A DNA stretch of 64,000 nucleotides. Origin: Candidatus Rokuibacteriota bacterium. Lineage in GTDB: Bacteria; Methylomirabilota; Methylomirabilia; Rokubacteriales; CSP1-6. The notes under the pieces are model-generated. The model was not told the DNA's origin and made no database searches. It saw only the letters and a list, made by a program, of their open reading frames with translations. Position 1 is the first letter of the stretch; every line of letters starts with the position of its first letter. Made by a program: the position numbers and the translations under genes. The stretch is from the NCBI GenBank assembly GCA_016866775.1, contig VGLJ01000016.1, positions 1 to 64,000 on the forward strand, read 5' to 3'. This document shows, one piece after another, positions 1-64,000 of the stretch.

Positions 1-1
1 T

Positions 2-112
2 GTCAACGCTTCACGTGCGCCCTCGCGGGCGCCCGCGCATGACTCGGGGCCGGCGTGGCTCGCCATGCCTTCGCCGGATGAAACTTTCATTCACTGCACC
101 GCGCCGGCGTGA
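2..112 (+). CDS. possible C-terminal tail of an upstream gene (partial)
   Basis: The frame entering the window at base 2 stays open for 36 codons and stops with TGA at 110-112, 18 bases before the amidase start. The encoded tail is rich in Pro, Ala and Ser and ends in a short stretch with Asp-Glu-Thr-Phe-Ile-His-Cys. No family is recognisable from so short a piece, and GC-rich DNA often keeps frames open by chance, so this is only a possible gene end. If real, it is co-directional with the amidase. Confidence 0.2.
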   Translation, partial: VNASRAPSRAPAHDSGPAWLAMPSPDETFIHCTAPA

Positions 113-130
113 CCGGCGCACGGAGACCCC

Positions 131-1588
131 ATGAATCCGTTCGCGAGCGCGACCGAGCTCCGGTCCGAGCTGCGTGCCGGGAAGGTCTCGGCGAGCGACC
201 TGACCGAGCTCTACATCCGGCGCATCGAGCACTACGATACGAAGCTGAACGCCGTCGTCGTGCGCGACTTCGAGCGGGCGCGCCAGGCCGCGCGCGCCGC
301 CGACGCCGCCGGCGACAGCGCGACGGCGCCGCTGCACGGGCTGCCGATCACGCTGAAAGAATCGATCAACGTGAGCCGGCTCCGCACGACGTGCGGCGTT
401 CCCGAGTGGCAGGGCTTCGTGTCGCAGCACGACGCGCCCGCGTGGACGCGCCTGCGCGCGGCCGGCGCGATCCTGATGGGCAAGACGAACGTGCCGCCGA
501 TGCTCGCCGACTGGCAGTCGGCCAACCCGGTGTACGGCCGCGCGAACAACCCGTGGGATCTCGGCCGCACGCCCGGCGGCAGCAGCGGCGGCAGCGCGGC
601 CGCGCTCGCCGCGGGGCTCACCGCGCTCGAGGTCGGCTCCGACATCGGCGGCTCGATCCGCGTGCCCGCCGCGTTCTGCGGCGTCTACGGGCACCGGCCG
701 AGCGAGACGCTGCTGCCGAAGAGCGGCCAGTTCCCGTTCCCGCCGATGCCGAACGCGGCGGTGGTGATGGGCGTGCAGGGCCCGCTCGCGCGCAGCGCGG
801 ACGATCTCGAGCTCGCGCTCTCCGTCCTGGCCGGCGCCGACATCGGCGAGGACATCGCGTGGCGTGTCGTGCTGCCGCCGTCGCGCGGGACACGGCTCAC
901 CGATTTCCGGGTGGCCGTGCTGCCGCCGATCCCGTGGCTGCCGGTCGACGACCAGATCGCGGCGGCGCTCGACGAGGTCGCCGCGCGACTCGGCCGTATC
1001 GGCTGCACGGTGAAGCGCGTGCAGCCCGAGGCATTCGGTGACTTCCGCGAGCACCACGTGCTCTATCGCCAGATCCTGTCGGCGGTGACGGGCTCGCGCC
1101 TGAGCGAGAAGGCGCGCCGCCGCACCGCCGACATGTGGCGGACGGTCGACGACGAGTTCGCGCGCGCGACGGTTCGCGGCATCGAAGGCACGACCGGCGA
1201 CTACATCGCGTGGAACGGCAGGCGCGAGATGTATCGCGCGGCGTGGCGCGCGTTCTTCCGGGACTGGGACGTCGCGCTCGCGCCGGCGATCAACGTCCTG
1301 GCATATCCGCACGTCGATCGCTCGTGGCCGTTCGACGACAGCGACGTGACGCTGACACTCGACGTCAACGGACGTGCGGTGCCCTATCGTGATGGCCTCG
1401 TGTACCCGGCGGTGTCGACCGTCGCGGGTCAGCCAGCGACGGCGTTTCCGGCCGGCCGCTCACGCGAGGGCCTGCCGATCGGGCTGCAGGCGATCGGCCC
1501 CTATCTCGAGGACCGCACGCCGATCCGCTTCGCGGCGCTGCTCGGGCGCGAGATCGGCGGCTTCGTGAAGCCCGAAGGCTACGAGTAG
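131..1588 (+). CDS. amidase (amidase-signature family)
   Basis: A 485-residue amidase-signature hydrolase that would cleave the C-N bond of an amide, giving a carboxylate and ammonia or an amine. The family triad is visible: Lys76 in LPITLKES, the Gly/Ser-rich signature GGSSGGSAA around 149-157 (cis-Ser151), and the nucleophile Ser175 in DIGGSIR. Full family length, no signal peptide, so cytoplasmic. The ATG at 131 comes 18 bases after the preceding TGA. A nitroreductase starts 9 bases downstream and probably shares the transcript. A second amidase lies at 5424-6821, but the two differ widely and do not look like a recent duplication. The substrate cannot be inferred. Confidence 0.93.
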   Translation: MNPFASATELRSELRAGKVSASDLTELYIRRIEHYDTKLNAVVVRDFERARQAARAADAAGDSATAPLHGLPITLKESINVSRLRTTCGVPEWQGFVSQHDAPAWTRLRAAGAILMGKTNVPPMLADWQSANPVYGRANNPWDLGRTPGGSSGGSAAALAAGLTALEVGSDIGGSIRVPAAFCGVYGHRPSETLLPKSGQFPFPPMPNAAVVMGVQGPLARSADDLELALSVLAGADIGEDIAWRVVLPPSRGTRLTDFRVAVLPPIPWLPVDDQIAAALDEVAARLGRIGCTVKRVQPEAFGDFREHHVLYRQILSAVTGSRLSEKARRRTADMWRTVDDEFARATVRGIEGTTGDYIAWNGRREMYRAAWRAFFRDWDVALAPAINVLAYPHVDRSWPFDDSDVTLTLDVNGRAVPYRDGLVYPAVSTVAGQPATAFPAGRSREGLPIGLQAIGPYLEDRTPIRFAALLGREIGGFVKPEGYE

Positions 1589-1597
1589 GCGCGTCGC

Positions 1598-2227
1598 GTG
1601 GAGCTGGCGAGCGTCGATCACATCCTGACGACCACGCGGTCCGTCAGGAAGCGGCTCGACCTCGCGCGCCCGGTCGAGCCGCGCGTGATCCGGGAGTGCG
1701 TCGAGATCGCGCTCCAGGCGCCGAACGGCGGCAACCTCGGGCGCTACCACTTCGTGGTGGTCGTCGACGCCGCCAAGCGCCGGCGCATCGCGGAGCTCTA
1801 TAGGAAGGCGTGTGACGAGTTCCTCGCGCCCGCGCGCACGGTCTACCCGCCCGGCGTCTTCGAGTCGGCGACGTATCTCGCCGAGCACTTGCACGAGGTG
1901 CCCGTGCACGTCATCGCGTGCATGGACGGCCGCGTCGAGGACAAGGGCGTGTTCCGCCAGGCGACGCGCTACGGATCGATTCTTCCGGCCGCGTGGTCGC
2001 TCATGCTCGCGCTCCGGGCGCGCGGGCTCGGATCGGCGTGGACGACGCTGCACTTGATGTACGAGCAGGACGTCGCGGCGCTGCTCGGGATCCCGGCCGA
2101 CGTGACGCAGACGGCGCTGCTGCCGGTCGCGTACTTCACGGGCGACGACTTCAAGCCAGCGCAGCGGGTCCCGGGACGTGACGGCACGTACTGGGACACC
2201 TGGGGACGGACGGGCGGCCCCTCCTGA
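1598..2227 (+). CDS. nitroreductase family protein
   Basis: A 209-residue flavoprotein of the nitroreductase fold, expected to bind FMN and reduce nitro groups, quinones or similar acceptors with NAD(P)H. The N-terminal TTTRSVRKR resembles the family's FMN phosphate-binding start, and ALQAPNGGNLGRYHFVVV around residues 37-54 is the typical Ala-Pro-Ser/Asn-X-X-N segment. The start is GTG at 1598, 9 bases after the amidase stop. The last bases overlap the likely CTG start of the MFS transporter, so amidase, nitroreductase and transporter look like one operon. Physiological substrate unknown. Confidence 0.9.
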   Translation: MELASVDHILTTTRSVRKRLDLARPVEPRVIRECVEIALQAPNGGNLGRYHFVVVVDAAKRRRIAELYRKACDEFLAPARTVYPPGVFESATYLAEHLHEVPVHVIACMDGRVEDKGVFRQATRYGSILPAAWSLMLALRARGLGSAWTTLHLMYEQDVAALLGIPADVTQTALLPVAYFTGDDFKPAQRVPGRDGTYWDTWGRTGGPS

Positions 2228-3414
2228 CCTTCGAGCACACGCGGCGCGCCTGCTACGCGGGGTACGTCGTCCAGGCGATCGTCAACAACCTCGCGCCGCT
2301 CCTCTTCATCGTCTTCCAGACGCGCTACGCGATCCCGTACGAGATGCTCGGGCGGCTCGTGCTGCTGAACTTCGCCACCCAGCTGCTCACCGATCTCGTC
2401 GCGGTGAAGATCGTCGACCGCGCGGGCTATCGCGTGCCGCTCGTCGTCGCGCACGTCGCGTCAGTGGCCGGGCTCGTGATGCTGTCGGTGTTGCCGTCCG
2501 TCACGTCCACGCCGTACCTCGGTCTCGCTCTTGCGATCGTGACGTACGCGATCGGCGGCGGAATCCTCGAGGTGCTCGTGAGCCCGCTGGTTGACGCGCT
2601 GCCGAGCCCCACGGAGCGCAAGGCCGCGGCGATGAGCCTGCTCCACTCCTTCTATTGCTGGGGACAGGTCGCGGTCGTCGTCGGGACCACGCTCCTGCTC
2701 GCGCGCATCGGCGAGAGCGCGTGGCAGATCCTGCCGGTCGTGTGGGCGATGGTGCCGCTGGCGAATCTGATGATGTTCCTGCGCGTGCCGCTGCCGCCGA
2801 TGGTCCCTGAGGAGCATCGCACCGCGCTCGGCACGTTGGTCGGGGCGCGCGGCTTCGTCGCGGCGCTGCTCCTCATGGTGTGCGCGGGCGCGACCGAGCT
2901 GACGATGTCGCAGTGGTCGTCGCTGTTCGCCGAACGTGGCCTCGGCATGACGAAGGTGTGGGGCGATCTCGCCGGTCCGTGCCTGTTCGCGGTGCTGATG
3001 GGTCTCGGCCGGTTTGCGTACGGTCTCTGGGGCGAGAGGGTGCCGCTCGCGCCGGTGATGACGGCCTCCGGCGCGCTGGCGATCGCCTGCTATCTCGTCG
3101 CGGCGATGGCGCGCAGCCCGGCGCTCGCGCTCGTCGCGTGCGCCACGTGCGGCCTCGCGGTGAGCCTGCTCTGGCCCGGCACGTTCAGCCTCACGGCGCG
3201 GCGGTTCCCGCTCGGCGGCGGCGCGATGTTCGCGGTGCTCGCGATGTGCGGCGATCTCGGCGCGGCGGTCGGGCCATGGCTGGCCGGCATCGTCGCCGAC
3301 CTGTCGGCGGCGCGTCTTCGCGCGGGGCTCCTCGCGGGGACGATCTTCCCGCTCGCGATCGTCGGGACGATGGTGGGCGCGGGGCTCAGGAGCCGCGCAC
3401 GACCCGCCGGATGA
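2224..3414 (+). CDS. MFS transporter with probable CTG start
   Basis: A polytopic major facilitator superfamily permease of about 396 residues with roughly 12 hydrophobic segments; the transported substrate is unknown. The first ATG in frame is at 2344, but the open frame before it encodes a full first membrane segment (GYVVQAIVNNLAPLLFIVF), so translation must begin earlier. No ATG, GTG or TTG exists between the upstream stop (2179) and 2344. The best candidate is CTG at 2224, which overlaps the nitroreductase TGA as CTGA, the same coupling style used elsewhere here. The 3' end overlaps the convergent pgm gene by 29 bases. The alternative is a damaged 5' end. Confidence 0.82.
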   Translation: MTFEHTRRACYAGYVVQAIVNNLAPLLFIVFQTRYAIPYEMLGRLVLLNFATQLLTDLVAVKIVDRAGYRVPLVVAHVASVAGLVMLSVLPSVTSTPYLGLALAIVTYAIGGGILEVLVSPLVDALPSPTERKAAAMSLLHSFYCWGQVAVVVGTTLLLARIGESAWQILPVVWAMVPLANLMMFLRVPLPPMVPEEHRTALGTLVGARGFVAALLLMVCAGATELTMSQWSSLFAERGLGMTKVWGDLAGPCLFAVLMGLGRFAYGLWGERVPLAPVMTASGALAIACYLVAAMARSPALALVACATCGLAVSLLWPGTFSLTARRFPLGGGAMFAVLAMCGDLGAAVGPWLAGIVADLSAARLRAGLLAGTIFPLAIVGTMVGAGLRSRARPAG

Positions 3415-5032
3415 CCGTCTGCGCTTCCTCCTGGATGCGGCGCAGGTGGTCCGCGCTCTTGAGGCTCTCCGCGTAGAGCTTGTAGACGTCCTCCGTGCCC
3501 GACGGGCGCGCGGCGAACCAGCCGCTCTGGGTGACGACTTTCAACCCGCCGATCGGCGCGCGGTTGCCCGGCGCCGCGGTCAAGAGCGACGTGATCGGCT
3601 CGCCCGCGAGCTCGGACGCGCCGATCTGCTCCGGTGACAGCTTCGCGAGCCGCGCCTTCTCGTCGGGCGTCGCGGGCGCGTCGATGCGCTCGTAGAAGCT
3701 CTCGCCGAACTCCGCGGTGAGCTGACGGTAGAGCTCGCCCGGGTCGCGGCCGCGCACCGCGGTCATCTCCGCGGCGAGCAGGCCGAGGATGATGCCGTCC
3801 TTGTCGGTCGTCCACACGGTGCCGTCGCGGCGGAGGAACGAGGCGCCCGCGCTCTCTTCGCCGCCGAACCCGATCGTGCCCTTGCTGAGGCCGTCGACGA
3901 ACCACTTGAAGCCCACCGGCACTTCGAGGAGCGCGCGCTCGAGCCGCCCCACCACGCGGTCGATCATGCTGCTGCTCACGACGGTCTTGCCGATGCCCAC
4001 GCTGCGCCGCCACCCCGGCCGCTGGTTGACGAGGTACGAGATCGCCACCGCGAGATAGCGATTCGGGTTGAGGAGGCCGGTGCTGCGCGCCACGATGCCG
4101 TGCCGGTCGTGATCCGTGTCGCACGCCCACGCGACGTCGTACGTGTCTTGCAGCCCGATGAGCCGCCGCATCGCGTACGGCGACGAGCAGTCCATCCGGA
4201 TCTTCCCGTCCCAGTCGAGCGTCATGAACGAGAACGTCGGGTCGACGACGTCGCTGAGCACCGTCATCGGCAGGCGGTAGCGCTCCGCGATCATCGGCCA
4301 GTAGTGGACGCCCGCGCCGCCCAGCGGATCGACGGCGACCGTGACGCGGCTCTCGCGCACGACGTCGAGATCGATCACGCTCGCGAGGTCCGCGACGTAC
4401 CGCTCCCTGTAGGCATGGCGGTGCGTCGTCGACGCGCGCTTCGCGCGCTCGAACGGGACGCGCTTGACGTCCGCGAGCCCGCCCGCGATCAGCGCGTTCG
4501 CCCGGTCCTGGATCCAGCGGGTGACCTGCGTGTCGGCCGGGCCGCCGTTCGGCGGGTTGTACTTGAAGCCGCCGTCCTCCGGCGGATTGTGCGACGGGGT
4601 GACCACGATGCCGTCCGCGAGACCGGTGGCCCGCCCGCGATTGTGCGCGAGGATCGCGTGCGAGATCGCCGGTGTCGGCGCATAGCCGTCGCGGTCGTCG
4701 ATCATCACGTCGACGCCGTTGGCGGCGAGCACCTCGAGCGCGCTCGCGAACGCCGCCTCGGACAGCGCGTGGGTGTCGATGCCGAGGAACACCGGCCCGT
4801 CGATCCCCTCTTGCTTCCGGTAATTGCAGATCGCCTGCGTGATCGCGAGGATGTGCGTCTCGTTGAACGAGCCGTCGAGCGACGTGCCGCGGTGACCCGA
4901 CGTGCCGAACGCGACCTGCTGCTCGCGCTGCGCGGGGTCGGGCCGCACCGCGTAATACGCGGTCACCAGCCGGGGGACGTTCACGAGCATCGACGGATCG
5001 GGCGGTGTTCCGGCGCGCGGGTTCGCGGGCAT
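3386..5032 (-). CDS. pgm: phosphoglucomutase (alpha-D-glucose phosphate-specific)
   Basis: A 548-residue phosphohexomutase matching the length and landmarks of E. coli-type Pgm, interconverting glucose 1-phosphate and glucose 6-phosphate through a phosphoserine. Visible motifs: TSGHRG at 44-49, the phosphorylated Ser147 in VVTPSHNPP, the Mg-binding CDTDHDRHG near 305, the sugar-binding GGEESAG, and the phosphate-binding RPSGTEDVYK near the C-terminus. Cytoplasmic enzyme at the branch between glycolysis and glycogen or nucleotide-sugar synthesis. It faces away from the VOC gene across only 23 bases that hold a palindromic -10 element. Start ATG at 5032 has no clear Shine-Dalgarno sequence, which fits a leaderless message. 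Confidence 0.97.
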   Translation of the reverse strand: MPANPRAGTPPDPSMLVNVPRLVTAYYAVRPDPAQREQQVAFGTSGHRGTSLDGSFNETHILAITQAICNYRKQEGIDGPVFLGIDTHALSEAAFASALEVLAANGVDVMIDDRDGYAPTPAISHAILAHNRGRATGLADGIVVTPSHNPPEDGGFKYNPPNGGPADTQVTRWIQDRANALIAGGLADVKRVPFERAKRASTTHRHAYRERYVADLASVIDLDVVRESRVTVAVDPLGGAGVHYWPMIAERYRLPMTVLSDVVDPTFSFMTLDWDGKIRMDCSSPYAMRRLIGLQDTYDVAWACDTDHDRHGIVARSTGLLNPNRYLAVAISYLVNQRPGWRRSVGIGKTVVSSSMIDRVVGRLERALLEVPVGFKWFVDGLSKGTIGFGGEESAGASFLRRDGTVWTTDKDGIILGLLAAEMTAVRGRDPGELYRQLTAEFGESFYERIDAPATPDEKARLAKLSPEQIGASELAGEPITSLLTAAPGNRAPIGGLKVVTQSGWFAARPSGTEDVYKLYAESLKSADHLRRIQEEAQTVIRRVVRGS

Positions 5033-5037
5033 GACCT

Positions 5038-5049
5038 AGACTATAGTCT
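5038..5049. promoter_or_regulatory. 12-bp palindrome with -10 boxes on both strands
   Basis: AGACTATAGTCT is a perfect palindrome in the 23-base gap between divergent pgm and the VOC gene. Each strand reads TATAGT, ending 8 bases before the VOC ATG and 7 bases before the pgm ATG. That spacing would start both transcripts at or next to the start codons, giving leaderless mRNAs. Neither gene shows a clear ribosome-binding site. It could instead be an operator. Confidence 0.5.
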
Positions 5050-5055
5050 GAGCGC

Positions 5056-5427
5056 ATGGCCGATCTTGCCTACATCGCGCCGGTCTTCCGGGTGGCCGAT
5101 CTCGCGCGGTCCCTCACGTTCTATCGCGGGCAGCTCGGCTTCGAGCTCGACTTCACGTACGAGGATTTCTACGCCTCCGTCAGCCGCGACGGCGGCTACA
5201 TCCATCTGCAGCGCGGCGCCGCCACCCCGCGTGACCAGGCGGCGTTCGAGCGCGACGAGCGCCTCGACGCGTGCGTCGTCGTGCGTGACGCCGCGACGCT
5301 CTCCGCCCGCTTCACCGCCGCCGGCGTGACGTTCAGCGTGCCGCTCAGGCAGATGCCGTACGGCACCGAGTTCTACGTCCGTGACCCCGACGGCTACATC
5401 CTGGGATTCGTGGAGCCTGCCCCATGA
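5056..5427 (+). CDS. VOC family (glyoxalase/bleomycin-resistance-like) protein
   Basis: A 123-residue single vicinal-oxygen-chelate domain. The beta-alpha-beta-beta-beta pattern is evident, with VFRVADLARSLTFYRGQLG at the start and the C-terminal FYVRDPDGYILGFVEP typical of the family, including the conserved Glu that usually ligates a metal. Members range from glyoxalases and dioxygenases to antibiotic-binding proteins; nothing here picks one. The start ATG at 5056 lies just downstream of the palindromic -10 element. The stop overlaps the amidase start as ATGA, so the two genes are translationally coupled. Confidence 0.88.
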   Translation: MADLAYIAPVFRVADLARSLTFYRGQLGFELDFTYEDFYASVSRDGGYIHLQRGAATPRDQAAFERDERLDACVVVRDAATLSARFTAAGVTFSVPLRQMPYGTEFYVRDPDGYILGFVEPAP

Positions 5428-6821
5428 CTTCGATCGATCCTGTCTGGGCGACGGTCGCCGAGCTCTCGCGCGCGTTCGAGACGCGCTCGCTGTCACCCGT
5501 CGACGTCGTCGACGCGCTGCTCGCCCGCATCCGGAAACGCGATCCCGAGCTGCGCGCGTACATCGCGCTGTACGACGCGGACGCGCGTCTCGCCGCCGAG
5601 GCCGCGGACAGGGCGATGCGTGCCGGCCATCGCATCGGCCCCCTGCACGGCGTCCCGATCGCGCTCAAAGACCTGGTCGACATGCAAGGCCGCGTCACCA
5701 CCGGCGGCTCGAAGGTGTGGGAGCGCCGCGTGTCGCCGGTGACGGCCACGCTCGCCGCGCGCGCGATCGCCGCGGGCATGATCGTCCTCGGCAAGACGCA
5801 CACCGTCGAGTTCGCGATGGGCAGCTGGGGCACGAACACGCACATGGGGACGCCGCGCAACCCGTGGGACCTGCGCGTGCATCGGACACCCGGCGGCTCG
5901 TCGAGCGGCTCGGGCGTGGCCGTCGCCGCGGGGCTCGCGCCGGTCGCGATCGGCACCGACACCGGCGGCTCCGTACGCATCCCGGCCGCGTGGAACGGCA
6001 TCGTCGGCCTCAAGGTGACCGCCGGACGCATCAGCACCCATGGGGTGCTGCCGCTCAGCTTCACGCTCGACACGCCGGGCCCGCTCGCGCGCACCGTCGA
6101 GGACGCCGCGCTGATCTACCGCCTGCTCAACGGTGCCGATCCGCACGATCCGCCGACCATGACGTGGACCCCGGACGATCCGCTGCCGACGATGCGGCGC
6201 GGCGTGGCGGGTCTGAAGCTCGCCGTGCTACCGGAGGCCGAGCGCACCGGCGTCGAGAAGGAAGTCCTCGCCGCGTATGACGCGTCCGTCGACACGCTCG
6301 CGACGCTCGGCGCGCAGGTCGTGCGCGTCGCGCTTCCGCATCGCCTCAGCGACTACGCGGCGGCGACGGGACGGATCATCGGCGCCGAGGGCTATCGCTT
6401 CGTCGGCCACCTCGTCGATGACGAGAAGCAGCCGACCGATCCGGACGTGCGGCCGCGCATCCAGCTCGGGCGCCCCATCTCGGCGCGCGACTACATCGTC
6501 ACGCTGCAGGAGCGCGAGGCGCACAAGCGCGCGTTCGCGACGGCGCTCGCCGACGTCGACGCGCTGCTGACGCCGACCTCGCTGACCGCCGCGATTCCCA
6601 TCGCGAAGGTCGACCAGGGCGGCACGGCGGCGCACTTCACGCGCCCGGGCAACTACCTCGGGCTGTGCGGGGTCGCGATCCCGAACGGGTTCACGGGTGA
6701 CGGCCTGCCGACGTCGCTCCAGATCCTCTGCCACGCGGGCGCCGAAGCGATGGCGCTCCGCATCGCCTGGGCGTACGAGCAGGCGGCCGGCTTCACCGGG
6801 CGGCGTCCGCCGGAGCCCTGA
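5424..6821 (+). CDS. amidase (amidase-signature family)
   Basis: A 465-residue amidase-signature enzyme. Catalytic residues are recognisable as Lys82 (GVPIALKDL), the cis-Ser in GGSSSGSGVA near 159-160, and nucleophile Ser183 in DTGGSVRIP. Relatives include the GatA subunit and general amidases such as AtzF-like hydrolases; no gatB or gatC is present, so a catabolic amidase is more likely. It is translationally coupled to the VOC gene through an ATGA overlap, and that pair may form a small operon. A short Lys-rich gene follows 31 bases later. Substrate unknown. Confidence 0.92.
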   Translation: MTSIDPVWATVAELSRAFETRSLSPVDVVDALLARIRKRDPELRAYIALYDADARLAAEAADRAMRAGHRIGPLHGVPIALKDLVDMQGRVTTGGSKVWERRVSPVTATLAARAIAAGMIVLGKTHTVEFAMGSWGTNTHMGTPRNPWDLRVHRTPGGSSSGSGVAVAAGLAPVAIGTDTGGSVRIPAAWNGIVGLKVTAGRISTHGVLPLSFTLDTPGPLARTVEDAALIYRLLNGADPHDPPTMTWTPDDPLPTMRRGVAGLKLAVLPEAERTGVEKEVLAAYDASVDTLATLGAQVVRVALPHRLSDYAAATGRIIGAEGYRFVGHLVDDEKQPTDPDVRPRIQLGRPISARDYIVTLQEREAHKRAFATALADVDALLTPTSLTAAIPIAKVDQGGTAAHFTRPGNYLGLCGVAIPNGFTGDGLPTSLQILCHAGAEAMALRIAWAYEQAAGFTGRRPPEP

Positions 6822-6852
6822 ACGTCCGCGACGCGGGAGGGAGGTGAGAACG

Positions 6853-6909
6853 ATGGCGAAGGGAACGGGAATGCGGAAGGAAAAGAAGAAGCCGAAGAAG
6901 AAGAAGTAG
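6853..6909 (+). CDS. 18-residue lysine-rich protein
   Basis: A very short gene encoding MAKGTGMRKEKKKPKKKK then TAG. It is supported by an almost ideal Shine-Dalgarno sequence, GAGGTGA at 6841-6847, only 5 bases before the ATG, preceded by a second purine run (GGGAGG). Half the residues are Lys, with one Pro in the tail, so the peptide would be highly cationic and probably disordered. I recall similar tiny Lys-rich proteins annotated as hypothetical in other bacteria, but no function is known to me. It lies at the edge of the decayed patch that follows. Confidence 0.5.
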   Translation: MAKGTGMRKEKKKPKKKK

Positions 6910-6920
6910 GAGCCGCCGCA

Positions 6921-7274
6921 TCACGCGGGGGGCGATGCTCCGTGCGGCACGATCGCCCTGGGCGGCGTCTCCGCGCCGGGGAGCCGCACCGGCGCTCGGG
7001 CGACGGAGAGCGCGCCGACGGCGGCGAGCGCCCGGATGATGAGCCACGAGGGATCGAGCTCGCGCGGCCGGACGCTGAACTTCGGCGCGCCCGGGTGCGC
7101 GTGATGATTGTTGTGGAGGCTTTCCCCGCCGGTCACCAGGGCCAGGACGGCCGAATTCCGCGCGGTGTTCTCGTAGTTCCGGCTGCCGTGCGCGAGCGCC
7201 CGGTGCAGATAGATCGACGTCGCGAGGACCGCGATCTGGGTCAGCGTGACCGCGACGAGGACGACGACGAGCAT
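6921..7274 (-). pseudogene. fatty acid desaturase with internal deletion
   Basis: The 117-residue frame has the N-terminal membrane segment of a membrane fatty-acid desaturase ending in the first histidine box, HRALAH. It then jumps directly to the C-terminal part with the last box (GGESLHNNHHAHPGAPKFS) and the typical DPSWLIIRALAAVG end. Family members carry about 150 more residues between these points, including the central HxxHH box and two membrane spans. The deletion keeps the frame but removes essential iron ligands, so the product should be inactive. The start is taken at ATG 7274. Just upstream on this strand a short hydrophobic frame ends at 7286; its origin is unclear. Confidence 0.7.
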
Positions 7275-7387
7275 GGATCCCCGGTTCACGGCACGCGCCC
7301 GGCGCCGGGCCGAATCCACGCGACGACCAGCATCGACAGCGACACGACATTCAGGGCGATCGGCAAGATCTTGGCCTCGATTCCGTC

Positions 7388-7640
7388 GGTCGACGCGTCC
7401 CTGGCGCACGAGCTGAACCAGCCGCTCACCGCCATCCTCAACAACGCCCAGGTCGCGCAGCGTTTTCTGGCCGCGGAGGTCGTCGACATCGCCGAGCTGC
7501 GCGAGACCCTCGACGACATCGTCGCGGACGACAAGCGCGCGGCCGACGTGATCCGGCGGCTTCGCCGGCTTCTGAAGAAGGGCGATACTCGCGCACCGTT
7601 CCGCGAACGGGAACCCGCGCCCGGATCTCCCGTAGCCTGA
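7388..7640 (+). pseudogene. sensor histidine kinase fragment (HisKA domain only)
   Basis: A fragment of about 80 residues with the dimerisation and phospho-acceptor domain of a sensor kinase: LAHELNQPLTAILNNAQVA contains the H-box histidine, followed by the helix ending in DKRAADVIRRLRRLLKKGD. In relatives this segment is preceded by sensor domains and followed by an ATP-binding domain; here the frame stops at 7640 after about 13 further residues and no start codon is near. It is therefore a remnant with both ends lost. A broken receiver-domain gene follows at 8255 on the same strand, so the two may derive from one two-component system. Confidence 0.65.
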
Positions 7641-7728
7641 TGACGGGCCACGCGGTGCTCGTGCGCGCCTGACGGGAGCGCCGACCGCGAGGAGCGACGC
7701 CGGTCGGCGCCTCACTCGTCGGCGGCGC

Positions 7729-8082
7729 CTACTTCGCGACCACCTTCAGGAGCTGCGCGACGCACGCCTCGGCGACATCGCGGTTGCCCTCACCCTCACC
7801 CACGGACGTCCAGCCATCCTTGACCAGCAGGTCGCGCTGTTCGTAGGAGGACGTGGGCGCCGTCAGCGCGTCGAGTTTCTTCGTCCTCGCGGGATCGGCC
7901 TTCGACTTCTCGATGCAGACCGGAAGCAGCGCCGCGGTCACGGCCGTGTTGCTCCGCTCCATCGCGACCCGCTCCGCTGTACTCGCCGTCGACCAGCCGC
8001 CCCAGCTGAACCCGATGATCATCGTCAGGACGGCACCCGCGACGAATCCCCACCCGCCCGGCCTGATCCAGGTCTTGTCCAT
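7729..8082 (-). CDS. small one-span membrane protein, paralogue of 13020-13370
   Basis: A 117-residue protein with one N-terminal membrane segment (GFVAGAVLTMIIGFSWGGW) and a soluble domain of about 85 residues containing two Cys and the C-terminal pattern GNRDVAEACVAQLLK. The start ATG at 8082 has a good ribosome-binding site (AAAGGAG, 7 bases away). The gene at 13020-13370 encodes a clear paralogue with the same layout, WGGW after the span, and RDVADLCAAQL at the end. I do not recognise a named family. Orientation of the soluble part is not certain, though a periplasmic location is plausible. Confidence 0.75.
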   Translation of the reverse strand: MDKTWIRPGGWGFVAGAVLTMIIGFSWGGWSTASTAERVAMERSNTAVTAALLPVCIEKSKADPARTKKLDALTAPTSSYEQRDLLVKDGWTSVGEGEGNRDVAEACVAQLLKVVAK

Positions 8083-8154
8083 GTGCGTCTCCTTTGCGTC
8101 GAGCTCGCGTTCGGTCGTGCGACAGCTTCCGCGATCCGCCGACGGCCCGCTCTT

Positions 8155-8200
8155 GGACCAAGGTCCGATGCGTTGCTCGATCTGCCCCTGACCAAGGTCC
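8155..8200. promoter_or_regulatory. pair of GGACC-AA-GGTCC operator-like repeats
   Basis: Two copies of an inverted repeat lie between the divergent small membrane protein and the receiver-domain gene: GGACCAAGGTCC at 8155-8166 and GACCAAGGTCC at 8190-8200. The shared 16-base direct repeat is roughly TTGGACCAAGGTCCRATG, about 35 bases apart from centre to centre, so close to the same helical face. This is how paired sites for a LuxR/FixJ-type or similar dimeric regulator look. The cognate regulator is not identified. Confidence 0.45.
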
Positions 8201-8231
8201 AATGGCGCGCCGTTCGGCCGCCCTCCTACAG

Positions 8232-8246
8232 CTCCCTCGTAGGGAG
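8232..8246 (+). promoter_or_regulatory. hairpin covering the receiver gene's ribosome-binding site
   Basis: CTCCCT-CGT-AGGGAG forms a perfect 6-bp stem with a 3-base loop. Its right arm is the Shine-Dalgarno run AGGGAGGG, 6 bases before the GTG start at 8255. A folded leader would hide the ribosome-binding site. Short GC hairpins are common in such DNA, so function is unproven. Confidence 0.3.
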
Positions 8247-8254
8247 GGCACCGG

Positions 8255-8619
8255 GTGAACGAGGCCCCGCTCATCGCCATCGTGGACGACGACGAGTCCG
8301 TGCGTCGCTCGCTCCATCGGCTCGTGCAGTCGGCCGGCTACGTCGTCGAGACGTTCGGCTCCGCCGCCGAGTTCCTCGCATGGCTCCCGCGCGGCCGCGC
8401 GGCCTGCCTCGTGCTCGACGTGCACATGGACGAGATGAGCGGGTTCGAGCTCGAGGAGCGGCTGGCGGTCCCGTCGTCTTCATCACGGCGCACGACGACG
8501 CCTCGACCCGCGCCCGGATCGAGAAATCCCGCGCCGTCGGTCACCTGTGGAAGCCGTTCGACGAGGCCGCGGTGCTCGGCATGATCCGTCGTGTCGTCGA
8601 AGGGTCCCCGCCGGGCTGA
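8255..8619 (+). pseudogene. response regulator receiver domain, frameshifted
   Basis: From GTG 8255 the frame encodes a FixJ-type receiver domain: VDDDESVRRSLHRL at the start and the phospho-acceptor in VLDVHMDEMSGFELEERL. At about 8466 the sequence continues in another frame as GPVVFITAHDDASTRARI and then HLWKPFDE, the conserved Lys segment, ending at 8619. The junction also lacks a few residues usually present between the two parts. It is thus a small deletion with frameshift, or an assembly error. No DNA-binding output domain follows. The ribosome-binding site lies in a hairpin and two operator-like repeats sit upstream. Confidence 0.72.
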
Positions 8620-8698
8620 CCGCGATCGACGGTACCATCCCCGCACGGGGGTGAGGCATGACCGCCCGCAAGGGCAAAGAGTTTCTCGAGCGGCCGGG

Positions 8699-9577
8699 TT
8701 GACCGCCGCCTGGCCGCTCCTCGTGGCGAGCCTGGTCGTCGGACTCGCGGGGCTCGTGCGCCTCGCGGACCCGGCGGCGACCGGTGCCGACGATCTCACC
8801 GGCGTGATTCGCCTGCCCGCATCGCTGACGAGCGCGATCGCCGTCATCGTCACGCTCGCGGTCGTCGTGTTCTTCCTCGGCATCGCGCGAGCGTTGCGGG
8901 CGCGCCGGCAGGGCGAAGGCGAGCTCGGTCCGCTCGAGTCGGAGCCCGTGCGGCGGCCGTGGCTCCACGTCCTCGCGCAGATCCTCTCGTTCGTGAACGT
9001 GCTCGTCCTCGGCTACCTGCTCTGGAAGAACGCGCTGCCGTTCGGCGGTCTCCTCGGCCTCGGCGGCGGCGGCGCCGCCGACGGCGCGCTGCTGGGCAGC
9101 CCGCAGCCGGAAGCGCCGTGGGTCGTCACGTGGACGTTCGCCGCGCTCGCGCTGATTGCGGCGGCGACGATGCTGGCGCTCGCGATGTGGTTCGCCTCGG
9201 GCGACCGGCTCGCCGAGTGGTGGTCGCGGGAGGACGGGGAGGAGGAGCCGCCGCCGCCCGCGCTCGTCGAGGCCGTCGACGACGGCATGGAAGATCTGCG
9301 CGGCGAGAGCGACGCGCGCCGGGCGATCATCCGCTGCTACGCGCGCTTCGAGCGCGCCGCCGCGGCGTCGGGATTCGCCCGGCGGCCGTGGCAGACGCCG
9401 ATGGAGTTCATGCGCGAGGCGCTGGGACACCTGCCCGGGCCGCGCGCCGCCGTGCGCGCGCTGACGAGCCTCTTCGAGCTGGCGCGCTTCAGCGATCGCG
9501 CGCTGGGTGCCGGCGAGCGCGACCGCGCGCTGGACGCGCTCGACGACATCAAGGCCGCGATCGATGCCGCCCGCTGA
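8699..9577 (+). CDS. four-span membrane protein with DUF4129-type domain
   Basis: About 292 residues: four hydrophobic spans in the first 165 residues, then a soluble C-terminal region (ARRAIIRCYARFERAAAASG, then PMEFMREAL) typical of DUF4129 domains, which usually accompany MoxR and DUF58 genes. The start is uncertain. TTG at 8699 overlaps the TGA of a 14-codon frame (8658-8702, MTARKGKEFLERPG) that has a good ribosome-binding site, so either that is a leader peptide coupled to this gene or one base is missing and translation really begins at 8658. First gene of a five-gene operon; its stop overlaps the next start. Function not established. Confidence 0.75.
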   Translation: MTAAWPLLVASLVVGLAGLVRLADPAATGADDLTGVIRLPASLTSAIAVIVTLAVVVFFLGIARALRARRQGEGELGPLESEPVRRPWLHVLAQILSFVNVLVLGYLLWKNALPFGGLLGLGGGGAADGALLGSPQPEAPWVVTWTFAALALIAAATMLALAMWFASGDRLAEWWSREDGEEEPPPPALVEAVDDGMEDLRGESDARRAIIRCYARFERAAAASGFARRPWQTPMEFMREALGHLPGPRAAVRALTSLFELARFSDRALGAGERDRALDALDDIKAAIDAAR

Positions 9578-10016
9578 GCGATCGCGAGCGCGCGTCCTCG
9601 CGTGGGGATTCTTGGCACTCCTCGCCGCGCTGGCCCTGATCCCCGGCTATCTGACGGTTCCGCCGGACTGGCGCCCCGTCGCGGTCCGGCTGGCGTGCGC
9701 GTTCCTCGTCATCGTGGGCTCGATGCGCGTCATCGGCCGGGTCCGGCGCTCCCTCGAAGGCGAGACGCGCTCGCCGCTCGATCCCGCCCGCCGCCCGGCG
9801 CGACATCCCGTGCTCGACGAGCGATTCACGCGGGTACGCGACGACATCGTCTTCGGCGCGCGCAGCCGCCGTTACTTCGAGACCATCCTCTGGCCGCGCC
9901 TGCGGAAGCTCGGCGCCACCGAGATGCCGCCGCCGGAGCGGCGCCCGATGGCCCGGCGCGGGCCGTCGCTGCGCACGCTCGAGCGCGTGATCGCCGGGAT
10001 CGAGCGGCGTCCATGA
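9564..10016 (+). CDS. small membrane protein of the MoxR operon
   Basis: A 150-residue protein with two hydrophobic spans in the first 60 residues (FLALLAALALIPGYLTV and LACAFLVIVGSMRVIG), then a basic, Pro- and Arg-rich soluble tail. ATG 9564 lies inside the end of the DUF4129 gene (14-base overlap) and its own stop overlaps the MoxR start as ATGA, so it is embedded in the coupled operon. I recognise no domain. In related operons a small membrane protein is commonly found in this position, which suggests a shared role with the ATPase and DUF58 protein. Confidence 0.7.
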   Translation: MPPAERSRARVLAWGFLALLAALALIPGYLTVPPDWRPVAVRLACAFLVIVGSMRVIGRVRRSLEGETRSPLDPARRPARHPVLDERFTRVRDDIVFGARSRRYFETILWPRLRKLGATEMPPPERRPMARRGPSLRTLERVIAGIERRP

Positions 10017-10969
10017 AGATCGACACCGTCGCCGATCGCTGTCAGGAGATCCTCGCCGCGCTCGGCCAGGTCGTCGTCGGCAAGACCGCCGTCCTCGAGC
10101 AGATCCTGGCCGGCGTGCTCGCGAACGGGCACATCCTGATCGAGGACTATCCGGGCCTCGCGAAGACCCTCATCGCGCGGCTCGTCGCCGGCACGCTCTC
10201 GCTCTCGTTCAAGCGCATCCAGTTCACGCCGGACCTCCTGCCGAGCGACGTGACCGGCAGCTTCCTGTTCGATCAGCGCGAGGCGCGCTTCGAGTTCCGT
10301 CGCGGCCCGATCTTCACGCACCTGCTGCTCGCGGACGAGATCAACCGCGCCACGCCGAAGACGCAGAGTGCCTTGCTCGAAGCGATGCAGGAGAGCCAGG
10401 TGACGGTGGAGGGCGAGCGGTTCGCGCTCGAGGCGCCGTTCATCGTCATCGCCACCCAGAACCCGATCGAGCTCGAGGGCACGTACCCGCTCCCCGAGGC
10501 GCAGCTCGACCGCTTCCTGCTCCGCGTGGCCGTCGGCTACCCGGATGCCGACGAGGAGGCGGAGATCCTCGCGCGGCGGCGCCGGCGGCGGGACGACGCC
10601 ATCAGCATCGCGCCCGTCACCTCGCGCGACGAGCTCCTCGCGATGCAGGCGGCGATCGAGGACGTGCACGTCGCCGACGTCACGACGCGCTACATCGTCG
10701 ACCTCGTCCGCGCGACGCGCGCGGATCACCGGGTGGCGCTCGGCGCCTCCCCGCGCGGGACGCTGGCGCTGTTGAAGCTCGCGCGCGCGCTCGCGGCGCT
10801 GCGCCGTCGCGACTTCGTGCTGCCGGACGACGTGAAGGCGATGACCGTTCCCGCGCTCGCGCACCGGCTCGTGCTCAAGCCGGAGCTGTGGGCGTCGCGA
10901 ATCTCGGCCACGCACGTCGTCGAGACGCTGCTCGAGCAGGTCCCCGCGCCCAGCGCCGCCACGTCGTGA
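10013..10969 (+). CDS. MoxR-family AAA+ ATPase
   Basis: A 318-residue MoxR ATPase. The P-loop is EDYPGLAKT near residue 45, followed by the family's FTPDLLPSDVTG, Walker B LLLADEINRA, sensor-1 IATQNP, and sensor-2 GASPRGTLALL. MoxR proteins are thought to act as chaperones that mature or activate partner proteins, usually VWA-domain ones; the partner here is likely the adjacent DUF58 protein. ATG 10013 overlaps the upstream stop as ATGA, and the stop overlaps the DUF58 start as GTGA, so co-translation is strongly indicated. Length is normal and the protein looks intact. Confidence 0.95.
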   Translation: MKIDTVADRCQEILAALGQVVVGKTAVLEQILAGVLANGHILIEDYPGLAKTLIARLVAGTLSLSFKRIQFTPDLLPSDVTGSFLFDQREARFEFRRGPIFTHLLLADEINRATPKTQSALLEAMQESQVTVEGERFALEAPFIVIATQNPIELEGTYPLPEAQLDRFLLRVAVGYPDADEEAEILARRRRRRDDAISIAPVTSRDELLAMQAAIEDVHVADVTTRYIVDLVRATRADHRVALGASPRGTLALLKLARALAALRRRDFVLPDDVKAMTVPALAHRLVLKPELWASRISATHVVETLLEQVPAPSAATS

Positions 10970-12240
10970 GCGCGCGCGTCGCCCCGGCCGCCCTGTCGCT
11001 CCTCACGGTGGCGGCGTGGGCCGTCTCGCTCGCCGTGCTGTCCGGACGCCCCGAGCTGTTCGTCGCCGCGCTCCCGGTCGCGCTCGCCCTCGGCGTCGCC
11101 GTCCTTCGCCGCTCGACGCCCGCGTGCTCGGTGGAGCGCGAGGTGTCGTCGGCGCGCGTCCACGAAGGCGAGCCCGTCACCGTCGCGGTCACGGTCACCG
11201 CGCACTCGCGCCTGGCGCTCGCCGAGATCCTCGACGTCCTCCCGCCCCAGTGCGAGCTCGTCTCCGGGCACAACCGCGCGCTCGTCGCGCTGCGGGCGGG
11301 GCAGAGCGCGCGCTTCAGCTACGACGTGCGCGCGCCGCGCGGACGTCACGACTTCGCGCGCATCGCGATCCGGGCGCGCGATCGATGGAGCGCGCAGGCG
11401 TGGGAGTGGTCCGACGAGCGGCCGACCGTCGTGCGCGTGTATCCGCGGGTCGTGCCGCTCCGGACGCTGCCTCACCCGCTGCGCACGCGCGCCTCGGTCG
11501 GCGACTACGTGTCGCCCGCGCTCGGCGACGGCATCGAGTCGGGCGACATCCGGCGGTTCGCGCCGGGCGACCGGATCCGGCAGGTGAACTGGCGCGCGTC
11601 ACTGCGGCTCGGCACGCTGTACGTCACGCAGCATCACCGCGAGCGCAACGCCGACGTGATCCTGATGCTCGACACGCTCGCGGACGCGGGCGTGGCCCCG
11701 GACAGCACGCTCGACCTCGGCGTCCGCGCGGCAGCGTCGCTCGCGGCGGCCTACCTCGCCCGGAAGGATCGCGTCGGGCTCATCAACGTCGGCGGGACGA
11801 TCGACTGGGTGAAGCCAGCCTCGGGACGCGTGCAGTACGAGCGGCTCGCCGAGACGCTGCTACGCGCCAGTGTCGTGTTCACGTACGTCACGAAGGACCT
11901 CGCCCGCGTGCCGTCGCGCGTCCTGCCGTCGCACGCGCTCGTCATCGCCGTCACCTCGCTCCTCGACGTCAGGTTCACGCACACCGCGCTCGATCTCGCG
12001 GCGCGCGGGTTCGATCTCGTCGTGGTGGTCGTGTCACCGGTCGAGGTCACGCGGCACGCGCTGCCGCGCTCGCACACCAACGATCTCGCGTGCCGCCTGT
12101 GGACGATCGAGCGCCGGGCGCGCCTCGACGAGTTTCGTCGTCACGGCATCGCCGTCCTCGAGTGGGACACCACCGGGTCGCTCGAGCAGACGCTGGCCGG
12201 CTACGGGCGCCGCCGGCCGCAGCGGGTGGCTGCGCAATGA
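10966..12240 (+). CDS. DUF58 domain-containing protein
   Basis: A 424-residue protein: an N-terminal hydrophobic pair of spans, an immunoglobulin-like or beta-rich segment, and the DUF58 signature RFAPGDRIRQVNWRASLR, followed by a VWA-like stretch starting at NADVILMLDT. DUF58 proteins are usual partners of MoxR ATPases and often membrane-anchored. The start is GTG 10966, overlapping the MoxR stop (GTGA), and its stop overlaps the next start (ATGA). The Asp in MLDT resembles a MIDAS-like metal site but the full motif is not evident. The pathway is not established; links to envelope stress or metallo-enzyme maturation in other species are only suggestive. Confidence 0.92.
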   Translation: MSARVAPAALSLLTVAAWAVSLAVLSGRPELFVAALPVALALGVAVLRRSTPACSVEREVSSARVHEGEPVTVAVTVTAHSRLALAEILDVLPPQCELVSGHNRALVALRAGQSARFSYDVRAPRGRHDFARIAIRARDRWSAQAWEWSDERPTVVRVYPRVVPLRTLPHPLRTRASVGDYVSPALGDGIESGDIRRFAPGDRIRQVNWRASLRLGTLYVTQHHRERNADVILMLDTLADAGVAPDSTLDLGVRAAASLAAAYLARKDRVGLINVGGTIDWVKPASGRVQYERLAETLLRASVVFTYVTKDLARVPSRVLPSHALVIAVTSLLDVRFTHTALDLAARGFDLVVVVVSPVEVTRHALPRSHTNDLACRLWTIERRARLDEFRRHGIAVLEWDTTGSLEQTLAGYGRRRPQRVAAQ

Positions 12241-12746
12241 TCCGCCTCGTCACGCTCACGGTCGCGGTCGCGCTGTTCTTCGCGGGACCCCTCGCCACGC
12301 CGCGCCCGTCGGTGATCGTGGGCAGCGCCATCGCGTTGCTCCTGGCGATCGCCGGGATCGTCACGCTGTGGCGGTGGGCGCTCACCGCCGCCGCGTGCCT
12401 GTTCCTCGGCGCCTACGCGGGAGCGCTCTGGCTCGGAGGCGCACCGCTCGACATCGTGGGCGGCGCGTGGGTCGGCGTCGGGCTCGTGCTGCTGAACCAC
12501 TCCGCCGAGCTCGCGCGGCTCGCGCGGCGCTCCACCACCGACGCGCGCCTCATTCGCTCGCAGGTCGGCGGCTGGGTCGCGTTCGCGGCCGCGACGCTCG
12601 GCGCCGCGTTCGTGGTGACGACGCTCGCGCGCGTCGTCGCCGCCACGGTGCCATTCGGGGGCGCGGCGCCGATGGCCGGCGCCGGCGCGCTCGGCGTCGT
12701 GCTCGCGCTCGCGCTGATGCTCCTCAGGTCTTCAGCCGCGCGCTGA
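12237..12746 (+). CDS. multi-span membrane protein ending the MoxR operon
   Basis: A 169-residue protein with about five hydrophobic segments, including TLTVAVALFFAGPLA, IALLLAIAGIVTLW and a C-terminal GALGVVLALALMLL. It begins at ATG 12237, overlapping the DUF58 stop as ATGA, so it is the fifth coupled gene of the operon. I do not recognise a domain. The hydrophilic loop LNHSAELARLARRSTTDARL separates two helical hairpins. It converges with the small minus-strand gene, overlapping it by 15 bases. Confidence 0.72.
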   Translation: MIRLVTLTVAVALFFAGPLATPRPSVIVGSAIALLLAIAGIVTLWRWALTAAACLFLGAYAGALWLGGAPLDIVGGAWVGVGLVLLNHSAELARLARRSTTDARLIRSQVGGWVAFAAATLGAAFVVTTLARVVAATVPFGGAAPMAGAGALGVVLALALMLLRSSAAR

Positions 12747-13016
12747 CCGCCGCTCCGGGATCGCGCGGTACCGTCCGTCGGGAATCCGCTCGACGCGGCC
12801 CGCCTCTTCCAGGAGTTCGAGCATCTCGCCGATGCGCTTCGTCACCAGCGCGCGCGTACCGATGGCGAATCCGCCGGACACGAGCGCGCTGGCGAGGTTG
12901 GCGGCGATCGTCCCCGCCTCGTACGTCGTCAGGACCGCGAAGACCTTCGCCTCCGGCGTGATGCCCTCGCGATGCCGCAGCGGAGCGAACATCTTCCGGT
13001 CGCCCGACGAGAGCAT
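12732..13016 (-). CDS. small hypothetical protein
   Basis: A 94-residue soluble protein without a recognised family. Its C-terminal half (RIGEMLELLEEAGRVERI then PDGRYRAIP) resembles the recognition helix and wing of a winged-helix protein, but this is only an impression. The ATG at 13016 lies 3 bases after the stop of the small membrane protein, so the two probably share a transcript; Met9 is an alternative start. It overlaps the convergent MoxR operon end by 15 bases. Confidence 0.5.
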   Translation of the reverse strand: MLSSGDRKMFAPLRHREGITPEAKVFAVLTTYEAGTIAANLASALVSGGFAIGTRALVTKRIGEMLELLEEAGRVERIPDGRYRAIPERRSARG

Positions 13017-13019
13017 CGA

Positions 13020-13370
13020 CTACTTCGCCGCCTCGGTCTTGACCAGCTGGGCCGCACAGAGGTCGGCGACGTCCCGATTGGCCTCACCGCCGCCGATCGT
13101 CGCCCACCCGTCCTTGAGGACGGCATCGCGCTGGTCGAACGTCGAGGGGAGCGCTCGCAGCGCGGCGAGCTTCTTGGGGCTCGCCGGATCGTCCTTGGAC
13201 TTGTCGAGGCAGACGGGCACGAGCGCGGCGGTGACTGCCGCCTGGCTACGCTCGGTCGCGAGGCGATCCGCGGTGCTGCCCGTCGTCCAGCCGCCCCACG
13301 TGAATCCAAGGATCATGGTGACGAGACTGCCGATGACGAACGACCACGCGCGCGGTCGGAGCCAGTCCAT
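13020..13370 (-). CDS. small one-span membrane protein, paralogue of 7729-8082
   Basis: A 116-residue protein with one N-terminal membrane span (FVIGSLVTMILGFTWGGW) and a soluble domain with two Cys and the end pattern ANRDVADLCAAQLVKTEA. It is clearly paralogous to the protein at 7729-8082: same length, WGGW at the end of the span, STAxR after it, VTAALxPVC, and a similar C-terminus. A TATGAT -10 box at 13470-13475 suggests a leader of about 90 bases. Function unknown; two copies within 6 kb flanking the MoxR operon suggest a lineage-specific family. Confidence 0.78.
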   Translation of the reverse strand: MDWLRPRAWSFVIGSLVTMILGFTWGGWTTGSTADRLATERSQAAVTAALVPVCLDKSKDDPASPKKLAALRALPSTFDQRDAVLKDGWATIGGGEANRDVADLCAAQLVKTEAAK

Positions 13371-13469
13371 GGAGGACCCCCGAGGTGACGGTGTGAAGCG
13401 CCAAGCCAGTCACCCGGGTCCCGACGCGCCCGGTGCGGTCAACCAGGTGGACGGGGTGAGGGCGCGGCC

Positions 13470-13475
13470 ATCATA
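13470..13475 (-). promoter_or_regulatory. extended -10 promoter candidate
   Basis: Read on the minus strand, TGCTATGAT gives an extended -10 element in otherwise GC-rich DNA, after the MsrB stop and before the membrane protein start at 13370. It predicts a leader of about 90 bases. No convincing -35 box is seen. Confidence 0.4.
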
Positions 13476-13489
13476 GCACCGCGCCATTG

Positions 13490-13843
13490 TTACTTCGGGA
13501 CGAACTTCAGGGAGAGGGAATTGACGCAGTGGCGCGTGTTGGTCGGCGTGAACCCCTCGCCGACGAAGACGTGGCCGAGATGGCCGCCGCACGCCGCGCA
13601 TTCGATCTCGATCCGCGCGCCGTCCGGATCGGGCAGCCGCTTCACCGCGCCGGAGATCTCGTCGTCGAACGCGGGCCACCCGCAGCCGGAGTGGAACTTG
13701 GAGGACGACGTGTAGAGCGGCGTCTCGCAGCGCCGGCAGACGTACGTCCCTTCCTCGAAGAATTCGTCGTACTGCCCGCTGAACGGCGGTTCGGTCCCCT
13801 TGTGGACGATGACCCACTCTTCGATCCGCGTGAGCTTGTTCAC
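13490..13843 (-). CDS. msrB: peptide-methionine (R)-S-oxide reductase
   Basis: A 117-residue MsrB that reduces methionine-R-sulfoxide in oxidised proteins. The zinc-binding pairs Cys36/Cys39 (CRRC) and Cys82/Cys85 (CAAC) are present, as are the catalytic Cys106 in RHCVNSLSL and Cys54 in SGCGWPAF. There is no signal peptide, so it is cytoplasmic. It is the last gene of a minus-strand run (AhpD-like, CoA-transferase, cupin, MsrB) and begins 3 bases after the cupin stop. It is slightly shorter than the E. coli enzyme but has all key residues. Confidence 0.95.
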
Positions 13844-13846
13844 GGC

Positions 13847-14185
13847 TCAGTCCGCGAGGCGGATCGTGGCGGTGAGCCGGCGCTTGTTGCCGACCACGCG
13901 CGTCGTGTGGCCCTTGCCGGTGAGGTCTTCCGCGAGCGTGACGTGGCCCGGGCCGAAGCGGCGCACGGTGCCGTCGCCGAGGCCGATCTCCACTTCGCCC
14001 TCGAGGGTGATCACGTACTGGCGGCGCGGGGCGTTGTGCCAGTCGTGGAAGTGGCCCGGCTCCGTCGCGCGGAACACGACGCCCTTCGTGCCGTGCAGCG
14101 TCGTGAGCGACGGCCGCGAGGCCGGATCGATCTCTTCGAGATGTGACTGCCCATCGGGACCGGTGTAGAGGCGCGTCATACCCAT
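13847..14185 (-). CDS. cupin domain protein
   Basis: A 112-residue single-domain cupin. The first motif appears around ATEPGHFHDWHNAP, with His residues suited to metal binding, followed by QYVITLEGEVEIGLGDG and the second motif GPGHVTLAEDLTGKGHTT. Functions of such proteins range from dioxygenases to isomerases and ligand sensors. A ribosome-binding site (AGGAGG) precedes ATG 14185. It lies 12 bases after the CoA-transferase stop and 3 bases before MsrB, so probably co-transcribed with both. Confidence 0.82.
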   Translation of the reverse strand: MGMTRLYTGPDGQSHLEEIDPASRPSLTTLHGTKGVVFRATEPGHFHDWHNAPRRQYVITLEGEVEIGLGDGTVRRFGPGHVTLAEDLTGKGHTTRVVGNKRRLTATIRLAD

Positions 14186-14197
14186 GGCCGTGTCCTC

Positions 14198-15394
14198 CTA
14201 TGCGATGGCGCCGGACCGCCGAAGCGCGGCGATCCCGGCGCCATCATAGCCGAGCGCCGCGAGGACTTCGTCCGTGTGCTCACCGACACGCGCGGGCGGC
14301 CGCTCGAGCGACGGACCGTCGTGCGCGAACTTGAACGCCGCCAGCGGCACCGTGATCTCCTTGCCGACGCCGGGGACCTTCTCGTGCCGGTGCAGCACGC
14401 CGCGGCTCTCGAGGTGCGGGTCGCCGAGCGCCTCGCGCAGTTCTCGGACGCGCGTGGCGGGAACGTGGCGCGACTGGAAGAACGTCTCCCACTCGTCGGC
14501 GGTCTTCTCCTTCATCGTCTCGGCGACCTTCGCGAGCTTCTCCGCGTGGCGCGAGTAACGCTCCTCGAGGCTCGCGCGCTTCGCCTCCTCGGGATCGCCG
14601 ATCGCCTCGTAGAAGCGGCGGTGCTGGCGCGCGTTGCTCGCGGCGAGCTGGATGAGCCCGTCCTTCGTCTCGAACGCCGACGACGACGCGAAGCGCATCA
14701 CGTTGCCGTTGCGCTTCGGGTGATGCCCCGAATGCAGGTAGTCCGTGATGTGCGAGCCCTGGAGGATCATCGCGACGTCCAGCATCGCGAGGTCGATGTG
14801 CTGGCCCGTCCCGGTGCGCATGCGCTGGAAGAGCGCCGCCGAGATGGCGAACGCGCCCATCGTCCCCGTCGCGTAGTCGATCATCGGCGCGCCGGCCTTG
14901 ATCGGTCCGCTGGCCTCAGTGCCGGTGGAGGCCGTGATGCCGGACGTCGCCTGGATGGCGTGGTCGTACGCGGTCTGCGTGCCGCGCGGACCGTCCTGCC
15001 CGAACGCGGTCATCGACGCGTAGATCAGCTTCGGATTGAGCCGCGAGAGATCCTCGTAGCCGAGGCCCAGCGCCTTGAACGCGCCGGGCCGATAGTTCTC
15101 CACGAGCACGTCCGCCCACTCCGCGACGAGACGCTTCAAGACCTCGCGCCCGCCCTCGGTCTTGAGGTTCAGCGCGATCGCGCGCTTGTTCGAGCCCTGC
15201 GTCATGAACCCGGTGCCCATCAGCGCCCGGTTCAGCGTGTGATCGGCGCCGGTCTCGCGGCTCTGATCGGGCGCGTTCGGGTCGTCGACCTTGATGACGT
15301 CGGCGCCGAGCACGGCGAGCTGATAGGCGGCGAACGGCCCGGCCAGGACGTGCGTGCAGTCGATGATCTTGATGCCCTCGAAGGGACGCATCAT
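14198..15394 (-). CDS. CaiB/BaiF family CoA-transferase
   Basis: A 398-residue family III CoA-transferase, expected to move CoA between carboxylic acids through an aspartyl-CoA intermediate. The N-terminus IKIIDCTHVLAGPFAAYQLA and GADVIKVDDP are typical, and the likely catalytic Asp lies in MIDYATGTMGAF. Start ATG 15394 overlaps the upstream AhpD-like stop (ATGATG, TGA shared) and has AAGGAG five bases before it; ATG 15391 is an alternative. It shares an operon with the AhpD-like, cupin and MsrB genes. A second CoA-transferase lies at 39194. Substrate unknown. Confidence 0.94.
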   Translation of the reverse strand: MMRPFEGIKIIDCTHVLAGPFAAYQLAVLGADVIKVDDPNAPDQSRETGADHTLNRALMGTGFMTQGSNKRAIALNLKTEGGREVLKRLVAEWADVLVENYRPGAFKALGLGYEDLSRLNPKLIYASMTAFGQDGPRGTQTAYDHAIQATSGITASTGTEASGPIKAGAPMIDYATGTMGAFAISAALFQRMRTGTGQHIDLAMLDVAMILQGSHITDYLHSGHHPKRNGNVMRFASSSAFETKDGLIQLAASNARQHRRFYEAIGDPEEAKRASLEERYSRHAEKLAKVAETMKEKTADEWETFFQSRHVPATRVRELREALGDPHLESRGVLHRHEKVPGVGKEITVPLAAFKFAHDGPSLERPPARVGEHTDEVLAALGYDGAGIAALRRSGAIA

Positions 15395-15792
15395 CGTTTC
15401 TCCTTGAACGCGTCGTCGATCTCGATCTGATACCCGTCGGCGAGCCCGTTGGTCTCGTTGGCCATGCCGACCACCGCCATCAGCTCGCCCAGCATCTCGT
15501 CGGTCATCCCGGCCTTGCGCGCGCCGGCGGTGTGCGACGCGATGCAGTACTTGCAGCCGTTGCTGGCGCTGATGGCGAGGTAGATCATCTCCTTGGTCAG
15601 CATGTCGAGCGCGCCGGGCGCCATGACGTCCTTGACGCTCTGCCAGGTCCGGCGGAGCGTCGGCGGATGGTTCGCCAGCGCGCGCCAGAAGTTGTTCACG
15701 TAGTCGGTCTTCCGCGTCGCCCGGATGTCCTCGTAGACGGCACGGACCTCCGCGCTCGCCTCGCCGTCCTCGATCAGCTTCACGCTCGCCAT
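15391..15792 (-). CDS. carboxymuconolactone decarboxylase/AhpD-like protein
   Basis: A 133-residue all-helical protein of the CMD/AhpD fold. The signature CKYCIASH (Cys80, Cys83, His87) is that of AhpD-type peroxidase or thiol-redox members rather than true decarboxylases. Start ATG 15792 follows a purine run. Its stop overlaps the CoA-transferase start, so it is translationally coupled to that gene. It is divergent from the Gfo/Idh gene across 58 bases. A role in detoxification or redox support for the operon is possible but not shown. Confidence 0.88.
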   Translation of the reverse strand: MASVKLIEDGEASAEVRAVYEDIRATRKTDYVNNFWRALANHPPTLRRTWQSVKDVMAPGALDMLTKEMIYLAISASNGCKYCIASHTAGARKAGMTDEMLGELMAVVGMANETNGLADGYQIEIDDAFKEKR

Positions 15793-15836
15793 GGTCCCTT
15801 CCCCTCGTGCGTGTCGTGGTCGGTCGCGAGGCACGG

Positions 15837-15842
15837 TACCAT
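15837..15842 (+). promoter_or_regulatory. -10 box placed for a leaderless transcript
   Basis: TACCAT ends 8 bases before the ATG of the Gfo/Idh gene, and no ribosome-binding site lies between. Transcription would start at or next to the start codon. The hexamer is a moderate match to TATAAT. Confidence 0.3.
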
Positions 15843-15850
15843 ACGAAGCC

Positions 15851-16891
15851 ATGGCGTTCGGATGGGGCATCGTCAGCACCGGCAAGCATCCCGACATCAA
15901 GATCGCGCCCGCGATCGCCGCCGCGACGGGCGGCGACCTCGTCGCCGCCTACAGCCGGGACCAGGCGCGCGCGGAGGCGTTCGCCCAGAAGCACGGCGCG
16001 CGCGCGGCATACAGCAAGGTGAGCGACCTGCTGGCGGATTCGCGCGTGGACGGCGTCTTCGTCGCTTCGCCCAACGCGTTGCACGCGGAGCACGTCGTGC
16101 AGGCGGCGCAGGCGCGCAAGCACGTGCTGTGCGAGAAGCCGATGGCCACCACCACCGCCGACGCTGTCGGCATGGTCCAGGCGTGTCGCCGCGCCGGCGT
16201 CACGCTCGGCATCGCGTTCAACCTGCGCCAGCATCCGGCCAGCATCCGAGCACGCGACGTCATCGCATCCGGCGCGCTCGGCCGCATCGTCCTCGTGCAG
16301 GCGCAGTGGGCATTCGGCGTCCGCGGCCGCGACGGCTCGCCGCCGCGCAACGCGCTGACGCAGTGGTGGGACACGCCGGACCTGATCGGTGGCGCGTCCA
16401 CGATGATGGGCACCGGCGTGCACTCGGTCGATCTCCTGCGCTTCGTCCTGGGCAGCGACGTGGAGGAAGTGACGGCGGTCACCGACGGCCAGACGGCGGC
16501 GCGCCCGCTGGAACAGATCGCGTGCCTCACGCTCCGCTTCGCCAACCGCACCGTCGGACAGGTCGTCGCCAGCCGGCTCCTGCCCGACTCGCGGAACGAC
16601 TTCCGCGTGTACGGCATCAACGGCGCGATCCTCGGCCATCACTCGATGTGGGAGGCGCGCACCGGGCGCTTCGAGATCACGAGCGACACCGTCAACGAGC
16701 GCTTCGAGTACCCCGAGGAATTGCTCCCGAATTACGTCGCCGAGATCGAGGACTTCCAGCGCGCCGTCGCGACCGGCGGGCAGCCGGCGGCGACGGGGAT
16801 CGACGGTCTCCGCGTGGTCGAGGTGACACTCGCGATGATCGAGTCCGCGCGTACCGGCCGCACCGTCACGGTCCAGCGCACGGATCCGTAG
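15851..16891 (+). CDS. Gfo/Idh/MocA family oxidoreductase
   Basis: A 346-residue NAD(P)-dependent oxidoreductase of the glucose-fructose oxidoreductase family. The N-terminal Rossmann domain contains the family's catalytic CEKPMATT segment after HVLCEKP, with ASPNALHAEHV before it. The C-terminal alpha/beta domain follows, including GTGVHSVDLLRFVLG. Such enzymes oxidise sugars, inositols or related alcohols; the exact substrate is unclear. ATG 15851 lacks a ribosome-binding site but has a -10-like TACCAT 8 bases upstream. The YgiQ gene begins 9 bases after its stop. Confidence 0.92.
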   Translation: MAFGWGIVSTGKHPDIKIAPAIAAATGGDLVAAYSRDQARAEAFAQKHGARAAYSKVSDLLADSRVDGVFVASPNALHAEHVVQAAQARKHVLCEKPMATTTADAVGMVQACRRAGVTLGIAFNLRQHPASIRARDVIASGALGRIVLVQAQWAFGVRGRDGSPPRNALTQWWDTPDLIGGASTMMGTGVHSVDLLRFVLGSDVEEVTAVTDGQTAARPLEQIACLTLRFANRTVGQVVASRLLPDSRNDFRVYGINGAILGHHSMWEARTGRFEITSDTVNERFEYPEELLPNYVAEIEDFQRAVATGGQPAATGIDGLRVVEVTLAMIESARTGRTVTVQRTDP

Positions 16892-16900
16892 TCACGGCGA

Positions 16901-18757
16901 ATGGCTGTCAGTCGTTCGGTGCCGAGTCCACGGTTCCTCCCGACGTCGCGCGCCGATCTCGACGCGCGCGGCTGGAGCGAGGTGGACGTCGTCATCGTGA
17001 GCGGCGACGCGTACGTCGATCATCCGGCGTTCGGGCCGGTCCTCATCGCGCGGTTCCTCGAGGGCCGCGGCTTCAAGGTGGGTGTCATCGCGCAACCCGA
17101 CTGGCGGAGCGCCGAGCCGTTTCTGGCGCTCGGCAAGCCGCGGCTCTTCTTCGGCGTGTCCGCGGGCAACCTCGACTCGATGCTGAACCGCCTGACCGCG
17201 CAGAAGAAGAACCGCTCGGAGGACCAGTACAGCCCGGGCGGGAGGACGAGCTGTCGCCCCGATCGCGCGAGCGTCGTGTACGCGCAGCGATGTCGCGAGG
17301 CGTATCCCGGCGTGCCCGTCATCCTCGGCGGCATCGAGGCCTCGCTGCGGCGCATCGCGCACTACGACTACTGGAGCGACACCGTGCGCCGCTCGATGCT
17401 GCTCGACGCCAAGGCCGACATGCTCGTGTTCGGCATGGGCGAGCGGCCCATCTGGGAAGTCGCCGACCGTGTGAACCGCGGCGAGCGCATCGGCGAGATC
17501 CGCGACGTGCGGGGCACCGCGTTCCCGATCAGCGACGCGGAGATGCGGCGGCACGAGGCGGATCCGGCACGCATGGTCGCGGATCGCAAGGTCGTGGTGC
17601 TGCCGTCGTACGAGGAGGTCTCGACCGACAAGCGCGCGTTCGCGGAGATGTCGCGCAAGTTCCAGCTCGAGACGAACCCCGGGAACGCCCGTCCGCTGGC
17701 CCAGCGTCACGCGAAGCGCGGGATCTACTTCAACCCGCCCGCGCTCCCCCTGGAAGACGGCCCCGGTCGTGGCGGCGTGTCGATGGACGAGCTGTACGAT
17801 CTGCCCTTCACGCGCGTGCCGCACCCGATGTACGAGGAGCGCATCCCCGCGTACGACACCGTCAAGCACTCGCTCGTGCTCATGCGCGGATGCTTCGGCG
17901 GCTGCACGTTCTGCTCGATCACCGAGCACGAAGGCCGCGTGATCCAGAACCGCTCGGCGGAGAGCGTGCTGCGCGAGATCCGCGCGCTCCGTCGGCAGGG
18001 CGACTTCCGCGGGACGATCACCGACCTCGGTGGGCCCACCGCGAACATGTACAAGCTCGCGTGCAAGAGCCCGGACATCGAGGCGAAGTGCCGGCGGCTC
18101 TCGTGCGTGCATCCCGGCGTGTGCGAGAACCTCAAGACCGATCACGGCCCGCTGATCCAGCTCATGCGCCGCGTGCGCGAGGAAGACGGCGTGAAGCACG
18201 TCTTCATCGCGAGCGGCGTGCGCTACGACCTCGCGGAGCGCTCGCCGGAGTACGTCGAGGAGCTCGCGCGCCACCACGTGGGCGGCCAGTTGTCGGTCGC
18301 GCCGGAGCACGTGAGCCCGCGCGTGCTCGAGAAGATGAAGAAGCCGGGGATCGAGAGCTACGAGCGGTTCCAGACGATGTTCGCGTGCGCGAGCCGGGAC
18401 GCGGGCAAGGAGCAGTACGACATCCCCTACTTCATCAGCGGCCATCCCGGCTCCACGCTCGAGGACATGGTGGAGCTCGCGCTGTGGCTCAAGAAGAACG
18501 GGCGCCGGCCGCGCCAGGTGCAGGACTTCATCCCGACACCGATGGCGATGGCGACGTGCATGTACTACACCGGCATCGACCCGCTCACGATGCAGCCGGT
18601 CTACACCGCGACGGGCTTGCGGGCGAAGAAGCTGCAGAAAGCGCTGCTGCTCTACTGGAGCCCGGACCAGTGGCCGCTCGCGCGCGAGGCGCTGCGCGAG
18701 GCGGGCCGCGCGGATCTCATCGGGACCGGCGCGAACGCGCTCGTCCCGCCGGCCTAG
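16901..18757 (+). CDS. YgiQ family radical SAM protein
   Basis: A 618-residue radical SAM protein of the YgiQ family. The [4Fe-4S] cluster motif is CFGGCTFC with Cys331, Cys335 and Cys338, and the N-terminal UPF0313-type domain starts with [15 protein letters not shown]. The C-terminal part has the conserved [19 protein letters not shown]. coli YgiQ is about 120 residues longer, mainly at the C-terminus. The reaction catalysed is not known to me. It lies between the Gfo/Idh gene (9-base gap) and an SDR gene (9-base gap), probably in one transcript. Confidence 0.93.
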
Positions 18758-18766
18758 GAGAACTCC

Positions 18767-19558
18767 ATGGACCTCGAGCTGAAGGGCAAGGTGGCGATCG
18801 TCGGCGGCGCGAGCAAGGGGCTCGGCCGCGCGTGCGCGCAGGTGCTGGCCGCCGAAGGCGCGCGCGTGGCCGTGTGCAGCCGCACGAAGGCGGACCTCGA
18901 CAAGGCCGCGCAGGAGATTCACGACACGACCGGCAGCGACGTCTTCGCGTTCGCCGGCGACCTCGACACGCACGACACCATCAAGGCCCTCATCGCCGCG
19001 ACGGTGGAGCGCTTCGGCCGGCTCGACATCATGGTGAACAACTCCGGCGGCCCGCCCCTCGCGCGCTCCAACAGCGCCACCGAGGAGCAGTGGGCGACGG
19101 CGCTGGACCGGTCGCTGCTGTTCTTCGCGCGCATGTCGCGCGAGGCGCTGCCGCACCTGAAGAAGAACGGCGCCGGCCGCATCATCAACGTCCTGGCGAG
19201 CACGGTCTATCAGCCGATCCCGAACCTCGCGCTCTCCGGCGTCACCCGGATGGGCGTGGTGGCGTTCGCCAAGAGCCTCGCGGACGAGGTCGGCCGCGAC
19301 GGCATCCTCGTGAACAACGTGTGCCCCGGCTCGCTGCTGAGCGAGCGGATGCTCTCGAACGTCACGTCACGCGCGAAGGAGCTGGGCATCTCCGTGGAGG
19401 CGGCGCTCGCTCAGCGTGCCGCCGAGACGGCGGTGGGACGCGTGGGCGACGTGATGGAGATGGCGTATCTGGTGGCGTTCCTCGCCTCGAGCCGGGCGAG
19501 CTACATCACGGGCACGACGATGCGCGTGGACGGCGGCCTCGTCCGGTCGCTCCTCTGA
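18767..19558 (+). CDS. SDR family oxidoreductase lacking the usual YxxxK
   Basis: A 263-residue short-chain dehydrogenase with a normal Rossmann N-terminus (IVGGASKGLGRA, then VNNSGGP). At the active site the usual Ser-Tyr-x-x-x-Lys is not seen: the sequence runs NVLASTVYQPIPNLALSGVT, then RMGVVAFAKSLA, so the position of YxxxK reads LSGVTR. I recall a subfamily of SDRs with this replacement, so it is probably natural divergence rather than damage. The NNVCPG and ITGTTMRVDGG ends are typical. It follows YgiQ by 9 bases and its stop overlaps the next start as TGATG. Confidence 0.88.
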   Translation: MDLELKGKVAIVGGASKGLGRACAQVLAAEGARVAVCSRTKADLDKAAQEIHDTTGSDVFAFAGDLDTHDTIKALIAATVERFGRLDIMVNNSGGPPLARSNSATEEQWATALDRSLLFFARMSREALPHLKKNGAGRIINVLASTVYQPIPNLALSGVTRMGVVAFAKSLADEVGRDGILVNNVCPGSLLSERMLSNVTSRAKELGISVEAALAQRAAETAVGRVGDVMEMAYLVAFLASSRASYITGTTMRVDGGLVRSLL

Positions 19559-20187
19559 TGTACAACCCCAAGCACTTCGAGGAGACACGGGTCGACGTGC
19601 TGCACGCGCACATCCGCGCGCATCCGCTCGGCGCGCTGGTGGTGATGACGCCCGAGGGCCTCGACGCGAACCACATCCCGATCGAGGTCGATCCCGATCC
19701 GGCGCCGTTCGGCACGCTCCGCGGCCACATCGCGCGCGCGAATCCCGTCTGGCGGCAGGCGCACGAGGCGCCGGCCCTCGCGATCTTCCAGGGACCGAGC
19801 ACCTATATCTCTCCGGCGTGGTACGTCACGAAGCGCGAGACCGCCAAGGTGGTGCCGACGTGGAACTACGCGGTCGTGCACGCGCACGGCACGCTGCGCT
19901 TCATCGACGACCGCGACTGGCTCCGCGCGTTCGTCACGCGCCTGACGGACCGTCACGAAGCCGGCCGTCCCGAGCCGTGGAAGGTGACGGACGCGCCCGC
20001 CGACTACGTCGACAACATGGTCGGCGCGATCATCGGGCTCGAGCTGCCGATCGCGCGTCTCGTCGGCAAGTGGAAGGTCAGCCAGAACCGTCCGCCGCGC
20101 GACCGCGAGGGCGTCGTCGAGGGATTGGCCGCGGAGCACGGCGACGCGGGAGCCACGATGGCCGACCTGGTCCGGCGGACGCTCTAG
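19558..20187 (+). CDS. FMN-binding PaiB-like protein
   Basis: A 209-residue split-barrel flavoprotein of the PaiB (FMN-binding negative transcriptional regulator) family. Diagnostic stretches are MYNPKHFEE at the N-terminus, GPSTYISPAWYVTK, VPTWNYAVVHAHG, and GKWKVSQNR near the C-terminus. PaiB in Bacillus represses protease and sporulation genes, but most homologues are untested and may be flavin enzymes. ATG 19558 overlaps the SDR stop (TGATG). The stop overlaps the convergent LLM gene by 4 bases. Likely cytoplasmic. Confidence 0.92.
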   Translation: MYNPKHFEETRVDVLHAHIRAHPLGALVVMTPEGLDANHIPIEVDPDPAPFGTLRGHIARANPVWRQAHEAPALAIFQGPSTYISPAWYVTKRETAKVVPTWNYAVVHAHGTLRFIDDRDWLRAFVTRLTDRHEAGRPEPWKVTDAPADYVDNMVGAIIGLELPIARLVGKWKVSQNRPPRDREGVVEGLAAEHGDAGATMADLVRRTL

Positions 20188-21248
20188 CGGAAGCGCGGGA
20201 TCACGGCCTCGCCGAAGCGGCGCATCGCGTCCATCACCCGCGCGTGCGGGAGGAAGCCCACGCTCATCTGACACAGCACGTGGTGCGTGCCGGCGTCACG
20301 CATCGCCGCCACCTGCTCCGCCACGCGCGCGGGCGTGCCACAGAGTGCTGCGTTCTCGAGCGCGTAGCGCACGCCGTCCTCGTGCGAGAGCGTGGGGTCG
20401 TTCCACGGGTTCACGCGCGCCTCGGCCACGCGGAAGTCGCGCGGGTTGTGCGCGGCGCGCGCGTCGAGCTGGTGCCGTCGCGTGTCGAGCAGCGCCGCGC
20501 CCAGCTCCTCTTCGGCTTGCGCCTGGCTCTCCGCCACGTGCACCCACCGCCACACCGCGGCCTTCTCACGCAGATCGCGCTGGCTGGCGGCATCGAGCCC
20601 GCTCTCCGCGAGGCCGGCTTCATACAGCGCGAAGCGTTCCGGCAGACGCGCGAGCGGGACCCGCGCGATGAGGATCGGCGCGCCGATCCGGCCGCAGTCC
20701 TTCACGGAGCTCGCCGACGAGACCGCGCGCCAGATCGGCGGATGCGGCTGCTGGCGCGGCCGCGGGCGCAGCTCCGGCAGGCGGAGCTGGTAGAAGTTGC
20801 CGTCGTGGACGAGCGGCGTCTCCGTCCACGCGCGGATCAGGACGTCGAGCGTCTCCTCCATGCGCACGCGGCTGTCGTCGGAGCGGAGCCCGTAGCCGAC
20901 GAACTCGTACTCGTTGTAGTTCGTCCCGTGGCCGACGCCGACGTCGAGCCGGCCGTCGGAGAGGTTGTCGAGGAGCGCGAGCTGCGTCGCGAGCCGGATC
21001 GGATGACGGAGCGCGAGCTGCACCACCGCGAAGCCGATCCGAATGCGTGAGGTCTGCATGGCGATGGCGCTCGCGAACGGGATCGGATCGCAGTAGACGC
21101 TCTCGCCCGTGAAGTTGTGCTCGGTGAGCCAGATGCCGTCGAAGCCGGCGGTCTCGGCGAAGCAGGACTCCGTCAGGAGGTCCTGGATCGCCTGCTGATC
21201 CTCGTCGCCCGAGTGCGCGTGGCTGAGTGTCAGCCAGCCGAAACGCAT
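20184..21248 (-). CDS. LLM class flavin-dependent oxidoreductase
   Basis: A 354-residue luciferase-like monooxygenase with a TIM-barrel pattern: FAETAGFDGIWLTEHNF, DPIPFASAIAMQTSRIRIG and LDNLSDGRLDVGVGHG are the usual flavin-binding landmarks. Such proteins use FMNH2 or F420 with O2 or other acceptors; the substrate is unknown. Start is best at ATG 21248, overlapping the upstream LLM stop (TGATG); TTG 21251 directly before it is an alternative. It is the last gene of a coupled run of binding protein, LLM, LLM. Confidence 0.92.
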   Translation of the reverse strand: MRFGWLTLSHAHSGDEDQQAIQDLLTESCFAETAGFDGIWLTEHNFTGESVYCDPIPFASAIAMQTSRIRIGFAVVQLALRHPIRLATQLALLDNLSDGRLDVGVGHGTNYNEYEFVGYGLRSDDSRVRMEETLDVLIRAWTETPLVHDGNFYQLRLPELRPRPRQQPHPPIWRAVSSASSVKDCGRIGAPILIARVPLARLPERFALYEAGLAESGLDAASQRDLREKAAVWRWVHVAESQAQAEEELGAALLDTRRHQLDARAAHNPRDFRVAEARVNPWNDPTLSHEDGVRYALENAALCGTPARVAEQVAAMRDAGTHHVLCQMSVGFLPHARVMDAMRRFGEAVIPRFR

Positions 21249-22102
21249 CAAGCGTTGAGACCGAGCGTGCGGCCCGTATCCGCGGCGAAGCGCTCCAGCG
21301 CGGCCGTATCCATCTCGGGACGCGGCCGAAGGATCAGTCTGTCGACACCGGCACCGGCGTACGCGTCGATGATCGCCCTGTCCGGCACGCCGTAGCCGGG
21401 CGGCGTGATGCTGATCTCGAGCCGGCCCAGGTCCGCCGGCCGCGAGACCTTCTTCTCGGCGTCACGCAGCCCGTTGATCGACTTCTGCGTCTCGGCGACG
21501 TCGAGGCCGAACCCGTACCAGCCGTGCCCCTGCGTCACCGCACGGCGATACGCGGGCGGCGTGCGTCCGCCGACCACGATCGGAATCGGGTTCTGGACCG
21601 GACGCGGCATCGCCTGCACACCTTCGAACGAGACGAACGGGCCGTGATGCTTCGGCTTCGGCTGCGTCCACAGCGCGCGCATCGCCGCGAGGTAGTCGTC
21701 GCCGATGCGCCCGCGGTCCTTGAACGCGGCACCGGTCGAGCGCATCTCCGGCTCGCACCAGCCGACGCCGAGGCCGAAGATCACCCGCCCGTTCGAGAGC
21801 ACGTCGAGCGCCGCGAGCTGCTTCGCGAGCACGACCGCCTGCCGCTGCGGGAGGATGATGACGCCCGTCGCGAGCCGGATGCGCGACGTGTGCGCCGCGA
21901 GGAACGTGAGCGCGACGATCGGCTCCACCAGCCGCATGTCGGGCGGCATCGGTCGTCCCGCGACCGGCGGATCCGGCAGCACCACGTGGTCGGCCACCCA
22001 GAGCGACTCGAGTCCCGCCGCCTCGGCGGCCCGGCCGAGCCGCGCCATCGCGTCGGGGTGACCGCAGGTGTGCAGGTTGACCGAATGGAGGCCGACCTTC
22101 AC
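21248..22102 (-). CDS. LLM class (F420-dependent-type) oxidoreductase
   Basis: A 284-residue luciferase-like oxidoreductase. Flavin or F420-family landmarks include ESLWVADHVVLP, LTFLAAHTSRIRLATGVIIL, and LDVLSNGRVIFGLGVGWCEP. It is shorter than and only distantly related to its downstream neighbour, so the pair is not a recent duplication. The start is GTG 22102, overlapping the stop of the NMT1-like binding protein (GTGA). F420 use is typical of this subgroup but not provable here. The three coupled genes suggest import and oxidation of one compound. Confidence 0.92.
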   Translation of the reverse strand: MKVGLHSVNLHTCGHPDAMARLGRAAEAAGLESLWVADHVVLPDPPVAGRPMPPDMRLVEPIVALTFLAAHTSRIRLATGVIILPQRQAVVLAKQLAALDVLSNGRVIFGLGVGWCEPEMRSTGAAFKDRGRIGDDYLAAMRALWTQPKPKHHGPFVSFEGVQAMPRPVQNPIPIVVGGRTPPAYRRAVTQGHGWYGFGLDVAETQKSINGLRDAEKKVSRPADLGRLEISITPPGYGVPDRAIIDAYAGAGVDRLILRPRPEMDTAALERFAADTGRTLGLNA

Positions 22103-23019
22103 CGCGCGACCTCGTGCGCGCGGGCTTCGATCTTCCGGTCGATCTGCGTCGTGACGTCGAACGTGCCGTCGATCAGACCCCAGCTCGCCATCCACTCCCA
22201 CGCCCAGCGCGCGTCCGCCTCGGGAATGGGCGTCGGCTCTTTGAGCTGGATACGCCCGACGTTGAAGTCATCGGGCGTGAGCGACTGCACTTCGGGGCAG
22301 CCGGGGAAGTCGCGATGGAAATAGGTCATGTACCGGCGCTTGTCGGCGTTGATCAACGCGACCGCGCGCTTGATGCCGCGCAGGAGCGCCCCGTACGCGT
22401 CCGGATTCACGTCGGGAGACGCGACCCACGTGCCGTGGAAGAACGTGACGGACACGAGACGGCACCCGGCCTTCTCCGCCACCGTGATGTACGGCTCCTG
22501 GAACACGGTCGCCTCGAAGTCCCCGCGCATCAGCGCGGTGAACCGCTCGTTCGGCGGCGTCGCGGCGGGCACGGTGACGACGGCGTCGCGCGGCACCGCG
22601 CCCTCGAGCATCTGAAAGCCGGCGTACGCGGTGCCGTTGCCGTAGTCGAGGCCCACGCGCCTCCCGGCGAGATCCTGCGGAGTGTAGATGTCGGACGTCG
22701 GCGGAGCGACGAGGGCGCCACACACGACCATCGCTCGACGCCCGACCTGCAGCGCACCAACCTGGCTTCCCGCCACCCGGCGGTTATTGCCGCACTCTCA
22801 GGCCTGGTACATCGCGGCTTCGCCGCGTGCCTGGCGCCTCCCCTGGGTCGTCGCGGGATTCGTGGCCGTGCGCTGATCGAGGGGCGCGAGCGCATCGGTC
22901 ACCGGGCCGGCGATCGTGAGATCGAGGCCTTCCTCGGCGAAGAAACCCTCGTCCTTCGCCACCAGCACGTCGAGGCCGTTGAACGCCATCACCCGCTCGA
23001 TCGCCATCGTCAGCGCCAT
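22099..23019 (-). CDS. NMT1/THI5-like ABC substrate-binding protein with in-frame TGA
   Basis: A continuous 307-codon frame interrupted only by TGA at codon 74 (22800-22798). Before it the N-terminus reads FNGLDVLVAKDEGFFAEEG, and after it ECGNNRRVAGSQVGALQVG, RRVGLDYGNGTAYAGFQML and VFQEPYITVAEKAGCRLVSV, a typical NMT1-like binding domain. Both sides are in the same frame with no missing part. In relatives, as I recall, this point reads A-C-E-W-G-N, so TGA sits where Cys (TGC) is expected. It is either a nonsense mutation, a sequencing error or a selenocysteine codon; a hairpin follows at SECIS-like distance. Start ATG 23019 has AAGGAGG 8 bases before it. No signal peptide is seen, which is not unusual in this subgroup. 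It is coupled to the LLM gene. Confidence 0.75.
22770..22783 (-). promoter_or_regulatory. SECIS-like hairpin after the in-frame TGA
   Basis: On the coding strand CCGCC-GGGT-GGCGG forms a perfect 5-bp stem with a 4-base loop, beginning 15 bases after the TGA at 22798. The loop starts 20 bases after the TGA with GG, within the distance and loop rules usually given for bacterial SECIS elements. Short GC hairpins are frequent in this genome, so this alone is weak evidence. Confidence 0.3.
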
Positions 23020-23081
23020 CGCCGAGGCCTCCTTGAACCCGTCCGGAATGTGGGGCCATGATACGCCCGCGGAGGGACGCG

Positions 23082-23549
23082 ATGGCCACCTTCACGCTCA
23101 ACGTCAACGGAGCCGCCCGGCAGGTCACGCTCGAGCCCGACGCCCCGCTGCTCTACGTCCTGCGCAACGACCTCGAGCTGAACGGGCCCAAGTTCGGCTG
23201 CGGGCTCGCGCAGTGCGGCGCGTGCTCGGTGCTCGTCGACGGCAAGGAAGTCCGGTCGTGCGTGACACCCGTCTCCGCCGTCGCGAAGAGCCGGATCACG
23301 ACGATCGAAGGCCTCGGCACCCTGGACAAGCTCCATCCGCTGCAGCGCGCGTTCATCGAGGAGCAGGCGTGCCAGTGCGGGTTCTGCGGCAGCGGCATGG
23401 TGATGGCGGCCAAGGCGCTGCTCGACCGCAATCCCGCGCCGACCAATCACGAGATCCGGCAGGCGCTGAACGGGCACCTGTGCCGGTGCGCCTCGCACAC
23501 GCGCATCGTGCGCGCGGTGCAGCGCGCCGCGAAGGAGCTCCGGGCATGA
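23082..23549 (+). CDS. (2Fe-2S)-binding subunit of a molybdenum hydroxylase (IorA-like)
   Basis: A 155-residue small subunit of the xanthine-oxidase family carrying two [2Fe-2S] clusters. The plant-ferredoxin-type site has Cys40, Cys45, Cys48 (CGLAQCGAC) and Cys60; the second site has CQCGFC (Cys99, Cys102) and CRC (Cys134, Cys136). It passes electrons from the molybdenum centre. Start ATG 23082 follows GGAGGG. The stop overlaps the large-subunit start as ATGA. No FAD subunit is adjacent, as in isoquinoline 1-oxidoreductase and aldehyde oxidoreductase pairs. It is divergent from the NMT1-like gene. Confidence 0.95.
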   Translation: MATFTLNVNGAARQVTLEPDAPLLYVLRNDLELNGPKFGCGLAQCGACSVLVDGKEVRSCVTPVSAVAKSRITTIEGLGTLDKLHPLQRAFIEEQACQCGFCGSGMVMAAKALLDRNPAPTNHEIRQALNGHLCRCASHTRIVRAVQRAAKELRA

Positions 23550-25780
23550 GCACGTCACGCCGCGACTTCCTCAAGACGGGTGGCGCGCTGGTGGTCGGCT
23601 TCACCCTGGTGCCGCGGCTCGCGGGCGCACAGCCCGCACGCTTGCCCGGCAGCCTCAACGGCAATCGCCGGCTCGACGCGTGGATCGCGATCGAGCCGAA
23701 CGGCCGGGTGACCATCTTCACGGGCAAGATCGAGCTCGGCCAGGGCATCGGCACCGCGCTCTCGCAGATCGCGGCCGACGAGCTGGACGTAGAGCTCGCG
23801 CGGATCGACGTCGTGCACGGCGACACCGCGTGCACGCCGAACGAAGGTCAGACGGCGGGTAGCCTGTCCGTCGAGCAGAGCGGCACGGCGGTGCGCTTCG
23901 CGTGCGCCGAGGCGCGCCACATCCTGCTGTCGGCAGCCGCGAGCAAGCTCGGCGCGCCGGCGACGGAGCTCAAGGTCAGCGACGGCACCGTCGCCGCGCC
24001 CGGCGGCGCGAGCGTGACGTACTGGGATCTCGCAAGCGCCGCGGACTTCAAGCGCGAGGCGAGCGCGAAGGTCACGCCGAAGCCGGCGTCCGCACGCAAG
24101 TGGGTCGGCAAGAGCGTCGGCCGCCGCGACATCCCGAAGAAGTTCACGGGCGGCGCCGCGTACGTGCAGGACCTCCGCCTGCCGCGGATGCTCTTCGGCC
24201 GCGTGGTGCGTCCGCCGTCGCCCGGCGCGACGCTCACCGCCGTCGATGAGGGCGCGGTGAAGCGGCTGCCGGGCGTCGTCGCGGTCGTGCGCGACGGCAA
24301 CTTCCTCGCGGTCGCGGCGGAGCGCGAGGAGCAGGCGATCCGCGCGCGCGAGACGCTCAAGCGCACGGCGAAGTGGACCGAGACGGCGTCGCTCGAGCCG
24401 TCGGGCGACGCGTTGTTCCGGCACTTGATGAGCGCCACGGCGCCCGCGCACACCGTGGTCGACAAGACGTCGCCGATCGCCGCGACACCCGCGAAGACGC
24501 TCGAAGCCGTCTACACGCGCCCGTACCAGTGCCACGCGTCGCTCGGTCCGTCGTGCGCCGTCGCGCAGTGGCAGGAGGGCGCGCTCACGGTGTGGACGCA
24601 CAGCCAGGGCGTGTTCCCGCTGCGCGCGGACCTCGCCAAGGCGTTCGCGATCGACGCGAAGCGCATCCGCTGCATCCACGCCGAGGGCGCCGGCTGCTAC
24701 GGCCACAACGGCGCGGACGACGTGGCGCTCGACGCGGCGCTGCTCGCGCGCGCCGTCGACGGCCGCCCCGTGAAGGTCCAGTGGATGCGCGACGACGAGT
24801 TCCAGTGGGAGCCGTACGGCTCGGCCATGGTGATGAAGCTCGCCGGCGGTGTCGACGCGCAGGGCCACGTCGTCGCGTGGTCTCACGAGGTGTGGAGTCA
24901 TCCGCACAGCACGCGGCCCGGCTCGTCGAGCGGCGTCAGCCTGCTCGCGGCGCGCCACCTCGCCGGTGCCTCGCCGCCGCCTCCGCCGAACGACGTTCCG
25001 CAACCGGCAGGCGGCTCGGATCGCAACGCCGTCCCGCTCTACGAGTTCTCGTCGGTGAAGGTCGTCAAGCACTTCATCGTGGACGCGCCGCTGCGCACGT
25101 CCGCGCTCCGCACGCTCGGCGGCTACGCGAACGTGTTCGCGGCCGAGTCGTTCGTCGACGAGCTGGCGGCGGCGGCGGGCGTCGACCCCGTGGAGTTCCG
25201 TCTCCGGCATCTCAAGGATCCACGAGCCCGCGCCGTCGTCGAGGCCGCGGCGCGGCGCGCGGGCTGGCAGCCGAGGGGGGGTGGGGGTCCTCGGTTGCGG
25301 GGCCCCCATGCGCAAGGAAGCGGCTTCGCGTATTCGCGCTACAAGAACCTCGCGTGCTACTGCGCGACGGCCGCGGAGGTCGAGGTCGAACGCGCGACGG
25401 GCCGCGTGCGCGTCACCCGCGTCGTGGCCGCCGTCGATGCCGGCCAGATCGTCAATCCGGACGGCGTCGTCAACCAGATCGAAGGCGGCGTGATCCAGTC
25501 CGCGAGCTGGACCTTGAAGGAGGCCGTGGGCTTCGACCGCACGCGCGTCACCACGCGGTCCTGGGCCGACTATCCGATCCTGCGCTTCGACGAGGTTCCC
25601 GACGTGGAGGTGGTGCTCCTCGATCAGCCGAACGAGCGGTTCCTCGGCGTGGGCGAGGGATCACAGGGACCCGCCGTCGCCGCGATTGCCAACGCGATCG
25701 CGCACGCGACGGGTACGCGCCTGCGCGCGCTCCCGTTCACGCCGGAGCGCGTGAAGCAGGCGCTGTCGGCGAAGGGCTGA
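23546..25780 (+). CDS. molybdopterin-binding subunit (IorB-like), Tat-exported
   Basis: A 744-residue molybdopterin cytosine dinucleotide-binding subunit. The N-terminus SRRDFLKTGGALVVGF is a twin-arginine signal, so the enzyme is exported folded with its cofactors. Landmarks include GKIELGQGIGTALSQIAADE, GHNGADDVALDAALLA, RTSALRTLGGYANVFA, and GVGEGSQGPAVAAIANA with the catalytic Glu. Together with the upstream 2Fe-2S protein it would hydroxylate an N-heterocycle or oxidise an aldehyde. A G-rich repeat at about 25274-25309 is inserted in frame (encoding PRGGGGPRLRGPHAQ) in a surface-type region. It converges on the family-5 binding protein across a strong hairpin. Confidence 0.94.
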   Translation: MSTSRRDFLKTGGALVVGFTLVPRLAGAQPARLPGSLNGNRRLDAWIAIEPNGRVTIFTGKIELGQGIGTALSQIAADELDVELARIDVVHGDTACTPNEGQTAGSLSVEQSGTAVRFACAEARHILLSAAASKLGAPATELKVSDGTVAAPGGASVTYWDLASAADFKREASAKVTPKPASARKWVGKSVGRRDIPKKFTGGAAYVQDLRLPRMLFGRVVRPPSPGATLTAVDEGAVKRLPGVVAVVRDGNFLAVAAEREEQAIRARETLKRTAKWTETASLEPSGDALFRHLMSATAPAHTVVDKTSPIAATPAKTLEAVYTRPYQCHASLGPSCAVAQWQEGALTVWTHSQGVFPLRADLAKAFAIDAKRIRCIHAEGAGCYGHNGADDVALDAALLARAVDGRPVKVQWMRDDEFQWEPYGSAMVMKLAGGVDAQGHVVAWSHEVWSHPHSTRPGSSSGVSLLAARHLAGASPPPPPNDVPQPAGGSDRNAVPLYEFSSVKVVKHFIVDAPLRTSALRTLGGYANVFAAESFVDELAAAAGVDPVEFRLRHLKDPRARAVVEAAARRAGWQPRGGGGPRLRGPHAQGSGFAYSRYKNLACYCATAAEVEVERATGRVRVTRVVAAVDAGQIVNPDGVVNQIEGGVIQSASWTLKEAVGFDRTRVTTRSWADYPILRFDEVPDVEVVLLDQPNERFLGVGEGSQGPAVAAIANAIAHATGTRLRALPFTPERVKQALSAKG
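25274..25309 (+). repeat. G-rich dispersed repeat, copy 1 (partial)
   Basis: A run of G7, then TGGGGG, a spacer, and GGGGCCCCCATG, lying in frame inside the molybdopterin subunit gene. It matches the distal half of the fuller copies at 30167-30247 (opposite orientation) and 51986-52062 (same orientation). The conserved end is GCCCCCATG preceded by two G-runs. Confidence 0.45.
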
Positions 25781-25784
25781 TGGC

Positions 25785-25821
25785 GGCGCGCCCTCGTGCG
25801 TCGCGAGCACGAGGGCGCGCC
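25785..25821. terminator. 15-bp perfect hairpin between convergent genes
   Basis: GGCGCGCCCTCGTGC pairs perfectly with GCACGAGGGCGCGCC around a 7-base loop (25800-25806). It lies 4 bases after the molybdopterin-subunit stop and 11 bases before the end of the convergent binding-protein gene. Position suggests a bidirectional terminator, although neither strand has a T-run after the stem. Confidence 0.5.
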
Positions 25822-25832
25822 GGCGCTGGCGG

Positions 25833-27368
25833 CTACTTCTTCAGCTTCAGGTCCTCGTACGGCGCGGAGTACGGGTGATACGAGATCAGGCCGAGGCCCG
25901 ACTCCTCGACGCGCGGGCCGGTCGCGTTCAGGAAGCCGAGCTCCCACAGCGGGGCCTGCATGACGCGCTCGTGCCCCAGCTTCTGGATCTGGTGGAGGAG
26001 CGCTTCACGCCGCTTCGGATCGAGCTCGCGCGCCTGCTGCTGGTAGAGGTCTTCCATGTCGGGGTGGCTGCCCCAGGTGTACGTGCCGTCCTTCGCGAAG
26101 TAGTTCTCGACGCGCGTGGCGGCGGTGCCCTGGCCGCCGGCGCCCGCCTGCATGATCGAGCGCGTCTTCTTGTCCTTCCAGGCCGAGAGGAACGCCGCGC
26201 GCTCCATCGGCCGCACTTTCGTGCGGATGCCGACCGCCGCGAGATAGTTCGCGATCGCTTCCGCGACGCTCGAGTACGAGGCGTCGCACGCGTAATCGCC
26301 GGCGTCGAAGCCGTTCGGATAGCCCGCCTCCGCGAGCAGCTTCTTCGCCTGGGCCGGGTCGTACGGATGCGGCTGGATCGCGAGCGCGTATTCGAACGCC
26401 GACGGGATGATGCTGCCGGTCGGCTTGGAGTGGCCGAGCGTCTCGGCCTGGTTGATGGCGTTCTTGTCGAACGCGAGCGCCGCGGCGAGGCGCACGCGCC
26501 GGTCGTGGAACGGTGACTTCGGATCCCACTGCAGCGGACCGAAATCGAGCCACTGCGTGGCGGAGATGACCGTGGGCACGAGCTTCAGACCCGCCGTCCG
26601 CTTGACCTCTTCGCCCAGAGGTCCGCGCATCGAGTAGACGACGTCCACCTCGCCGCGCTTGAGCATCGCCAGACGCGTGAGGTCCTCGGGAACGGTGCGC
26701 CACACGAGCCGCTTCACCGCCGGGCTCTTGCGCCAGTACTTCTCGTGCGCGTCGAGCACGATCTCGATGCCGGGAGTGATGGACGCGAGCTTGTACGGGC
26801 CCGCGCCGACGGGCGCGCGCTTGAAGCCGTCGTCGCCCACGCGCTCCGTGTACTTCTTCGGCACGATCCACGCGGCTCCCGTGGCCGGGGTCGCGTAGAA
26901 CGTCATGAAGTCGGGCCAGGGCGCCTTGAGCCGGAACCTGACGCGATGCGGGTCGACGACGTCGACGCCCGCGATCTTCTCCTTGAACGTCTTCGACCCG
27001 GCGCCCTTGTAGCGCTCGAACGTGAACTTCACGTCCTCGGCGGTGAAGGGGTCGCCGTTGTGGAACACGATGTTCTTGCGCAGCACGAACTCGTAGGCGA
27101 GGCCGTCCTTCGACACCGTCCACGACTCCGCCAGCGACGGCGCCATCCGGTTGCCGGGCATCGGCTTCACCAGCGCGTCGTGCAGCGCGTAGAGCACCTT
27201 CATCGGCGTGATGATGCCGGTGTGATCGCCGGGATCGAACCACGTGGGCGCGAGCGTGATGTGGATGGCCCACGTCATCTGCGACTGGGCGGCGGCGGGC
27301 GTCGGCGCCAGCGGCGCCAGCAGCGTGAGCACGAGGATCGGGATCAACAACGAGAGGCGAGTGGTCAT
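25833..27368 (-). CDS. ABC transporter substrate-binding protein, family 5
   Basis: A 511-residue periplasmic solute-binding protein of the oligopeptide/dipeptide (SBP_bac_5) family. A Sec signal peptide (LLIPILVLTLLAPLAPTPAAA) precedes the mature part. Family landmarks are PSLAESWTVSKDGLAYEFVL, KNIVFHNGDPFTAEDVKF and the late DPAQAKKLLAEAGYPNGFD. Start ATG 27368 has GAGAGGAG upstream. No permease or ATPase genes adjoin it, so it may work with an importer elsewhere or with the Dpp-type permeases at 41127-43002. The alpha/beta hydrolase upstream on the same strand may be co-transcribed. Confidence 0.94.
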   Translation of the reverse strand: MTTRLSLLIPILVLTLLAPLAPTPAAAQSQMTWAIHITLAPTWFDPGDHTGIITPMKVLYALHDALVKPMPGNRMAPSLAESWTVSKDGLAYEFVLRKNIVFHNGDPFTAEDVKFTFERYKGAGSKTFKEKIAGVDVVDPHRVRFRLKAPWPDFMTFYATPATGAAWIVPKKYTERVGDDGFKRAPVGAGPYKLASITPGIEIVLDAHEKYWRKSPAVKRLVWRTVPEDLTRLAMLKRGEVDVVYSMRGPLGEEVKRTAGLKLVPTVISATQWLDFGPLQWDPKSPFHDRRVRLAAALAFDKNAINQAETLGHSKPTGSIIPSAFEYALAIQPHPYDPAQAKKLLAEAGYPNGFDAGDYACDASYSSVAEAIANYLAAVGIRTKVRPMERAAFLSAWKDKKTRSIMQAGAGGQGTAATRVENYFAKDGTYTWGSHPDMEDLYQQQARELDPKRREALLHQIQKLGHERVMQAPLWELGFLNATGPRVEESGLGLISYHPYSAPYEDLKLKK

Positions 27369-27403
27369 GTGATCTCCTCTCCGCTGAGTGATGGGCCCAG
27401 ATG

Positions 27404-28591
27404 CTACCATCGGGCCTCGATCGAAGCGGGAGGAGCGAGCGTGTCCGCGATCCAGTCCGCGATGTAGTCCACGCCGACCTGACGATTGTCGGCCTGCGCG
27501 TGGTAGGTCGAGCCGTCGGCGCGCGTGAAGATCTTCAGATGCTTGCGCGGCGAGGCGATCGCCTCGTAGAGCGTGTGCGCGGAGGCGACCGGCACCACGC
27601 GGTCCTCCTCCGCGTGGACGACGAGGAACGGCTTCGTGATCGTCGGCGCCGCGTCGACCAGCGAGAACTTCCCGGCCTTCGCGATCGCCGCGTCGGCGTC
27701 GTCGCAGCCCATCACCCAGCGGAAGTGAAAGGTGGATTGCGCGGTCAACCGTGGGTCCCTGTCCTGTTTCCGCTTGATCTCGCGCTGCCACGCCGCGAGG
27801 TCCCAGTGCAGCGCGGCGAACGCGACGCCCGCCACGTAGCGCGGCTCGAACGCGGCGACGCGCGCCGCGTAGTAGCCGCCGAAGCTGTCGCCCATCACGA
27901 CGATGCGCGCCGGGTCGACGTCCTTGCGCGCCGCGACGCAGTCGTACGCGGCGGCACCGGGCACCTCGTCGTCGTGGCGCGCGGAGAGATGGCGCAGGCG
28001 CAACGACTCGCCCTGCCCCGGGCCGTCGATCGCGAGCGTGTGCCAGCCACGCGCGGCGAACTCGAGCCCGTTGAAGAGCACGCTCATCTCCTTGCAGTTG
28101 TCCATGCCGTCGAAGACGACGATGGTCGGCGCACGTCCGCTGACGCCGGGTGCCTTGAGGAAGAGCGCGGGCAACGTCGTGCCTTCGTACGGCACCTCGA
28201 CGACCGCGAGATTGGCAAGGCGACGACGGAGCCCGGCCTGCTGCAGCTCGAGCGCCTTCTCGCCGAGCGCGCGCTTCTCCGGCCCCGGCGGGATGAAGCG
28301 TTCGCCGGTGAAGCAGTACATGCCGGCGCGGAGGTAATAGTTGCCGGCCGTCATCTCGTGGCCGGCGGCGGCCGCCGCGTCGCCGACGGCTTGGAGGCGC
28401 CGGCCCATCGCGGCCCACTCCTCCGCCCACGCGTGCGGCTCGCCCTGGCGCGAGCGCAGCCGCTCGCACACCTCGTCGATCTCGCCGATCGCGACGGCGC
28501 CGTAGGGCGCCATGCCCTTCGTCACCAGCGCGGCGTTCGACCACACGAAATTGCCGGGAAACTCGTCGATCCAGGTCTTTGTCGCGGTCAT
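27404..28591 (-). CDS. alpha/beta hydrolase (FrsA/DPOH-like esterase family)
   Basis: A 395-residue alpha/beta hydrolase with a helical N-terminal region of about 130 residues before the core. The nucleophile elbow is GDSFGGYYA, the acid follows in [11 protein letters not shown], and the His in [12 protein letters not shown]. This layout is like 2,6-dihydroxypseudooxynicotine hydrolase and FrsA-type esterases, which cleave C-C or ester bonds. No signal peptide. Start ATG 28591 is next to the divergent ahcY leader. Its end at 27404 is 36 bases before the family-5 binding protein, consistent with one operon. Confidence 0.9.
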
Positions 28592-28640
28592 GGGCGATGA
28601 GTGTAGCCTCCGGCCCGCGACCTTTGATAGAGTGGCAACC

Positions 28641-28714
28641 GCCCCCGAGGAGCGTTGCAACGGTCGCCCAGGCGGCGGCCGCCAGGCTCGGGTGTTCACG
28701 CAACGGCGCTCGCG
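28641..28714 (+). promoter_or_regulatory. SAH riboswitch
   Basis: The leader of ahcY matches the S-adenosylhomocysteine riboswitch: CCCGAGGAGCGTTGCAACGG at 28644-28663, then AGGCTCGGG, whose CTCGGG (28687-28692) closes helix P1 with CCCGAG, and GCAACGGCGCTC at 28700-28711, which can form the pseudoknot with GAGCGTTGC. The class normally turns on SAH recycling genes when SAH accumulates, and the gene following is ahcY. Confidence 0.93.
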
Positions 28715-28716
28715 AA

Positions 28717-28742
28717 CCTTTTTCCATCTGCGGAAAGGAGGG
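28717..28742 (+). promoter_or_regulatory. expression platform: hairpin masking the ahcY ribosome-binding site
   Basis: CCTTTTTCC at 28717-28725 can pair with GGAAAGG at 28732-28738, which is part of the Shine-Dalgarno run AAAGGAGGG ending 4 bases before the ahcY ATG. This would block translation unless the riboswitch prevents it, implying translational control. It is inferred from base pairing only. Confidence 0.5.
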
Positions 28743-28746
28743 CGCG

Positions 28747-30162
<1,416 letters not shown>

Positions 30163-30166
30163 TCCA

Positions 30167-30247
30167 CATGGGGGGCCGCCTCCAGCGGCCCCCCAAGCCC
30201 CCCCGCGCTCCGGGCCGGGAGTGAATCCCGGCCCTCCGCGAGTGCCG
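30167..30247 (-). repeat. G-rich dispersed repeat, copy 2
   Basis: Just after ahcY: CATGGGGGGCCGC, a 5-base loop, GCGGCCCCCC (a perfect 10-bp stem, 30170-30194), then a C-rich run, GCTCCGGG, TGAATCC, and CTCCGCGAGTGCC. The reverse complement of 51986-52062 carries the same blocks in the same order, including the 13-base end CTCCGCGAGTGCC. Its place after a stop codon suggests a terminator or mRNA 3'-end role; there is no T-run. Confidence 0.6.
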
Positions 30248-30276
30248 TATCATCAGGGCCTCACGCAGAGGCCCCG

Positions 30277-31110
30277 ATGCCGACCCAGCTCGAAAAGGCG
30301 CAGACCTTCCGGAAGCTTCACGAGAGGCCGGGGGCGTTCATCATCCCGAATCCCTGGGACGCGGGGACCGCGAAGCTGCTCACCGCGCTCGGGTTCGAAG
30401 CGCTCGCGACCACCAGCCTCGGGCTGGCGAACTCGCTCGGACGCGTGGACGGCACGCTCACCGTCAGCCGCCAGGAAGTCCTCGACAACTGCCGCGCGAT
30501 CTGTGACGCCACGCCCCTGCCCGTCAGCGCCGATCTGGAGAACCTCTACGCCGACGAGCCGCGCGCGGCGGCGGAGATGATCCGGCTCGCGGCGGAGACC
30601 GGTCTCGTCGGCGGCTCGATCGAGGACGCGACCGGCCGCGCCGATCAGCGCATCTACGACTTCGCGCTGGCCGTCGAGCGCGTGTACGCGGCCGTCGAGG
30701 TCGCGCGCTCGCTGCCGTTTCCCTTCGTGCTCACCGCGCGCGCCGAGAACCTCATCCAGGGCCGCCCGGATCTCGACGACACGATCAAGCGGCTCCAGGC
30801 CTTCGAGAAGGCCGGCGCCGACGTCCTCTACGCGCCGGGCCTGCGCGACCTCGCCACGATCCGGACGGTGACGTCGTCCGTGAGCAAGCCCGTGAACGTC
30901 GTGATGACCCACGGCGATCCGTCGCTCACGCTCGATCAGCTCGCCGACGCCGGCGTGAAGCGCATCAGCGTCGGCGGCTCCCTCAATCGCCTGGCGCTCG
31001 CCGCGTTCCTCAAGGGCGCGCGCGAGATGAAGGACAAGGGCGGCTTCACGTGGATGCGCGACACCGTGTCGAGCCGCGAGATCAAGCCGATATTCGACAG
31101 CCTGCCCTGA
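30277..31110 (+). CDS. isocitrate lyase/PEP mutase family protein
   Basis: A 277-residue TIM-barrel protein of the isocitrate lyase/phosphoenolpyruvate mutase superfamily. Landmarks are IIPNPWDAGTAKLLTALGFE, TSLGLANSLGR, the metal-site region PVSADLENLYADEP and GGSIEDATGR. The short form lacks the KKCGH-type loop of true isocitrate lyase and most resembles the many uncharacterised C-C or C-P lyase paralogues found in catabolic clusters. It precedes the MDR reductase by 18 bases and may share its transcript. Substrate unknown. Confidence 0.9.
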   Translation: MPTQLEKAQTFRKLHERPGAFIIPNPWDAGTAKLLTALGFEALATTSLGLANSLGRVDGTLTVSRQEVLDNCRAICDATPLPVSADLENLYADEPRAAAEMIRLAAETGLVGGSIEDATGRADQRIYDFALAVERVYAAVEVARSLPFPFVLTARAENLIQGRPDLDDTIKRLQAFEKAGADVLYAPGLRDLATIRTVTSSVSKPVNVVMTHGDPSLTLDQLADAGVKRISVGGSLNRLALAAFLKGAREMKDKGGFTWMRDTVSSREIKPIFDSLP

Positions 31111-31128
31111 GGGGTTCAAGGAGACCGC

Positions 31129-32067
31129 ATGTCAGATACCCGCGCCGTCGTCGTCGATCCCCAGGCGCCGGGCCGGCTCGTCATCCGTGACGTACCGGGT
31201 CCGGGCCCCGGCCGCACAGAGGCGATCGTGCGCGTGCGCGCGATCTCGTTGAACCGCGGCGAAGTCCGCCGCTCGATCCAGGCGGCGGCCGGGTGGAGGC
31301 CGGGGTGGGATCTCGCCGGAGAGATCGAGCGGCCCGCCGCCGACGGCTCCGGGCCGTCGGCCGGCGCGCGCGTGGTCGGCGTGGTACTCGAAGGCGCGTG
31401 GGCGGAGCGCGTCGCCGTCCCGACCAACGCGCTCGCCGAATTGCCCGAGAAGGTCACGTTCGCGCAAGCGGCGACGCTTCCGGTCGCGGGACTCACCGCG
31501 CTGTACGCGCTGGAAAAGGGCGGCCTGCTGCTTGGCAAGCGCGTGCTCGTGACCGGCGCGACGGGCGGCGTCGGCGATTTCGCGGTCCAATTGGCGCGGC
31601 TCGCGGGCGCGCACGTGACGGCGAACGTGCGCCGGGCCGAGCAGGCGGCGACGGTGCGCGAGCTCGGCGCGCACGACGTGGTGATCGGCGACGAGATCCC
31701 CGCGTCGCCGAAGTACGACCTCGTCATCGAGTCGGTGGGCGGCCGCACGCTGGGGACGGCGCTCGCCGCGCTCAACCGCGACGGCGTGTGCGTCACGCTC
31801 GGCGTCTCGGCCTTGCCCGAGGTCACGTTCGACGCGCGAGACTTCTTCGTCGCCGGGCGGACGACGCTGTACGGCCTCTACCTGTTCACCGAGTTCTTCG
31901 CCCGGCCGGCGCGGGGCGGACTCCGACGGCTCGCGGGACTGGTCGCGGACGGCCAGATCTCACCGCACATCAGCGTCGAGCGGCCGTGGACCGACATCGC
32001 CACGGTCGCCGACGACCTGATGGCCCGCCGGTTTCCCGGCAAAGGGGTCTTGACGCTCCCGGCGTGA
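31129..32067 (+). CDS. zinc-independent MDR family (quinone oxidoreductase-like) protein
   Basis: A 312-residue medium-chain dehydrogenase/reductase. The GroES-like N-terminal half is followed by the Rossmann half with VLVTGATGGVGDFAVQLARL. Structural zinc Cys clusters are absent, which places it with quinone oxidoreductases and enoyl reductases using NADPH. Start ATG 31129 has AAGGAG 9 bases upstream. It is 18 bases after the isocitrate-lyase-family gene. The substrate is not predictable. It converges with the Uma2 gene 12 bases later. Confidence 0.9.
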   Translation: MSDTRAVVVDPQAPGRLVIRDVPGPGPGRTEAIVRVRAISLNRGEVRRSIQAAAGWRPGWDLAGEIERPAADGSGPSAGARVVGVVLEGAWAERVAVPTNALAELPEKVTFAQAATLPVAGLTALYALEKGGLLLGKRVLVTGATGGVGDFAVQLARLAGAHVTANVRRAEQAATVRELGAHDVVIGDEIPASPKYDLVIESVGGRTLGTALAALNRDGVCVTLGVSALPEVTFDARDFFVAGRTTLYGLYLFTEFFARPARGGLRRLAGLVADGQISPHISVERPWTDIATVADDLMARRFPGKGVLTLPA

Positions 32068-32079
32068 GCGCGGCCGGTC

Positions 32080-32664
32080 TTACGGCAGAAGATCGGAGAC
32101 AGGAATCGACGCGAGTGGCGCGGCGAGCGGCGTGACGGTCTCGCCGGCTCGGGCGATGGTCAGTCGCTCGTACGTCCACGCGAACGGCGCAGCATCCGAC
32201 GTCATCGGGCTGCGACGAATCTCCACCGCCCGGTCGACGAGGTTCACGATCCAGTAGTCGGTGATCGCCGCCCGCGCGTACAGACTGGCTTTGTAGTCGC
32301 GGTCGAAGCGCAGGCGTGAGTGCGAGATCTCGACGACGAGCACCGGGCGGGCGGGATGCGCCGCGAGGTAATCGCGCGGACTGCCAGGGACGACGGTGAC
32401 GTCCGGCTCCGGTTCCGAGTCGTCGTCGAGCGCGACAGGGCTTGGGTGGCGCACCGTCCATCCCGAACCGAACGCACGCTGAAGCGCCGCCATCGTCAGC
32501 TGTACGGCAACGGTATGGGGCGTCCCTTCCGGCTCACGGAAGAGCATCAGGCCACCGATCAGCTCGATCTTGTCGTCCGGACCCAGGAGGCCGTGCTCGA
32601 CGAGGCACTCGTACTCGACGCGCTTGAGGCCGCGCATAGGGGCCGGCGGATCTGGCATCGCCAT
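32080..32664 (-). CDS. Uma2 family endonuclease
   Basis: About 194 residues of the Uma2 (DUF820) restriction-endonuclease-like family. The PD-(D/E)xK core is visible as EPDVTVVPG, VLVVEISHSRLRFDRDYK and LYARAAITDYWIVNL, with ELIGGLMLF at the N-terminal side. These proteins are abundant in cyanobacteria and other environmental bacteria and are often linked to mobile DNA; their role is unclear. ATG 32664 is preferred because a TAGTGT -10 box ends 7 bases upstream; GTG 32682 or ATG 32658 are alternatives. Divergent from the SDR gene. Confidence 0.85.
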   Translation of the reverse strand: MAMPDPPAPMRGLKRVEYECLVEHGLLGPDDKIELIGGLMLFREPEGTPHTVAVQLTMAALQRAFGSGWTVRHPSPVALDDDSEPEPDVTVVPGSPRDYLAAHPARPVLVVEISHSRLRFDRDYKASLYARAAITDYWIVNLVDRAVEIRRSPMTSDAAPFAWTYERLTIARAGETVTPLAAPLASIPVSDLLP

Positions 32665-32671
32665 CGCGCCC

Positions 32672-32677
32672 ACACTA
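32672..32677 (-). promoter_or_regulatory. -10 box placed for a leaderless transcript
   Basis: On the minus strand TAGTGT ends 7 bases before ATG 32664 of the Uma2 gene. No ribosome-binding site lies between them. On the other strand TAGAAT at about 32754-32759 could serve the SDR gene. Confidence 0.3.
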
Positions 32678-32779
32678 GTCACGCGGCCATGGCACCGTCA
32701 ATGTCCAGAAAGCGATACATGCAGCCGTAAAGAGGCAGTCGCCGCCCCCGGGATAGAATCCGCGCGGGAGGATCGTGTG

Positions 32780-33571
32780 ATGGCTGGACTCGAAGGGCGC
32801 GTGGCGCTGATCACGGGAGCCGCCGGCGGGATCGGCTCGGCGACGGCACGGCGGTTCGCGGCCGAGGGCGCGCGGCTCGTGCTCTCCGACGTCGACGGCA
32901 ATGCGGTCAAGAAGCTCGCGGATGAGCTCGGGGCCGAGGGGGTGCGCGCGGACGTCACGCGCGCGAGTGACATCGCGGCGATGATCGACGCGCCGTACCG
33001 GCGCTGGGGTCGCCTCGACGTGCTCTTCAACAACGCCGGCGTCATCCGCGTGCAGCCGCTGCTCGAGGTTACGGCGCCCGAGTGGGACCGCGTGCTCGAC
33101 GTGAACCTCAAGGCGGTGTTCTTCGTGCTCCAGGCCGCCGCGCGCCGCATGCGGGAGCAAGACGTGATGCCGGGGTCGGAGCTGCGCGGCAAGCTCATCC
33201 AGACGGCCTCGATCGCCGGCTACCGCGGCGGCAACCATCTGATGACGCCGTACTCCGCGTCGAAGGCAGGCGTGATCAGCCTCACGCGCTCCGCCGCGCA
33301 GGTGTTCGCGGCCGATCGCATCACGTCGAACTGCGTGTGCCCCGGTGCCGTCGAGACCCCGATGTGGACGCAGATCGACAAGGAGTGGGGTGCGATGCAG
33401 GGATGGGGCGAAGGCGAAGCGTGGAAGCGTCGCATTCGCCACATCCCGCTCGGCCGCCCGGAGACCGCCGACGACGTCGCGGGCGTCGTCGCGTTCCTCG
33501 CCGGGCGCGACTCCGACTACATGACCGGCCAGGCGCTCAAGGTCGACGGCGGCCTGGTGATGGGCGATTGA
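32780..33571 (+). CDS. SDR family oxidoreductase
   Basis: A 263-residue classical short-chain dehydrogenase. The NAD(P)-binding ITGAAGGIGSATAR, NNAG (FNNAGVI), catalytic Ser in TASIAGYRG, and YSASK for the Tyr and Lys are all present, as are NCVCPGAVETPMW and LKVDGG. Unlike the SDR at 18767-19558 it has an intact active site. Start ATG 32780 follows GGGAGG and an upstream TAGAAT -10 candidate. It stands alone before the decayed patch. Substrate unknown. Confidence 0.93.
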   Translation: MAGLEGRVALITGAAGGIGSATARRFAAEGARLVLSDVDGNAVKKLADELGAEGVRADVTRASDIAAMIDAPYRRWGRLDVLFNNAGVIRVQPLLEVTAPEWDRVLDVNLKAVFFVLQAAARRMREQDVMPGSELRGKLIQTASIAGYRGGNHLMTPYSASKAGVISLTRSAAQVFAADRITSNCVCPGAVETPMWTQIDKEWGAMQGWGEGEAWKRRIRHIPLGRPETADDVAGVVAFLAGRDSDYMTGQALKVDGGLVMGD

Positions 33572-33582
33572 TCGACAAAGGT

Positions 33583-34435
33583 CACTGGCCTCGCACCAAT
33601 CGCACCCACCACGGAGCGTTCTTCTGGACGGCGTCGACCTGCGTCTCGCGTCCGCGATCGACGCCCACTCGGCGATCGTCTGCAGCCGCCAATCCGAATA
33701 CCCGCCGAGGCCGTGACACGAGCTCACCGGCGCGAGGACGCCGGGCGCCATCGCGCAGATCAACCCATTCACCCGCGGCAGGAAATTCGTGAAGATCGTT
33801 CCGTCCTGCACCGTGCTGCCGCCCGGCGTGAAGATGCCGCCCGTCGACCACGTGTACGTGTTGTCCTTGTCGTGAAGACCGCCGTCGTCCGTCTTCTTCT
33901 CCCACATGAGTCCGGTCTTCGTGTCGCTGATCGTGCCGTCGCCGTTGTCGATGAAGCGCACGCCCGTCACGCACCGCAGCACCGCGCCCGCCGCCGTGTG
34001 GCGGAGCTCGACGGTGCCCTTTGCGAGCTCGTCGCCGAACTTTTGTGAGCACGCGAGGCCGTCGAGCTGATTGAACGACGCGAGCAGGCCAGCCGGTCCC
34101 TGCGGCCCGGCGGCTCCGTCCGCTCCGGCAGGTCCGGCCGGACCCGCAGGTCCGGCAGGCCCAGCGGGGCCCGGGGTGCCGGCCGCGCTCCACGACACGC
34201 GGACCTCGCTTTCTTGCACGCCTCCTTCTCCGAGACGAGCCTCAGGTCGCCCCGGTTGCCCCCCCGGCTGTCGACGCACGCGTAGAAGACCGATCCCGGG
34301 ACGACCTCACCGGGCTTCCCCTTGTCCTTGCCCGCCTTCTCGTCCTTGTCGCTGGCCGCCGCCGGGGTGACGGCAACGCCGAGCACGACCGCAAACGTCA
34401 CGAGCGAGAGCCACAAACGGGACCTGAGGCTCCAT
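33583..34435 (-). pseudogene. secreted collagen-like/DUF1566 protein, frameshifted
   Basis: Read on the minus strand, the N-terminus has a signal peptide (WLSLVTFAVVLGVAVTPAAA), then GSVFYACVDSRGGNRGDLRL. Near 34220 the frame changes and continues through a Gly-Pro-Ala collagen-like tract (about 34090-34190) and a DUF1566/Lcl-type domain: RFIDNGDGTISDTKTGLMWE, then GGYSDWRLQTIAEW. Another shift near 33650 is needed to reach DAVQKNAPWW at the end. No single frame covers the gene. ATG 34435 and TTG 34416 are both poor starts. It may have been a surface protein; it is now probably broken unless the shifts are assembly errors. Confidence 0.6.
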
Positions 34436-34449
34436 GGAGGCGGGACACA

Positions 34450-36438
<1,989 letters not shown>

Positions 36439-36489
36439 CGGTGATGGCAGCGTCCACCGAAGCCGAACGCGCGAAGGTCGTTCCGAGGC

Positions 36490-37965
36490 CTACTGAGGCT
36501 TGACCGCGCGGCGCGGCGCCAGCGGGATCTCGCGGATGTGCGTCAGGTCGATCGGCGGCATCTCGAGCGGGAGCGCGCGCAGCACGGCGTTCGCCAGCGT
36601 GTTGTAGTCGGCGAAGAAGCGGCGCAGGCGGCCGCGCCACGCCGGGATGCCCCCGTTGGCGTGGAGCTCGAACGCCGACTCGCGGCCGTCGAGCGACGAG
36701 ATCACGTGGTCCGACGCGAGCTGTAACAACGCCGAGCGCTGGAGCGCGGTGTAGCCACCGCCCGTGAAGGATTCCTCGAGCCCGGCGCCGACCTCACCCG
36801 CCGCGAGGTCCGTGTCCGACGGCGCGACGACGAGCGATGAGCCGGGCAGCGTTCGCAGGATCTCCGCCGTGCGCTGGCGCGCCTTGAGCATCGCGATGCT
36901 GCCGGCGGCGACGTGCGAGCGATTGGGAATCGCGAAGCCGGCCTCGGAGCGCTCGGGATCGAGCTCGGCCGCGGTCTGGCACGTGCGCACGGTCTGCACG
37001 TCGATGATCAGGTCCACGAGGTACTCGATGGTCGCGTCGTGCTCCTTCAGGCCGAGCGCGTCCGCGCACGCCAGCGCGAGCCCGAGCGTGAACTCGCCCT
37101 TCGCGAGCCAGCAGTAGAGCTGGTGCCAGAAGAGCCACGACGCGACGGGATCCGGCGAGGCTTCCGTGAGGAACACGCGCTCCCACGGAATGAACACGCC
37201 GTCGAGCCACATCTGGCCGTCGAGCTCGTCGTAGCGGCTGCTGAGCGGCGCGATGAACGGGCTCGGGTGATGGACGGACGTCTTGCGGCAGACGACCGTC
37301 ACCCCCGGCGCCGCGACGGGCACGATGAAGCTCGCGCGATGCGGACCGATCTCGATGCCGTTGTGGCTGCCGACGTAGACGTCTTCCGCGTACGCCGGGC
37401 TCGTGTGCATGCCGACCCTGCCGCTGACGATCACGCCCGCGTCGGTCTCGCGCACGAGCTTGAGCGCGAGCCTCCGTGCCGGATCGGGGTCGAGCCGCGC
37501 ACCGATCGTGGCAGCGCCCGCGCAGAACGTCAGGAAGCGTCCGGTCCGCACGATCAGCTCGCGGTAGGCGGCGGCGTTCGGCCCCTGCTCCGGCGCCGCC
37601 TTCCGCTGGAGCACGGCGTCGTGCACGCCGAGCGCGATGAGATGCCCATAGGCCGGCGTGTGCGTGACGTTGCCGGCCGTCGGAAAGGTCGTCGCCGAAT
37701 AGCATCGGCCCATCCCGCGCAGGTGGTCCGGCCGGGTCGGGACGACGAAGGACCATGGCGTGCGCACGCCGTTCGCGTCGGGCGGCGCGAGCACGATGTC
37801 CTGCCACGCGGGGTCCGCGTGACGGTCGTACCACGCGACGTACTCGTCGACCATCGCGCGCGTGGCCGGGTGCGCCGTGACATCGTCGATCGCGCCCGCG
37901 CCGATGACCCAGACACGCCGGCCGTCGTCGCGCAGCGTCTCCCGATATTCCTTCCCTGTCCGCAT
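36490..37965 (-). CDS. 4-hydroxyphenylacetate 3-monooxygenase (HpaB) family oxygenase
   Basis: A 491-residue flavin-dependent aromatic hydroxylase of the HpaB/PheA family, which uses FADH2 supplied by a separate reductase to ortho-hydroxylate phenols. Landmarks include MRTGKEYRETLRDDGRRVWV at the N-terminus, FLTFCAGAATIGARLDPDP, and GVFIPWERVFL. No HpaC reductase gene is in the window. It is divergent from the FAH-family operon across 47 bases with overlapping -10 boxes, which suggests shared regulation of an aromatic degradation pathway. The exact phenolic substrate cannot be read. The protein looks intact. Confidence 0.92.
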   Translation of the reverse strand: MRTGKEYRETLRDDGRRVWVIGAGAIDDVTAHPATRAMVDEYVAWYDRHADPAWQDIVLAPPDANGVRTPWSFVVPTRPDHLRGMGRCYSATTFPTAGNVTHTPAYGHLIALGVHDAVLQRKAAPEQGPNAAAYRELIVRTGRFLTFCAGAATIGARLDPDPARRLALKLVRETDAGVIVSGRVGMHTSPAYAEDVYVGSHNGIEIGPHRASFIVPVAAPGVTVVCRKTSVHHPSPFIAPLSSRYDELDGQMWLDGVFIPWERVFLTEASPDPVASWLFWHQLYCWLAKGEFTLGLALACADALGLKEHDATIEYLVDLIIDVQTVRTCQTAAELDPERSEAGFAIPNRSHVAAGSIAMLKARQRTAEILRTLPGSSLVVAPSDTDLAAGEVGAGLEESFTGGGYTALQRSALLQLASDHVISSLDGRESAFELHANGGIPAWRGRLRRFFADYNTLANAVLRALPLEMPPIDLTHIREIPLAPRRAVKPQ

Positions 37966-37983
37966 CCGCGATCCCTCTGGCCG

Positions 37984-37990
37984 TATTATC
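37984..37990. promoter_or_regulatory. overlapping divergent -10 boxes
   Basis: TATTAT (37984-37989, plus) and GATAAT (37990-37985, minus) overlap in the 47-base gap between the HpaB-type gene and the FAH operon. The plus-strand start is followed by GAGGAGG and ATG 38013. Transcription of the two units would compete or be co-regulated. No clear -35 boxes. Confidence 0.4.
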
Positions 37991-38012
37991 AGGCGACTAT
38001 CGAGGAGGAACG

Positions 38013-39197
38013 ATGCCCCAGGTGAAGCTGTCCGTCCAGGAGTCGCTGCCGCAGCGTCCCGACGAGGCCGTGCTCGTCGGACGCGCGTGGGTGCCGGCCG
38101 AGCAGGGGCCGGCCGTCATCGCCGTGCGCGGCGACGAGGCGGTGGATCTGACGCGCGCGTATCCGACCGTCAGCCACTTGCTGAACGTCACCAGGCCCGC
38201 GGACGTGCGGACGGCGATCCGCGTCGCCCCGGCGCTCGCCCGGCTCGACGCGCTGATCGGCAACAGCGTGGAAGGCGCCCGCGACGCGGCGAAGCCGTGG
38301 CTCCTCGCGCCGTGCGATCTCCAGGCCGTGAAGGCAAGCGGGGTGACGTTCATCGCCAGCCTGCTCGAGCGTGTGATCGAGGAGCGCGCGCGGGGGAACC
38401 CGGCCCTCGCCGACGGCGCGCGGCGCGAGATCCAGGCGATCATCGGTCCCGATCTTCGCGGGATCCGCCCCGGCTCTCCGGAGGCGGCGCGCGTGAAGGA
38501 CGTGCTCGTCGCGAGGGGCATGTGGTCGCAGTATCTGGAAGTGGGCATCGGCCCCGACGCGGAGCTGTTCACGAAGTGTCCGCCGATGGCCGCGGTGGGG
38601 CTCGGCGCGCGCGTCGGGATCCATCCGAAGTCGGTCTGGAACAACCCCGAGCCGGAGCTCGTCCTCGTGATCGACAGCGCCGGGGCGATCGTCGGCGTCT
38701 CGCTCGGCAACGACGTGAACCTGCGCGACGTGGAGGGCCGCAGCGCGCTCCTCCTCGGCCGGGCGAAGGACAACAATGCGTCGGCCGCGATCGGCCCGTT
38801 CATCCGGATGCTCGACGACACGTTCACGCTCGACCACGCGCGGCGGATCAGCTTCGAGACCACGGTGCATGGGGATGACGGCTTCAGCGTGAAGCACACC
38901 ACCCACGTGAGCGAGATCGGGCGCGACCTCGCCGACCTCGCCTCCCAGCTCCATAGCCGCTATCACCGGTATCCCGACGGGGTGGTGCTCTTCATCGGCA
39001 CGATGTTCACGCCGCTCGACGACCGCGGCGCGCCGGGGAGCGGTTTCACGCACAAGGTCGGCGACGTCGTGAAGATCGCCGCGCCGGAGATCGGCACGCT
39101 GGTCAACGAGGTCGTGCACTGTGACGACGCCGAGCCGTGGACGTTCGGCGGCGGTGCCTTGATGGCGAACCTCGCGCGCCGGGGAGCGCTGCGGTGA
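38013..39197 (+). CDS. fumarylacetoacetate hydrolase family protein
   Basis: A 394-residue member of the FAH superfamily, which cleaves or hydrates C-C bonds of 1,3-diketo acids after aromatic ring opening, or decarboxylates them. Metal ligands are evident in NNPEPELVLVID and GNDVNLRDVEGR; the later KDNNASAAIGPF is typical of the ureidoglycolate lyase or 2-oxo-acid branch. Start ATG 38013 has a strong GAGGAGG site. Its stop overlaps the CoA-transferase start as GTGA. It is the first gene of an operon that extends to 45776. Confidence 0.92.
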   Translation: MPQVKLSVQESLPQRPDEAVLVGRAWVPAEQGPAVIAVRGDEAVDLTRAYPTVSHLLNVTRPADVRTAIRVAPALARLDALIGNSVEGARDAAKPWLLAPCDLQAVKASGVTFIASLLERVIEERARGNPALADGARREIQAIIGPDLRGIRPGSPEAARVKDVLVARGMWSQYLEVGIGPDAELFTKCPPMAAVGLGARVGIHPKSVWNNPEPELVLVIDSAGAIVGVSLGNDVNLRDVEGRSALLLGRAKDNNASAAIGPFIRMLDDTFTLDHARRISFETTVHGDDGFSVKHTTHVSEIGRDLADLASQLHSRYHRYPDGVVLFIGTMFTPLDDRGAPGSGFTHKVGDVVKIAAPEIGTLVNEVVHCDDAEPWTFGGGALMANLARRGALR

Positions 39198-40420
39198 GCC
39201 GGCTCTTCGACGGCCTCCGCGTGATCGATGCGGCCAACTTCATCGCGGGGCCCGTCTCGACCACCATCATGGCGGACTTCGGCGCCGACGTCATCAAGGT
39301 GGAGCCGCCGACGGGCGACATCTACCGCGTGCGCGGCGCCGGCTACCCGGCGAGCGCCTACAACTATCCGTGGATCGTCGACAACCGCACGAAGCGCAGC
39401 GTGGCGATCGACCTCCGCACGAAGGACGGCCAGACGTTGCTCCACCGGCTCGTGCGGGATGCGGACGTGTTCGTCACCAATGCACCGCTCGACAGCCGCG
39501 TCCGGCTCGGCATCCGCTACGAGGACCTCGAGCCGCTGAATCCACGCCTGGTCTACGCGTCGATCAGCGCGTACGGCGAGGCCGGTGAGGAAGGGAGCAA
39601 GCCCGGCTTCGACAGCATCGCGCTGTGGGCGCGGACCGGCTTGATGGATCTGGTGCGCGCGTCGAAGAACGTGCCGCCCGCGCGCTCGCTGCCGGGCATG
39701 GGCGATCATCCCACCGGCGTCGCGCTGTTCGGCGCGATCATGGCGGGCCTCTACCATCGCGAGCGCACCGGGCGCGGCACGGCGGTGTCGACGTCGCTGA
39801 TGGCGAACGGCCTCTGGATGAACGCGATCCAGGTCCAGGGCATCCTCTGCGGCACGCGCACCGAGGTGCGCCCGCCGCGCGAGGAGGCCGTGAGCGCGCT
39901 CGCGAACCTCTATCGCTGCCGCGACGGGCGCTGGTTCATGCTGACGATCACGGGCGACGAGCGGCACTGGCCCGCGTTCGCCGCCGGCATCGGACGCGAC
40001 GATCTCGTCACCGATCCGCGCTTCGTCGACGCGCCCCATCGCAAGGTGAACGCCCGCGCGCTCACCGCGGTCCTCGACGCGCACTTCGCCACCAGGGACT
40101 GGGCGGAGTGGTCGCCGATTCTCGAGAAGACCGGCGTGGCGTTCGGCGTCGTGGGCACGCTCGACGACATCCCGCACGACGGGCAGATGCGGGCGAGCGG
40201 CGCGCTCGTGCCGATGGACGGTCCGAACGCGGGGGTGTCGCTCACGGTGTCGAGTCCCCTTCAGATCGCCGGGCAGGAGAAGGTGCCGGCGCGGATGCCG
40301 CCGGAGATCGGCGAGCACACCGTCGAAGTACTGCGTGCCGCTGGTGTCGACGACGCCGCGATCGAGCGGCTGCTCGCCGCGGGCGTGATCGTGCAGGCCC
40401 GGAGGACCGCTCATGGCTGA
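39194..40420 (+). CDS. CaiB/BaiF family CoA-transferase
   Basis: A 408-residue family III CoA-transferase. LRVIDAANFIAGPVSTTIMA and FGADVIKVEPPTGD open the protein, and the likely catalytic Asp is in LPGMGDHPTGVALFG. It would activate a carboxylic acid as its CoA thioester for the enoyl-CoA hydratase encoded later in the operon. The start is GTG 39194, coupled to the FAH-family gene (GTGA), and the end overlaps the MerB-like gene by 8 bases. It is only distantly related to the CoA-transferase at 14198-15394. Confidence 0.94.
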   Translation: MSRLFDGLRVIDAANFIAGPVSTTIMADFGADVIKVEPPTGDIYRVRGAGYPASAYNYPWIVDNRTKRSVAIDLRTKDGQTLLHRLVRDADVFVTNAPLDSRVRLGIRYEDLEPLNPRLVYASISAYGEAGEEGSKPGFDSIALWARTGLMDLVRASKNVPPARSLPGMGDHPTGVALFGAIMAGLYHRERTGRGTAVSTSLMANGLWMNAIQVQGILCGTRTEVRPPREEAVSALANLYRCRDGRWFMLTITGDERHWPAFAAGIGRDDLVTDPRFVDAPHRKVNARALTAVLDAHFATRDWAEWSPILEKTGVAFGVVGTLDDIPHDGQMRASGALVPMDGPNAGVSLTVSSPLQIAGQEKVPARMPPEIGEHTVEVLRAAGVDDAAIERLLAAGVIVQARRTAHG

Positions 40421-40880
40421 TGCCGGGCTCATGGATCGGATGTTCCAGCGGATCATGCGCGGGCTCGTCGACACGGGCGTAGCACCGCATTACGCGGAGC
40501 GCGCGCGCGCACTCGGCGTGTCCGTCGAGGAGGGCCGCCAGCTCCTCCACGGCGTCATGGAGGCCTATCCCATCGGCTGGCTCCATCCCGAGACCGACTA
40601 CATCGCGTCGTTCCCGCCGCTCAACAACCTGCCCACGCAGTACCGCGTCACCGTGCGCGGCGAGCAGCGGTGGTTCGCGCAATGCGGGTTCGAGGCCACG
40701 TCGGTCACGTGGCTGTTCCCCGGCGAGACCGTCCGGATCGACGCGCCGTGCCCCGACTGCGGCGATCCGGTCAGCGTCGAGATGCGCGACGGGCAGATCC
40801 TCTGGGTGGATCCGCCGGGCGTCGTCGGCCACCTGAACTACGGCTTCGGCGCCTCGCGCGGGCGCCCGTCGTTCCTCTGA
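40413..40880 (+). CDS. MerB-like (alkylmercury lyase-like) N-terminal half
   Basis: A 155-residue protein: an N-terminal helical part (HYAERARALGVSVEEGRQLL) and then a segment recalling the MerB fold: YRVTVRGEQRWFAQCGFEAT, then VRIDAPCPDCGDPVSV. MerB cleaves C-Hg bonds using paired Cys residues; here Cys occur at similar places (AQCGF and PCPDCG), but the C-terminal part of MerB is missing and is encoded by the next gene. In a CoA-transferase/ABC operon a mercury role is doubtful; a related protonolysis or isomerisation of an organic acid is more likely. Resemblance is by eye. Confidence 0.6.
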   Translation: MADAGLMDRMFQRIMRGLVDTGVAPHYAERARALGVSVEEGRQLLHGVMEAYPIGWLHPETDYIASFPPLNNLPTQYRVTVRGEQRWFAQCGFEATSVTWLFPGETVRIDAPCPDCGDPVSVEMRDGQILWVDPPGVVGHLNYGFGASRGRPSFL

Positions 40881-40886
40881 ACGGGC

Positions 40887-41126
40887 ATGAACCTCTTCCG
40901 GTCGGAAGAGCACGCGCGCCGCTGGCCCTCGTTCCAGGCGAAGGCGGAGCACGGCTTCATCACGCTCGGTCAGCTCGCCGGGTTCTTCGGCACCGAGACG
41001 CGCCGCCACATGCTCGACGCCGATTACCTGTCCACGTGGTTTCCGCGCCGCGGCGCCGAGCGCCGGGCGTATCTTGAACGCATCGGCAAGACCACTCCGT
41101 TCTGGCTCGGCACTCCGGATCCCTGA
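40887..41126 (+). CDS. MerB-like C-terminal half (separate small gene)
   Basis: A 79-residue protein starting NLFRSEEHARRWPSFQAKAE, which recalls the C-terminal part of MerB-like proteins (a Phe/Ser-rich strand, then an EEHxxxW helix), and ending in LSTWFPRRGAERRAYLER. It begins 6 bases after its partner's stop, so the two probably form one functional unit. The pair is either an ancestral split or the product of a stop gained between domains; both halves look intact and well spaced, so a stable two-subunit form is favoured. Function unknown. Confidence 0.6.
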   Translation: MNLFRSEEHARRWPSFQAKAEHGFITLGQLAGFFGTETRRHMLDADYLSTWFPRRGAERRAYLERIGKTTPFWLGTPDP

Positions 41127-42089
41127 GTGCGCAAGTACATCCTTCGCCGGCTGTTGCTGTTCGTGCCATCGCTCTTCGGAGCGTCGCTGCTGATCTTCGT
41201 CCTCCTGCGGCTCGTACCCGGCGACATCGCGGAGATCATCGTCTACCAGGCAGGCGCGGAATCGTCTGCCATCCAGCAGAAGCAGGTCGCGCAGATCCGG
41301 GCCGAGCTCGGGCTCGATCGGCCGGTGCTCGTCCAGTATCTCGCCTGGCTCGGCAACGCCCTGCGCGGTGACCTCGGCCAGTCCTACATCCAGAAGCGCC
41401 CGGTGACCGAGATCATTCGCGAGCGCTTCCCGCGGTCGCTCGAGCTCGCCTTCCTGACGCTCGTCGTGGCGGTCGTGTGGGCGGTCCCGCTCGGCGTCGT
41501 CTCCGCCGTGCGCCAGAACACGTGGGCGGATTACCTCGTGCGCGTCGTCTCGATCAGCGGGCTCAGCCTGCCGATCTTCTTCACCGGCGTGATGATCCTC
41601 TGGGCGCTGGTGCGCTTCTTCCGCTGGCTGCCGCCGTTCGAGTTCGTCAGCTTCTTCGACGATCCCGCCGAGAATCTCAAGCAGATGGTGTGGCCCACCC
41701 TCGCGCAGGCGTACTACATCTCGGCGCCGATCATGCGGCTCACGCGCTCGCAGATGCTGGAGGTGGTCCGGCACGACTACGTGCGGACCGCGCGCGCGAA
41801 GGGCCTGGCCGAGCGCGCGGTCGTCTACCGCCACGCGCTCGCGAACTCGCTGCTGCCGGTCGTGACGTTCGTCGGCTGGTGGGGCGGGCGCCTGCTCGGC
41901 GGCATCGTCATCATGGAGATCATCTTCTCGGTCCCGGGCATGGGCACGGCGCTGGTGCAGGCCGTCTCGAATCGCGACTATCCCACCGTGCAGGCCATCG
42001 TGTTCGTGATGGCGCTCGTCTTCCTCACGCTCAACCTGTTCGTGGACGTGATCTACGGCTGGCTCGATCCACGGATCCGTTATGCCTGA
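41127..42089 (+). CDS. ABC transporter permease (DppB/OppB-like)
   Basis: A 320-residue inner-membrane permease with six spans. The N-terminus YILRRLLLFVPSLFGASLLI and the periplasmic loop before LDRPVLVQYLAWLGNALRGD are typical of DppB. The cytoplasmic EAA loop (DYVRTARAKGLAERAVVY) contacts the ATPase. The start is GTG 41127, immediately after the MerB-like C-half stop. It overlaps the second permease by 8 bases. No ATPase gene lies in the operon, so one encoded elsewhere must energise it. Likely cargo is a peptide or other small charged molecule. Confidence 0.95.
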   Translation: MRKYILRRLLLFVPSLFGASLLIFVLLRLVPGDIAEIIVYQAGAESSAIQQKQVAQIRAELGLDRPVLVQYLAWLGNALRGDLGQSYIQKRPVTEIIRERFPRSLELAFLTLVVAVVWAVPLGVVSAVRQNTWADYLVRVVSISGLSLPIFFTGVMILWALVRFFRWLPPFEFVSFFDDPAENLKQMVWPTLAQAYYISAPIMRLTRSQMLEVVRHDYVRTARAKGLAERAVVYRHALANSLLPVVTFVGWWGGRLLGGIVIMEIIFSVPGMGTALVQAVSNRDYPTVQAIVFVMALVFLTLNLFVDVIYGWLDPRIRYA

Positions 42090-43002
42090 CGTGGCCGATC
42101 GGGTCGACGTCGCCCTTCCCGTCGGTCCCGCGGGCGCCGCGGGCCTCGAGCACGAGCGCGGCGTCGTGCGGTGGGTCGGCTGGTTCGCTACGCGGCACCC
42201 GCTCGGCTTCGTCGGCGCCCTGCTCGTGCTCGCGGTCGCCCTCACCGCGATCTTCGCGCCGGCGCTCGCGCCGCACGGCCCGAAGGACGCGGCGTTCGCG
42301 ACCTACGTCGCGCCGAACGCCGAGTTCCCGATGGGAACCGATCATCTCGGCCGCGACATGCTGAGCCGCGTCGTGTGGGGCGCGCGGCTGTCGCTCTACG
42401 TCGGGCTGACCTCGGTGCTGTTCGGCGTCACCATCGGCGCGCTGTGGGGGGCCGTGACGGCGTACTTCGGCGGAGCCGCGGACTCCGTGAGCCAGCGCGT
42501 CGTCGACAGCCTCATGGCGCTGCCGCCGATCATCCTCGCCCTCGCGCTGATGGCCGCGCTCGGCCAGTCGGTGACGAACGTGATCGTGGCCCTGGCACTG
42601 TTGCTCGTGCCGACGGCGGCGCGCACGATCCGGTCGGTGGCGCTCAGCATCAAGGAGATGCCGTACATCGAGGCGGCCCGCGCGGCGGGCGCGGCCGAAT
42701 GGCGTGTCATCTTCCTCCACGTCATGCCGAACACCCTCGCGACCTACATCGTGCTGGTCACCGTCAACATCGCGTACGCGATCGTCGTCGAGGCCGCGCT
42801 GTCCTTCCTCGGCCTCGGCGCGCCGCCCGACGAACCCTCGTGGGGCAGCATGCTGACCGCGGGCACGCAGGCCCTCGAGACGGCCCCGTGGATGATCTTC
42901 TTTCCCGGCCTCGCCATCAGCCTGACCGTGTTCGGGCTCAACCTTCTCGGCGACGCGATCCGTGACATCACCGACCCGCGGCTGCGTGGAGGGCTCGGAT
43001 GA
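42082..43002 (+). CDS. ABC transporter permease (DppC/OppC-like)
   Basis: A 306-residue permease with six spans. The loop after the first span contains APNAEFPMGTDHLGRDMLSR, the DppC hallmark, and the EAA loop is PYIEAARAAGAAEWRVIF. It pairs with the upstream permease, overlapping it by 8 bases, and with the binding protein that follows. The stop overlaps a possible ATG at 42999, although the binding protein more likely starts at 43038. Confidence 0.95.
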   Translation: MPDVADRVDVALPVGPAGAAGLEHERGVVRWVGWFATRHPLGFVGALLVLAVALTAIFAPALAPHGPKDAAFATYVAPNAEFPMGTDHLGRDMLSRVVWGARLSLYVGLTSVLFGVTIGALWGAVTAYFGGAADSVSQRVVDSLMALPPIILALALMAALGQSVTNVIVALALLLVPTAARTIRSVALSIKEMPYIEAARAAGAAEWRVIFLHVMPNTLATYIVLVTVNIAYAIVVEAALSFLGLGAPPDEPSWGSMLTAGTQALETAPWMIFFPGLAISLTVFGLNLLGDAIRDITDPRLRGGLG

Positions 43003-43037
43003 CCCTTGCGCCGGAAGCCGCCAAAGGAGATGACTTC

Positions 43038-44630
43038 ATGCGAAGACTGGCGCTCGCGATCGCGATCCTCGCCACGCTGGCCTTGGCCGCGCCGTCCGCG
43101 CCCGCACAGGAGACACCACGCCCTGGCGGCATCCTGAACTGGTACGTTTACGGCGATCCCGGGCGGCTCGACATCCATCTGGAATCGCCGTTGTCGGTGC
43201 AACAGGCCCTCGCCGGGATCTATTCCGGCCTCCTGCATCGCGATCCCGCCGATCCCGACAAGATCGTCGGCGATCTCGCGGAGCGGTGGACGGCGTCGCC
43301 CGACGGCAAGGTCTATACATTCCATCTCCGGAAGGGCGTGAAGTGGCACGACGGGCAGCCCTTCACCTCGGCCGACGTGAAGGCGACGCTCAACCGCGTG
43401 CTCAACCCCGACTCGAAGAGCCCGCGGTGCGGCTCCATGCTGAAGCCGATCGTCGCGGGCGTCGAGGCGGTCGATCCACACACCATCCAGATCGCGCTCA
43501 AGTTCCCGGCGGCGCCCTTCCTCGAGTACGTCGCCTCCGCGTGGTGCGTGATCGCGGCGAAGCACGTGCTCGACAAGCACGGCGACCTCTCGAAGCCGGA
43601 AGCGCAGATCGGCACCGGCCCGTTCAAGTTCAAGCGCTACGAGCGCGGCAACGTCATCGAGTGGGAGAAGAACAAGGACTACTTCCGGCCCGGCCTGCCT
43701 TATCTCGACGGCGTCAAGCAGTTCGTGCTGGTGGGCTTCCCCACCCAGCTCGCCGCGGCGAAGGCCGGCCGCATCCACCTCTGGGACACGTGGCCCCCGA
43801 TGAAGCGGACCGACGCCGACGAGCTGAAGCGGGCGCGTGGCGACGAGGTGCACGTGTACCAGGTCGCGCAGAATACGATCTTCCTCGCGTACATGCACAC
43901 CCAGAAGCCGCCGTTCAACAATCCCGACATGCGGCGGGCGGTGCATCTCGCTCTCGACCGCCAGGAACTCGTCGCCAAGGCGCTGGAGGGGGCCGGCGTG
44001 CCGTGCGCGGTGTTCGATCCGAAGCTCTCCGGCGACTTCGCGCTGCCGCTGGCCGAGGTTCAGAAGATGCCCGGCTGCCGCCAGCCCAAGGACCAGGACA
44101 TCGCCGAGGCGAAGAAGCTCGTCGAGAAGCATTACCCGAACGGGGTCGACGTCGAGGCTGCCGTACGATCGGTGGGGAACTATGTCGACCGCGCCCAGCT
44201 CGTGCTGTCGCAGCTCCGCAAGATCGGGATTCGCGGCACGATCAAGACGTACGAGAGCGCCGCGGGCTTCGCTGTCTTCGGCAAGGGCGACTTCGTGTTC
44301 CTGCCGACGCAGGACCGCGCGATGGTGACGGTGGACCCGGGCGATCTGTTCAGCCTGATCTACACCACCAACGCCGGGAGCAACTGGGGGAAATGGTCGG
44401 ACCCGAAGGTTGACGAGCTGACCGAGCGCGGGCTCAAGGAAACGAACCGCGAGAAGCGCAAGCAGATCTACTGGGAGCTCCAGCGCCACCTGCTCTCGGG
44501 CGCGCCTTCGGCCGTGCCCGTCGCGTGGGTCGAAGGCTTCCACTTCGTCGACAAGCGCCTCCGCGGGTACAAGTGGGCGCCGACTGTCTACGACAACAAC
44601 ACCTTCATGAAAGTGTGGTTGCAACCATGA
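43038..44630 (+). CDS. ABC transporter substrate-binding protein, family 5
   Basis: A 530-residue periplasmic binding protein with a Sec signal peptide (RRLALAIAILATLALAAPSA). Family-5 landmarks: GDLAERWTASPDGKVYTFHL, KGVKWHDGQPFTSADVKATL and NPDMRRAVHLALDRQELVAK. ATG 43038 is preferred because AAAGGAG precedes it and the signal peptide starts there; ATG 42999 overlaps the permease stop and would add 13 residues. It would deliver substrate to the two permeases upstream. Its stop overlaps the FKBP start as ATGA, an unusual partner. Confidence 0.94.
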   Translation: MRRLALAIAILATLALAAPSAPAQETPRPGGILNWYVYGDPGRLDIHLESPLSVQQALAGIYSGLLHRDPADPDKIVGDLAERWTASPDGKVYTFHLRKGVKWHDGQPFTSADVKATLNRVLNPDSKSPRCGSMLKPIVAGVEAVDPHTIQIALKFPAAPFLEYVASAWCVIAAKHVLDKHGDLSKPEAQIGTGPFKFKRYERGNVIEWEKNKDYFRPGLPYLDGVKQFVLVGFPTQLAAAKAGRIHLWDTWPPMKRTDADELKRARGDEVHVYQVAQNTIFLAYMHTQKPPFNNPDMRRAVHLALDRQELVAKALEGAGVPCAVFDPKLSGDFALPLAEVQKMPGCRQPKDQDIAEAKKLVEKHYPNGVDVEAAVRSVGNYVDRAQLVLSQLRKIGIRGTIKTYESAAGFAVFGKGDFVFLPTQDRAMVTVDPGDLFSLIYTTNAGSNWGKWSDPKVDELTERGLKETNREKRKQIYWELQRHLLSGAPSAVPVAWVEGFHFVDKRLRGYKWAPTVYDNNTFMKVWLQP

Positions 44631-44980
44631 GCGAAGAGACCATCGAGACCGCGACCGGGCTCGGCTACGTGGACATCGTCGAAGGCACGGGCCCGCGCCC
44701 CAAGACCGGCGAGACCGTGAGCGTGCACTACATCGGCTGGCTCAAGAGCGGCCAGAAGTTCGATTCCTCGCACGACCGGGGGCAGCCGCTGCAGTTTCCG
44801 ATCGGCAAGGGCCGCGTGATCAAGGGGTGGGACGAGGGCGTCGGGACGATGAAAGTCGGCGGCAAGCGCAAGCTCGTGATCCCCGCGCACCTCGGCTACG
44901 GCGACCGCGGCGCCGGCGGCGTGATCCCGCCGGGCGCCACGCTGATCTTCGAGGTCGAGCTGCTCGGGATCGGGCAGTAG
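44627..44980 (+). CDS. FKBP-type peptidyl-prolyl cis-trans isomerase
   Basis: A 117-residue single-domain FKBP. Catalytic-pocket residues are visible in VSVHYIGWL, KFDSSHDRGQPLQFPIG, GWDEGVGTMKVGGKR and LGYGDRGAGGVIPPGATL. It lacks a signal peptide, so it should act in the cytoplasm. ATG 44627 overlaps the binding-protein stop as ATGA, and the enoyl-CoA hydratase starts 1 base after its stop, so it is tightly embedded in the catabolic operon. Its role there is not obvious; folding of a pathway enzyme is one possibility. Confidence 0.95.
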   Translation: MSEETIETATGLGYVDIVEGTGPRPKTGETVSVHYIGWLKSGQKFDSSHDRGQPLQFPIGKGRVIKGWDEGVGTMKVGGKRKLVIPAHLGYGDRGAGGVIPPGATLIFEVELLGIGQ

Positions 44981-44981
44981 C

Positions 44982-45776
44982 GTGGCGTTCGTCGAGACCG
45001 AACGTCACGGGCAGGTGCAGGTCGTCCGGATGAACCGGCCCGAGCGCCTCAACGCGCTCGGGCGCGAGCTTCGCCTGGGCCTCGCGGAGACGTGGCGGAC
45101 GTTTCGCGACGACGACGGCCTCGACGTCGCGATCTTCACCGGCACGGGCCGCGGGTTCTGCGCGGGCGAGGACATGAAGGAATCCGTCGAGCGCGGCGGG
45201 CCGGACCCGGACCGCGAGACCATCGACGATCCGTTCATGAAGGGAACGCTCATGAAGCCGGTCATCGCCGCCGTCAACGGCTTCGCGATGGGCGGCGGCT
45301 TCCAGCTCGTGGAGCGCACGGACCTGCGCGTCGCGGTGCACGCGGCGGTCTTCGAGATTTCGGAAGCGAAGCGCTGGCTGCTCGGCGGCTACGACCACGG
45401 CTTCATCGCGGGGATGCCGCATCCGATCGCCACCGAGATGGCGCTGGGCTTCCGCTTCACCGCCGAGCGTCTCTATCAGCTCGGATTCCTCAACCGGGTC
45501 GTCGAGCCCGACGCGCTGATCCCGACGGCGCTCGAGATGGCGGAGCATCTGCTCACGCTGCCGCCGGCCGCGCGCGTGAACACGGTCTACATGATGCGGC
45601 AGATGCGCGCGCGGGTGTCACCGCCGCTCAAGAAGCTCGCCGATGCGCTCCACGACCACGGCGCGAAGTCCGACTTGATGGAGTCGCGCCGCGCGTTCGC
45701 CGAGAAGCGGAAGCCGAACTTCAAGGGCTGGGACGATCCGGCCGACCGTCACCGCCTCCCGAAGCCGGAGGCGTAG
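44982..45776 (+). CDS. enoyl-CoA hydratase/isomerase family protein
   Basis: A 264-residue crotonase-fold protein. Oxyanion-hole segments are GRGFCAGEDMKES and VNGFAMGGGFQLV, and the Glu in FEISEAKRWLLGG matches one catalytic acid position. It would hydrate or isomerise an acyl-CoA made by the upstream CoA-transferase. GTG 44982 is 1 base after the FKBP stop. Last gene of the operon that begins at 38013. A small hairpin spans its stop and that of the convergent nitrilase gene. The C-terminal KGWDDPADRHRLPKP is an unusual tail. Confidence 0.93.
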   Translation: MAFVETERHGQVQVVRMNRPERLNALGRELRLGLAETWRTFRDDDGLDVAIFTGTGRGFCAGEDMKESVERGGPDPDRETIDDPFMKGTLMKPVIAAVNGFAMGGGFQLVERTDLRVAVHAAVFEISEAKRWLLGGYDHGFIAGMPHPIATEMALGFRFTAERLYQLGFLNRVVEPDALIPTALEMAEHLLTLPPAARVNTVYMMRQMRARVSPPLKKLADALHDHGAKSDLMESRRAFAEKRKPNFKGWDDPADRHRLPKPEA

Positions 45777-45783
45777 GACGCCT
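45769..45783. terminator. short hairpin over convergent stop codons
   Basis: AGGCGT-AGG-ACGCCT is a perfect 6-bp stem that contains the hydratase TAG and the convergent nitrilase stop. The 5-base intergenic space leaves no other terminator. No T-run follows. Confidence 0.25.
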
Positions 45784-46576
45784 ACCGTTCCGGATAGCGC
45801 TCCGGCGCGTAACGCGACGCGCTCAGGCCGGTGGCTTTCGCGAGATCGAGCGTCTGAACGAGCACGCCTTCGTGCCCGTACGGCAGGAGGGCCTGGCACT
45901 CGCCCGACGGATCGATGAGCGCCGTCGCGGATTCCTGGTACCGCAGCGCGTCGTTCACGCTCGCGAAGTAGATCGTGTTCTCCTTGCTGCGCATGATCAT
46001 CGCCTTCTCGTCGTACGGCGCGCTCGCCGAGCCGAACTGCGTCAGCGGGACGCCGGTCCGGTCGCTGCCCGTCTGGTGCGGATGGAAGACGACCTTCGCG
46101 CCGCGCACCGCCGCCCAGCGCACGGCCTCGGGGTAGCGCCAGCCCTCATGACAGATCGCGACGCCGAACTTCACGCCGTCCACCTCGAACATCTGCCGTG
46201 TGTCGCCGGGGACGTAGAACCGATCCTGGGACGGGTCGATCTGAGTTTTGGTCTGCAGTCCCTGCAGGCGGCCCGCGGCGTCGAAGACCGCGGCCGCGAT
46301 CTGCCGCCCCGCGTCGGTGATGTGCTCCATCCCGAGGATCGTCGCGATCCGGTAGGTGCGCGCGAAGTCCGCGACGGTCGTCAGCACGCGCTCCTCGTCC
46401 GCCCGCTCGTACGGCAGCACCTCGAAGTCCTGTCCGCGCAGACCGGGCAGATAGGCCTCGGGAAAGCACGCGATCGCCGCCCTCTGCTCCGAGGCGTCGG
46501 CGAGCAGGCGCTTCACGCGGTCCAGACCGTCGTCGAGCGTCTTGGCGACGCCCGGCGACGCCAGCGCGATGATCAT
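45782..46576 (-). CDS. carbon-nitrogen hydrolase (nitrilase superfamily)
   Basis: A 264-residue nitrilase-superfamily amidohydrolase. The Glu-Lys-Cys triad is visible as Glu40 (ACFPEAYLPG), Lys110 (LQTKTQI) and Cys142 (AICHEGWRYPE). Branch members hydrolyse amides or carbamoyl groups. Start ATG 46576 lies 10 bases after the deaminase stop; no strong ribosome-binding site is seen, only GAGCAGG. It is the last gene of a minus-strand run (FAD oxidase, cupin, enolase-type, aldolase, deaminase, nitrilase). Cytoplasmic. Confidence 0.92.
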   Translation of the reverse strand: MIIALASPGVAKTLDDGLDRVKRLLADASEQRAAIACFPEAYLPGLRGQDFEVLPYERADEERVLTTVADFARTYRIATILGMEHITDAGRQIAAAVFDAAGRLQGLQTKTQIDPSQDRFYVPGDTRQMFEVDGVKFGVAICHEGWRYPEAVRWAAVRGAKVVFHPHQTGSDRTGVPLTQFGSASAPYDEKAMIMRSKENTIYFASVNDALRYQESATALIDPSGECQALLPYGHEGVLVQTLDLAKATGLSASRYAPERYPER

Positions 46577-46586
46577 CGAAGCCTGC

Positions 46587-47015
46587 TCAGCATCGCGGAG
46601 AGCGCGGCGCGCCGGCATCGGTGATCGCTTCGCCGTGATAGATGCGACCGATCCCGGCCCAGTACGCGGCGGTCTCGCACATCGGGCACGGACGAAACGT
46701 CGTGTAGAGCTCGGAGCCCGTGAGCTGCGGCGTGCCGAGCCGCCGCGCGGCGTCCCGGATCGCCTGCACCTCACCGTGGGCGGTCGGGTCCGGCCCGGTG
46801 TTCACCGCGCTGGCGCCTTCGCCGACGATCTTCCCGTCCTTGACGACGACGGCGCCGAACGCCTGGTCTCCGCGCGCGACCGCGAGCCGCCGCATCTCGA
46901 TCGCTCGCGCCACGAACCGCTCGCGGTCGGCCGCCGTCGTCGAGGCCGGCGCCGCCGACGCACGGACGGTCGGCCAGGCGACGAGACCCGCCACGATCTG
47001 TCGCCGCGTGATCAC
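46587..47015 (-). CDS. Tat-signal nucleoside/cytidine deaminase-like protein
   Basis: A 142-residue zinc deaminase. The ligand motifs HGEVQAIRDAARR and RPCPMCETAAYWAGI are clear. The N-terminus ITRRQIVAGLVAWPTVRASAA has the RR and hydrophobic stretch of a Tat signal, uncommon for this cytosolic family and suggesting export. The C-terminus ends soon after HGEAITDAGAPRSPRC; relatives carry about 20-30 more residues, so it may be truncated by a frameshift near 46600. It starts at ATG 47015, 6 bases after the aldolase stop. Substrate unknown. Confidence 0.82.
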   Translation of the reverse strand: MITRRQIVAGLVAWPTVRASAAPASTTAADRERFVARAIEMRRLAVARGDQAFGAVVVKDGKIVGEGASAVNTGPDPTAHGEVQAIRDAARRLGTPQLTGSELYTTFRPCPMCETAAYWAGIGRIYHGEAITDAGAPRSPRC

Positions 47016-47020
47016 GCCCC

Positions 47021-47824
47021 TTACCGCCCGGGCGCTCCGAAGAGCCCGCGCGCCTCCGCCACCTGCGCCTGCATCGACTTCAGGATGCGGACCTCGGGCG
47101 ACGGCGCGCAGTTGCAGTAGCCGACGCCGAGCTCCTTCAGCTCGGCCGCGTTGCGCGGCAGCGTCGGATGGCTCATCGGGAGCGCGAGGCGCGCGATGCC
47201 GCCCTTCCGCACCGCGTCCGCGACGCGATGGATCGTCTCGACGAGCTTCGGATGGTTGGACGTGCCGCCCACGCCGAGCGCGCGCGACATGTCGGACGGG
47301 CCGACGGCGATGATGTCGACACCCTCCACCGACGCGATCGCGTCGATGTCGTTCAGCGCCGCGATGTCCTCGACCATGACCGCGAGCGTGATCTCGCGGT
47401 TCGACTGCGCCATGTGCTCGGCGACGGGAATCTTGCCGTAGTCGGACGCGCGGGACGCGCCCGCCATGCCCCGGTCGCCCACCGGCGCGTAGCGCACGGC
47501 CTTCACCGCCTCGCGCGCCGCGCGCGCGTCGCTGATGTGCGGCACCTGGATCCCCTGCACGCCCATGTCGAGCAGCCGCAGGATGAACGCCGGATCGAAG
47601 CCCGGCGTGCGCACGATCGGCGTGATCCCGACGCGCTCCGCCGCCATCGTCATCAGCTGGATGTCGCGCAGGTCGAAGCTCGTGTGCTCCATGTCGATGA
47701 ACGCGGCGTCGTAGCCGGCGTGCCCGATGATCTCGACGATCTGCGGATCGGCGATGCCGCCGGTGTACGTCCCGAGCGCCAGCCCGCCCTCGCGCAGGAT
47801 CCTCTTCACACGATTGGTCTGCAT
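47021..47824 (-). CDS. HpcH/HpaI aldolase/citrate lyase family protein
   Basis: A 267-residue class II (metal-dependent) aldolase of the HpaI family, cleaving 2-oxo-4-hydroxy acids into pyruvate and an aldehyde. Landmarks: GGIADPQIVEIIGHAGYDAA, FIDMEHTSFDLRDIQ, VPHISDARAAREAVKAVRY, and the late VDIIAVGPSDMSRALG. In the homoprotocatechuate pathway HpaI acts after ring cleavage, which fits the HpaB-type and FAH-type genes nearby. The enolase-superfamily stop at 47826 is 1 base before its start at 47824. Confidence 0.93.
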   Translation of the reverse strand: MQTNRVKRILREGGLALGTYTGGIADPQIVEIIGHAGYDAAFIDMEHTSFDLRDIQLMTMAAERVGITPIVRTPGFDPAFILRLLDMGVQGIQVPHISDARAAREAVKAVRYAPVGDRGMAGASRASDYGKIPVAEHMAQSNREITLAVMVEDIAALNDIDAIASVEGVDIIAVGPSDMSRALGVGGTSNHPKLVETIHRVADAVRKGGIARLALPMSHPTLPRNAAELKELGVGYCNCAPSPEVRILKSMQAQVAEARGLFGAPGR

Positions 47825-47825
47825 C

Positions 47826-48998
47826 TCAGCCCTCCCAGGCGTGCGCGCGCGCCGCCTTCTCGTTGAGCTCCGTGCCCCACCCCGGGCGGGTCGGGATCGT
47901 CATCTGCCCGTCCTTGATCTCCGGCAGCACCGTGAACAGCTCGTCGCGGATCGGCACGGCGTCGGGATCGCTCTCCATGATCTTCACGTTCGACACCGAG
48001 GCCACGAAGTTCAGCGCCTGGAAGCTCGAGAGGTGGCCGTTGTAGTTGTGCGGGGCCACGTTGATCTCGTGCGCCTCGGCCAGGTCCGCCACCTTCTTCG
48101 CCGCCGAGAATCCCTGCCAGCAGACGTCGACCATGAACGTGTCGAGCGCGTGCTTCTCGAAGTACGGGCGATACTGCCGGATCGTTTGCAGCTGCTCGCC
48201 GCCGCACAGCGGTGTCCGCGTCCCCATGCGCAGCTCGACGAGCGCGTCGGGATCCTGGTTGTCGATCTCCATCCAGAAGAGCTTGAAGGGCTCGAGCTCG
48301 CGCGCGAGCAGCAGCGCCTCGTTCGGCTTGAAGTTGACGTTCACGTCGAGGCAGATGTCGGATTTTGGGCCCACCGCCTCGCGGATCGCGCCGATCTGCG
48401 CGACGGCCTGGTCGATGATGTCGCGCGTGGCGAGCTGGTCGTGCGGCCCCGTGCGGCCCTGCGTGATCCGGCGCGCCGGGTTGCCCGGCCAGATGATGTT
48501 CGTCTTGAGCGCGGTGTATCCCTTCGACTGCGCCTCACGGGCACAATCGGCGACATCGTCCATCGTGCGCAGCGGCTTCACGCGAAAGAGCTCCCAGTTC
48601 TCCACGCGGTAGGTCGCGCAGTGCGACCAGTACACGCGCTGGCGCTCGCGGTGCGGGCCGCCCATGAGTCTCCAGACAGGCACGCCGAGCGCCTTGCCCG
48701 CGAGATCCCACAGCGCGAGCTCGATCCCGGCGATGGCCTGCTGCGTGGCGCCGTACGGCGCCTGTCGCGCCGCGCGGTACATGTCGATGTACAGCTTCTC
48801 CACGGCCGTCGGATCCTTGCCGATCAGGCGATGCGCGAAGTCCTGCACCAGGCCGACGAGCCCGCGCGTGATGCCTTCGCTGCCGAACTCGCTGTAGCCG
48901 GTCAGGCCTTCGTCGGTGCGCACGGCGCAGAAGTGCCACGGGCGCGGCGGCGTGAAGCCGGTGGTGACCACGAACGTCTCGATCGCGGTGATCTTCAT
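47826..48998 (-). CDS. mandelate racemase/muconate lactonizing (enolase superfamily) enzyme
   Basis: A 390-residue enolase-superfamily enzyme. The lid domain (MKITAIETFVVTTGF) is followed by the barrel with a KxN-type base near YTALKTNIIWPGNP, Asp in DICLDVNVNF, Glu in FWMEIDNQDP and GGEQL, and the His-containing NVAPHNYNGHLS. This set fits sugar-acid dehydratases or racemases. Start ATG 48998 overlaps the cupin stop as ATGA. Together with the downstream aldolase it could dehydrate an acid to a 2-oxo acid that is then cleaved to pyruvate. Confidence 0.93.
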   Translation of the reverse strand: MKITAIETFVVTTGFTPPRPWHFCAVRTDEGLTGYSEFGSEGITRGLVGLVQDFAHRLIGKDPTAVEKLYIDMYRAARQAPYGATQQAIAGIELALWDLAGKALGVPVWRLMGGPHRERQRVYWSHCATYRVENWELFRVKPLRTMDDVADCAREAQSKGYTALKTNIIWPGNPARRITQGRTGPHDQLATRDIIDQAVAQIGAIREAVGPKSDICLDVNVNFKPNEALLLARELEPFKLFWMEIDNQDPDALVELRMGTRTPLCGGEQLQTIRQYRPYFEKHALDTFMVDVCWQGFSAAKKVADLAEAHEINVAPHNYNGHLSSFQALNFVASVSNVKIMESDPDAVPIRDELFTVLPEIKDGQMTIPTRPGWGTELNEKAARAHAWEG

Positions 48999-49528
48999 GC
49001 GGGCCTCGCGGAGACGAGGATGAACGCGACGAGGCACGGCACGCTCCCCCGGTTGCTCCATGCGTGGTTCGTCCCGCGCTGCACCAGCACATCGCCGGCG
49101 CGCATCAGCGTCTCGCCCTCGTCCATCAGCGCCCAGATCTCGCCGCTCAGCACGATCGCGTAGTCGACGGTGTTCGTCTTGTGCATCCCGGGATGCCGCG
49201 AGGCGTCCTGGTCCATCGCGTGACCCGCGCCCATGCCTTCGAACGCGGCCTTGCGGTCGAACGTCCCCGCGAGCGACGCGTCGGGCGGGAACTCGACCAC
49301 GCGAAAGATCGTGCCGCTCGGCGGCGGCTCGAGCACGACCTTGCGCTGCGCCGCGTCCTTCGCCCCGGAGTTGTCGGCGGGCGCGCCGTCGGTGACCCAC
49401 AGATTCGTGAGCCCGAACGTCGGCACGCCGGGGATCGTCAGCACGTGCGGCGACGGGCCGTCGCTCAGGATGACCGACTTCCCCTTGGCGTTGTGACCTG
49501 TGACGATTCGGCGGATCGGCTTGAGCAA
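48995..49528 (-). CDS. cupin domain protein
   Basis: A 177-residue cupin. The N-terminal strand region RRIVTGHNAKGKSVILSDG is typical of a cupin group found in aromatic and sugar-acid clusters, and the core has HPGMHKTNTVDYAIVLSGEI then LMRAGDVLVQRGTNHAWSN with metal-binding His. Such proteins may be dioxygenases or ligand-binding helpers. Its stop overlaps the enolase-superfamily start (ATGA), and it begins 9 bases after the FAD oxidase stop, so it is part of the minus-strand operon. Confidence 0.88.
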   Translation of the reverse strand: MLKPIRRIVTGHNAKGKSVILSDGPSPHVLTIPGVPTFGLTNLWVTDGAPADNSGAKDAAQRKVVLEPPPSGTIFRVVEFPPDASLAGTFDRKAAFEGMGAGHAMDQDASRHPGMHKTNTVDYAIVLSGEIWALMDEGETLMRAGDVLVQRGTNHAWSNRGSVPCLVAFILVSARPA

Positions 49529-49537
49529 GAGTTCCTC

Positions 49538-50731
49538 CTAACGTCGTGCGAGCTCGCGCACACGGCCCGCGGGATCCGCCCCGGAAAGGACGGGCGCCGG
49601 CGTGCCGGTGTGCAGGTAGTCGGCGAGCAGCTTACCCGCCATCGGGCCGCGGCCGAAACCCGACGATGCGAGGCCCGTCACGATCCAGAGGTTGTCGCGA
49701 CCGGGCACGCGCCCGATCAGCGGCTTGCCGTCGAGCGGGAACGGCATGAGGCCCGCCCACGTGCGCGCGATCGGGAACTTCGCGAGCAGCGGCAGCACGG
49801 AGATCGCGTGCTCGCGATTCACCTCGATCCCCGCGGAGTTGGGCGTCGCCTCGTAGCCGATCAGCTCGCGGTCGCCGCCGAAGATGATCTCGCCGTTGCG
49901 GCGCTGACGCCCGTAGAGGTGACGTGTGACGCGGCGGCCGTCGCGATGCGTGAGGTCCGGAGGCGCGCCGCCGTGGTCGCGAGCCCACGCCATCGCCGAC
50001 TCCGCGGCGGAGATCGTCTGGAAGACGCGCGGCTCGAGCGGCGCGGTCGCCCACATCTGTCCGCGCACCGGCACGATCGGGATGTCGAGGTCGAGCATCG
50101 CGCCGACCGGTCCGCACCAGGCACCCGCCGCGATGACGAGCGCGCCCGCCGCGATCTCGTCCTCGGACGTCCGCACGGCGTAGCCGCCGTCGGCGCGCGG
50201 CGTGATCGCGCGCACCTCGCGATGCGTGAGCACACGGCCGCCGCGACGCTCGGCGAGCCGCGCGAACGCCTGCGTCGCCTTGACGGGATCGGCCTGCCCG
50301 CGGCGCGGCGCGTACAGCGCGCCGAGCAGCGCGGGCGAAAAGCCGGGCTCGATGCCGCTCGCCTCGCGCGTCGTGATCAGCTCGGCGACCTGGCCGCGCT
50401 TGCGCAGCGTCTCGACGCGATCACGCTCGAACTCGTATTCCTCGGCCGTGCGGATCGCCTGCAGCCCGCCCGAGCGACGGAACTCGATATCTTCACCGTG
50501 GTCGGTCTGTACGGCCTCGAAGATCTCGATGCTGCCGGCGGTGAGATGCGCCTGCAGATCGGGCGCGTCGCCCCAGCCGTACGAGTCGATGCCGCCCATG
50601 TTCTGTCCCGACGCCGCGGACGCGATCTCTCCGCGCTCGAGGAGCACCACCCGGCGCCCGTGCGACGCGAGATGGAAGGCGGCCGACGCGCCCGCGATGC
50701 CTCCGCCGACGACGACGATCTCGGTCTCCAT
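49538..50731 (-). CDS. FAD-dependent oxidoreductase (DAO/DadA family)
   Basis: A 397-residue glycine/D-amino-acid-oxidase-family flavoprotein. The FAD-binding IVVVGGGIAGASAAFHL opens the protein, GALVIAAGAWCGPVG is the second nucleotide contact, and the C-terminal LWIVTGLASSGFGRGPM completes the site. It likely oxidises a secondary or D-amine. ATG 50731 is preceded by GGAGGTGA; GTG 50734 is a poorer alternative. First gene of the minus-strand operon reaching 45782, and divergent from the MFS gene across 30 bases. Confidence 0.94.
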   Translation of the reverse strand: METEIVVVGGGIAGASAAFHLASHGRRVVLLERGEIASAASGQNMGGIDSYGWGDAPDLQAHLTAGSIEIFEAVQTDHGEDIEFRRSGGLQAIRTAEEYEFERDRVETLRKRGQVAELITTREASGIEPGFSPALLGALYAPRRGQADPVKATQAFARLAERRGGRVLTHREVRAITPRADGGYAVRTSEDEIAAGALVIAAGAWCGPVGAMLDLDIPIVPVRGQMWATAPLEPRVFQTISAAESAMAWARDHGGAPPDLTHRDGRRVTRHLYGRQRRNGEIIFGGDRELIGYEATPNSAGIEVNREHAISVLPLLAKFPIARTWAGLMPFPLDGKPLIGRVPGRDNLWIVTGLASSGFGRGPMAGKLLADYLHTGTPAPVLSGADPAGRVRELARR

Positions 50732-50761
50732 CACGTCACCTCCGATGCGTCGTATCCTGCC

Positions 50762-51985
50762 ATGCGGGTGACTCGTCCGCGCGCGGCTTCTCCCTGGATC
50801 CTGATCGTGTCCGTCTGGCTCACGCTCGGCGTCACGTTCGGGCTGATGTTCTCCTTCTCGGTGTTCCTCGTGCCGCTGCTCGAGGAGTTCCGATGGTCGC
50901 GCGGGCTCGCCGCCGGCGCGTTCTCGCTGTCAGCCGTCATGCAGGGACTGCTCTCACCCGCCATCGGCACGCTGTGCGACCGCTTCGGGCCGCGCCGCCT
51001 GATTCTCTGGGGCGCCGTCATCCTCGGCGTCTCCAGTCTCCTCGCCAGCCGCATCACGGACGTCTGGCACCTCTATCTCGTGACCGGCGTGCTGGGCGCC
51101 GTCGCCATCTCGGCGCTCGGCTGGGTGCCGAGCGCGGCGCTGATCACGCAGTGGTTCGCGCAGAAGCAGGCGACGATGCTCGGCCTCGCGTTGTCGGGGA
51201 TGGGCGTCGGCGTGCTGACGATCGGCCCGCTCGCGCAGGCGCTGATCTCGGCCTACGGCTGGCGCAGCGCGTATCTGATGCTCGGCGCCGGCACGCTCGC
51301 GCTGCTCGTCCCGCTCGTGTGGTTCGGCGTGCACGAGGCGCCGCGCACGGCGCCGTCACCGGCGCCACGGGGTGCGGCGCCGGCCACGAGCGGCGGCGTG
51401 CGGGTGCGCGTGGCGCTGCGCACGCGGGCGTTCTGGGCGCTGTTCTTCGCGTACATGTGCACGCCGCTCGCGGTGTTCACGATCGTCACGCACCAGGTGG
51501 CGTTCGCGGTCGACCAGGGATTCCCGCGACTGTTCGTAGCGGGCATCTTCGGACTCACGGGCTTCATGTCGATCGTGGGCCGCGTGGTCTTCGGCGCCGC
51601 CGCCGATCGCATCGGCCGCGCGTGGTCGGCGACGATCTCGTACGCGTGCACCGCGGTCGGCACGCTCGCGCTGCTGTCGGTCGAGATCTGGACGCACCCG
51701 GCCGGCCTCTACCTCTATGCGCTGCTCTTCGGGCTGGGGTTCGGCGCGCGCGGCCCGATCATCACGGCGATCGCCGCCACGCTCTTTCCCGGGCGCCGCT
51801 TCGGCGCGATCTACGGCTACATGAGCGTCGGCAACGGCGTCGGCGGCGCGCTCGGGCCCTGGTTCGCGGGCTTCCTCTTCGACGTCACCGGCAGCTATCG
51901 CGTGCCGTTCCTCATCGCCACGCTGTTCTGCGTGGCGGGCTCCGTCTGCTTCTGGCTCGCGGAGCCGAAACCGCCGAGGGAATAG
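50762..51985 (+). CDS. MFS transporter
   Basis: A 407-residue major facilitator with about 12 spans. Between spans 2 and 3 it has TLCDRFGPRRLILWGA, the usual loop, repeated in the second half as GAAADRIGRAWSA. It resembles monocarboxylate or oxalate/formate-type carriers (a long central loop with PAPRGAAPATSGG). Divergent from the FAD oxidase operon, so probably imports or exports that pathway's compound. ATG 50762; TATCCT lies 3 bases upstream, too close for a normal promoter. A G-rich repeat follows the stop. Confidence 0.94.
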   Translation: MRVTRPRAASPWILIVSVWLTLGVTFGLMFSFSVFLVPLLEEFRWSRGLAAGAFSLSAVMQGLLSPAIGTLCDRFGPRRLILWGAVILGVSSLLASRITDVWHLYLVTGVLGAVAISALGWVPSAALITQWFAQKQATMLGLALSGMGVGVLTIGPLAQALISAYGWRSAYLMLGAGTLALLVPLVWFGVHEAPRTAPSPAPRGAAPATSGGVRVRVALRTRAFWALFFAYMCTPLAVFTIVTHQVAFAVDQGFPRLFVAGIFGLTGFMSIVGRVVFGAAADRIGRAWSATISYACTAVGTLALLSVEIWTHPAGLYLYALLFGLGFGARGPIITAIAATLFPGRRFGAIYGYMSVGNGVGGALGPWFAGFLFDVTGSYRVPFLIATLFCVAGSVCFWLAEPKPPRE

Positions 51986-52062
51986 GCACTCGCGGAGGCC
52001 CGGATTCATTCCGGGCCCGGAGCGTTGGGGGGCCTGGGGGGCGCCCGGAGCCCCCCATGTCA
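51986..52062 (+). repeat. G-rich dispersed repeat, copy 3
   Basis: From the MFS stop to 2 bases before the end of the convergent NTF2-like gene: GGCACTCGCGGAGG, a small palindrome CCCGGATTCATTCCGGG, CCGGAGCG, then GGGGGG, TGGGGGG, GCGCCCGGAGCCCCCCATG. It is the inverted counterpart of copy 2. It fills the whole gap between two convergent genes, so it may end both transcripts. Confidence 0.6.
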
Positions 52063-52063
52063 T

Positions 52064-52429
52064 TCAGCTCCTATTCTTGAAGTAGGACTCCTTCAGCGCG
52101 ATCTTGTCGCCCTTGAAGGTGAAGACGTCGCAGCCCTTCACCTCGACCTTCTTGCCGTCGCTCGTCGTGCCCGTGAAGATCCACTCCGACAGCCCGCGGT
52201 CACCGGCCACGAAGTGCTTCGCGTCGCCGAAGTGCGCGTCCGGGAAGATCTTGAACACGCGGGCGAACGCGTCGCGCACCGTGTCGCGGCCCGCGTAGCG
52301 CGTGCCGCAGACTTCCTTCCCCGCCGTGGTCTCGAACACGCAGTCGTCAGCCATGAACGTCATGATCTCGTCCACGTCGTGCCGATTCCACGCGTCGCCG
52401 AACGCCTCGAGCTGCTTGACTGTCACCAT
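52064..52429 (-). CDS. NTF2-like (SnoaL/ketosteroid-isomerase-type) protein
   Basis: A 121-residue alpha+beta barrel protein. The N-terminal helix and strand FGDAWNRHDVDEIMTFMADD is the typical SnoaL-like opening, with WIFTGTTSDGKKVEVKGCDV and KIALKESYF at the end. Members include isomerases, cyclases and limonene-epoxide-hydrolase-like enzymes; the catalytic residues are not diagnostic here. ATG 52429 has GGAGGAG upstream and a TACAAT -10 box at 52451-52456. It begins 30 bases downstream of the polytopic gene's stop but has its own promoter. Confidence 0.88.
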   Translation of the reverse strand: MVTVKQLEAFGDAWNRHDVDEIMTFMADDCVFETTAGKEVCGTRYAGRDTVRDAFARVFKIFPDAHFGDAKHFVAGDRGLSEWIFTGTTSDGKKVEVKGCDVFTFKGDKIALKESYFKNRS

Positions 52430-52450
52430 TGGTCGTCTCCTCCGCGTGTG

Positions 52451-52456
52451 ATTGTA
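52451..52456 (-). promoter_or_regulatory. -10 box (TACAAT)
   Basis: On the minus strand TACAAT is a near-perfect -10, followed by GGAGGAG and ATG 52429. It lies 3 bases after the end of the polytopic gene, so the NTF2-like gene has an independent promoter. No clear -35. Confidence 0.45.
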
Positions 52457-52459
52457 GCG

Positions 52460-54367
52460 TCAGTCGGTCAGCCGCCAGATGCCGACGGCGCGGTCGCGAT
52501 AGATCAAGCGCGCGCCGCCGACCATCTCCAATGCCGCCGCTTGCGACGGCCATTGCGGCGAACGCCCTGGATGCGGCAGGTGCACGACCACGACGATGCC
52601 GATCTTCGCGGCCGCGAGATTGACGCGGAAGCGATACGGATGGACGTTGAGCGGACCGGGCGTCATCGCGTCGGCAACCGGCATCGTCGCGATCTCGCCG
52701 TCGCCAGTGAGCCGCACGGGCACGAGATCGTGGCGCGCGCCGAAGGTCGGATAGATCCACTGATCGCCGTAGACCGCGATCCTCGTCCCCGGCACCTGCC
52801 GGTCGAGAACGGCGGCGGCGGCGCCGAACAGTGGCTCGCGATGAATGCCGGCGGAGGTCGCCGCGGCCTTCGTGCCGTGCGTCGCGGCGACGAAGATCAC
52901 GGCGGCGAGCAGCGTGGCGGCGGCCGTCACGGACTTGGCGGCGCATCCTATCGGGCGCCAGTGCCGGCGTCGCGACACTGCCGCGACGATCGCGGCGGCC
53001 ACGAGGACGACCACGACGTCACGCCACGACAGCTGTGAGGCGACGAGCGCCGCGAGCGCGACCACACCGGCGAGCACCGTTCGCCGGATCGGCGTGCCGG
53101 CGCCGGCGTCGATCAGGAAGCCGAGCGCCACCCAGCCGAGGATCGGCAGCAGCGCGACGTACCGCATGCTGTCCCAGTGGATGAAGCCGGAGACGAACGT
53201 CATGCCGTTGCCCGCCGAGTACGGTGTCGACGGCAACAGCAGCAGCGTGACGGCGGTGATCGCGAGCGCGCCGGCCGCGAGGAACGCCTGCGGGCGCGTG
53301 ATCGCGTGTCGGCGCGCGAGGAGCCATCCCGCGAGACCGGCGAGGCCGACGATCGCCACCCAGGCGTGCAGGCGGGGCCAGTCGAGATACACGTCCAGCG
53401 CATCGCCGATCGCGCGCGCGACGCCGTATTCGCGCGCGTATTCGCGCAGCGTCGTGTGCGGAAACGTGGTGCCCGCCCATCCGAGGAACGCCGCCGGATA
53501 GAACGGGTTTCCCGTGTGGACGACGTTGCGGATGTACCAGTAGCCGCCGGTCGCGATCCACGCCACGGTGAAGACGAGCGCGACGTGAGCGGCCGCGCGC
53601 CTGCGCGCACCCGGCGCTCCCGCACGCCAGGCCACGAGGACGAAGACGACGAACGCTGCCGGCGCCGCGCTCACTTTCATTCCGACCGCGAGGCCCGACA
53701 ACAGCGCGGCATACCAACGGTCGACGCGAGCCTCGCGTTCGGTCTCGTCGGCCCGCGGAATCGCGAAGACGAGCGCCGCGAAGAGCACCGCCGCAGGCGC
53801 GAGGTCGGCGTCCGAGAAGCTGGACGCCATCACCCCGACCCGATGGGAGGTCGCGAAGAGGACGAGCGGCACCGCCCACGCGCCGCGACGACACCCGACG
53901 CGCGCGAGCAGCTCGGCGGCGCCCGTCGCGACGACCGCCGCGTAGAGGACGCCGGTCAGGCTCACCCACGCGAGCGCGTCGCCGCGCGAGGCCGCGAACG
54001 GCACCATGAACCACGTCGCGACGAGGCTCGCGGACAGCGGATACCAGGCCTGCATCGTGAACGCGTGCTCGGGCGGCACGGCCCCGAGCGCGTGGTCTCG
54101 CAGCCACAGCGCCGGGTAGACCATGTGATAGGTGTAGTCGTCCCAGATCCACAGCCGTGTCGCGTCGACGACGTGCGGCGACGCCCACACGATGCCGACG
54201 ATGACGGCGGTGGCAGGCGGCAACGCCGCGACGAGCGAGAACCGCGGCGTCGCGCCGGCGTCGGGACGAGCGGGGCGCAGGCGCCACGTCACGGCCGCGA
54301 GCGCGAGGACCGCCATCACCACCACGCCGCTCGGCGTGAGCCATCCCACGAGGCCCGCGAGCAGCAC
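52460..54367 (-). CDS. polytopic glycosyltransferase-like membrane protein
   Basis: A 635-residue protein with about 12 hydrophobic spans and a soluble C-terminal domain of about 130 residues. An acidic motif in the first large loop (LWIWDDYTYHMVYPALWLRD) recalls the catalytic Asp pairs of GT-C lipid-linked sugar transferases such as ArnT and PMT families, but I cannot name a family. GTG 54367 is the first canonical start, yet the same frame upstream to about 54475 encodes another membrane helix (LTLIFLNALAVVGAL). ATG 54498 is in a different frame (MRVTAFRP, then a stop), so one missing base or a CTG start at 54475 is suspected. Divergent from the methyltransferase. Confidence 0.72.
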   Translation of the reverse strand: MLLAGLVGWLTPSGVVVMAVLALAAVTWRLRPARPDAGATPRFSLVAALPPATAVIVGIVWASPHVVDATRLWIWDDYTYHMVYPALWLRDHALGAVPPEHAFTMQAWYPLSASLVATWFMVPFAASRGDALAWVSLTGVLYAAVVATGAAELLARVGCRRGAWAVPLVLFATSHRVGVMASSFSDADLAPAAVLFAALVFAIPRADETEREARVDRWYAALLSGLAVGMKVSAAPAAFVVFVLVAWRAGAPGARRRAAAHVALVFTVAWIATGGYWYIRNVVHTGNPFYPAAFLGWAGTTFPHTTLREYAREYGVARAIGDALDVYLDWPRLHAWVAIVGLAGLAGWLLARRHAITRPQAFLAAGALAITAVTLLLLPSTPYSAGNGMTFVSGFIHWDSMRYVALLPILGWVALGFLIDAGAGTPIRRTVLAGVVALAALVASQLSWRDVVVVLVAAAIVAAVSRRRHWRPIGCAAKSVTAAATLLAAVIFVAATHGTKAAATSAGIHREPLFGAAAAVLDRQVPGTRIAVYGDQWIYPTFGARHDLVPVRLTGDGEIATMPVADAMTPGPLNVHPYRFRVNLAAAKIGIVVVVHLPHPGRSPQWPSQAAALEMVGGARLIYRDRAVGIWRLTD

Positions 54368-54522
54368 CGCGGAGTGGACGGCGATCAGATACGCGCACAG
54401 CGCCGGGAACGCACGCCCGCCGCCGGCGCGGAGCGCGCCGACGACGGCGAGCGCGTTGAGGAATATGAGCGTCAGGGCCGGAACGCGGTCACCCGCATGG
54501 CGGCAGGCTATACCGGGCGGCG

Positions 54523-55293
54523 ATGCAGGACAACGTGCACGTGATACGTTCCGGCGTCGATGAACGCCGAAGGCGGCCGTACCTGGAAAACGTGTGGGCG
54601 GCGCGCCGCCTCGACCCCGCGCGGGGCTCCCTGCTCGCGCAGCGCATGGCCGCCGACGGCCTCGACACCGGATTCGGGGACGTCGACGAAGTGTCCTGGC
54701 GAAGCTTCGTCCGTCACACGGCCGCCGTGGCCGGGATCGGCGCCGGGGACTCCGTCTTCGACGTCGGCTGCGGAGCCGGCGCGTATCTCTACGAGCTGTC
54801 CGCGATGGGCTGCACGGTCGGCGGCCTGGACGCGTCCGAAGCGTTGCTCGGCTACGCGCGCACGGCCCTGCCTGGTGGGCGCTGGTCGCACAGCGACGCC
54901 TCGGAGCTGGACGTCGATGAGCGGTGGGACGTCGTCGCCTCGTGCGGCGTGTTCCTCTACTTCCCGAGCCTCGACTACGCGCGCGGCGGGCTCGCGCGCA
55001 TGGCTCGCAAAGCGCGACGCAGCCTGATGGTCCTGGAGGTGCCGGAGCTCGCCAAGCGCGAGGCGACCGAGGCGATGCGCCGGCGGCTACGAGGCGAGGA
55101 GGCGTACGCGGCGAAGTACGACGGCCTGTCGCACCTGTACTTCGAGAAGGCGTGGTTCGAGGCGACGCTGTGCGCCGCGGGCTTCAGCCGGATCCGCATC
55201 GCGGACCGGGCGATCGACGGCTATGCGAACTCCGCCACGCGCTTCGACGTGTTCGCCTGGCCGGACGCGCGCCCTCCCGGGCCGCCGCGCTGA
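54523..55293 (+). CDS. SAM-dependent methyltransferase
   Basis: A 256-residue class I methyltransferase. Motif I is VFDVGCGAGAYLYEL, followed by the acidic GGLDASEALLGYAR and the post-I region WDVVASCGVFLYFPSLDY. The N-terminal region YLENVWAARRLDPARGSLLA is uncommon and may form a substrate-binding cap. It stands next to genes for surface-type proteins, so it could modify a sugar, lipid or small molecule. ATG 54523 has no clear ribosome-binding site. The C-terminal tail is Pro/Arg-rich. Substrate unknown. Confidence 0.88.
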   Translation: MQDNVHVIRSGVDERRRRPYLENVWAARRLDPARGSLLAQRMAADGLDTGFGDVDEVSWRSFVRHTAAVAGIGAGDSVFDVGCGAGAYLYELSAMGCTVGGLDASEALLGYARTALPGGRWSHSDASELDVDERWDVVASCGVFLYFPSLDYARGGLARMARKARRSLMVLEVPELAKREATEAMRRRLRGEEAYAAKYDGLSHLYFEKAWFEATLCAAGFSRIRIADRAIDGYANSATRFDVFAWPDARPPGPPR

Positions 55294-55321
55294 CGCGACG
55301 GCCCAGGACGCGTGCGCGCCG

Positions 55322-56299
55322 TCAGAGGTTGCCGGAGTCCCCGCCTCCCTCCCCCGGTACCCCGCCGCCCGGCGATGTTGTCGGCGGCGCGGTCGTCTGT
55401 GGTGGCGCCGATGTCGGGGGCTCCGTCGTCTGCGGTGGTGCGGTCGTGCCGCCACCCGTCTGCGGCGGCCCCGAGGTCTCCGGCACATCGCTCTTGAACG
55501 TGACCACGAGCCGCGGCGTCACCAGCGGGTCACCGACGAGGTCGGCCCCCTCGCGCGCGTAGTACTCGATCGTGCCGGGCCCCCGCTGAAAGCCGACCGG
55601 CACGTGGCCCTCGTGCTCGTCGTCGTCTTCGTCCTTGCGCCGCTCGCTGTGCAGCTTGAGCGCCCACGCCGAGGCGCCGGCAGCAACGTCCGCCGTCACG
55701 TCCCACGTCACCTCGTCGCCGCGGTCGAGCCCGTTGTCGTGCACGGCGCGCGCCGTCGGCGAGGACACGAATCGGCCGCCGTTCCACTTCTCCGCCTTGC
55801 CCTTCTTCTTGTCGCTGACGTTGGGATCCGCCGGGGAGTGCCACGTGGCGCCGATGCCCGTGCCCGGGTGCTGCTCGTCACGCGGGAGTCCGAGCTGTGC
55901 GCCGTTACCCTCGACGAATGGGATGAGGAGCCGGTGCGCGTCGACGGTGTGGTCGTCGCGCTGCCCCCAGTCGTGATGGTTGGTCTCCACGGTGAGGATC
56001 AGCGTCGCCGACTCGAGCTCGAAGCTCGGCAGGCTGCGGATGCCGTCCAGTGTCGCGTCGTCGAACTGGATCACCGCGCGCGTACGCGGGCGCATGCCCA
56101 CGCGCAGCCGCGGGTTCGCGCCCTCGTTGGTGTTCTTCCAGTCCGCGCGGAGCGGCGCGTCGGCGGTTGCTTCCAGCGTGACCGTGTCGGTGACGATGCC
56201 CGCTTCCGCGCTGGTGGTCGAGAGCGAGCGGACCGAGGGGAGCACGAACGCCGCGCCGCCGACGACGCTGGCGATGAACACCCTCCGTGACAGCGAGAT
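55322..56299 (-). CDS. Tat-exported DNRLRE-domain protein, uncertain start
   Basis: About 325 residues: a twin-arginine signal ([19 protein letters not shown]), a DNRLRE-type beta domain ([20 protein letters not shown], then RAVIQFDDA and [18 protein letters not shown]), and a Pro/Thr-rich tail of about 45 residues ([19 protein letters not shown]) that may be glycosylated or wall-spanning. No ATG or GTG sits at the expected place: the codon before SLSRR is ATC (56299-56297) where relatives have ATG, and the nearest ATG in frame is at 56476, which overlaps the LicD-like gene. A damaged or recoded start is likely. Probable cell-surface protein. Confidence 0.65.
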
Positions 56300-56342
56300 C
56301 TCTTCGAGGACCTCGTCGGTGCCGCGCCTTGAAATCCACCCC

Positions 56343-57014
56343 CGCGAACTCCTGGTACTCCTCCAGCGACCGGACCGTCCCCAGCGCGTAGTCCTCGACG
56401 TGCTGAACGAGGCCGGCGTGCGGTACTGGGCGGACTCGGGGACGTTGCTCGGCGCGATCCGACACCACGGCATCATCCCGTGGGACTACGACTGCGACCT
56501 CGGCATCATGCACGAGGACGTCGACGCGCTGTGGGACGCGCTCCAGCCCCACGAGGACCGGTTCTAGCTGGTGTTCCCCGGCATGCGCGACGAGCACACC
56601 TGGGCCAACCGCATTCGCCGGCGCGAGGACGCGCGCTGCACCTGGCTGCACCTCCGGAGTCGCGCGCTCGAGATCCGCGTCACCGACGTGGGTGTCTTCC
56701 GGCACCGCACGGACGTCCAGCCGGCGTACTGGAGCGCCAACGCGCGACGCCTCGGCGTCGACGTCGCACCGGGCTTCGTCATGCACGAGACCGAGCACTG
56801 GCGCTCGCCCCGAGCCGGGCGCTGGAACTACCCGTACTCGCTCTGGGCACCGCTCCGGAAGGTGCCGTTCTACGACCGCCGCATTCCCGTGCCGCGCCGC
56901 GCGAAGACGCTGTTGAAGGGCATCTACGGCGACGAATGTCTGCGCCGGTCCGCCGCAGCGGCGTACGGGTACGACTCCGACGGCCCGGCCCTCACCGATT
57001 TCTCGCCCTTGTAG
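56343..57014 (+). pseudogene. LicD-family protein with an in-frame amber stop
   Basis: A LicD-like nucleotidyltransferase domain: [20 protein letters not shown], then [17 protein letters not shown], with the DxD-type metal site. Codon TAG at 56565-56567 interrupts it: EDRF, stop, LVFPGMRDEHTW, with the same frame continuing to 57014 through PYSLWAPLRKVPFYDRRIPV and ending in DSDGPALTDFSPL. LicD proteins attach phosphocholine or related groups to surface sugars. TAC (Tyr) to TAG is the simplest change. The N-terminus is short; GTG 56400 is the only plausible start. The tandem copy at 57083-57721 is closely related at its C-terminal half. Confidence 0.7.
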
Positions 57015-57082
57015 CGCACGGGGTCCATGTCCTATCCCTGTCGCGCCCCGGCTTGCGCATCCACCCCGCGCGGGGCGGCGCG

Positions 57083-57721
57083 ATGCTCCGCCATCCGGCG
57101 CGAGGACGACTCCATCAGCTGAACGCGACCGCGACGCTGATCGTCGAGCTATGCGACGGAACGCGCACGATCGACGACATCGTGGGCCTCGTGCAACGCG
57201 CGTGGACGTTGCCGACGCCGCCTGCCACCGAGGTCCATGGACTGATCGAGCGGCTCGTCGGCGAAGGGGCGCTCGTCCTGCGCGAGGACCCGCTGACCGT
57301 GGACCTCTCGTACCAGCCGGTGATGCGACGGATCAAGCCGTACTTCCTCGAGCTCCTCGACGTGCTGACCGACGCGAAGGTGCCCTACTGGGCGGACGGC
57401 GGCACCCCGCTCGGCGCGATCCGCGAGGTGACGGCGCCGTTCTGGCGCCGGAACGCCCGCCGCTTCCGCCTCGACGCGAGCGCGGGCTTCGTCGCCCACA
57501 CCGCCGTCAGGTGGCGCGACGCGGTCGAGGGGCGCTTCACCTACCCGGCGTCGCTGTTCGCGCCCCTTCGGACGACGCGGTTCTACGACCGGCGCATCGC
57601 CGTGCCGCGGCGCGCGGCCGCTTTTCTGAAAGGGTGTCACGGCGAGGAGTGCTTGCGTCGCGCCGCGCTCTCGGCGTACGACTCGGACGGGCCGCGAATC
57701 ACCGACTTCGCGCCGCTCTGA
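57083..57721 (+). pseudogene. PqqD-like/LicD fusion with internal deletion
   Basis: A 212-residue frame. The N-terminal part (GRLHQLNATATLIVELCDGT, then RTIDDIVGLVQRAW) is a PqqD-like domain of the kind that precedes LicD-like domains. The LicD part begins PYWADGGTPLGAIRE and then jumps to PFWRRNARRFRLDASAGF, losing about 70-90 residues that include the metal-binding DxD present in the tandem copy. The C-terminus [31 protein letters not shown] matches the upstream copy. The frame is open but the catalytic core is gone. ATG 57083 may itself be internal to the PqqD domain. Confidence 0.65.
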
Positions 57722-57749
57722 GCGCGGCGGGCTCCCCGAGCCGGCGCGC

Positions 57750-57755
57750 TATACT
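57750..57755 (+). promoter_or_regulatory. -10 box placed for a near-leaderless thrC transcript
   Basis: TATACT ends 9 bases before the thrC ATG at 57765, and no ribosome-binding site lies between. The promoter predicts a transcript starting 0-3 bases before the start codon. Confidence 0.4.
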
Positions 57756-57764
57756 GACCTTCCG

Positions 57765-59111
57765 ATGGCGTACAACGCCTGGTTTCAGTGCATCAACGGC
57801 TGCCCCGGGGAGTTCGATCTCCGCGAGGTGATCTATCGCTGCCCGACGTGCGGCGACCTGCTCGAGGTCCAGCACGACATGGAAGCGCTGCGGTCGCGCT
57901 CGGCCGCCGCGTGGATGCAGCTCTTCAAGGACCGCGCGCACGGCAACGTCTACCCGTACGGCTCCGGGGTCTGGAGCAAGAAGGAATGGGTCGTACCGTT
58001 CATCGACAACGAGAACATCGTGTCGATGTACGAGGGCAACTCGAACCTGCTCTGGGCCGACCGCTACGGCAAGCAGCTCCACGTCGACGATCTCTGGATC
58101 AAGCAGTGCGGCAACTCGCACACCGGGTCGTTCAAGGACCTCGGCATGACGGTGCTCGTCTCCGTGGTGAAGGAGATGATCGCCACGGGCGTGCCGATCG
58201 ACGCGGTGACGTGCGCCTCCACCGGTGACACGTCGGCCGCGCTCGGCGCGTACTGCGCCGCCGCCGGCATCCCGGCCGTCGTCCTCTTGCCGAAGGACAA
58301 GATCTCGATCCCGCAGCTCGTGCAGCCGCTCGCCAACGGCGCGCTCGTGCTCTCGCTGGACACCGACTTCGACGGCTGCATGACGGTCGTCCAGGAGATC
58401 ACGAAGGAGAAGCGCATCTACCTCGCCAACTCGATGAACAGCCTGCGCATCGAGGGGCAGAAGACCGTGGCGATCGAGATCGTCCAGCAGTTCGACTGGG
58501 AAGTGCCCGACTGGATCGTGATCCCCGGCGGCAACCTGGGGAACGTCCACGCGCTCGGGCAAGGGTTCGTGATGATGGCCGACCTCGGGCTCATCAACAA
58601 GCTGCCGCGCATCTGCCTGGCGCAGGCCGAGCGCGCGAACCCGCTCTACCTGTCGTTCCAGGACGACTTCAAGACGTTCGAGCCGATGACCGCGAAGCCG
58701 ACGCTCGCGACGGCCATCCAGATCGGCAACCCGGTCAGCGTCAAGCGCGCGATCCGCACGCTGCAGAAGTTCAACGGCGTGGTCGAGCAGGCGACCGAGC
58801 AGGAGCTGGCCGACGAAGCCGCGCGCGCCGACCGCACCGGCATGTTCAATTGCCCGCACACCGGCGTCGCGCTCGCCGCGCTCCGAAAGCTGGTCGATCG
58901 CAAGATCATCCGGTCCAACGAGCGCGTCGTGGTGATCTCGACGGCGAACGGGCTGAAGTTCGCCGACCAGAAGGCCGCCTACCACGTGGGCACGCTCGAA
59001 GGCGTCAAGCCCGCGCACCGGAACAAGCCGGTCGAGCTGCCGGCGGATCCGAAGCGCGTCGCCCGCGCGATCGCGCGGCACGTCGAGAAAGCGAAGCTGC
59101 TGGTCTCCTGA
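57765..59111 (+). CDS. thrC: threonine synthase
   Basis: A 448-residue PLP enzyme converting O-phosphohomoserine to threonine. The PLP lysine is Lys124 in [11 protein letters not shown], the phosphate loop is [13 protein letters not shown], and SGGGN is replaced by PGGNLGN, as usual in this class. The N-terminus has a zinc-ribbon-like pair of Cys motifs (CINGC and CPTCG), found in some archaeal-type threonine synthases. ATG 57765; the stop overlaps the next start as TGATG, which pairs threonine and methionine branches from homoserine. A TATACT -10 lies 9 bases upstream. Confidence 0.93.
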
Positions 59112-60313
59112 TGACGGACCGGATCGAGCCGCCGAAGAAGCCGCTCGGGCCGAGCACGATGTCGGTGCACGGCGGCGAGCCCCGGGAGAAGCCGGCGCAC
59201 TCGCTCACCACGCCGATCGTCCAGACGGCGACCTACACCTGGGCCAACACCCAGGAGCTGAAGGACCACTTCGACGGCAAGAGCGAAGGGCGCATCGACT
59301 ACGGGCGCTACGGCAACCCGACGCAGAAGATCGCGGAGTCGAAGCTCGCGGCCCTCGAGAACGCGCAGGACTGCCTCCTGTTCGCGAGCGGGATGGGCGC
59401 GATGACGACCGTGCTCTACGCGCTGCTCTCGCGCGGCACGCACGTGATCGTCACCGACGACAGCTACCGGCGCACGCGGCAGTTCCTCAACGCGATGCTG
59501 CCGCGCTACGGCATCGAGCTCTCGACGGTCCCCGCCGGCGACTACGAGGCGCTGGAAGACGCGATCAAGCCGACCACGCGCGTCCTGGTGAGCGAGTCAC
59601 CGACCAACCCGTACAACCGCATCCTCGACCTCGAGCGGTTCGCGGCGATCGGGCGCAAGCACCGCGTGAAGACCGTCATCGACGCCACGTTCGCCACCCC
59701 GTACAACGCCCGGCCGCTCGAGTGGGGTGTCGACCTCGTGATGCACTCCGCGTCCAAGTATCTCGGCGGGCACAACGACCTGCTGGCCGGCGCGGTGCTC
59801 GGCTCGCGCGACCTGATCGCCGGCATCCGCTCGCTGCAGGCGACCACGGGGCCGATCGTGGATCCGTTCGTCGCCTACTTGCTCGTGCGCGGCCTGAAGA
59901 CGTTCGCGCTGCGGATGGAGCGGCAGAATGGGAGCGCGCAGGCGATCGCGGAGTTCCTCGCCGGCCACCCGAAGGTCGAAGCGGTGCACTACGCGGGGCT
60001 GCCGAGCCACCCGGGCCACGACATCGCGAAGAAGCAGATGCGCGGCTTCGGCGGCGTGGTGTCCTTCGAGGTGCGCGGCGATCTCGACACGGCCTCGCGC
60101 GTCGTCGATGCCTGCGCCATCCCCTACATCGCCGCGTCGCTCGGCGGCGTCGAGAGCCTCATCGAGCAGCCCGCGATCATGAGCTTCTACGAGCTCACGA
60201 CCGAGGAGCGCCTCGAGATCGGGATCAAGGACAACCTGATCCGCTACGCCGTCGGCATCGAGGACACGGACGACCTCATCGCCGACCTCGCCCAGGCGCT
60301 CGAGCGCGCCTGA
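59111..60313 (+). CDS. trans-sulfuration enzyme (cystathionine gamma-synthase/lyase-like)
   Basis: A 400-residue PLP-dependent Cys/Met metabolism enzyme. The PLP lysine is Lys216 in MHSASKYLGGHNDLLAG; IDYGRYGNPTQKIAES and FASGMGAMTTVLYALLSRGT are typical. The family includes cystathionine gamma-synthase, cystathionine lyases and O-acyl-homoserine sulfhydrylases; sequence alone does not separate them. Being coupled (TGATG) to threonine synthase favours a homoserine-derived substrate, thus a metB- or metZ-like synthase. It may supply homocysteine, complementing ahcY at 28747. Confidence 0.92.
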   Translation: MTDRIEPPKKPLGPSTMSVHGGEPREKPAHSLTTPIVQTATYTWANTQELKDHFDGKSEGRIDYGRYGNPTQKIAESKLAALENAQDCLLFASGMGAMTTVLYALLSRGTHVIVTDDSYRRTRQFLNAMLPRYGIELSTVPAGDYEALEDAIKPTTRVLVSESPTNPYNRILDLERFAAIGRKHRVKTVIDATFATPYNARPLEWGVDLVMHSASKYLGGHNDLLAGAVLGSRDLIAGIRSLQATTGPIVDPFVAYLLVRGLKTFALRMERQNGSAQAIAEFLAGHPKVEAVHYAGLPSHPGHDIAKKQMRGFGGVVSFEVRGDLDTASRVVDACAIPYIAASLGGVESLIEQPAIMSFYELTTEERLEIGIKDNLIRYAVGIEDTDDLIADLAQALERA

Positions 60314-60345
60314 GAACACGCCCGGCATCGGTCGACCTGAGCCAG

Positions 60346-60681
60346 GAGACTGTTCGATGTGTAGATGTTCAGCAGGTTCTCGTTCGATCACGAGCAGGGA
60401 TCGCTGCACGTAAACAACTGGAAGAGGCTGAGGCCGGCATGCAGCGACAGCTCGATGAACGACGAGCTGAGCTTGAGACCTTACGCGCCCGATTAATTCT
60501 TCAAAGCGTTGCCCAGTCTGCGGCTGATCGCGAGAAGCGAGGGAGAGGCTAGGTCGCGAACGAGGTCACGATTTGGTTCTTGAGCGCCGAGGCGCTGTCG
60601 TCGTTTACGGATCAAGCACCGCCGACGTTACGGATGAGGTTGTCGCATTGCTCGATCGGGAGACCGAGAAGCTAGCGCCAT
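60346..60681 (+). pseudogene. Skp/OmpH-like periplasmic chaperone remnant, low GC
   Basis: Two frames together resemble an OmpH/Skp protein. The first encodes VDVQQVLVRSRAGIAARKQL, EEAEAGMQRQLDERRAELE and LILQSVAQ, stopping at 60552; the second, one base out of phase from about 60540, encodes GHDLVLERRGAVVVYGSSTA, DVTDEVVALLDRE and stops with TGA 60679-60681. The signal peptide and much of the coiled-coil middle are missing. The stretch is visibly less GC-rich than its surroundings (ACAACTGGAAGAGG, TTAATTCTTC), suggesting recent transfer or a different origin. No usable start codon is present. Confidence 0.6.
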
Positions 60682-60763
60682 GACGCTTTGCGCCGAATGC
60701 CGTATTCGACCGTATCTAAAGGTCCACGCTGACAGGAGCATCGTCGCCTACTAGAATCGCTCC

Positions 60764-61114
60764 ATGGGACTCGCATACGTCGTCGGCACGGTCACCGGCC
60801 CTGGCGGCTCACGCACTCTGAATTTCTTGATCGATAGCGGAGCGAAGTACAGCGTCCTTCCCGAAGAAGTCTGGCGTGCGCTCCGACTCTCACCGAAGCG
60901 CCGCATGGACTTCATCCTCGCCGACGGCACAGTCATCGAGCGGGACATCTCGGAGTGCCACATCCAGCTGCCGCAAGGCGATGGGCACACGCCAGTCGTC
61001 TTGGGTCAGGGCGAGGACGAGCCGCTGCTCGGCGTCGTCACGCTCGAAATGCTGGGCTTCATCCTGTGGCCCTTCGACCGGACGATCCGCCCCGCGCGAA
61101 TGATGCTTGCGTGA
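60764..61114 (+). CDS. retropepsin-like aspartic protease
   Basis: A 116-residue protein with the clan AA aspartic-protease motif FLIDSGAKYSVLP (Asp24), followed by LADGTVIERDISECHIQL and PLLGVVTLEMLGF, the usual second part of the fold. Such small proteins act as homodimers and occur singly in many bacteria; substrates are mostly unknown. It starts at ATG 60764, close to the end of the low-GC stretch, with no clear ribosome-binding site. It converges with the decayed binding protein. Confidence 0.85.
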   Translation: MGLAYVVGTVTGPGGSRTLNFLIDSGAKYSVLPEEVWRALRLSPKRRMDFILADGTVIERDISECHIQLPQGDGHTPVVLGQGEDEPLLGVVTLEMLGFILWPFDRTIRPARMMLA

Positions 61115-61149
61115 ACTGCGAGGGGGCCGCGACGGCCCTCTCAGCTCAG

Positions 61150-62674
61150 CCGCGCGCCCGCCCGACTCGCTGAGCCAGACCGTGTCGAGCTGCTGATTCA
61201 GGAAGTGGCTCGGCGTGATCGTCCAGCCGCGCACCTTCGCGAGATGCGGGATGATCCGGTGCCACGCGAACGTGTGGATGAAGTGCACTTCCTCGTCGTA
61301 GAGCCGCTTCTCGAACTGGCGCAGCAGCTTCCTGCGCTCGTCCGGATCGGTGGTCCGTGACTGGCGCCTGTAGAGATCGTCCATCACGGCGTCCTTGTGA
61401 CGGCCGTAGTTCGCCGGCGAGTTCGCGCGGAACCAGTGGAGATCGAGGTCCGGCTCGGGGATCGAGTTGCACGGCGCGTTCGTCGAGACTTCGTGCCGGC
61501 CTTCCTTCTGCGCCGTGAACCACGCCGCCGACTCGAGGGTCACCTGCTTCACGTTCACACCGATCTGCCGCCACTGGTCGATGAGCCACACGCCGATCGG
61601 CTCGTACGGCATCGGCACCGCGCGGTTGGTCAGCGTGAACGTGAGGTTCTCCTGGCCCGCTTCCTTCAGCAGACGCCGGGCTTGGGCGCGCGCGGCGTTG
61701 ACGTCGCGCCCGTAGCCGGCCAGCTTCTCCAGCTCTTCGGGCGGCGTCGCCCACGGCGTGCCCGGCACCTGGATGCCGGACACTTCCTTCACGATCGCGA
61801 TGCGCGAGAGCGCCTTCGAGCCGTTCCAGCGATCGAGCGCGAGCGTGAGCGCGCGGCGCACGCGCTCGTCGTCGAACGGCTTCTTCTGCTGGTTGAGCGC
61901 GGCCTGGATGGAGCAGTTCCAGACGCTCTCTTGCACCGCGATCTTGCTGCCGAGCGCGCTCGCGAGCTGGTCGCGGTCCGACGGCGTGAAGCCGCGGAAC
62001 TGGATCATCGCGCGCTCGCCGCGGATGGCGGCCACCTGCGCGGCGTTGTCACGGATGAAGAGCGCGCGGTAGCCGTCGAGATACGGCTTGCCCTTGTCCC
62101 AGTAGTCGGGGTTCTTCTTGCTGACCAGTGCGAGCCGCGCACGTACTCGACGAACCGGAACGGCCCCGTCCCGCTGACGTTCTTCTCGTACCAGCGCGGG
62201 TCCTTCGCCGGGATCTCGGCGCGGTAGATCCAGTTCCACGGCGAGGAGACGCTGGCGATGAACGAGCCTTCCGGATATTTGAGCCGGAAGACCACGGTGT
62301 CCGCCGACGGCGCGGTCACGGCCTCGACCGCCTTGTACGGCGCCTGCCGGCTCGACGCGATGCCCCGCGGCGGGAAGACGATGTGGTCGTACGACGCCTT
62401 CACGTCCTGGGCCGTCAGCTCCGCGCCGTCGTGGAACTTGACGCCCTTGCGGATCTTGAACGTGTACGTGCGCTTGTCGCCCGAGACGGTCCACGACTCG
62501 GCGAGGTCGCCGATGAACTTCGTCCCCGTCCGGTCGGTGGGATCCGTGCGCATCAGCGTGTTGTAGTGCGGCGCGATGGGATGCAGCATCGCGAACGTCT
62601 CCTCGCGATGCCCGTCGAAGCTCGGCGGCTCGGCCGCGACGACGAAGACGGAGTCTACCCGAGGGCGAGGAGCG
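61150..62674 (-). pseudogene. ABC substrate-binding protein (family 5), frameshifted and truncated
   Basis: The upstream part (FIGDLAESWTVSGDKRTYTF, KGVKFHDGAELTAQDVKASY, FVEYVRGSHW) and the downstream part (KKNPDYWDKGKPYLDGY, then NQQLDTVWLSE) are in different frames. One base is missing near 62130, where relatives read GSHWVxKKNPDYW. The signal peptide is also lost: the open frame begins just after the HEAT-gene stop (VDSVFVVAAEPPSFDGHREE). After LSE no stop is found in frame, so the reading continues antisense through the aspartic protease gene. Three losses argue for a pseudogene. Confidence 0.7.
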
Positions 62675-62676
62675 GC

Positions 62677-63631
62677 CTACTTCGCGCGGTTGATCGTCGA
62701 GTACGCCTGCGCGGCGGCGTCGCGGATCGACGGCTGCTCGCTCGGGGAGTTCATCAGCACGTGGAGCGTCGCGAGCGACTGCTGGTCGCCCTGCGCCGCG
62801 AGATAGCGGATCGCCTGCAGCCGATAGCCCGGCTCGACCGGCGAGGCCATCACCTGGCGCATGAACGGCACGGGGCGGTCGTCCTTCAGGTTGCTGAGCG
62901 CGCGGAACGCCATCTCGCGCCCGCGCCCGTCAGTGGCCGCCTCGTCGAAGATCTGCGCGAGCCCGGTCACGCCATGAGGCTTGCCTCCATCGGCGAGACC
63001 GGCGGCCGCGCTCAGACGGATGAAGCGGTCCTCGCCCGGGTTCGAAAGCATCCGCTCCAGGACCGGCATGGAGTCGGGCGTCTGGAGCTGTCTGAGCCCG
63101 AAGGCGGCCGCCCGGCGCAGGAGCAGGTCGCTGTCCTTGTCGACGACGTCTTTGAGCAGCGGCAGCGCCTGCGCGACCTGGAGCTGGCCGAGAAGACGCG
63201 CGGCCGCGCGCCGCTCGTCGGAGTCGTTCGCCGCCGAGAGGACCTGCATCAGCGCCTGCCCGGCCGGCGCGCCCATCGCGCGAAGATCCTCGATGAGCTC
63301 GCGGCCGAGACGCCAGCGGTCGCGGTTGTTCGCGTCGTTCACGGTCTCCAGGTACTTGTAGAACCGGTCCAGGGCGGCCTGCACCGTGGGAGTCGCGTTC
63401 GTCGGCCGCGACGCCTTCCGCCACGCCCGATGGCCGCGAGGCCGCCAGCTCTTCGCGCGCTCGCAGCCGCGCCTGAAGCGTCGCGACCTGCTCCTGAAGC
63501 CGCGCGATGGTCTCGCGGTCCGGATCGGCGCTGGGAACGATCGTCGGCGGCGTGCGAATGATCCCGCCCGTGGCCCACCCGACGAGGAACGTGGCGACGA
63601 GCACGCTCACCCAGAGCAACGGGCGTCCCAT
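62677..63631 (-). pseudogene. membrane-anchored HEAT-repeat protein, frameshifted
   Basis: ATG 63631 opens a frame with an N-terminal membrane span (LLWVSVLVATFLVGWATGG) and a coiled coil (RETIARLQEQVATLQARLR) that continues antisense-like from about 63410. A second frame, from about 63420 to 62677, encodes ATPTVQAALDRFYKYLETVN and then HEAT-like repeats (RRAAARLLGQLQVAQALPLL, RRAAAFGLRQLQ, RLSAAAGLADGG, RLQAIRYLAAQGDQ). One extra or missing base near 63415 joins the two. With it restored the protein would have about 317 residues and be anchored facing the periplasm. HEAT repeats normally mediate protein contacts. Confidence 0.65.
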
Positions 63632-63747
63632 CCGCGAGCCCTCCCTGAAGCCGCAGTGTAGCGCGACGCCGCGACGTTCGCTGGTACACGCGTTGCTCCG
63701 ACTAGCTCGCCGCCCGCTGTCTGGTGCGTGCAGAAGGAGCGTCCACG

Positions 63748-64000
63748 ATACTTCCGGTCGCCGTCCTCACTGCCCTCTTGCTTGCCGTCGCCACGCCCGC
63801 CTGGGCCCCGTTCTTCCAGGGATTCGAGACCGACACGAGTGGCTGGTTCAACGCCACGCGTGTCGCGACGGGCACGCACGGCGTGCCGTCGAGGGCCGGC
63901 GCGTTCCCACGCGGAAAATCCCGTCAACGCTCGCGCCTTCACGCGCTGGGGCGGCTACGGCCGGACGTTCCCACCGGGCGGCTACACGACGTCGGTGAAC
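63748..64000 (+). CDS. secreted protein, partial, with non-ATG start and frameshift
   Basis: Cut by the window edge. After an AAGGAG site at 63733-63738 the frame encodes a signal peptide (LPVAVLTALLLAVATPAWA) and FFQGFETDTSGWFNATRVAT. The codon at the expected start is ATA (63748-63750); GTG 63724 is the only in-frame alternative. At 63907 one extra base throws the frame: HAENPVNARAFTRWGGYGRT, then FPPGGYTTSVN to the end. The mature part looks like an extracellular carbohydrate-binding or choice-of-anchor domain. Both oddities could be sequencing errors. Confidence 0.5.
   Translation, partial: MLPVAVLTALLLAVATPAWAPFFQGFETDTSGWFNATRVATGTHGVPSRAGAFPRGKSRQRSRLHALGRLRPDVPTGRLHDVGE

Follow-up and report, generated by a model that had tools for sequence, protein, structure and literature searches.

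The window, a 64,000-nt stretch of contig VGLJ01000016.1 from a Candidatus Rokuibacteriota assembly (GCA_016866775.1), carries on its minus strand a gene at 22099–23019 that is best read as encoding a cytosolic, NMT1/SsuA-like selenoprotein of 306 residues including selenocysteine (Sec) 74, a reading based on its frame, its Pfam profile match, its predicted structure and its orthologues. The frame opens at an ATG at 23019 and comprises 306 sense codons followed by a TGA stop at 22099–22101; as the original prediction described, it is a single frame broken only by the TGA at codon 74 (22798–22800), and the residue two positions on is Cys (codon 76, 22792–22794), which gives the sequence U-E-C and thus a U-x-C pattern. 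A ribosome-binding site (AAGGAGG, 23028–23034), 8 nt upstream of the ATG, backs this start, and the protein is therefore without a signal peptide. None was found in any orthologue either; judged by eye, where a start codon is backed by a ribosome-binding site, the first strand begins right at the N-terminus. Two genes of the luciferase-like (LLM) flavin monooxygenase family follow on the same strand (21248–22201 and 20184–21251), the first of which is not conserved beside the orthologues. Divergent from the selenoprotein gene, at 23058–25780 on the plus strand, by-eye reading of the translation shows frames for a 2Fe-2S small subunit and a large molybdenum hydroxylase of the CoxL/xanthine dehydrogenase type. 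Elsewhere in the window, an in-frame TGA at 40878–40880 (plus strand) lies between two frames with coding-like GC3 and is accompanied by a SECIS-like hairpin (CTCTTCC-GGTC-GGAAGAG); this TGA is probably an ordinary stop, at which one gene ends and is followed by an in-frame start (MNLFRSEEHA).

The source genome (G000; Methylomirabilota, Rokubacteria; 5.13 Mb, 97.5% complete) was checked for selA, selB, selC and selD, and all four are present. The genes for SelA, SelB and tRNA-Sec (selC, anticodon TCA) are clustered within 4.3 kb on contig C43, and selD (L138, G000:C31:24695-25639) is itself a selenoprotein gene, with one in-frame TGA (SCAGUASK) and, downstream of it, a strong SECIS-like hairpin (CTCCTGGA-GATC-TCCAGGAG) at a loop spacing of 20–21 nt. 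Across the phylum, tRNA-Sec was found in 77 of 95 genomes; among the 12 genomes with orthologues of the window gene it was not detected at the threshold used in two, G007 and G083, both of which are fragmented MAGs. That UGA is instead read as another amino acid such as Trp, through a changed code or a suppressor, can be given almost no weight: Trp and Cys codons lie one base from TGA and the Cys-type homologues have Trp two residues on, but the residue aligned with the TGA is always Cys and never Trp, no TGA interrupts the frames of selA, selB or the paralogues, the selenoprotein gene itself ends in TGA, and apart from it an interrupting TGA was noted in this genome in selD alone, which is a classical selenoprotein gene.

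Orthologues of the window gene were identified in 12 of the 95 genomes of the phylum, the source genome included, and represent 12 species from several genera in separate assemblies; GTDB records describe eight of these genomes as Candidatus Rokuibacteriota MAGs of soil and groundwater origin. Complete orthologues are 64–71% identical. All 12 carry TGA at the same codon and none carries Cys there, and each of the 11 orthologues other than the window gene has exactly one in-frame TGA. More distant homologous stretches from other GTDB loci (36–44% identity, one at 28%) have TGC or TGT in 87 of 87 cases, so that among rows from GTDB loci the column holds 8 TGA, 74 TGC, 13 TGT and no other codon; the GTDB search used two patterns, one of which required Cys at this column and biases the count, so that the all-Cys result outside Rokubacteria depends on the second pattern and on the whole-genome searches within the phylum, which are free of that bias. 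The source genome also encodes two paralogues with Cys, L010 (G000:C9:46458-47372) and L011 (G000:C13:25216-26079), which are 42% and 34% identical; as Sec and Cys forms coexist in one genome, they have presumably diverged in function. These results agree with the earlier expectation of Cys at this position, and the proposed search of close relatives for TGA/TGC alternation placed TGA in all close orthologues and TGC or TGT in the distant homologues.

The Sec sequences form one clade (support 100/99), and a second column divides the family along the same line without exception, with UxC in the 8 Sec rows and CxW in the 87 Cys rows; residue 76 is Cys in all Sec orthologues (U-E-C-G-N) and Trp in all 87 Cys-type stretches (C-E-W-G). 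The TGC found here in place of TGG had been counted against Sec in the original prediction, an argument that does not hold: because Cys at the +2 position is fixed in the Sec clade and Trp in the Cys homologues, Cys76 is part of the Sec form and not a product of decay. The large Cys family occurs in Alphaproteobacteria and SAR202 Chloroflexi, and on several, mostly alphaproteobacterial, contigs three of its paralogues lie within about 13 kb (L089, L110, L116, L117, L123, L127, L128), a local expansion. One further copy in the phylum, on G007:C262, was considered as a Sec form and rejected, as it is of the Cys type (NACEWGN) and its TGA lies elsewhere than the Sec site; this copy (L032/L039, G007:C262:3095-3821) is broken across frames and is either a pseudogene or an assembly frameshift.

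A putative bacterial SECIS hairpin, CCGCC-GGGU-GGCGG, occupies positions 22770–22783 on the minus strand. It begins at the 15th base beyond the TGA (14 nt between), at the distance given in the original prediction and within the SECIS range. Published limits for bSECIS elements comprise a loop of 3–9 nt, a stem of 4–16 bp, a G in the first two loop positions, a spacing of 16–37 nt and a minimum free energy of −7.5 kcal/mol or lower (PMC13188914); the window hairpin falls within all of them, with a 4-nt loop beginning GG, a 5-bp stem, a TGA-to-loop spacing of 19 nt and, folded alone, −8.3 kcal/mol. The accompanying caution that GC-rich DNA often forms such hairpins was well placed, as the loose limits are satisfied at 16% of positions drawn at random from this GC-rich window, and we therefore set the hairpin by itself aside as proof. 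A strict form, with an unbroken stem of 5 bp or more, a short GG or GU loop and close spacing, occurs at 0.4–0.6% of window positions. Compared with shuffled sequences, the folding energy of stretches from the TGA onward was unremarkable (z of −0.7 to −1.9), with no unusual stability for GC-rich DNA. The hairpin is identical in all 12 orthologues, leaving no variation on which covariation could show.

Synonymous sites over the same region are extremely conserved. Among the Sec orthologues, 97% of synonymous comparisons are identical at codons 75–85 (22765–22797, minus strand), which cover the hairpin, vs 67% over the whole gene, a level that 20,000 randomly drawn sets of 11 codons never reached and 2 of 2,000 gene shuffles did; the conservation stops sharply at codon 86. 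Codon conservation of this kind is not needed for the protein alone but is needed for an RNA element, and so points to one.

The original prediction had held a nonsense mutation or an error to be at least as likely as Sec. A lone TGA in an otherwise open frame does resemble a fresh lesion, and the source genome alone could not tell the two apart; however, the identical TGA stands in 12 species of several genera, and its presence in the assemblies of all 12 excludes a base-calling error. Conservation after the TGA equals or exceeds that before it (67–75% vs 45–61% identity to the window protein), which indicates that the downstream part is under selection, and synonymous sites just after the TGA are near-invariant. 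These observations leave hardly any credence for a nonsense lesion in a gene under decay, or for an error of sequencing or assembly. Of the three refuting results named in the original prediction, none occurred.

Profile searches place the encoded protein near the NMT1/SsuA group. It matches the Pfam NMT1 profile (1e-7) and TauA (7e-4), and the sole match in the NCBIfam scan was a weak one to TIGR01728, the SsuA family (1.7e-4); no selenoprotein model was matched in that scan. AlphaFold2 (AF2) confidently predicts a single compact chain with the binding-protein fold (pLDDT 92.5, pTM 0.90), in which Sec74 closes a strand (70–74) and stands at the start of a helix (75–84). The nearest solved structures are thiamine (precursor) and formylpyrimidine receptors, SsuA, TauA, and the enzymes DszB and Thi5. 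This structure bears on a third alternative, that the locus is a split gene producing a 73-residue peptide and a second protein from a GTG at 22776, the two halves assembling. The downstream frame does have this GTG start of its own (22099–22776), but the break would fall inside a strand–helix unit of one compact predicted fold, the TGA lies exactly on an invariant Cys column, between the TGA and any restart both the residues and the synonymous sites are conserved, and the Sec machinery of the genome is complete. We consider a split gene very improbable.

On comparative grounds, then, UGA codon 74 almost certainly encodes Sec and the gene encodes a true selenoprotein with SelB-directed insertion; the proof we would offer is the TGA shared by 12 orthologues and the extreme synonymous conservation over codons 75–85. 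Decoding of the UGA would fall to SelB and Sec-tRNA-Sec, with the hairpin 14 nt downstream giving the signal. The product would be a cytosolic protein of two-lobed NMT1/SsuA-type fold, as the predicted structure and the N-terminus suggest, in which Sec74 at the strand end and helix start takes the place of an invariant Cys, and Cys76 that of an invariant Trp, to give the U-x-C motif. The product most likely functions as an enzyme rather than a transport receptor: Sec74 may act on a bound substrate, a small organic acid or an aromatic compound, either as nucleophile or as a redox-active residue, and may be resolved by Cys76 as a selenenylsulfide. This enzymatic U-x-C mechanism, suggested by the motif, its location and analogy of fold, has about an even chance.

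The analogy is provided by binding-protein folds that serve as enzymes. DszB, the 2′-hydroxybiphenyl-2-sulfinate desulfinase (PDB 2de2, 2de3), is a cytosolic enzyme with this fold, and its Cys27 is essential; a C27S mutant is named in a PDB title. The DszB pathway includes a DszA-type flavin monooxygenase, with which the LLM genes at the window locus may be compared. DszB is, however, only 14–15% identical to the window protein, its Cys27 lies near the N-terminus at a position unlike that of Sec74, and the orthologues are without a dsz-like operon. The HMP-phosphate synthase Thi5/NMT1 (PDB 4h67, 4esx) is likewise an enzyme on a binding-protein scaffold of the same superfamily, with 12–15% identity and a likeness that rests on overall fold. 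The sulfonate and taurine receptors SsuA and TauA are the best neighbours at the level of sequence and have a similar fold, but they are periplasmic receptors, whereas the window protein has no signal peptide and its family has a U/C-E-x-G-N motif, with Sec or Cys in first place.

A different role is conceivable for the same selenoprotein, namely that it is a binding or transport component in which Sec binds a ligand or metal, as has been suggested for SaoX and SaoB. This alternative concerns only the functional half of our interpretation, and we regard it as a serious possibility, if on balance a doubtful one. The fold and annotation of the window protein are those of ABC substrate-binding proteins, and the Sec-containing receptors SaoX, SaoB and BtuF have already been catalogued. 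SaoX (NF040735) and SaoB (NF040727) resemble the window protein in carrying Sec in a protein annotated as an ABC-transporter substrate-binding subunit; they differ in motif (UxP and CUxxT vs UxC), neither profile matched here (both models are assumed to be present in the NCBIfam release), and the window protein is without transporter partner genes. The signal peptide is absent throughout the orthologues, most of which lack adjacent transporter genes, and this argues against a binding role; in a survey of nine loci for adjacent permease or ATPase genes, permease genes were present beside L062 only. The Cys homologues also adjoin separate TctC, DctP or ABC receptors, or receptor-permease sets, which further argues against the family being the receptor itself.

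We sought a conserved gene neighbourhood among the orthologues and found none; surroundings vary, and any assignment to a pathway is therefore a guess. The other Sec orthologues have as neighbours a zinc alcohol dehydrogenase, UbiD, a 3-hydroxyisobutyrate-type dehydrogenase, an amidohydrolase and another NMT1 receptor. Beside the Cys homologues lie Rieske and ring-hydroxylating oxygenases, a double-cupin protein, an amidohydrolase, an amidase and an LLM monooxygenase. This company suggests, but does not prove, a part in the catabolism of aromatic or organic acids imported by other proteins. Returning to the enzymatic interpretation, we tentatively put forward, as an idea that may well prove wrong, that this is the first cytosolic selenoenzyme on a periplasmic-binding-protein scaffold, and that a lineage of Rokubacteria replaced an invariant C-x-W in the active site by U-x-C and thereby moved from Cys-based chemistry on an organic or aromatic acid to a redox reaction that depends on selenium.

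The window protein has the general features of bacterial selenoproteins as a class, with an in-frame TGA at a Cys position, a downstream bSECIS-like hairpin, Cys homologues elsewhere and a genome equipped with the Sec machinery. Among the 119 families of prokaryotic selenoproteins catalogued in May 2026 are the binding proteins SaoX, SaoB and BtuF, but no NMT1/SsuA-like U-x-C family (PMC13188914). We therefore propose a new selenoprotein family. The gene may still stand in an unnamed list or supplement of an earlier study, for example the one, cited in that review, that predicted 63 selenoproteins in a Methylomirabilota MAG (PMC13188914).

The phylum was singled out in the 2026 review for its very large predicted selenoproteome (PMC13188914), to which our analysis adds a family of selenoproteins found in a lineage that is uncultivated but widespread in soil and groundwater. 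Ordinary gene finders break such genes at the TGA, leaving them truncated or in two pieces. The paired change from C-x-W to U-x-C in one clade constitutes a natural experiment on the benefit of selenium to a protein, in which the Cys family can be tested in parallel.
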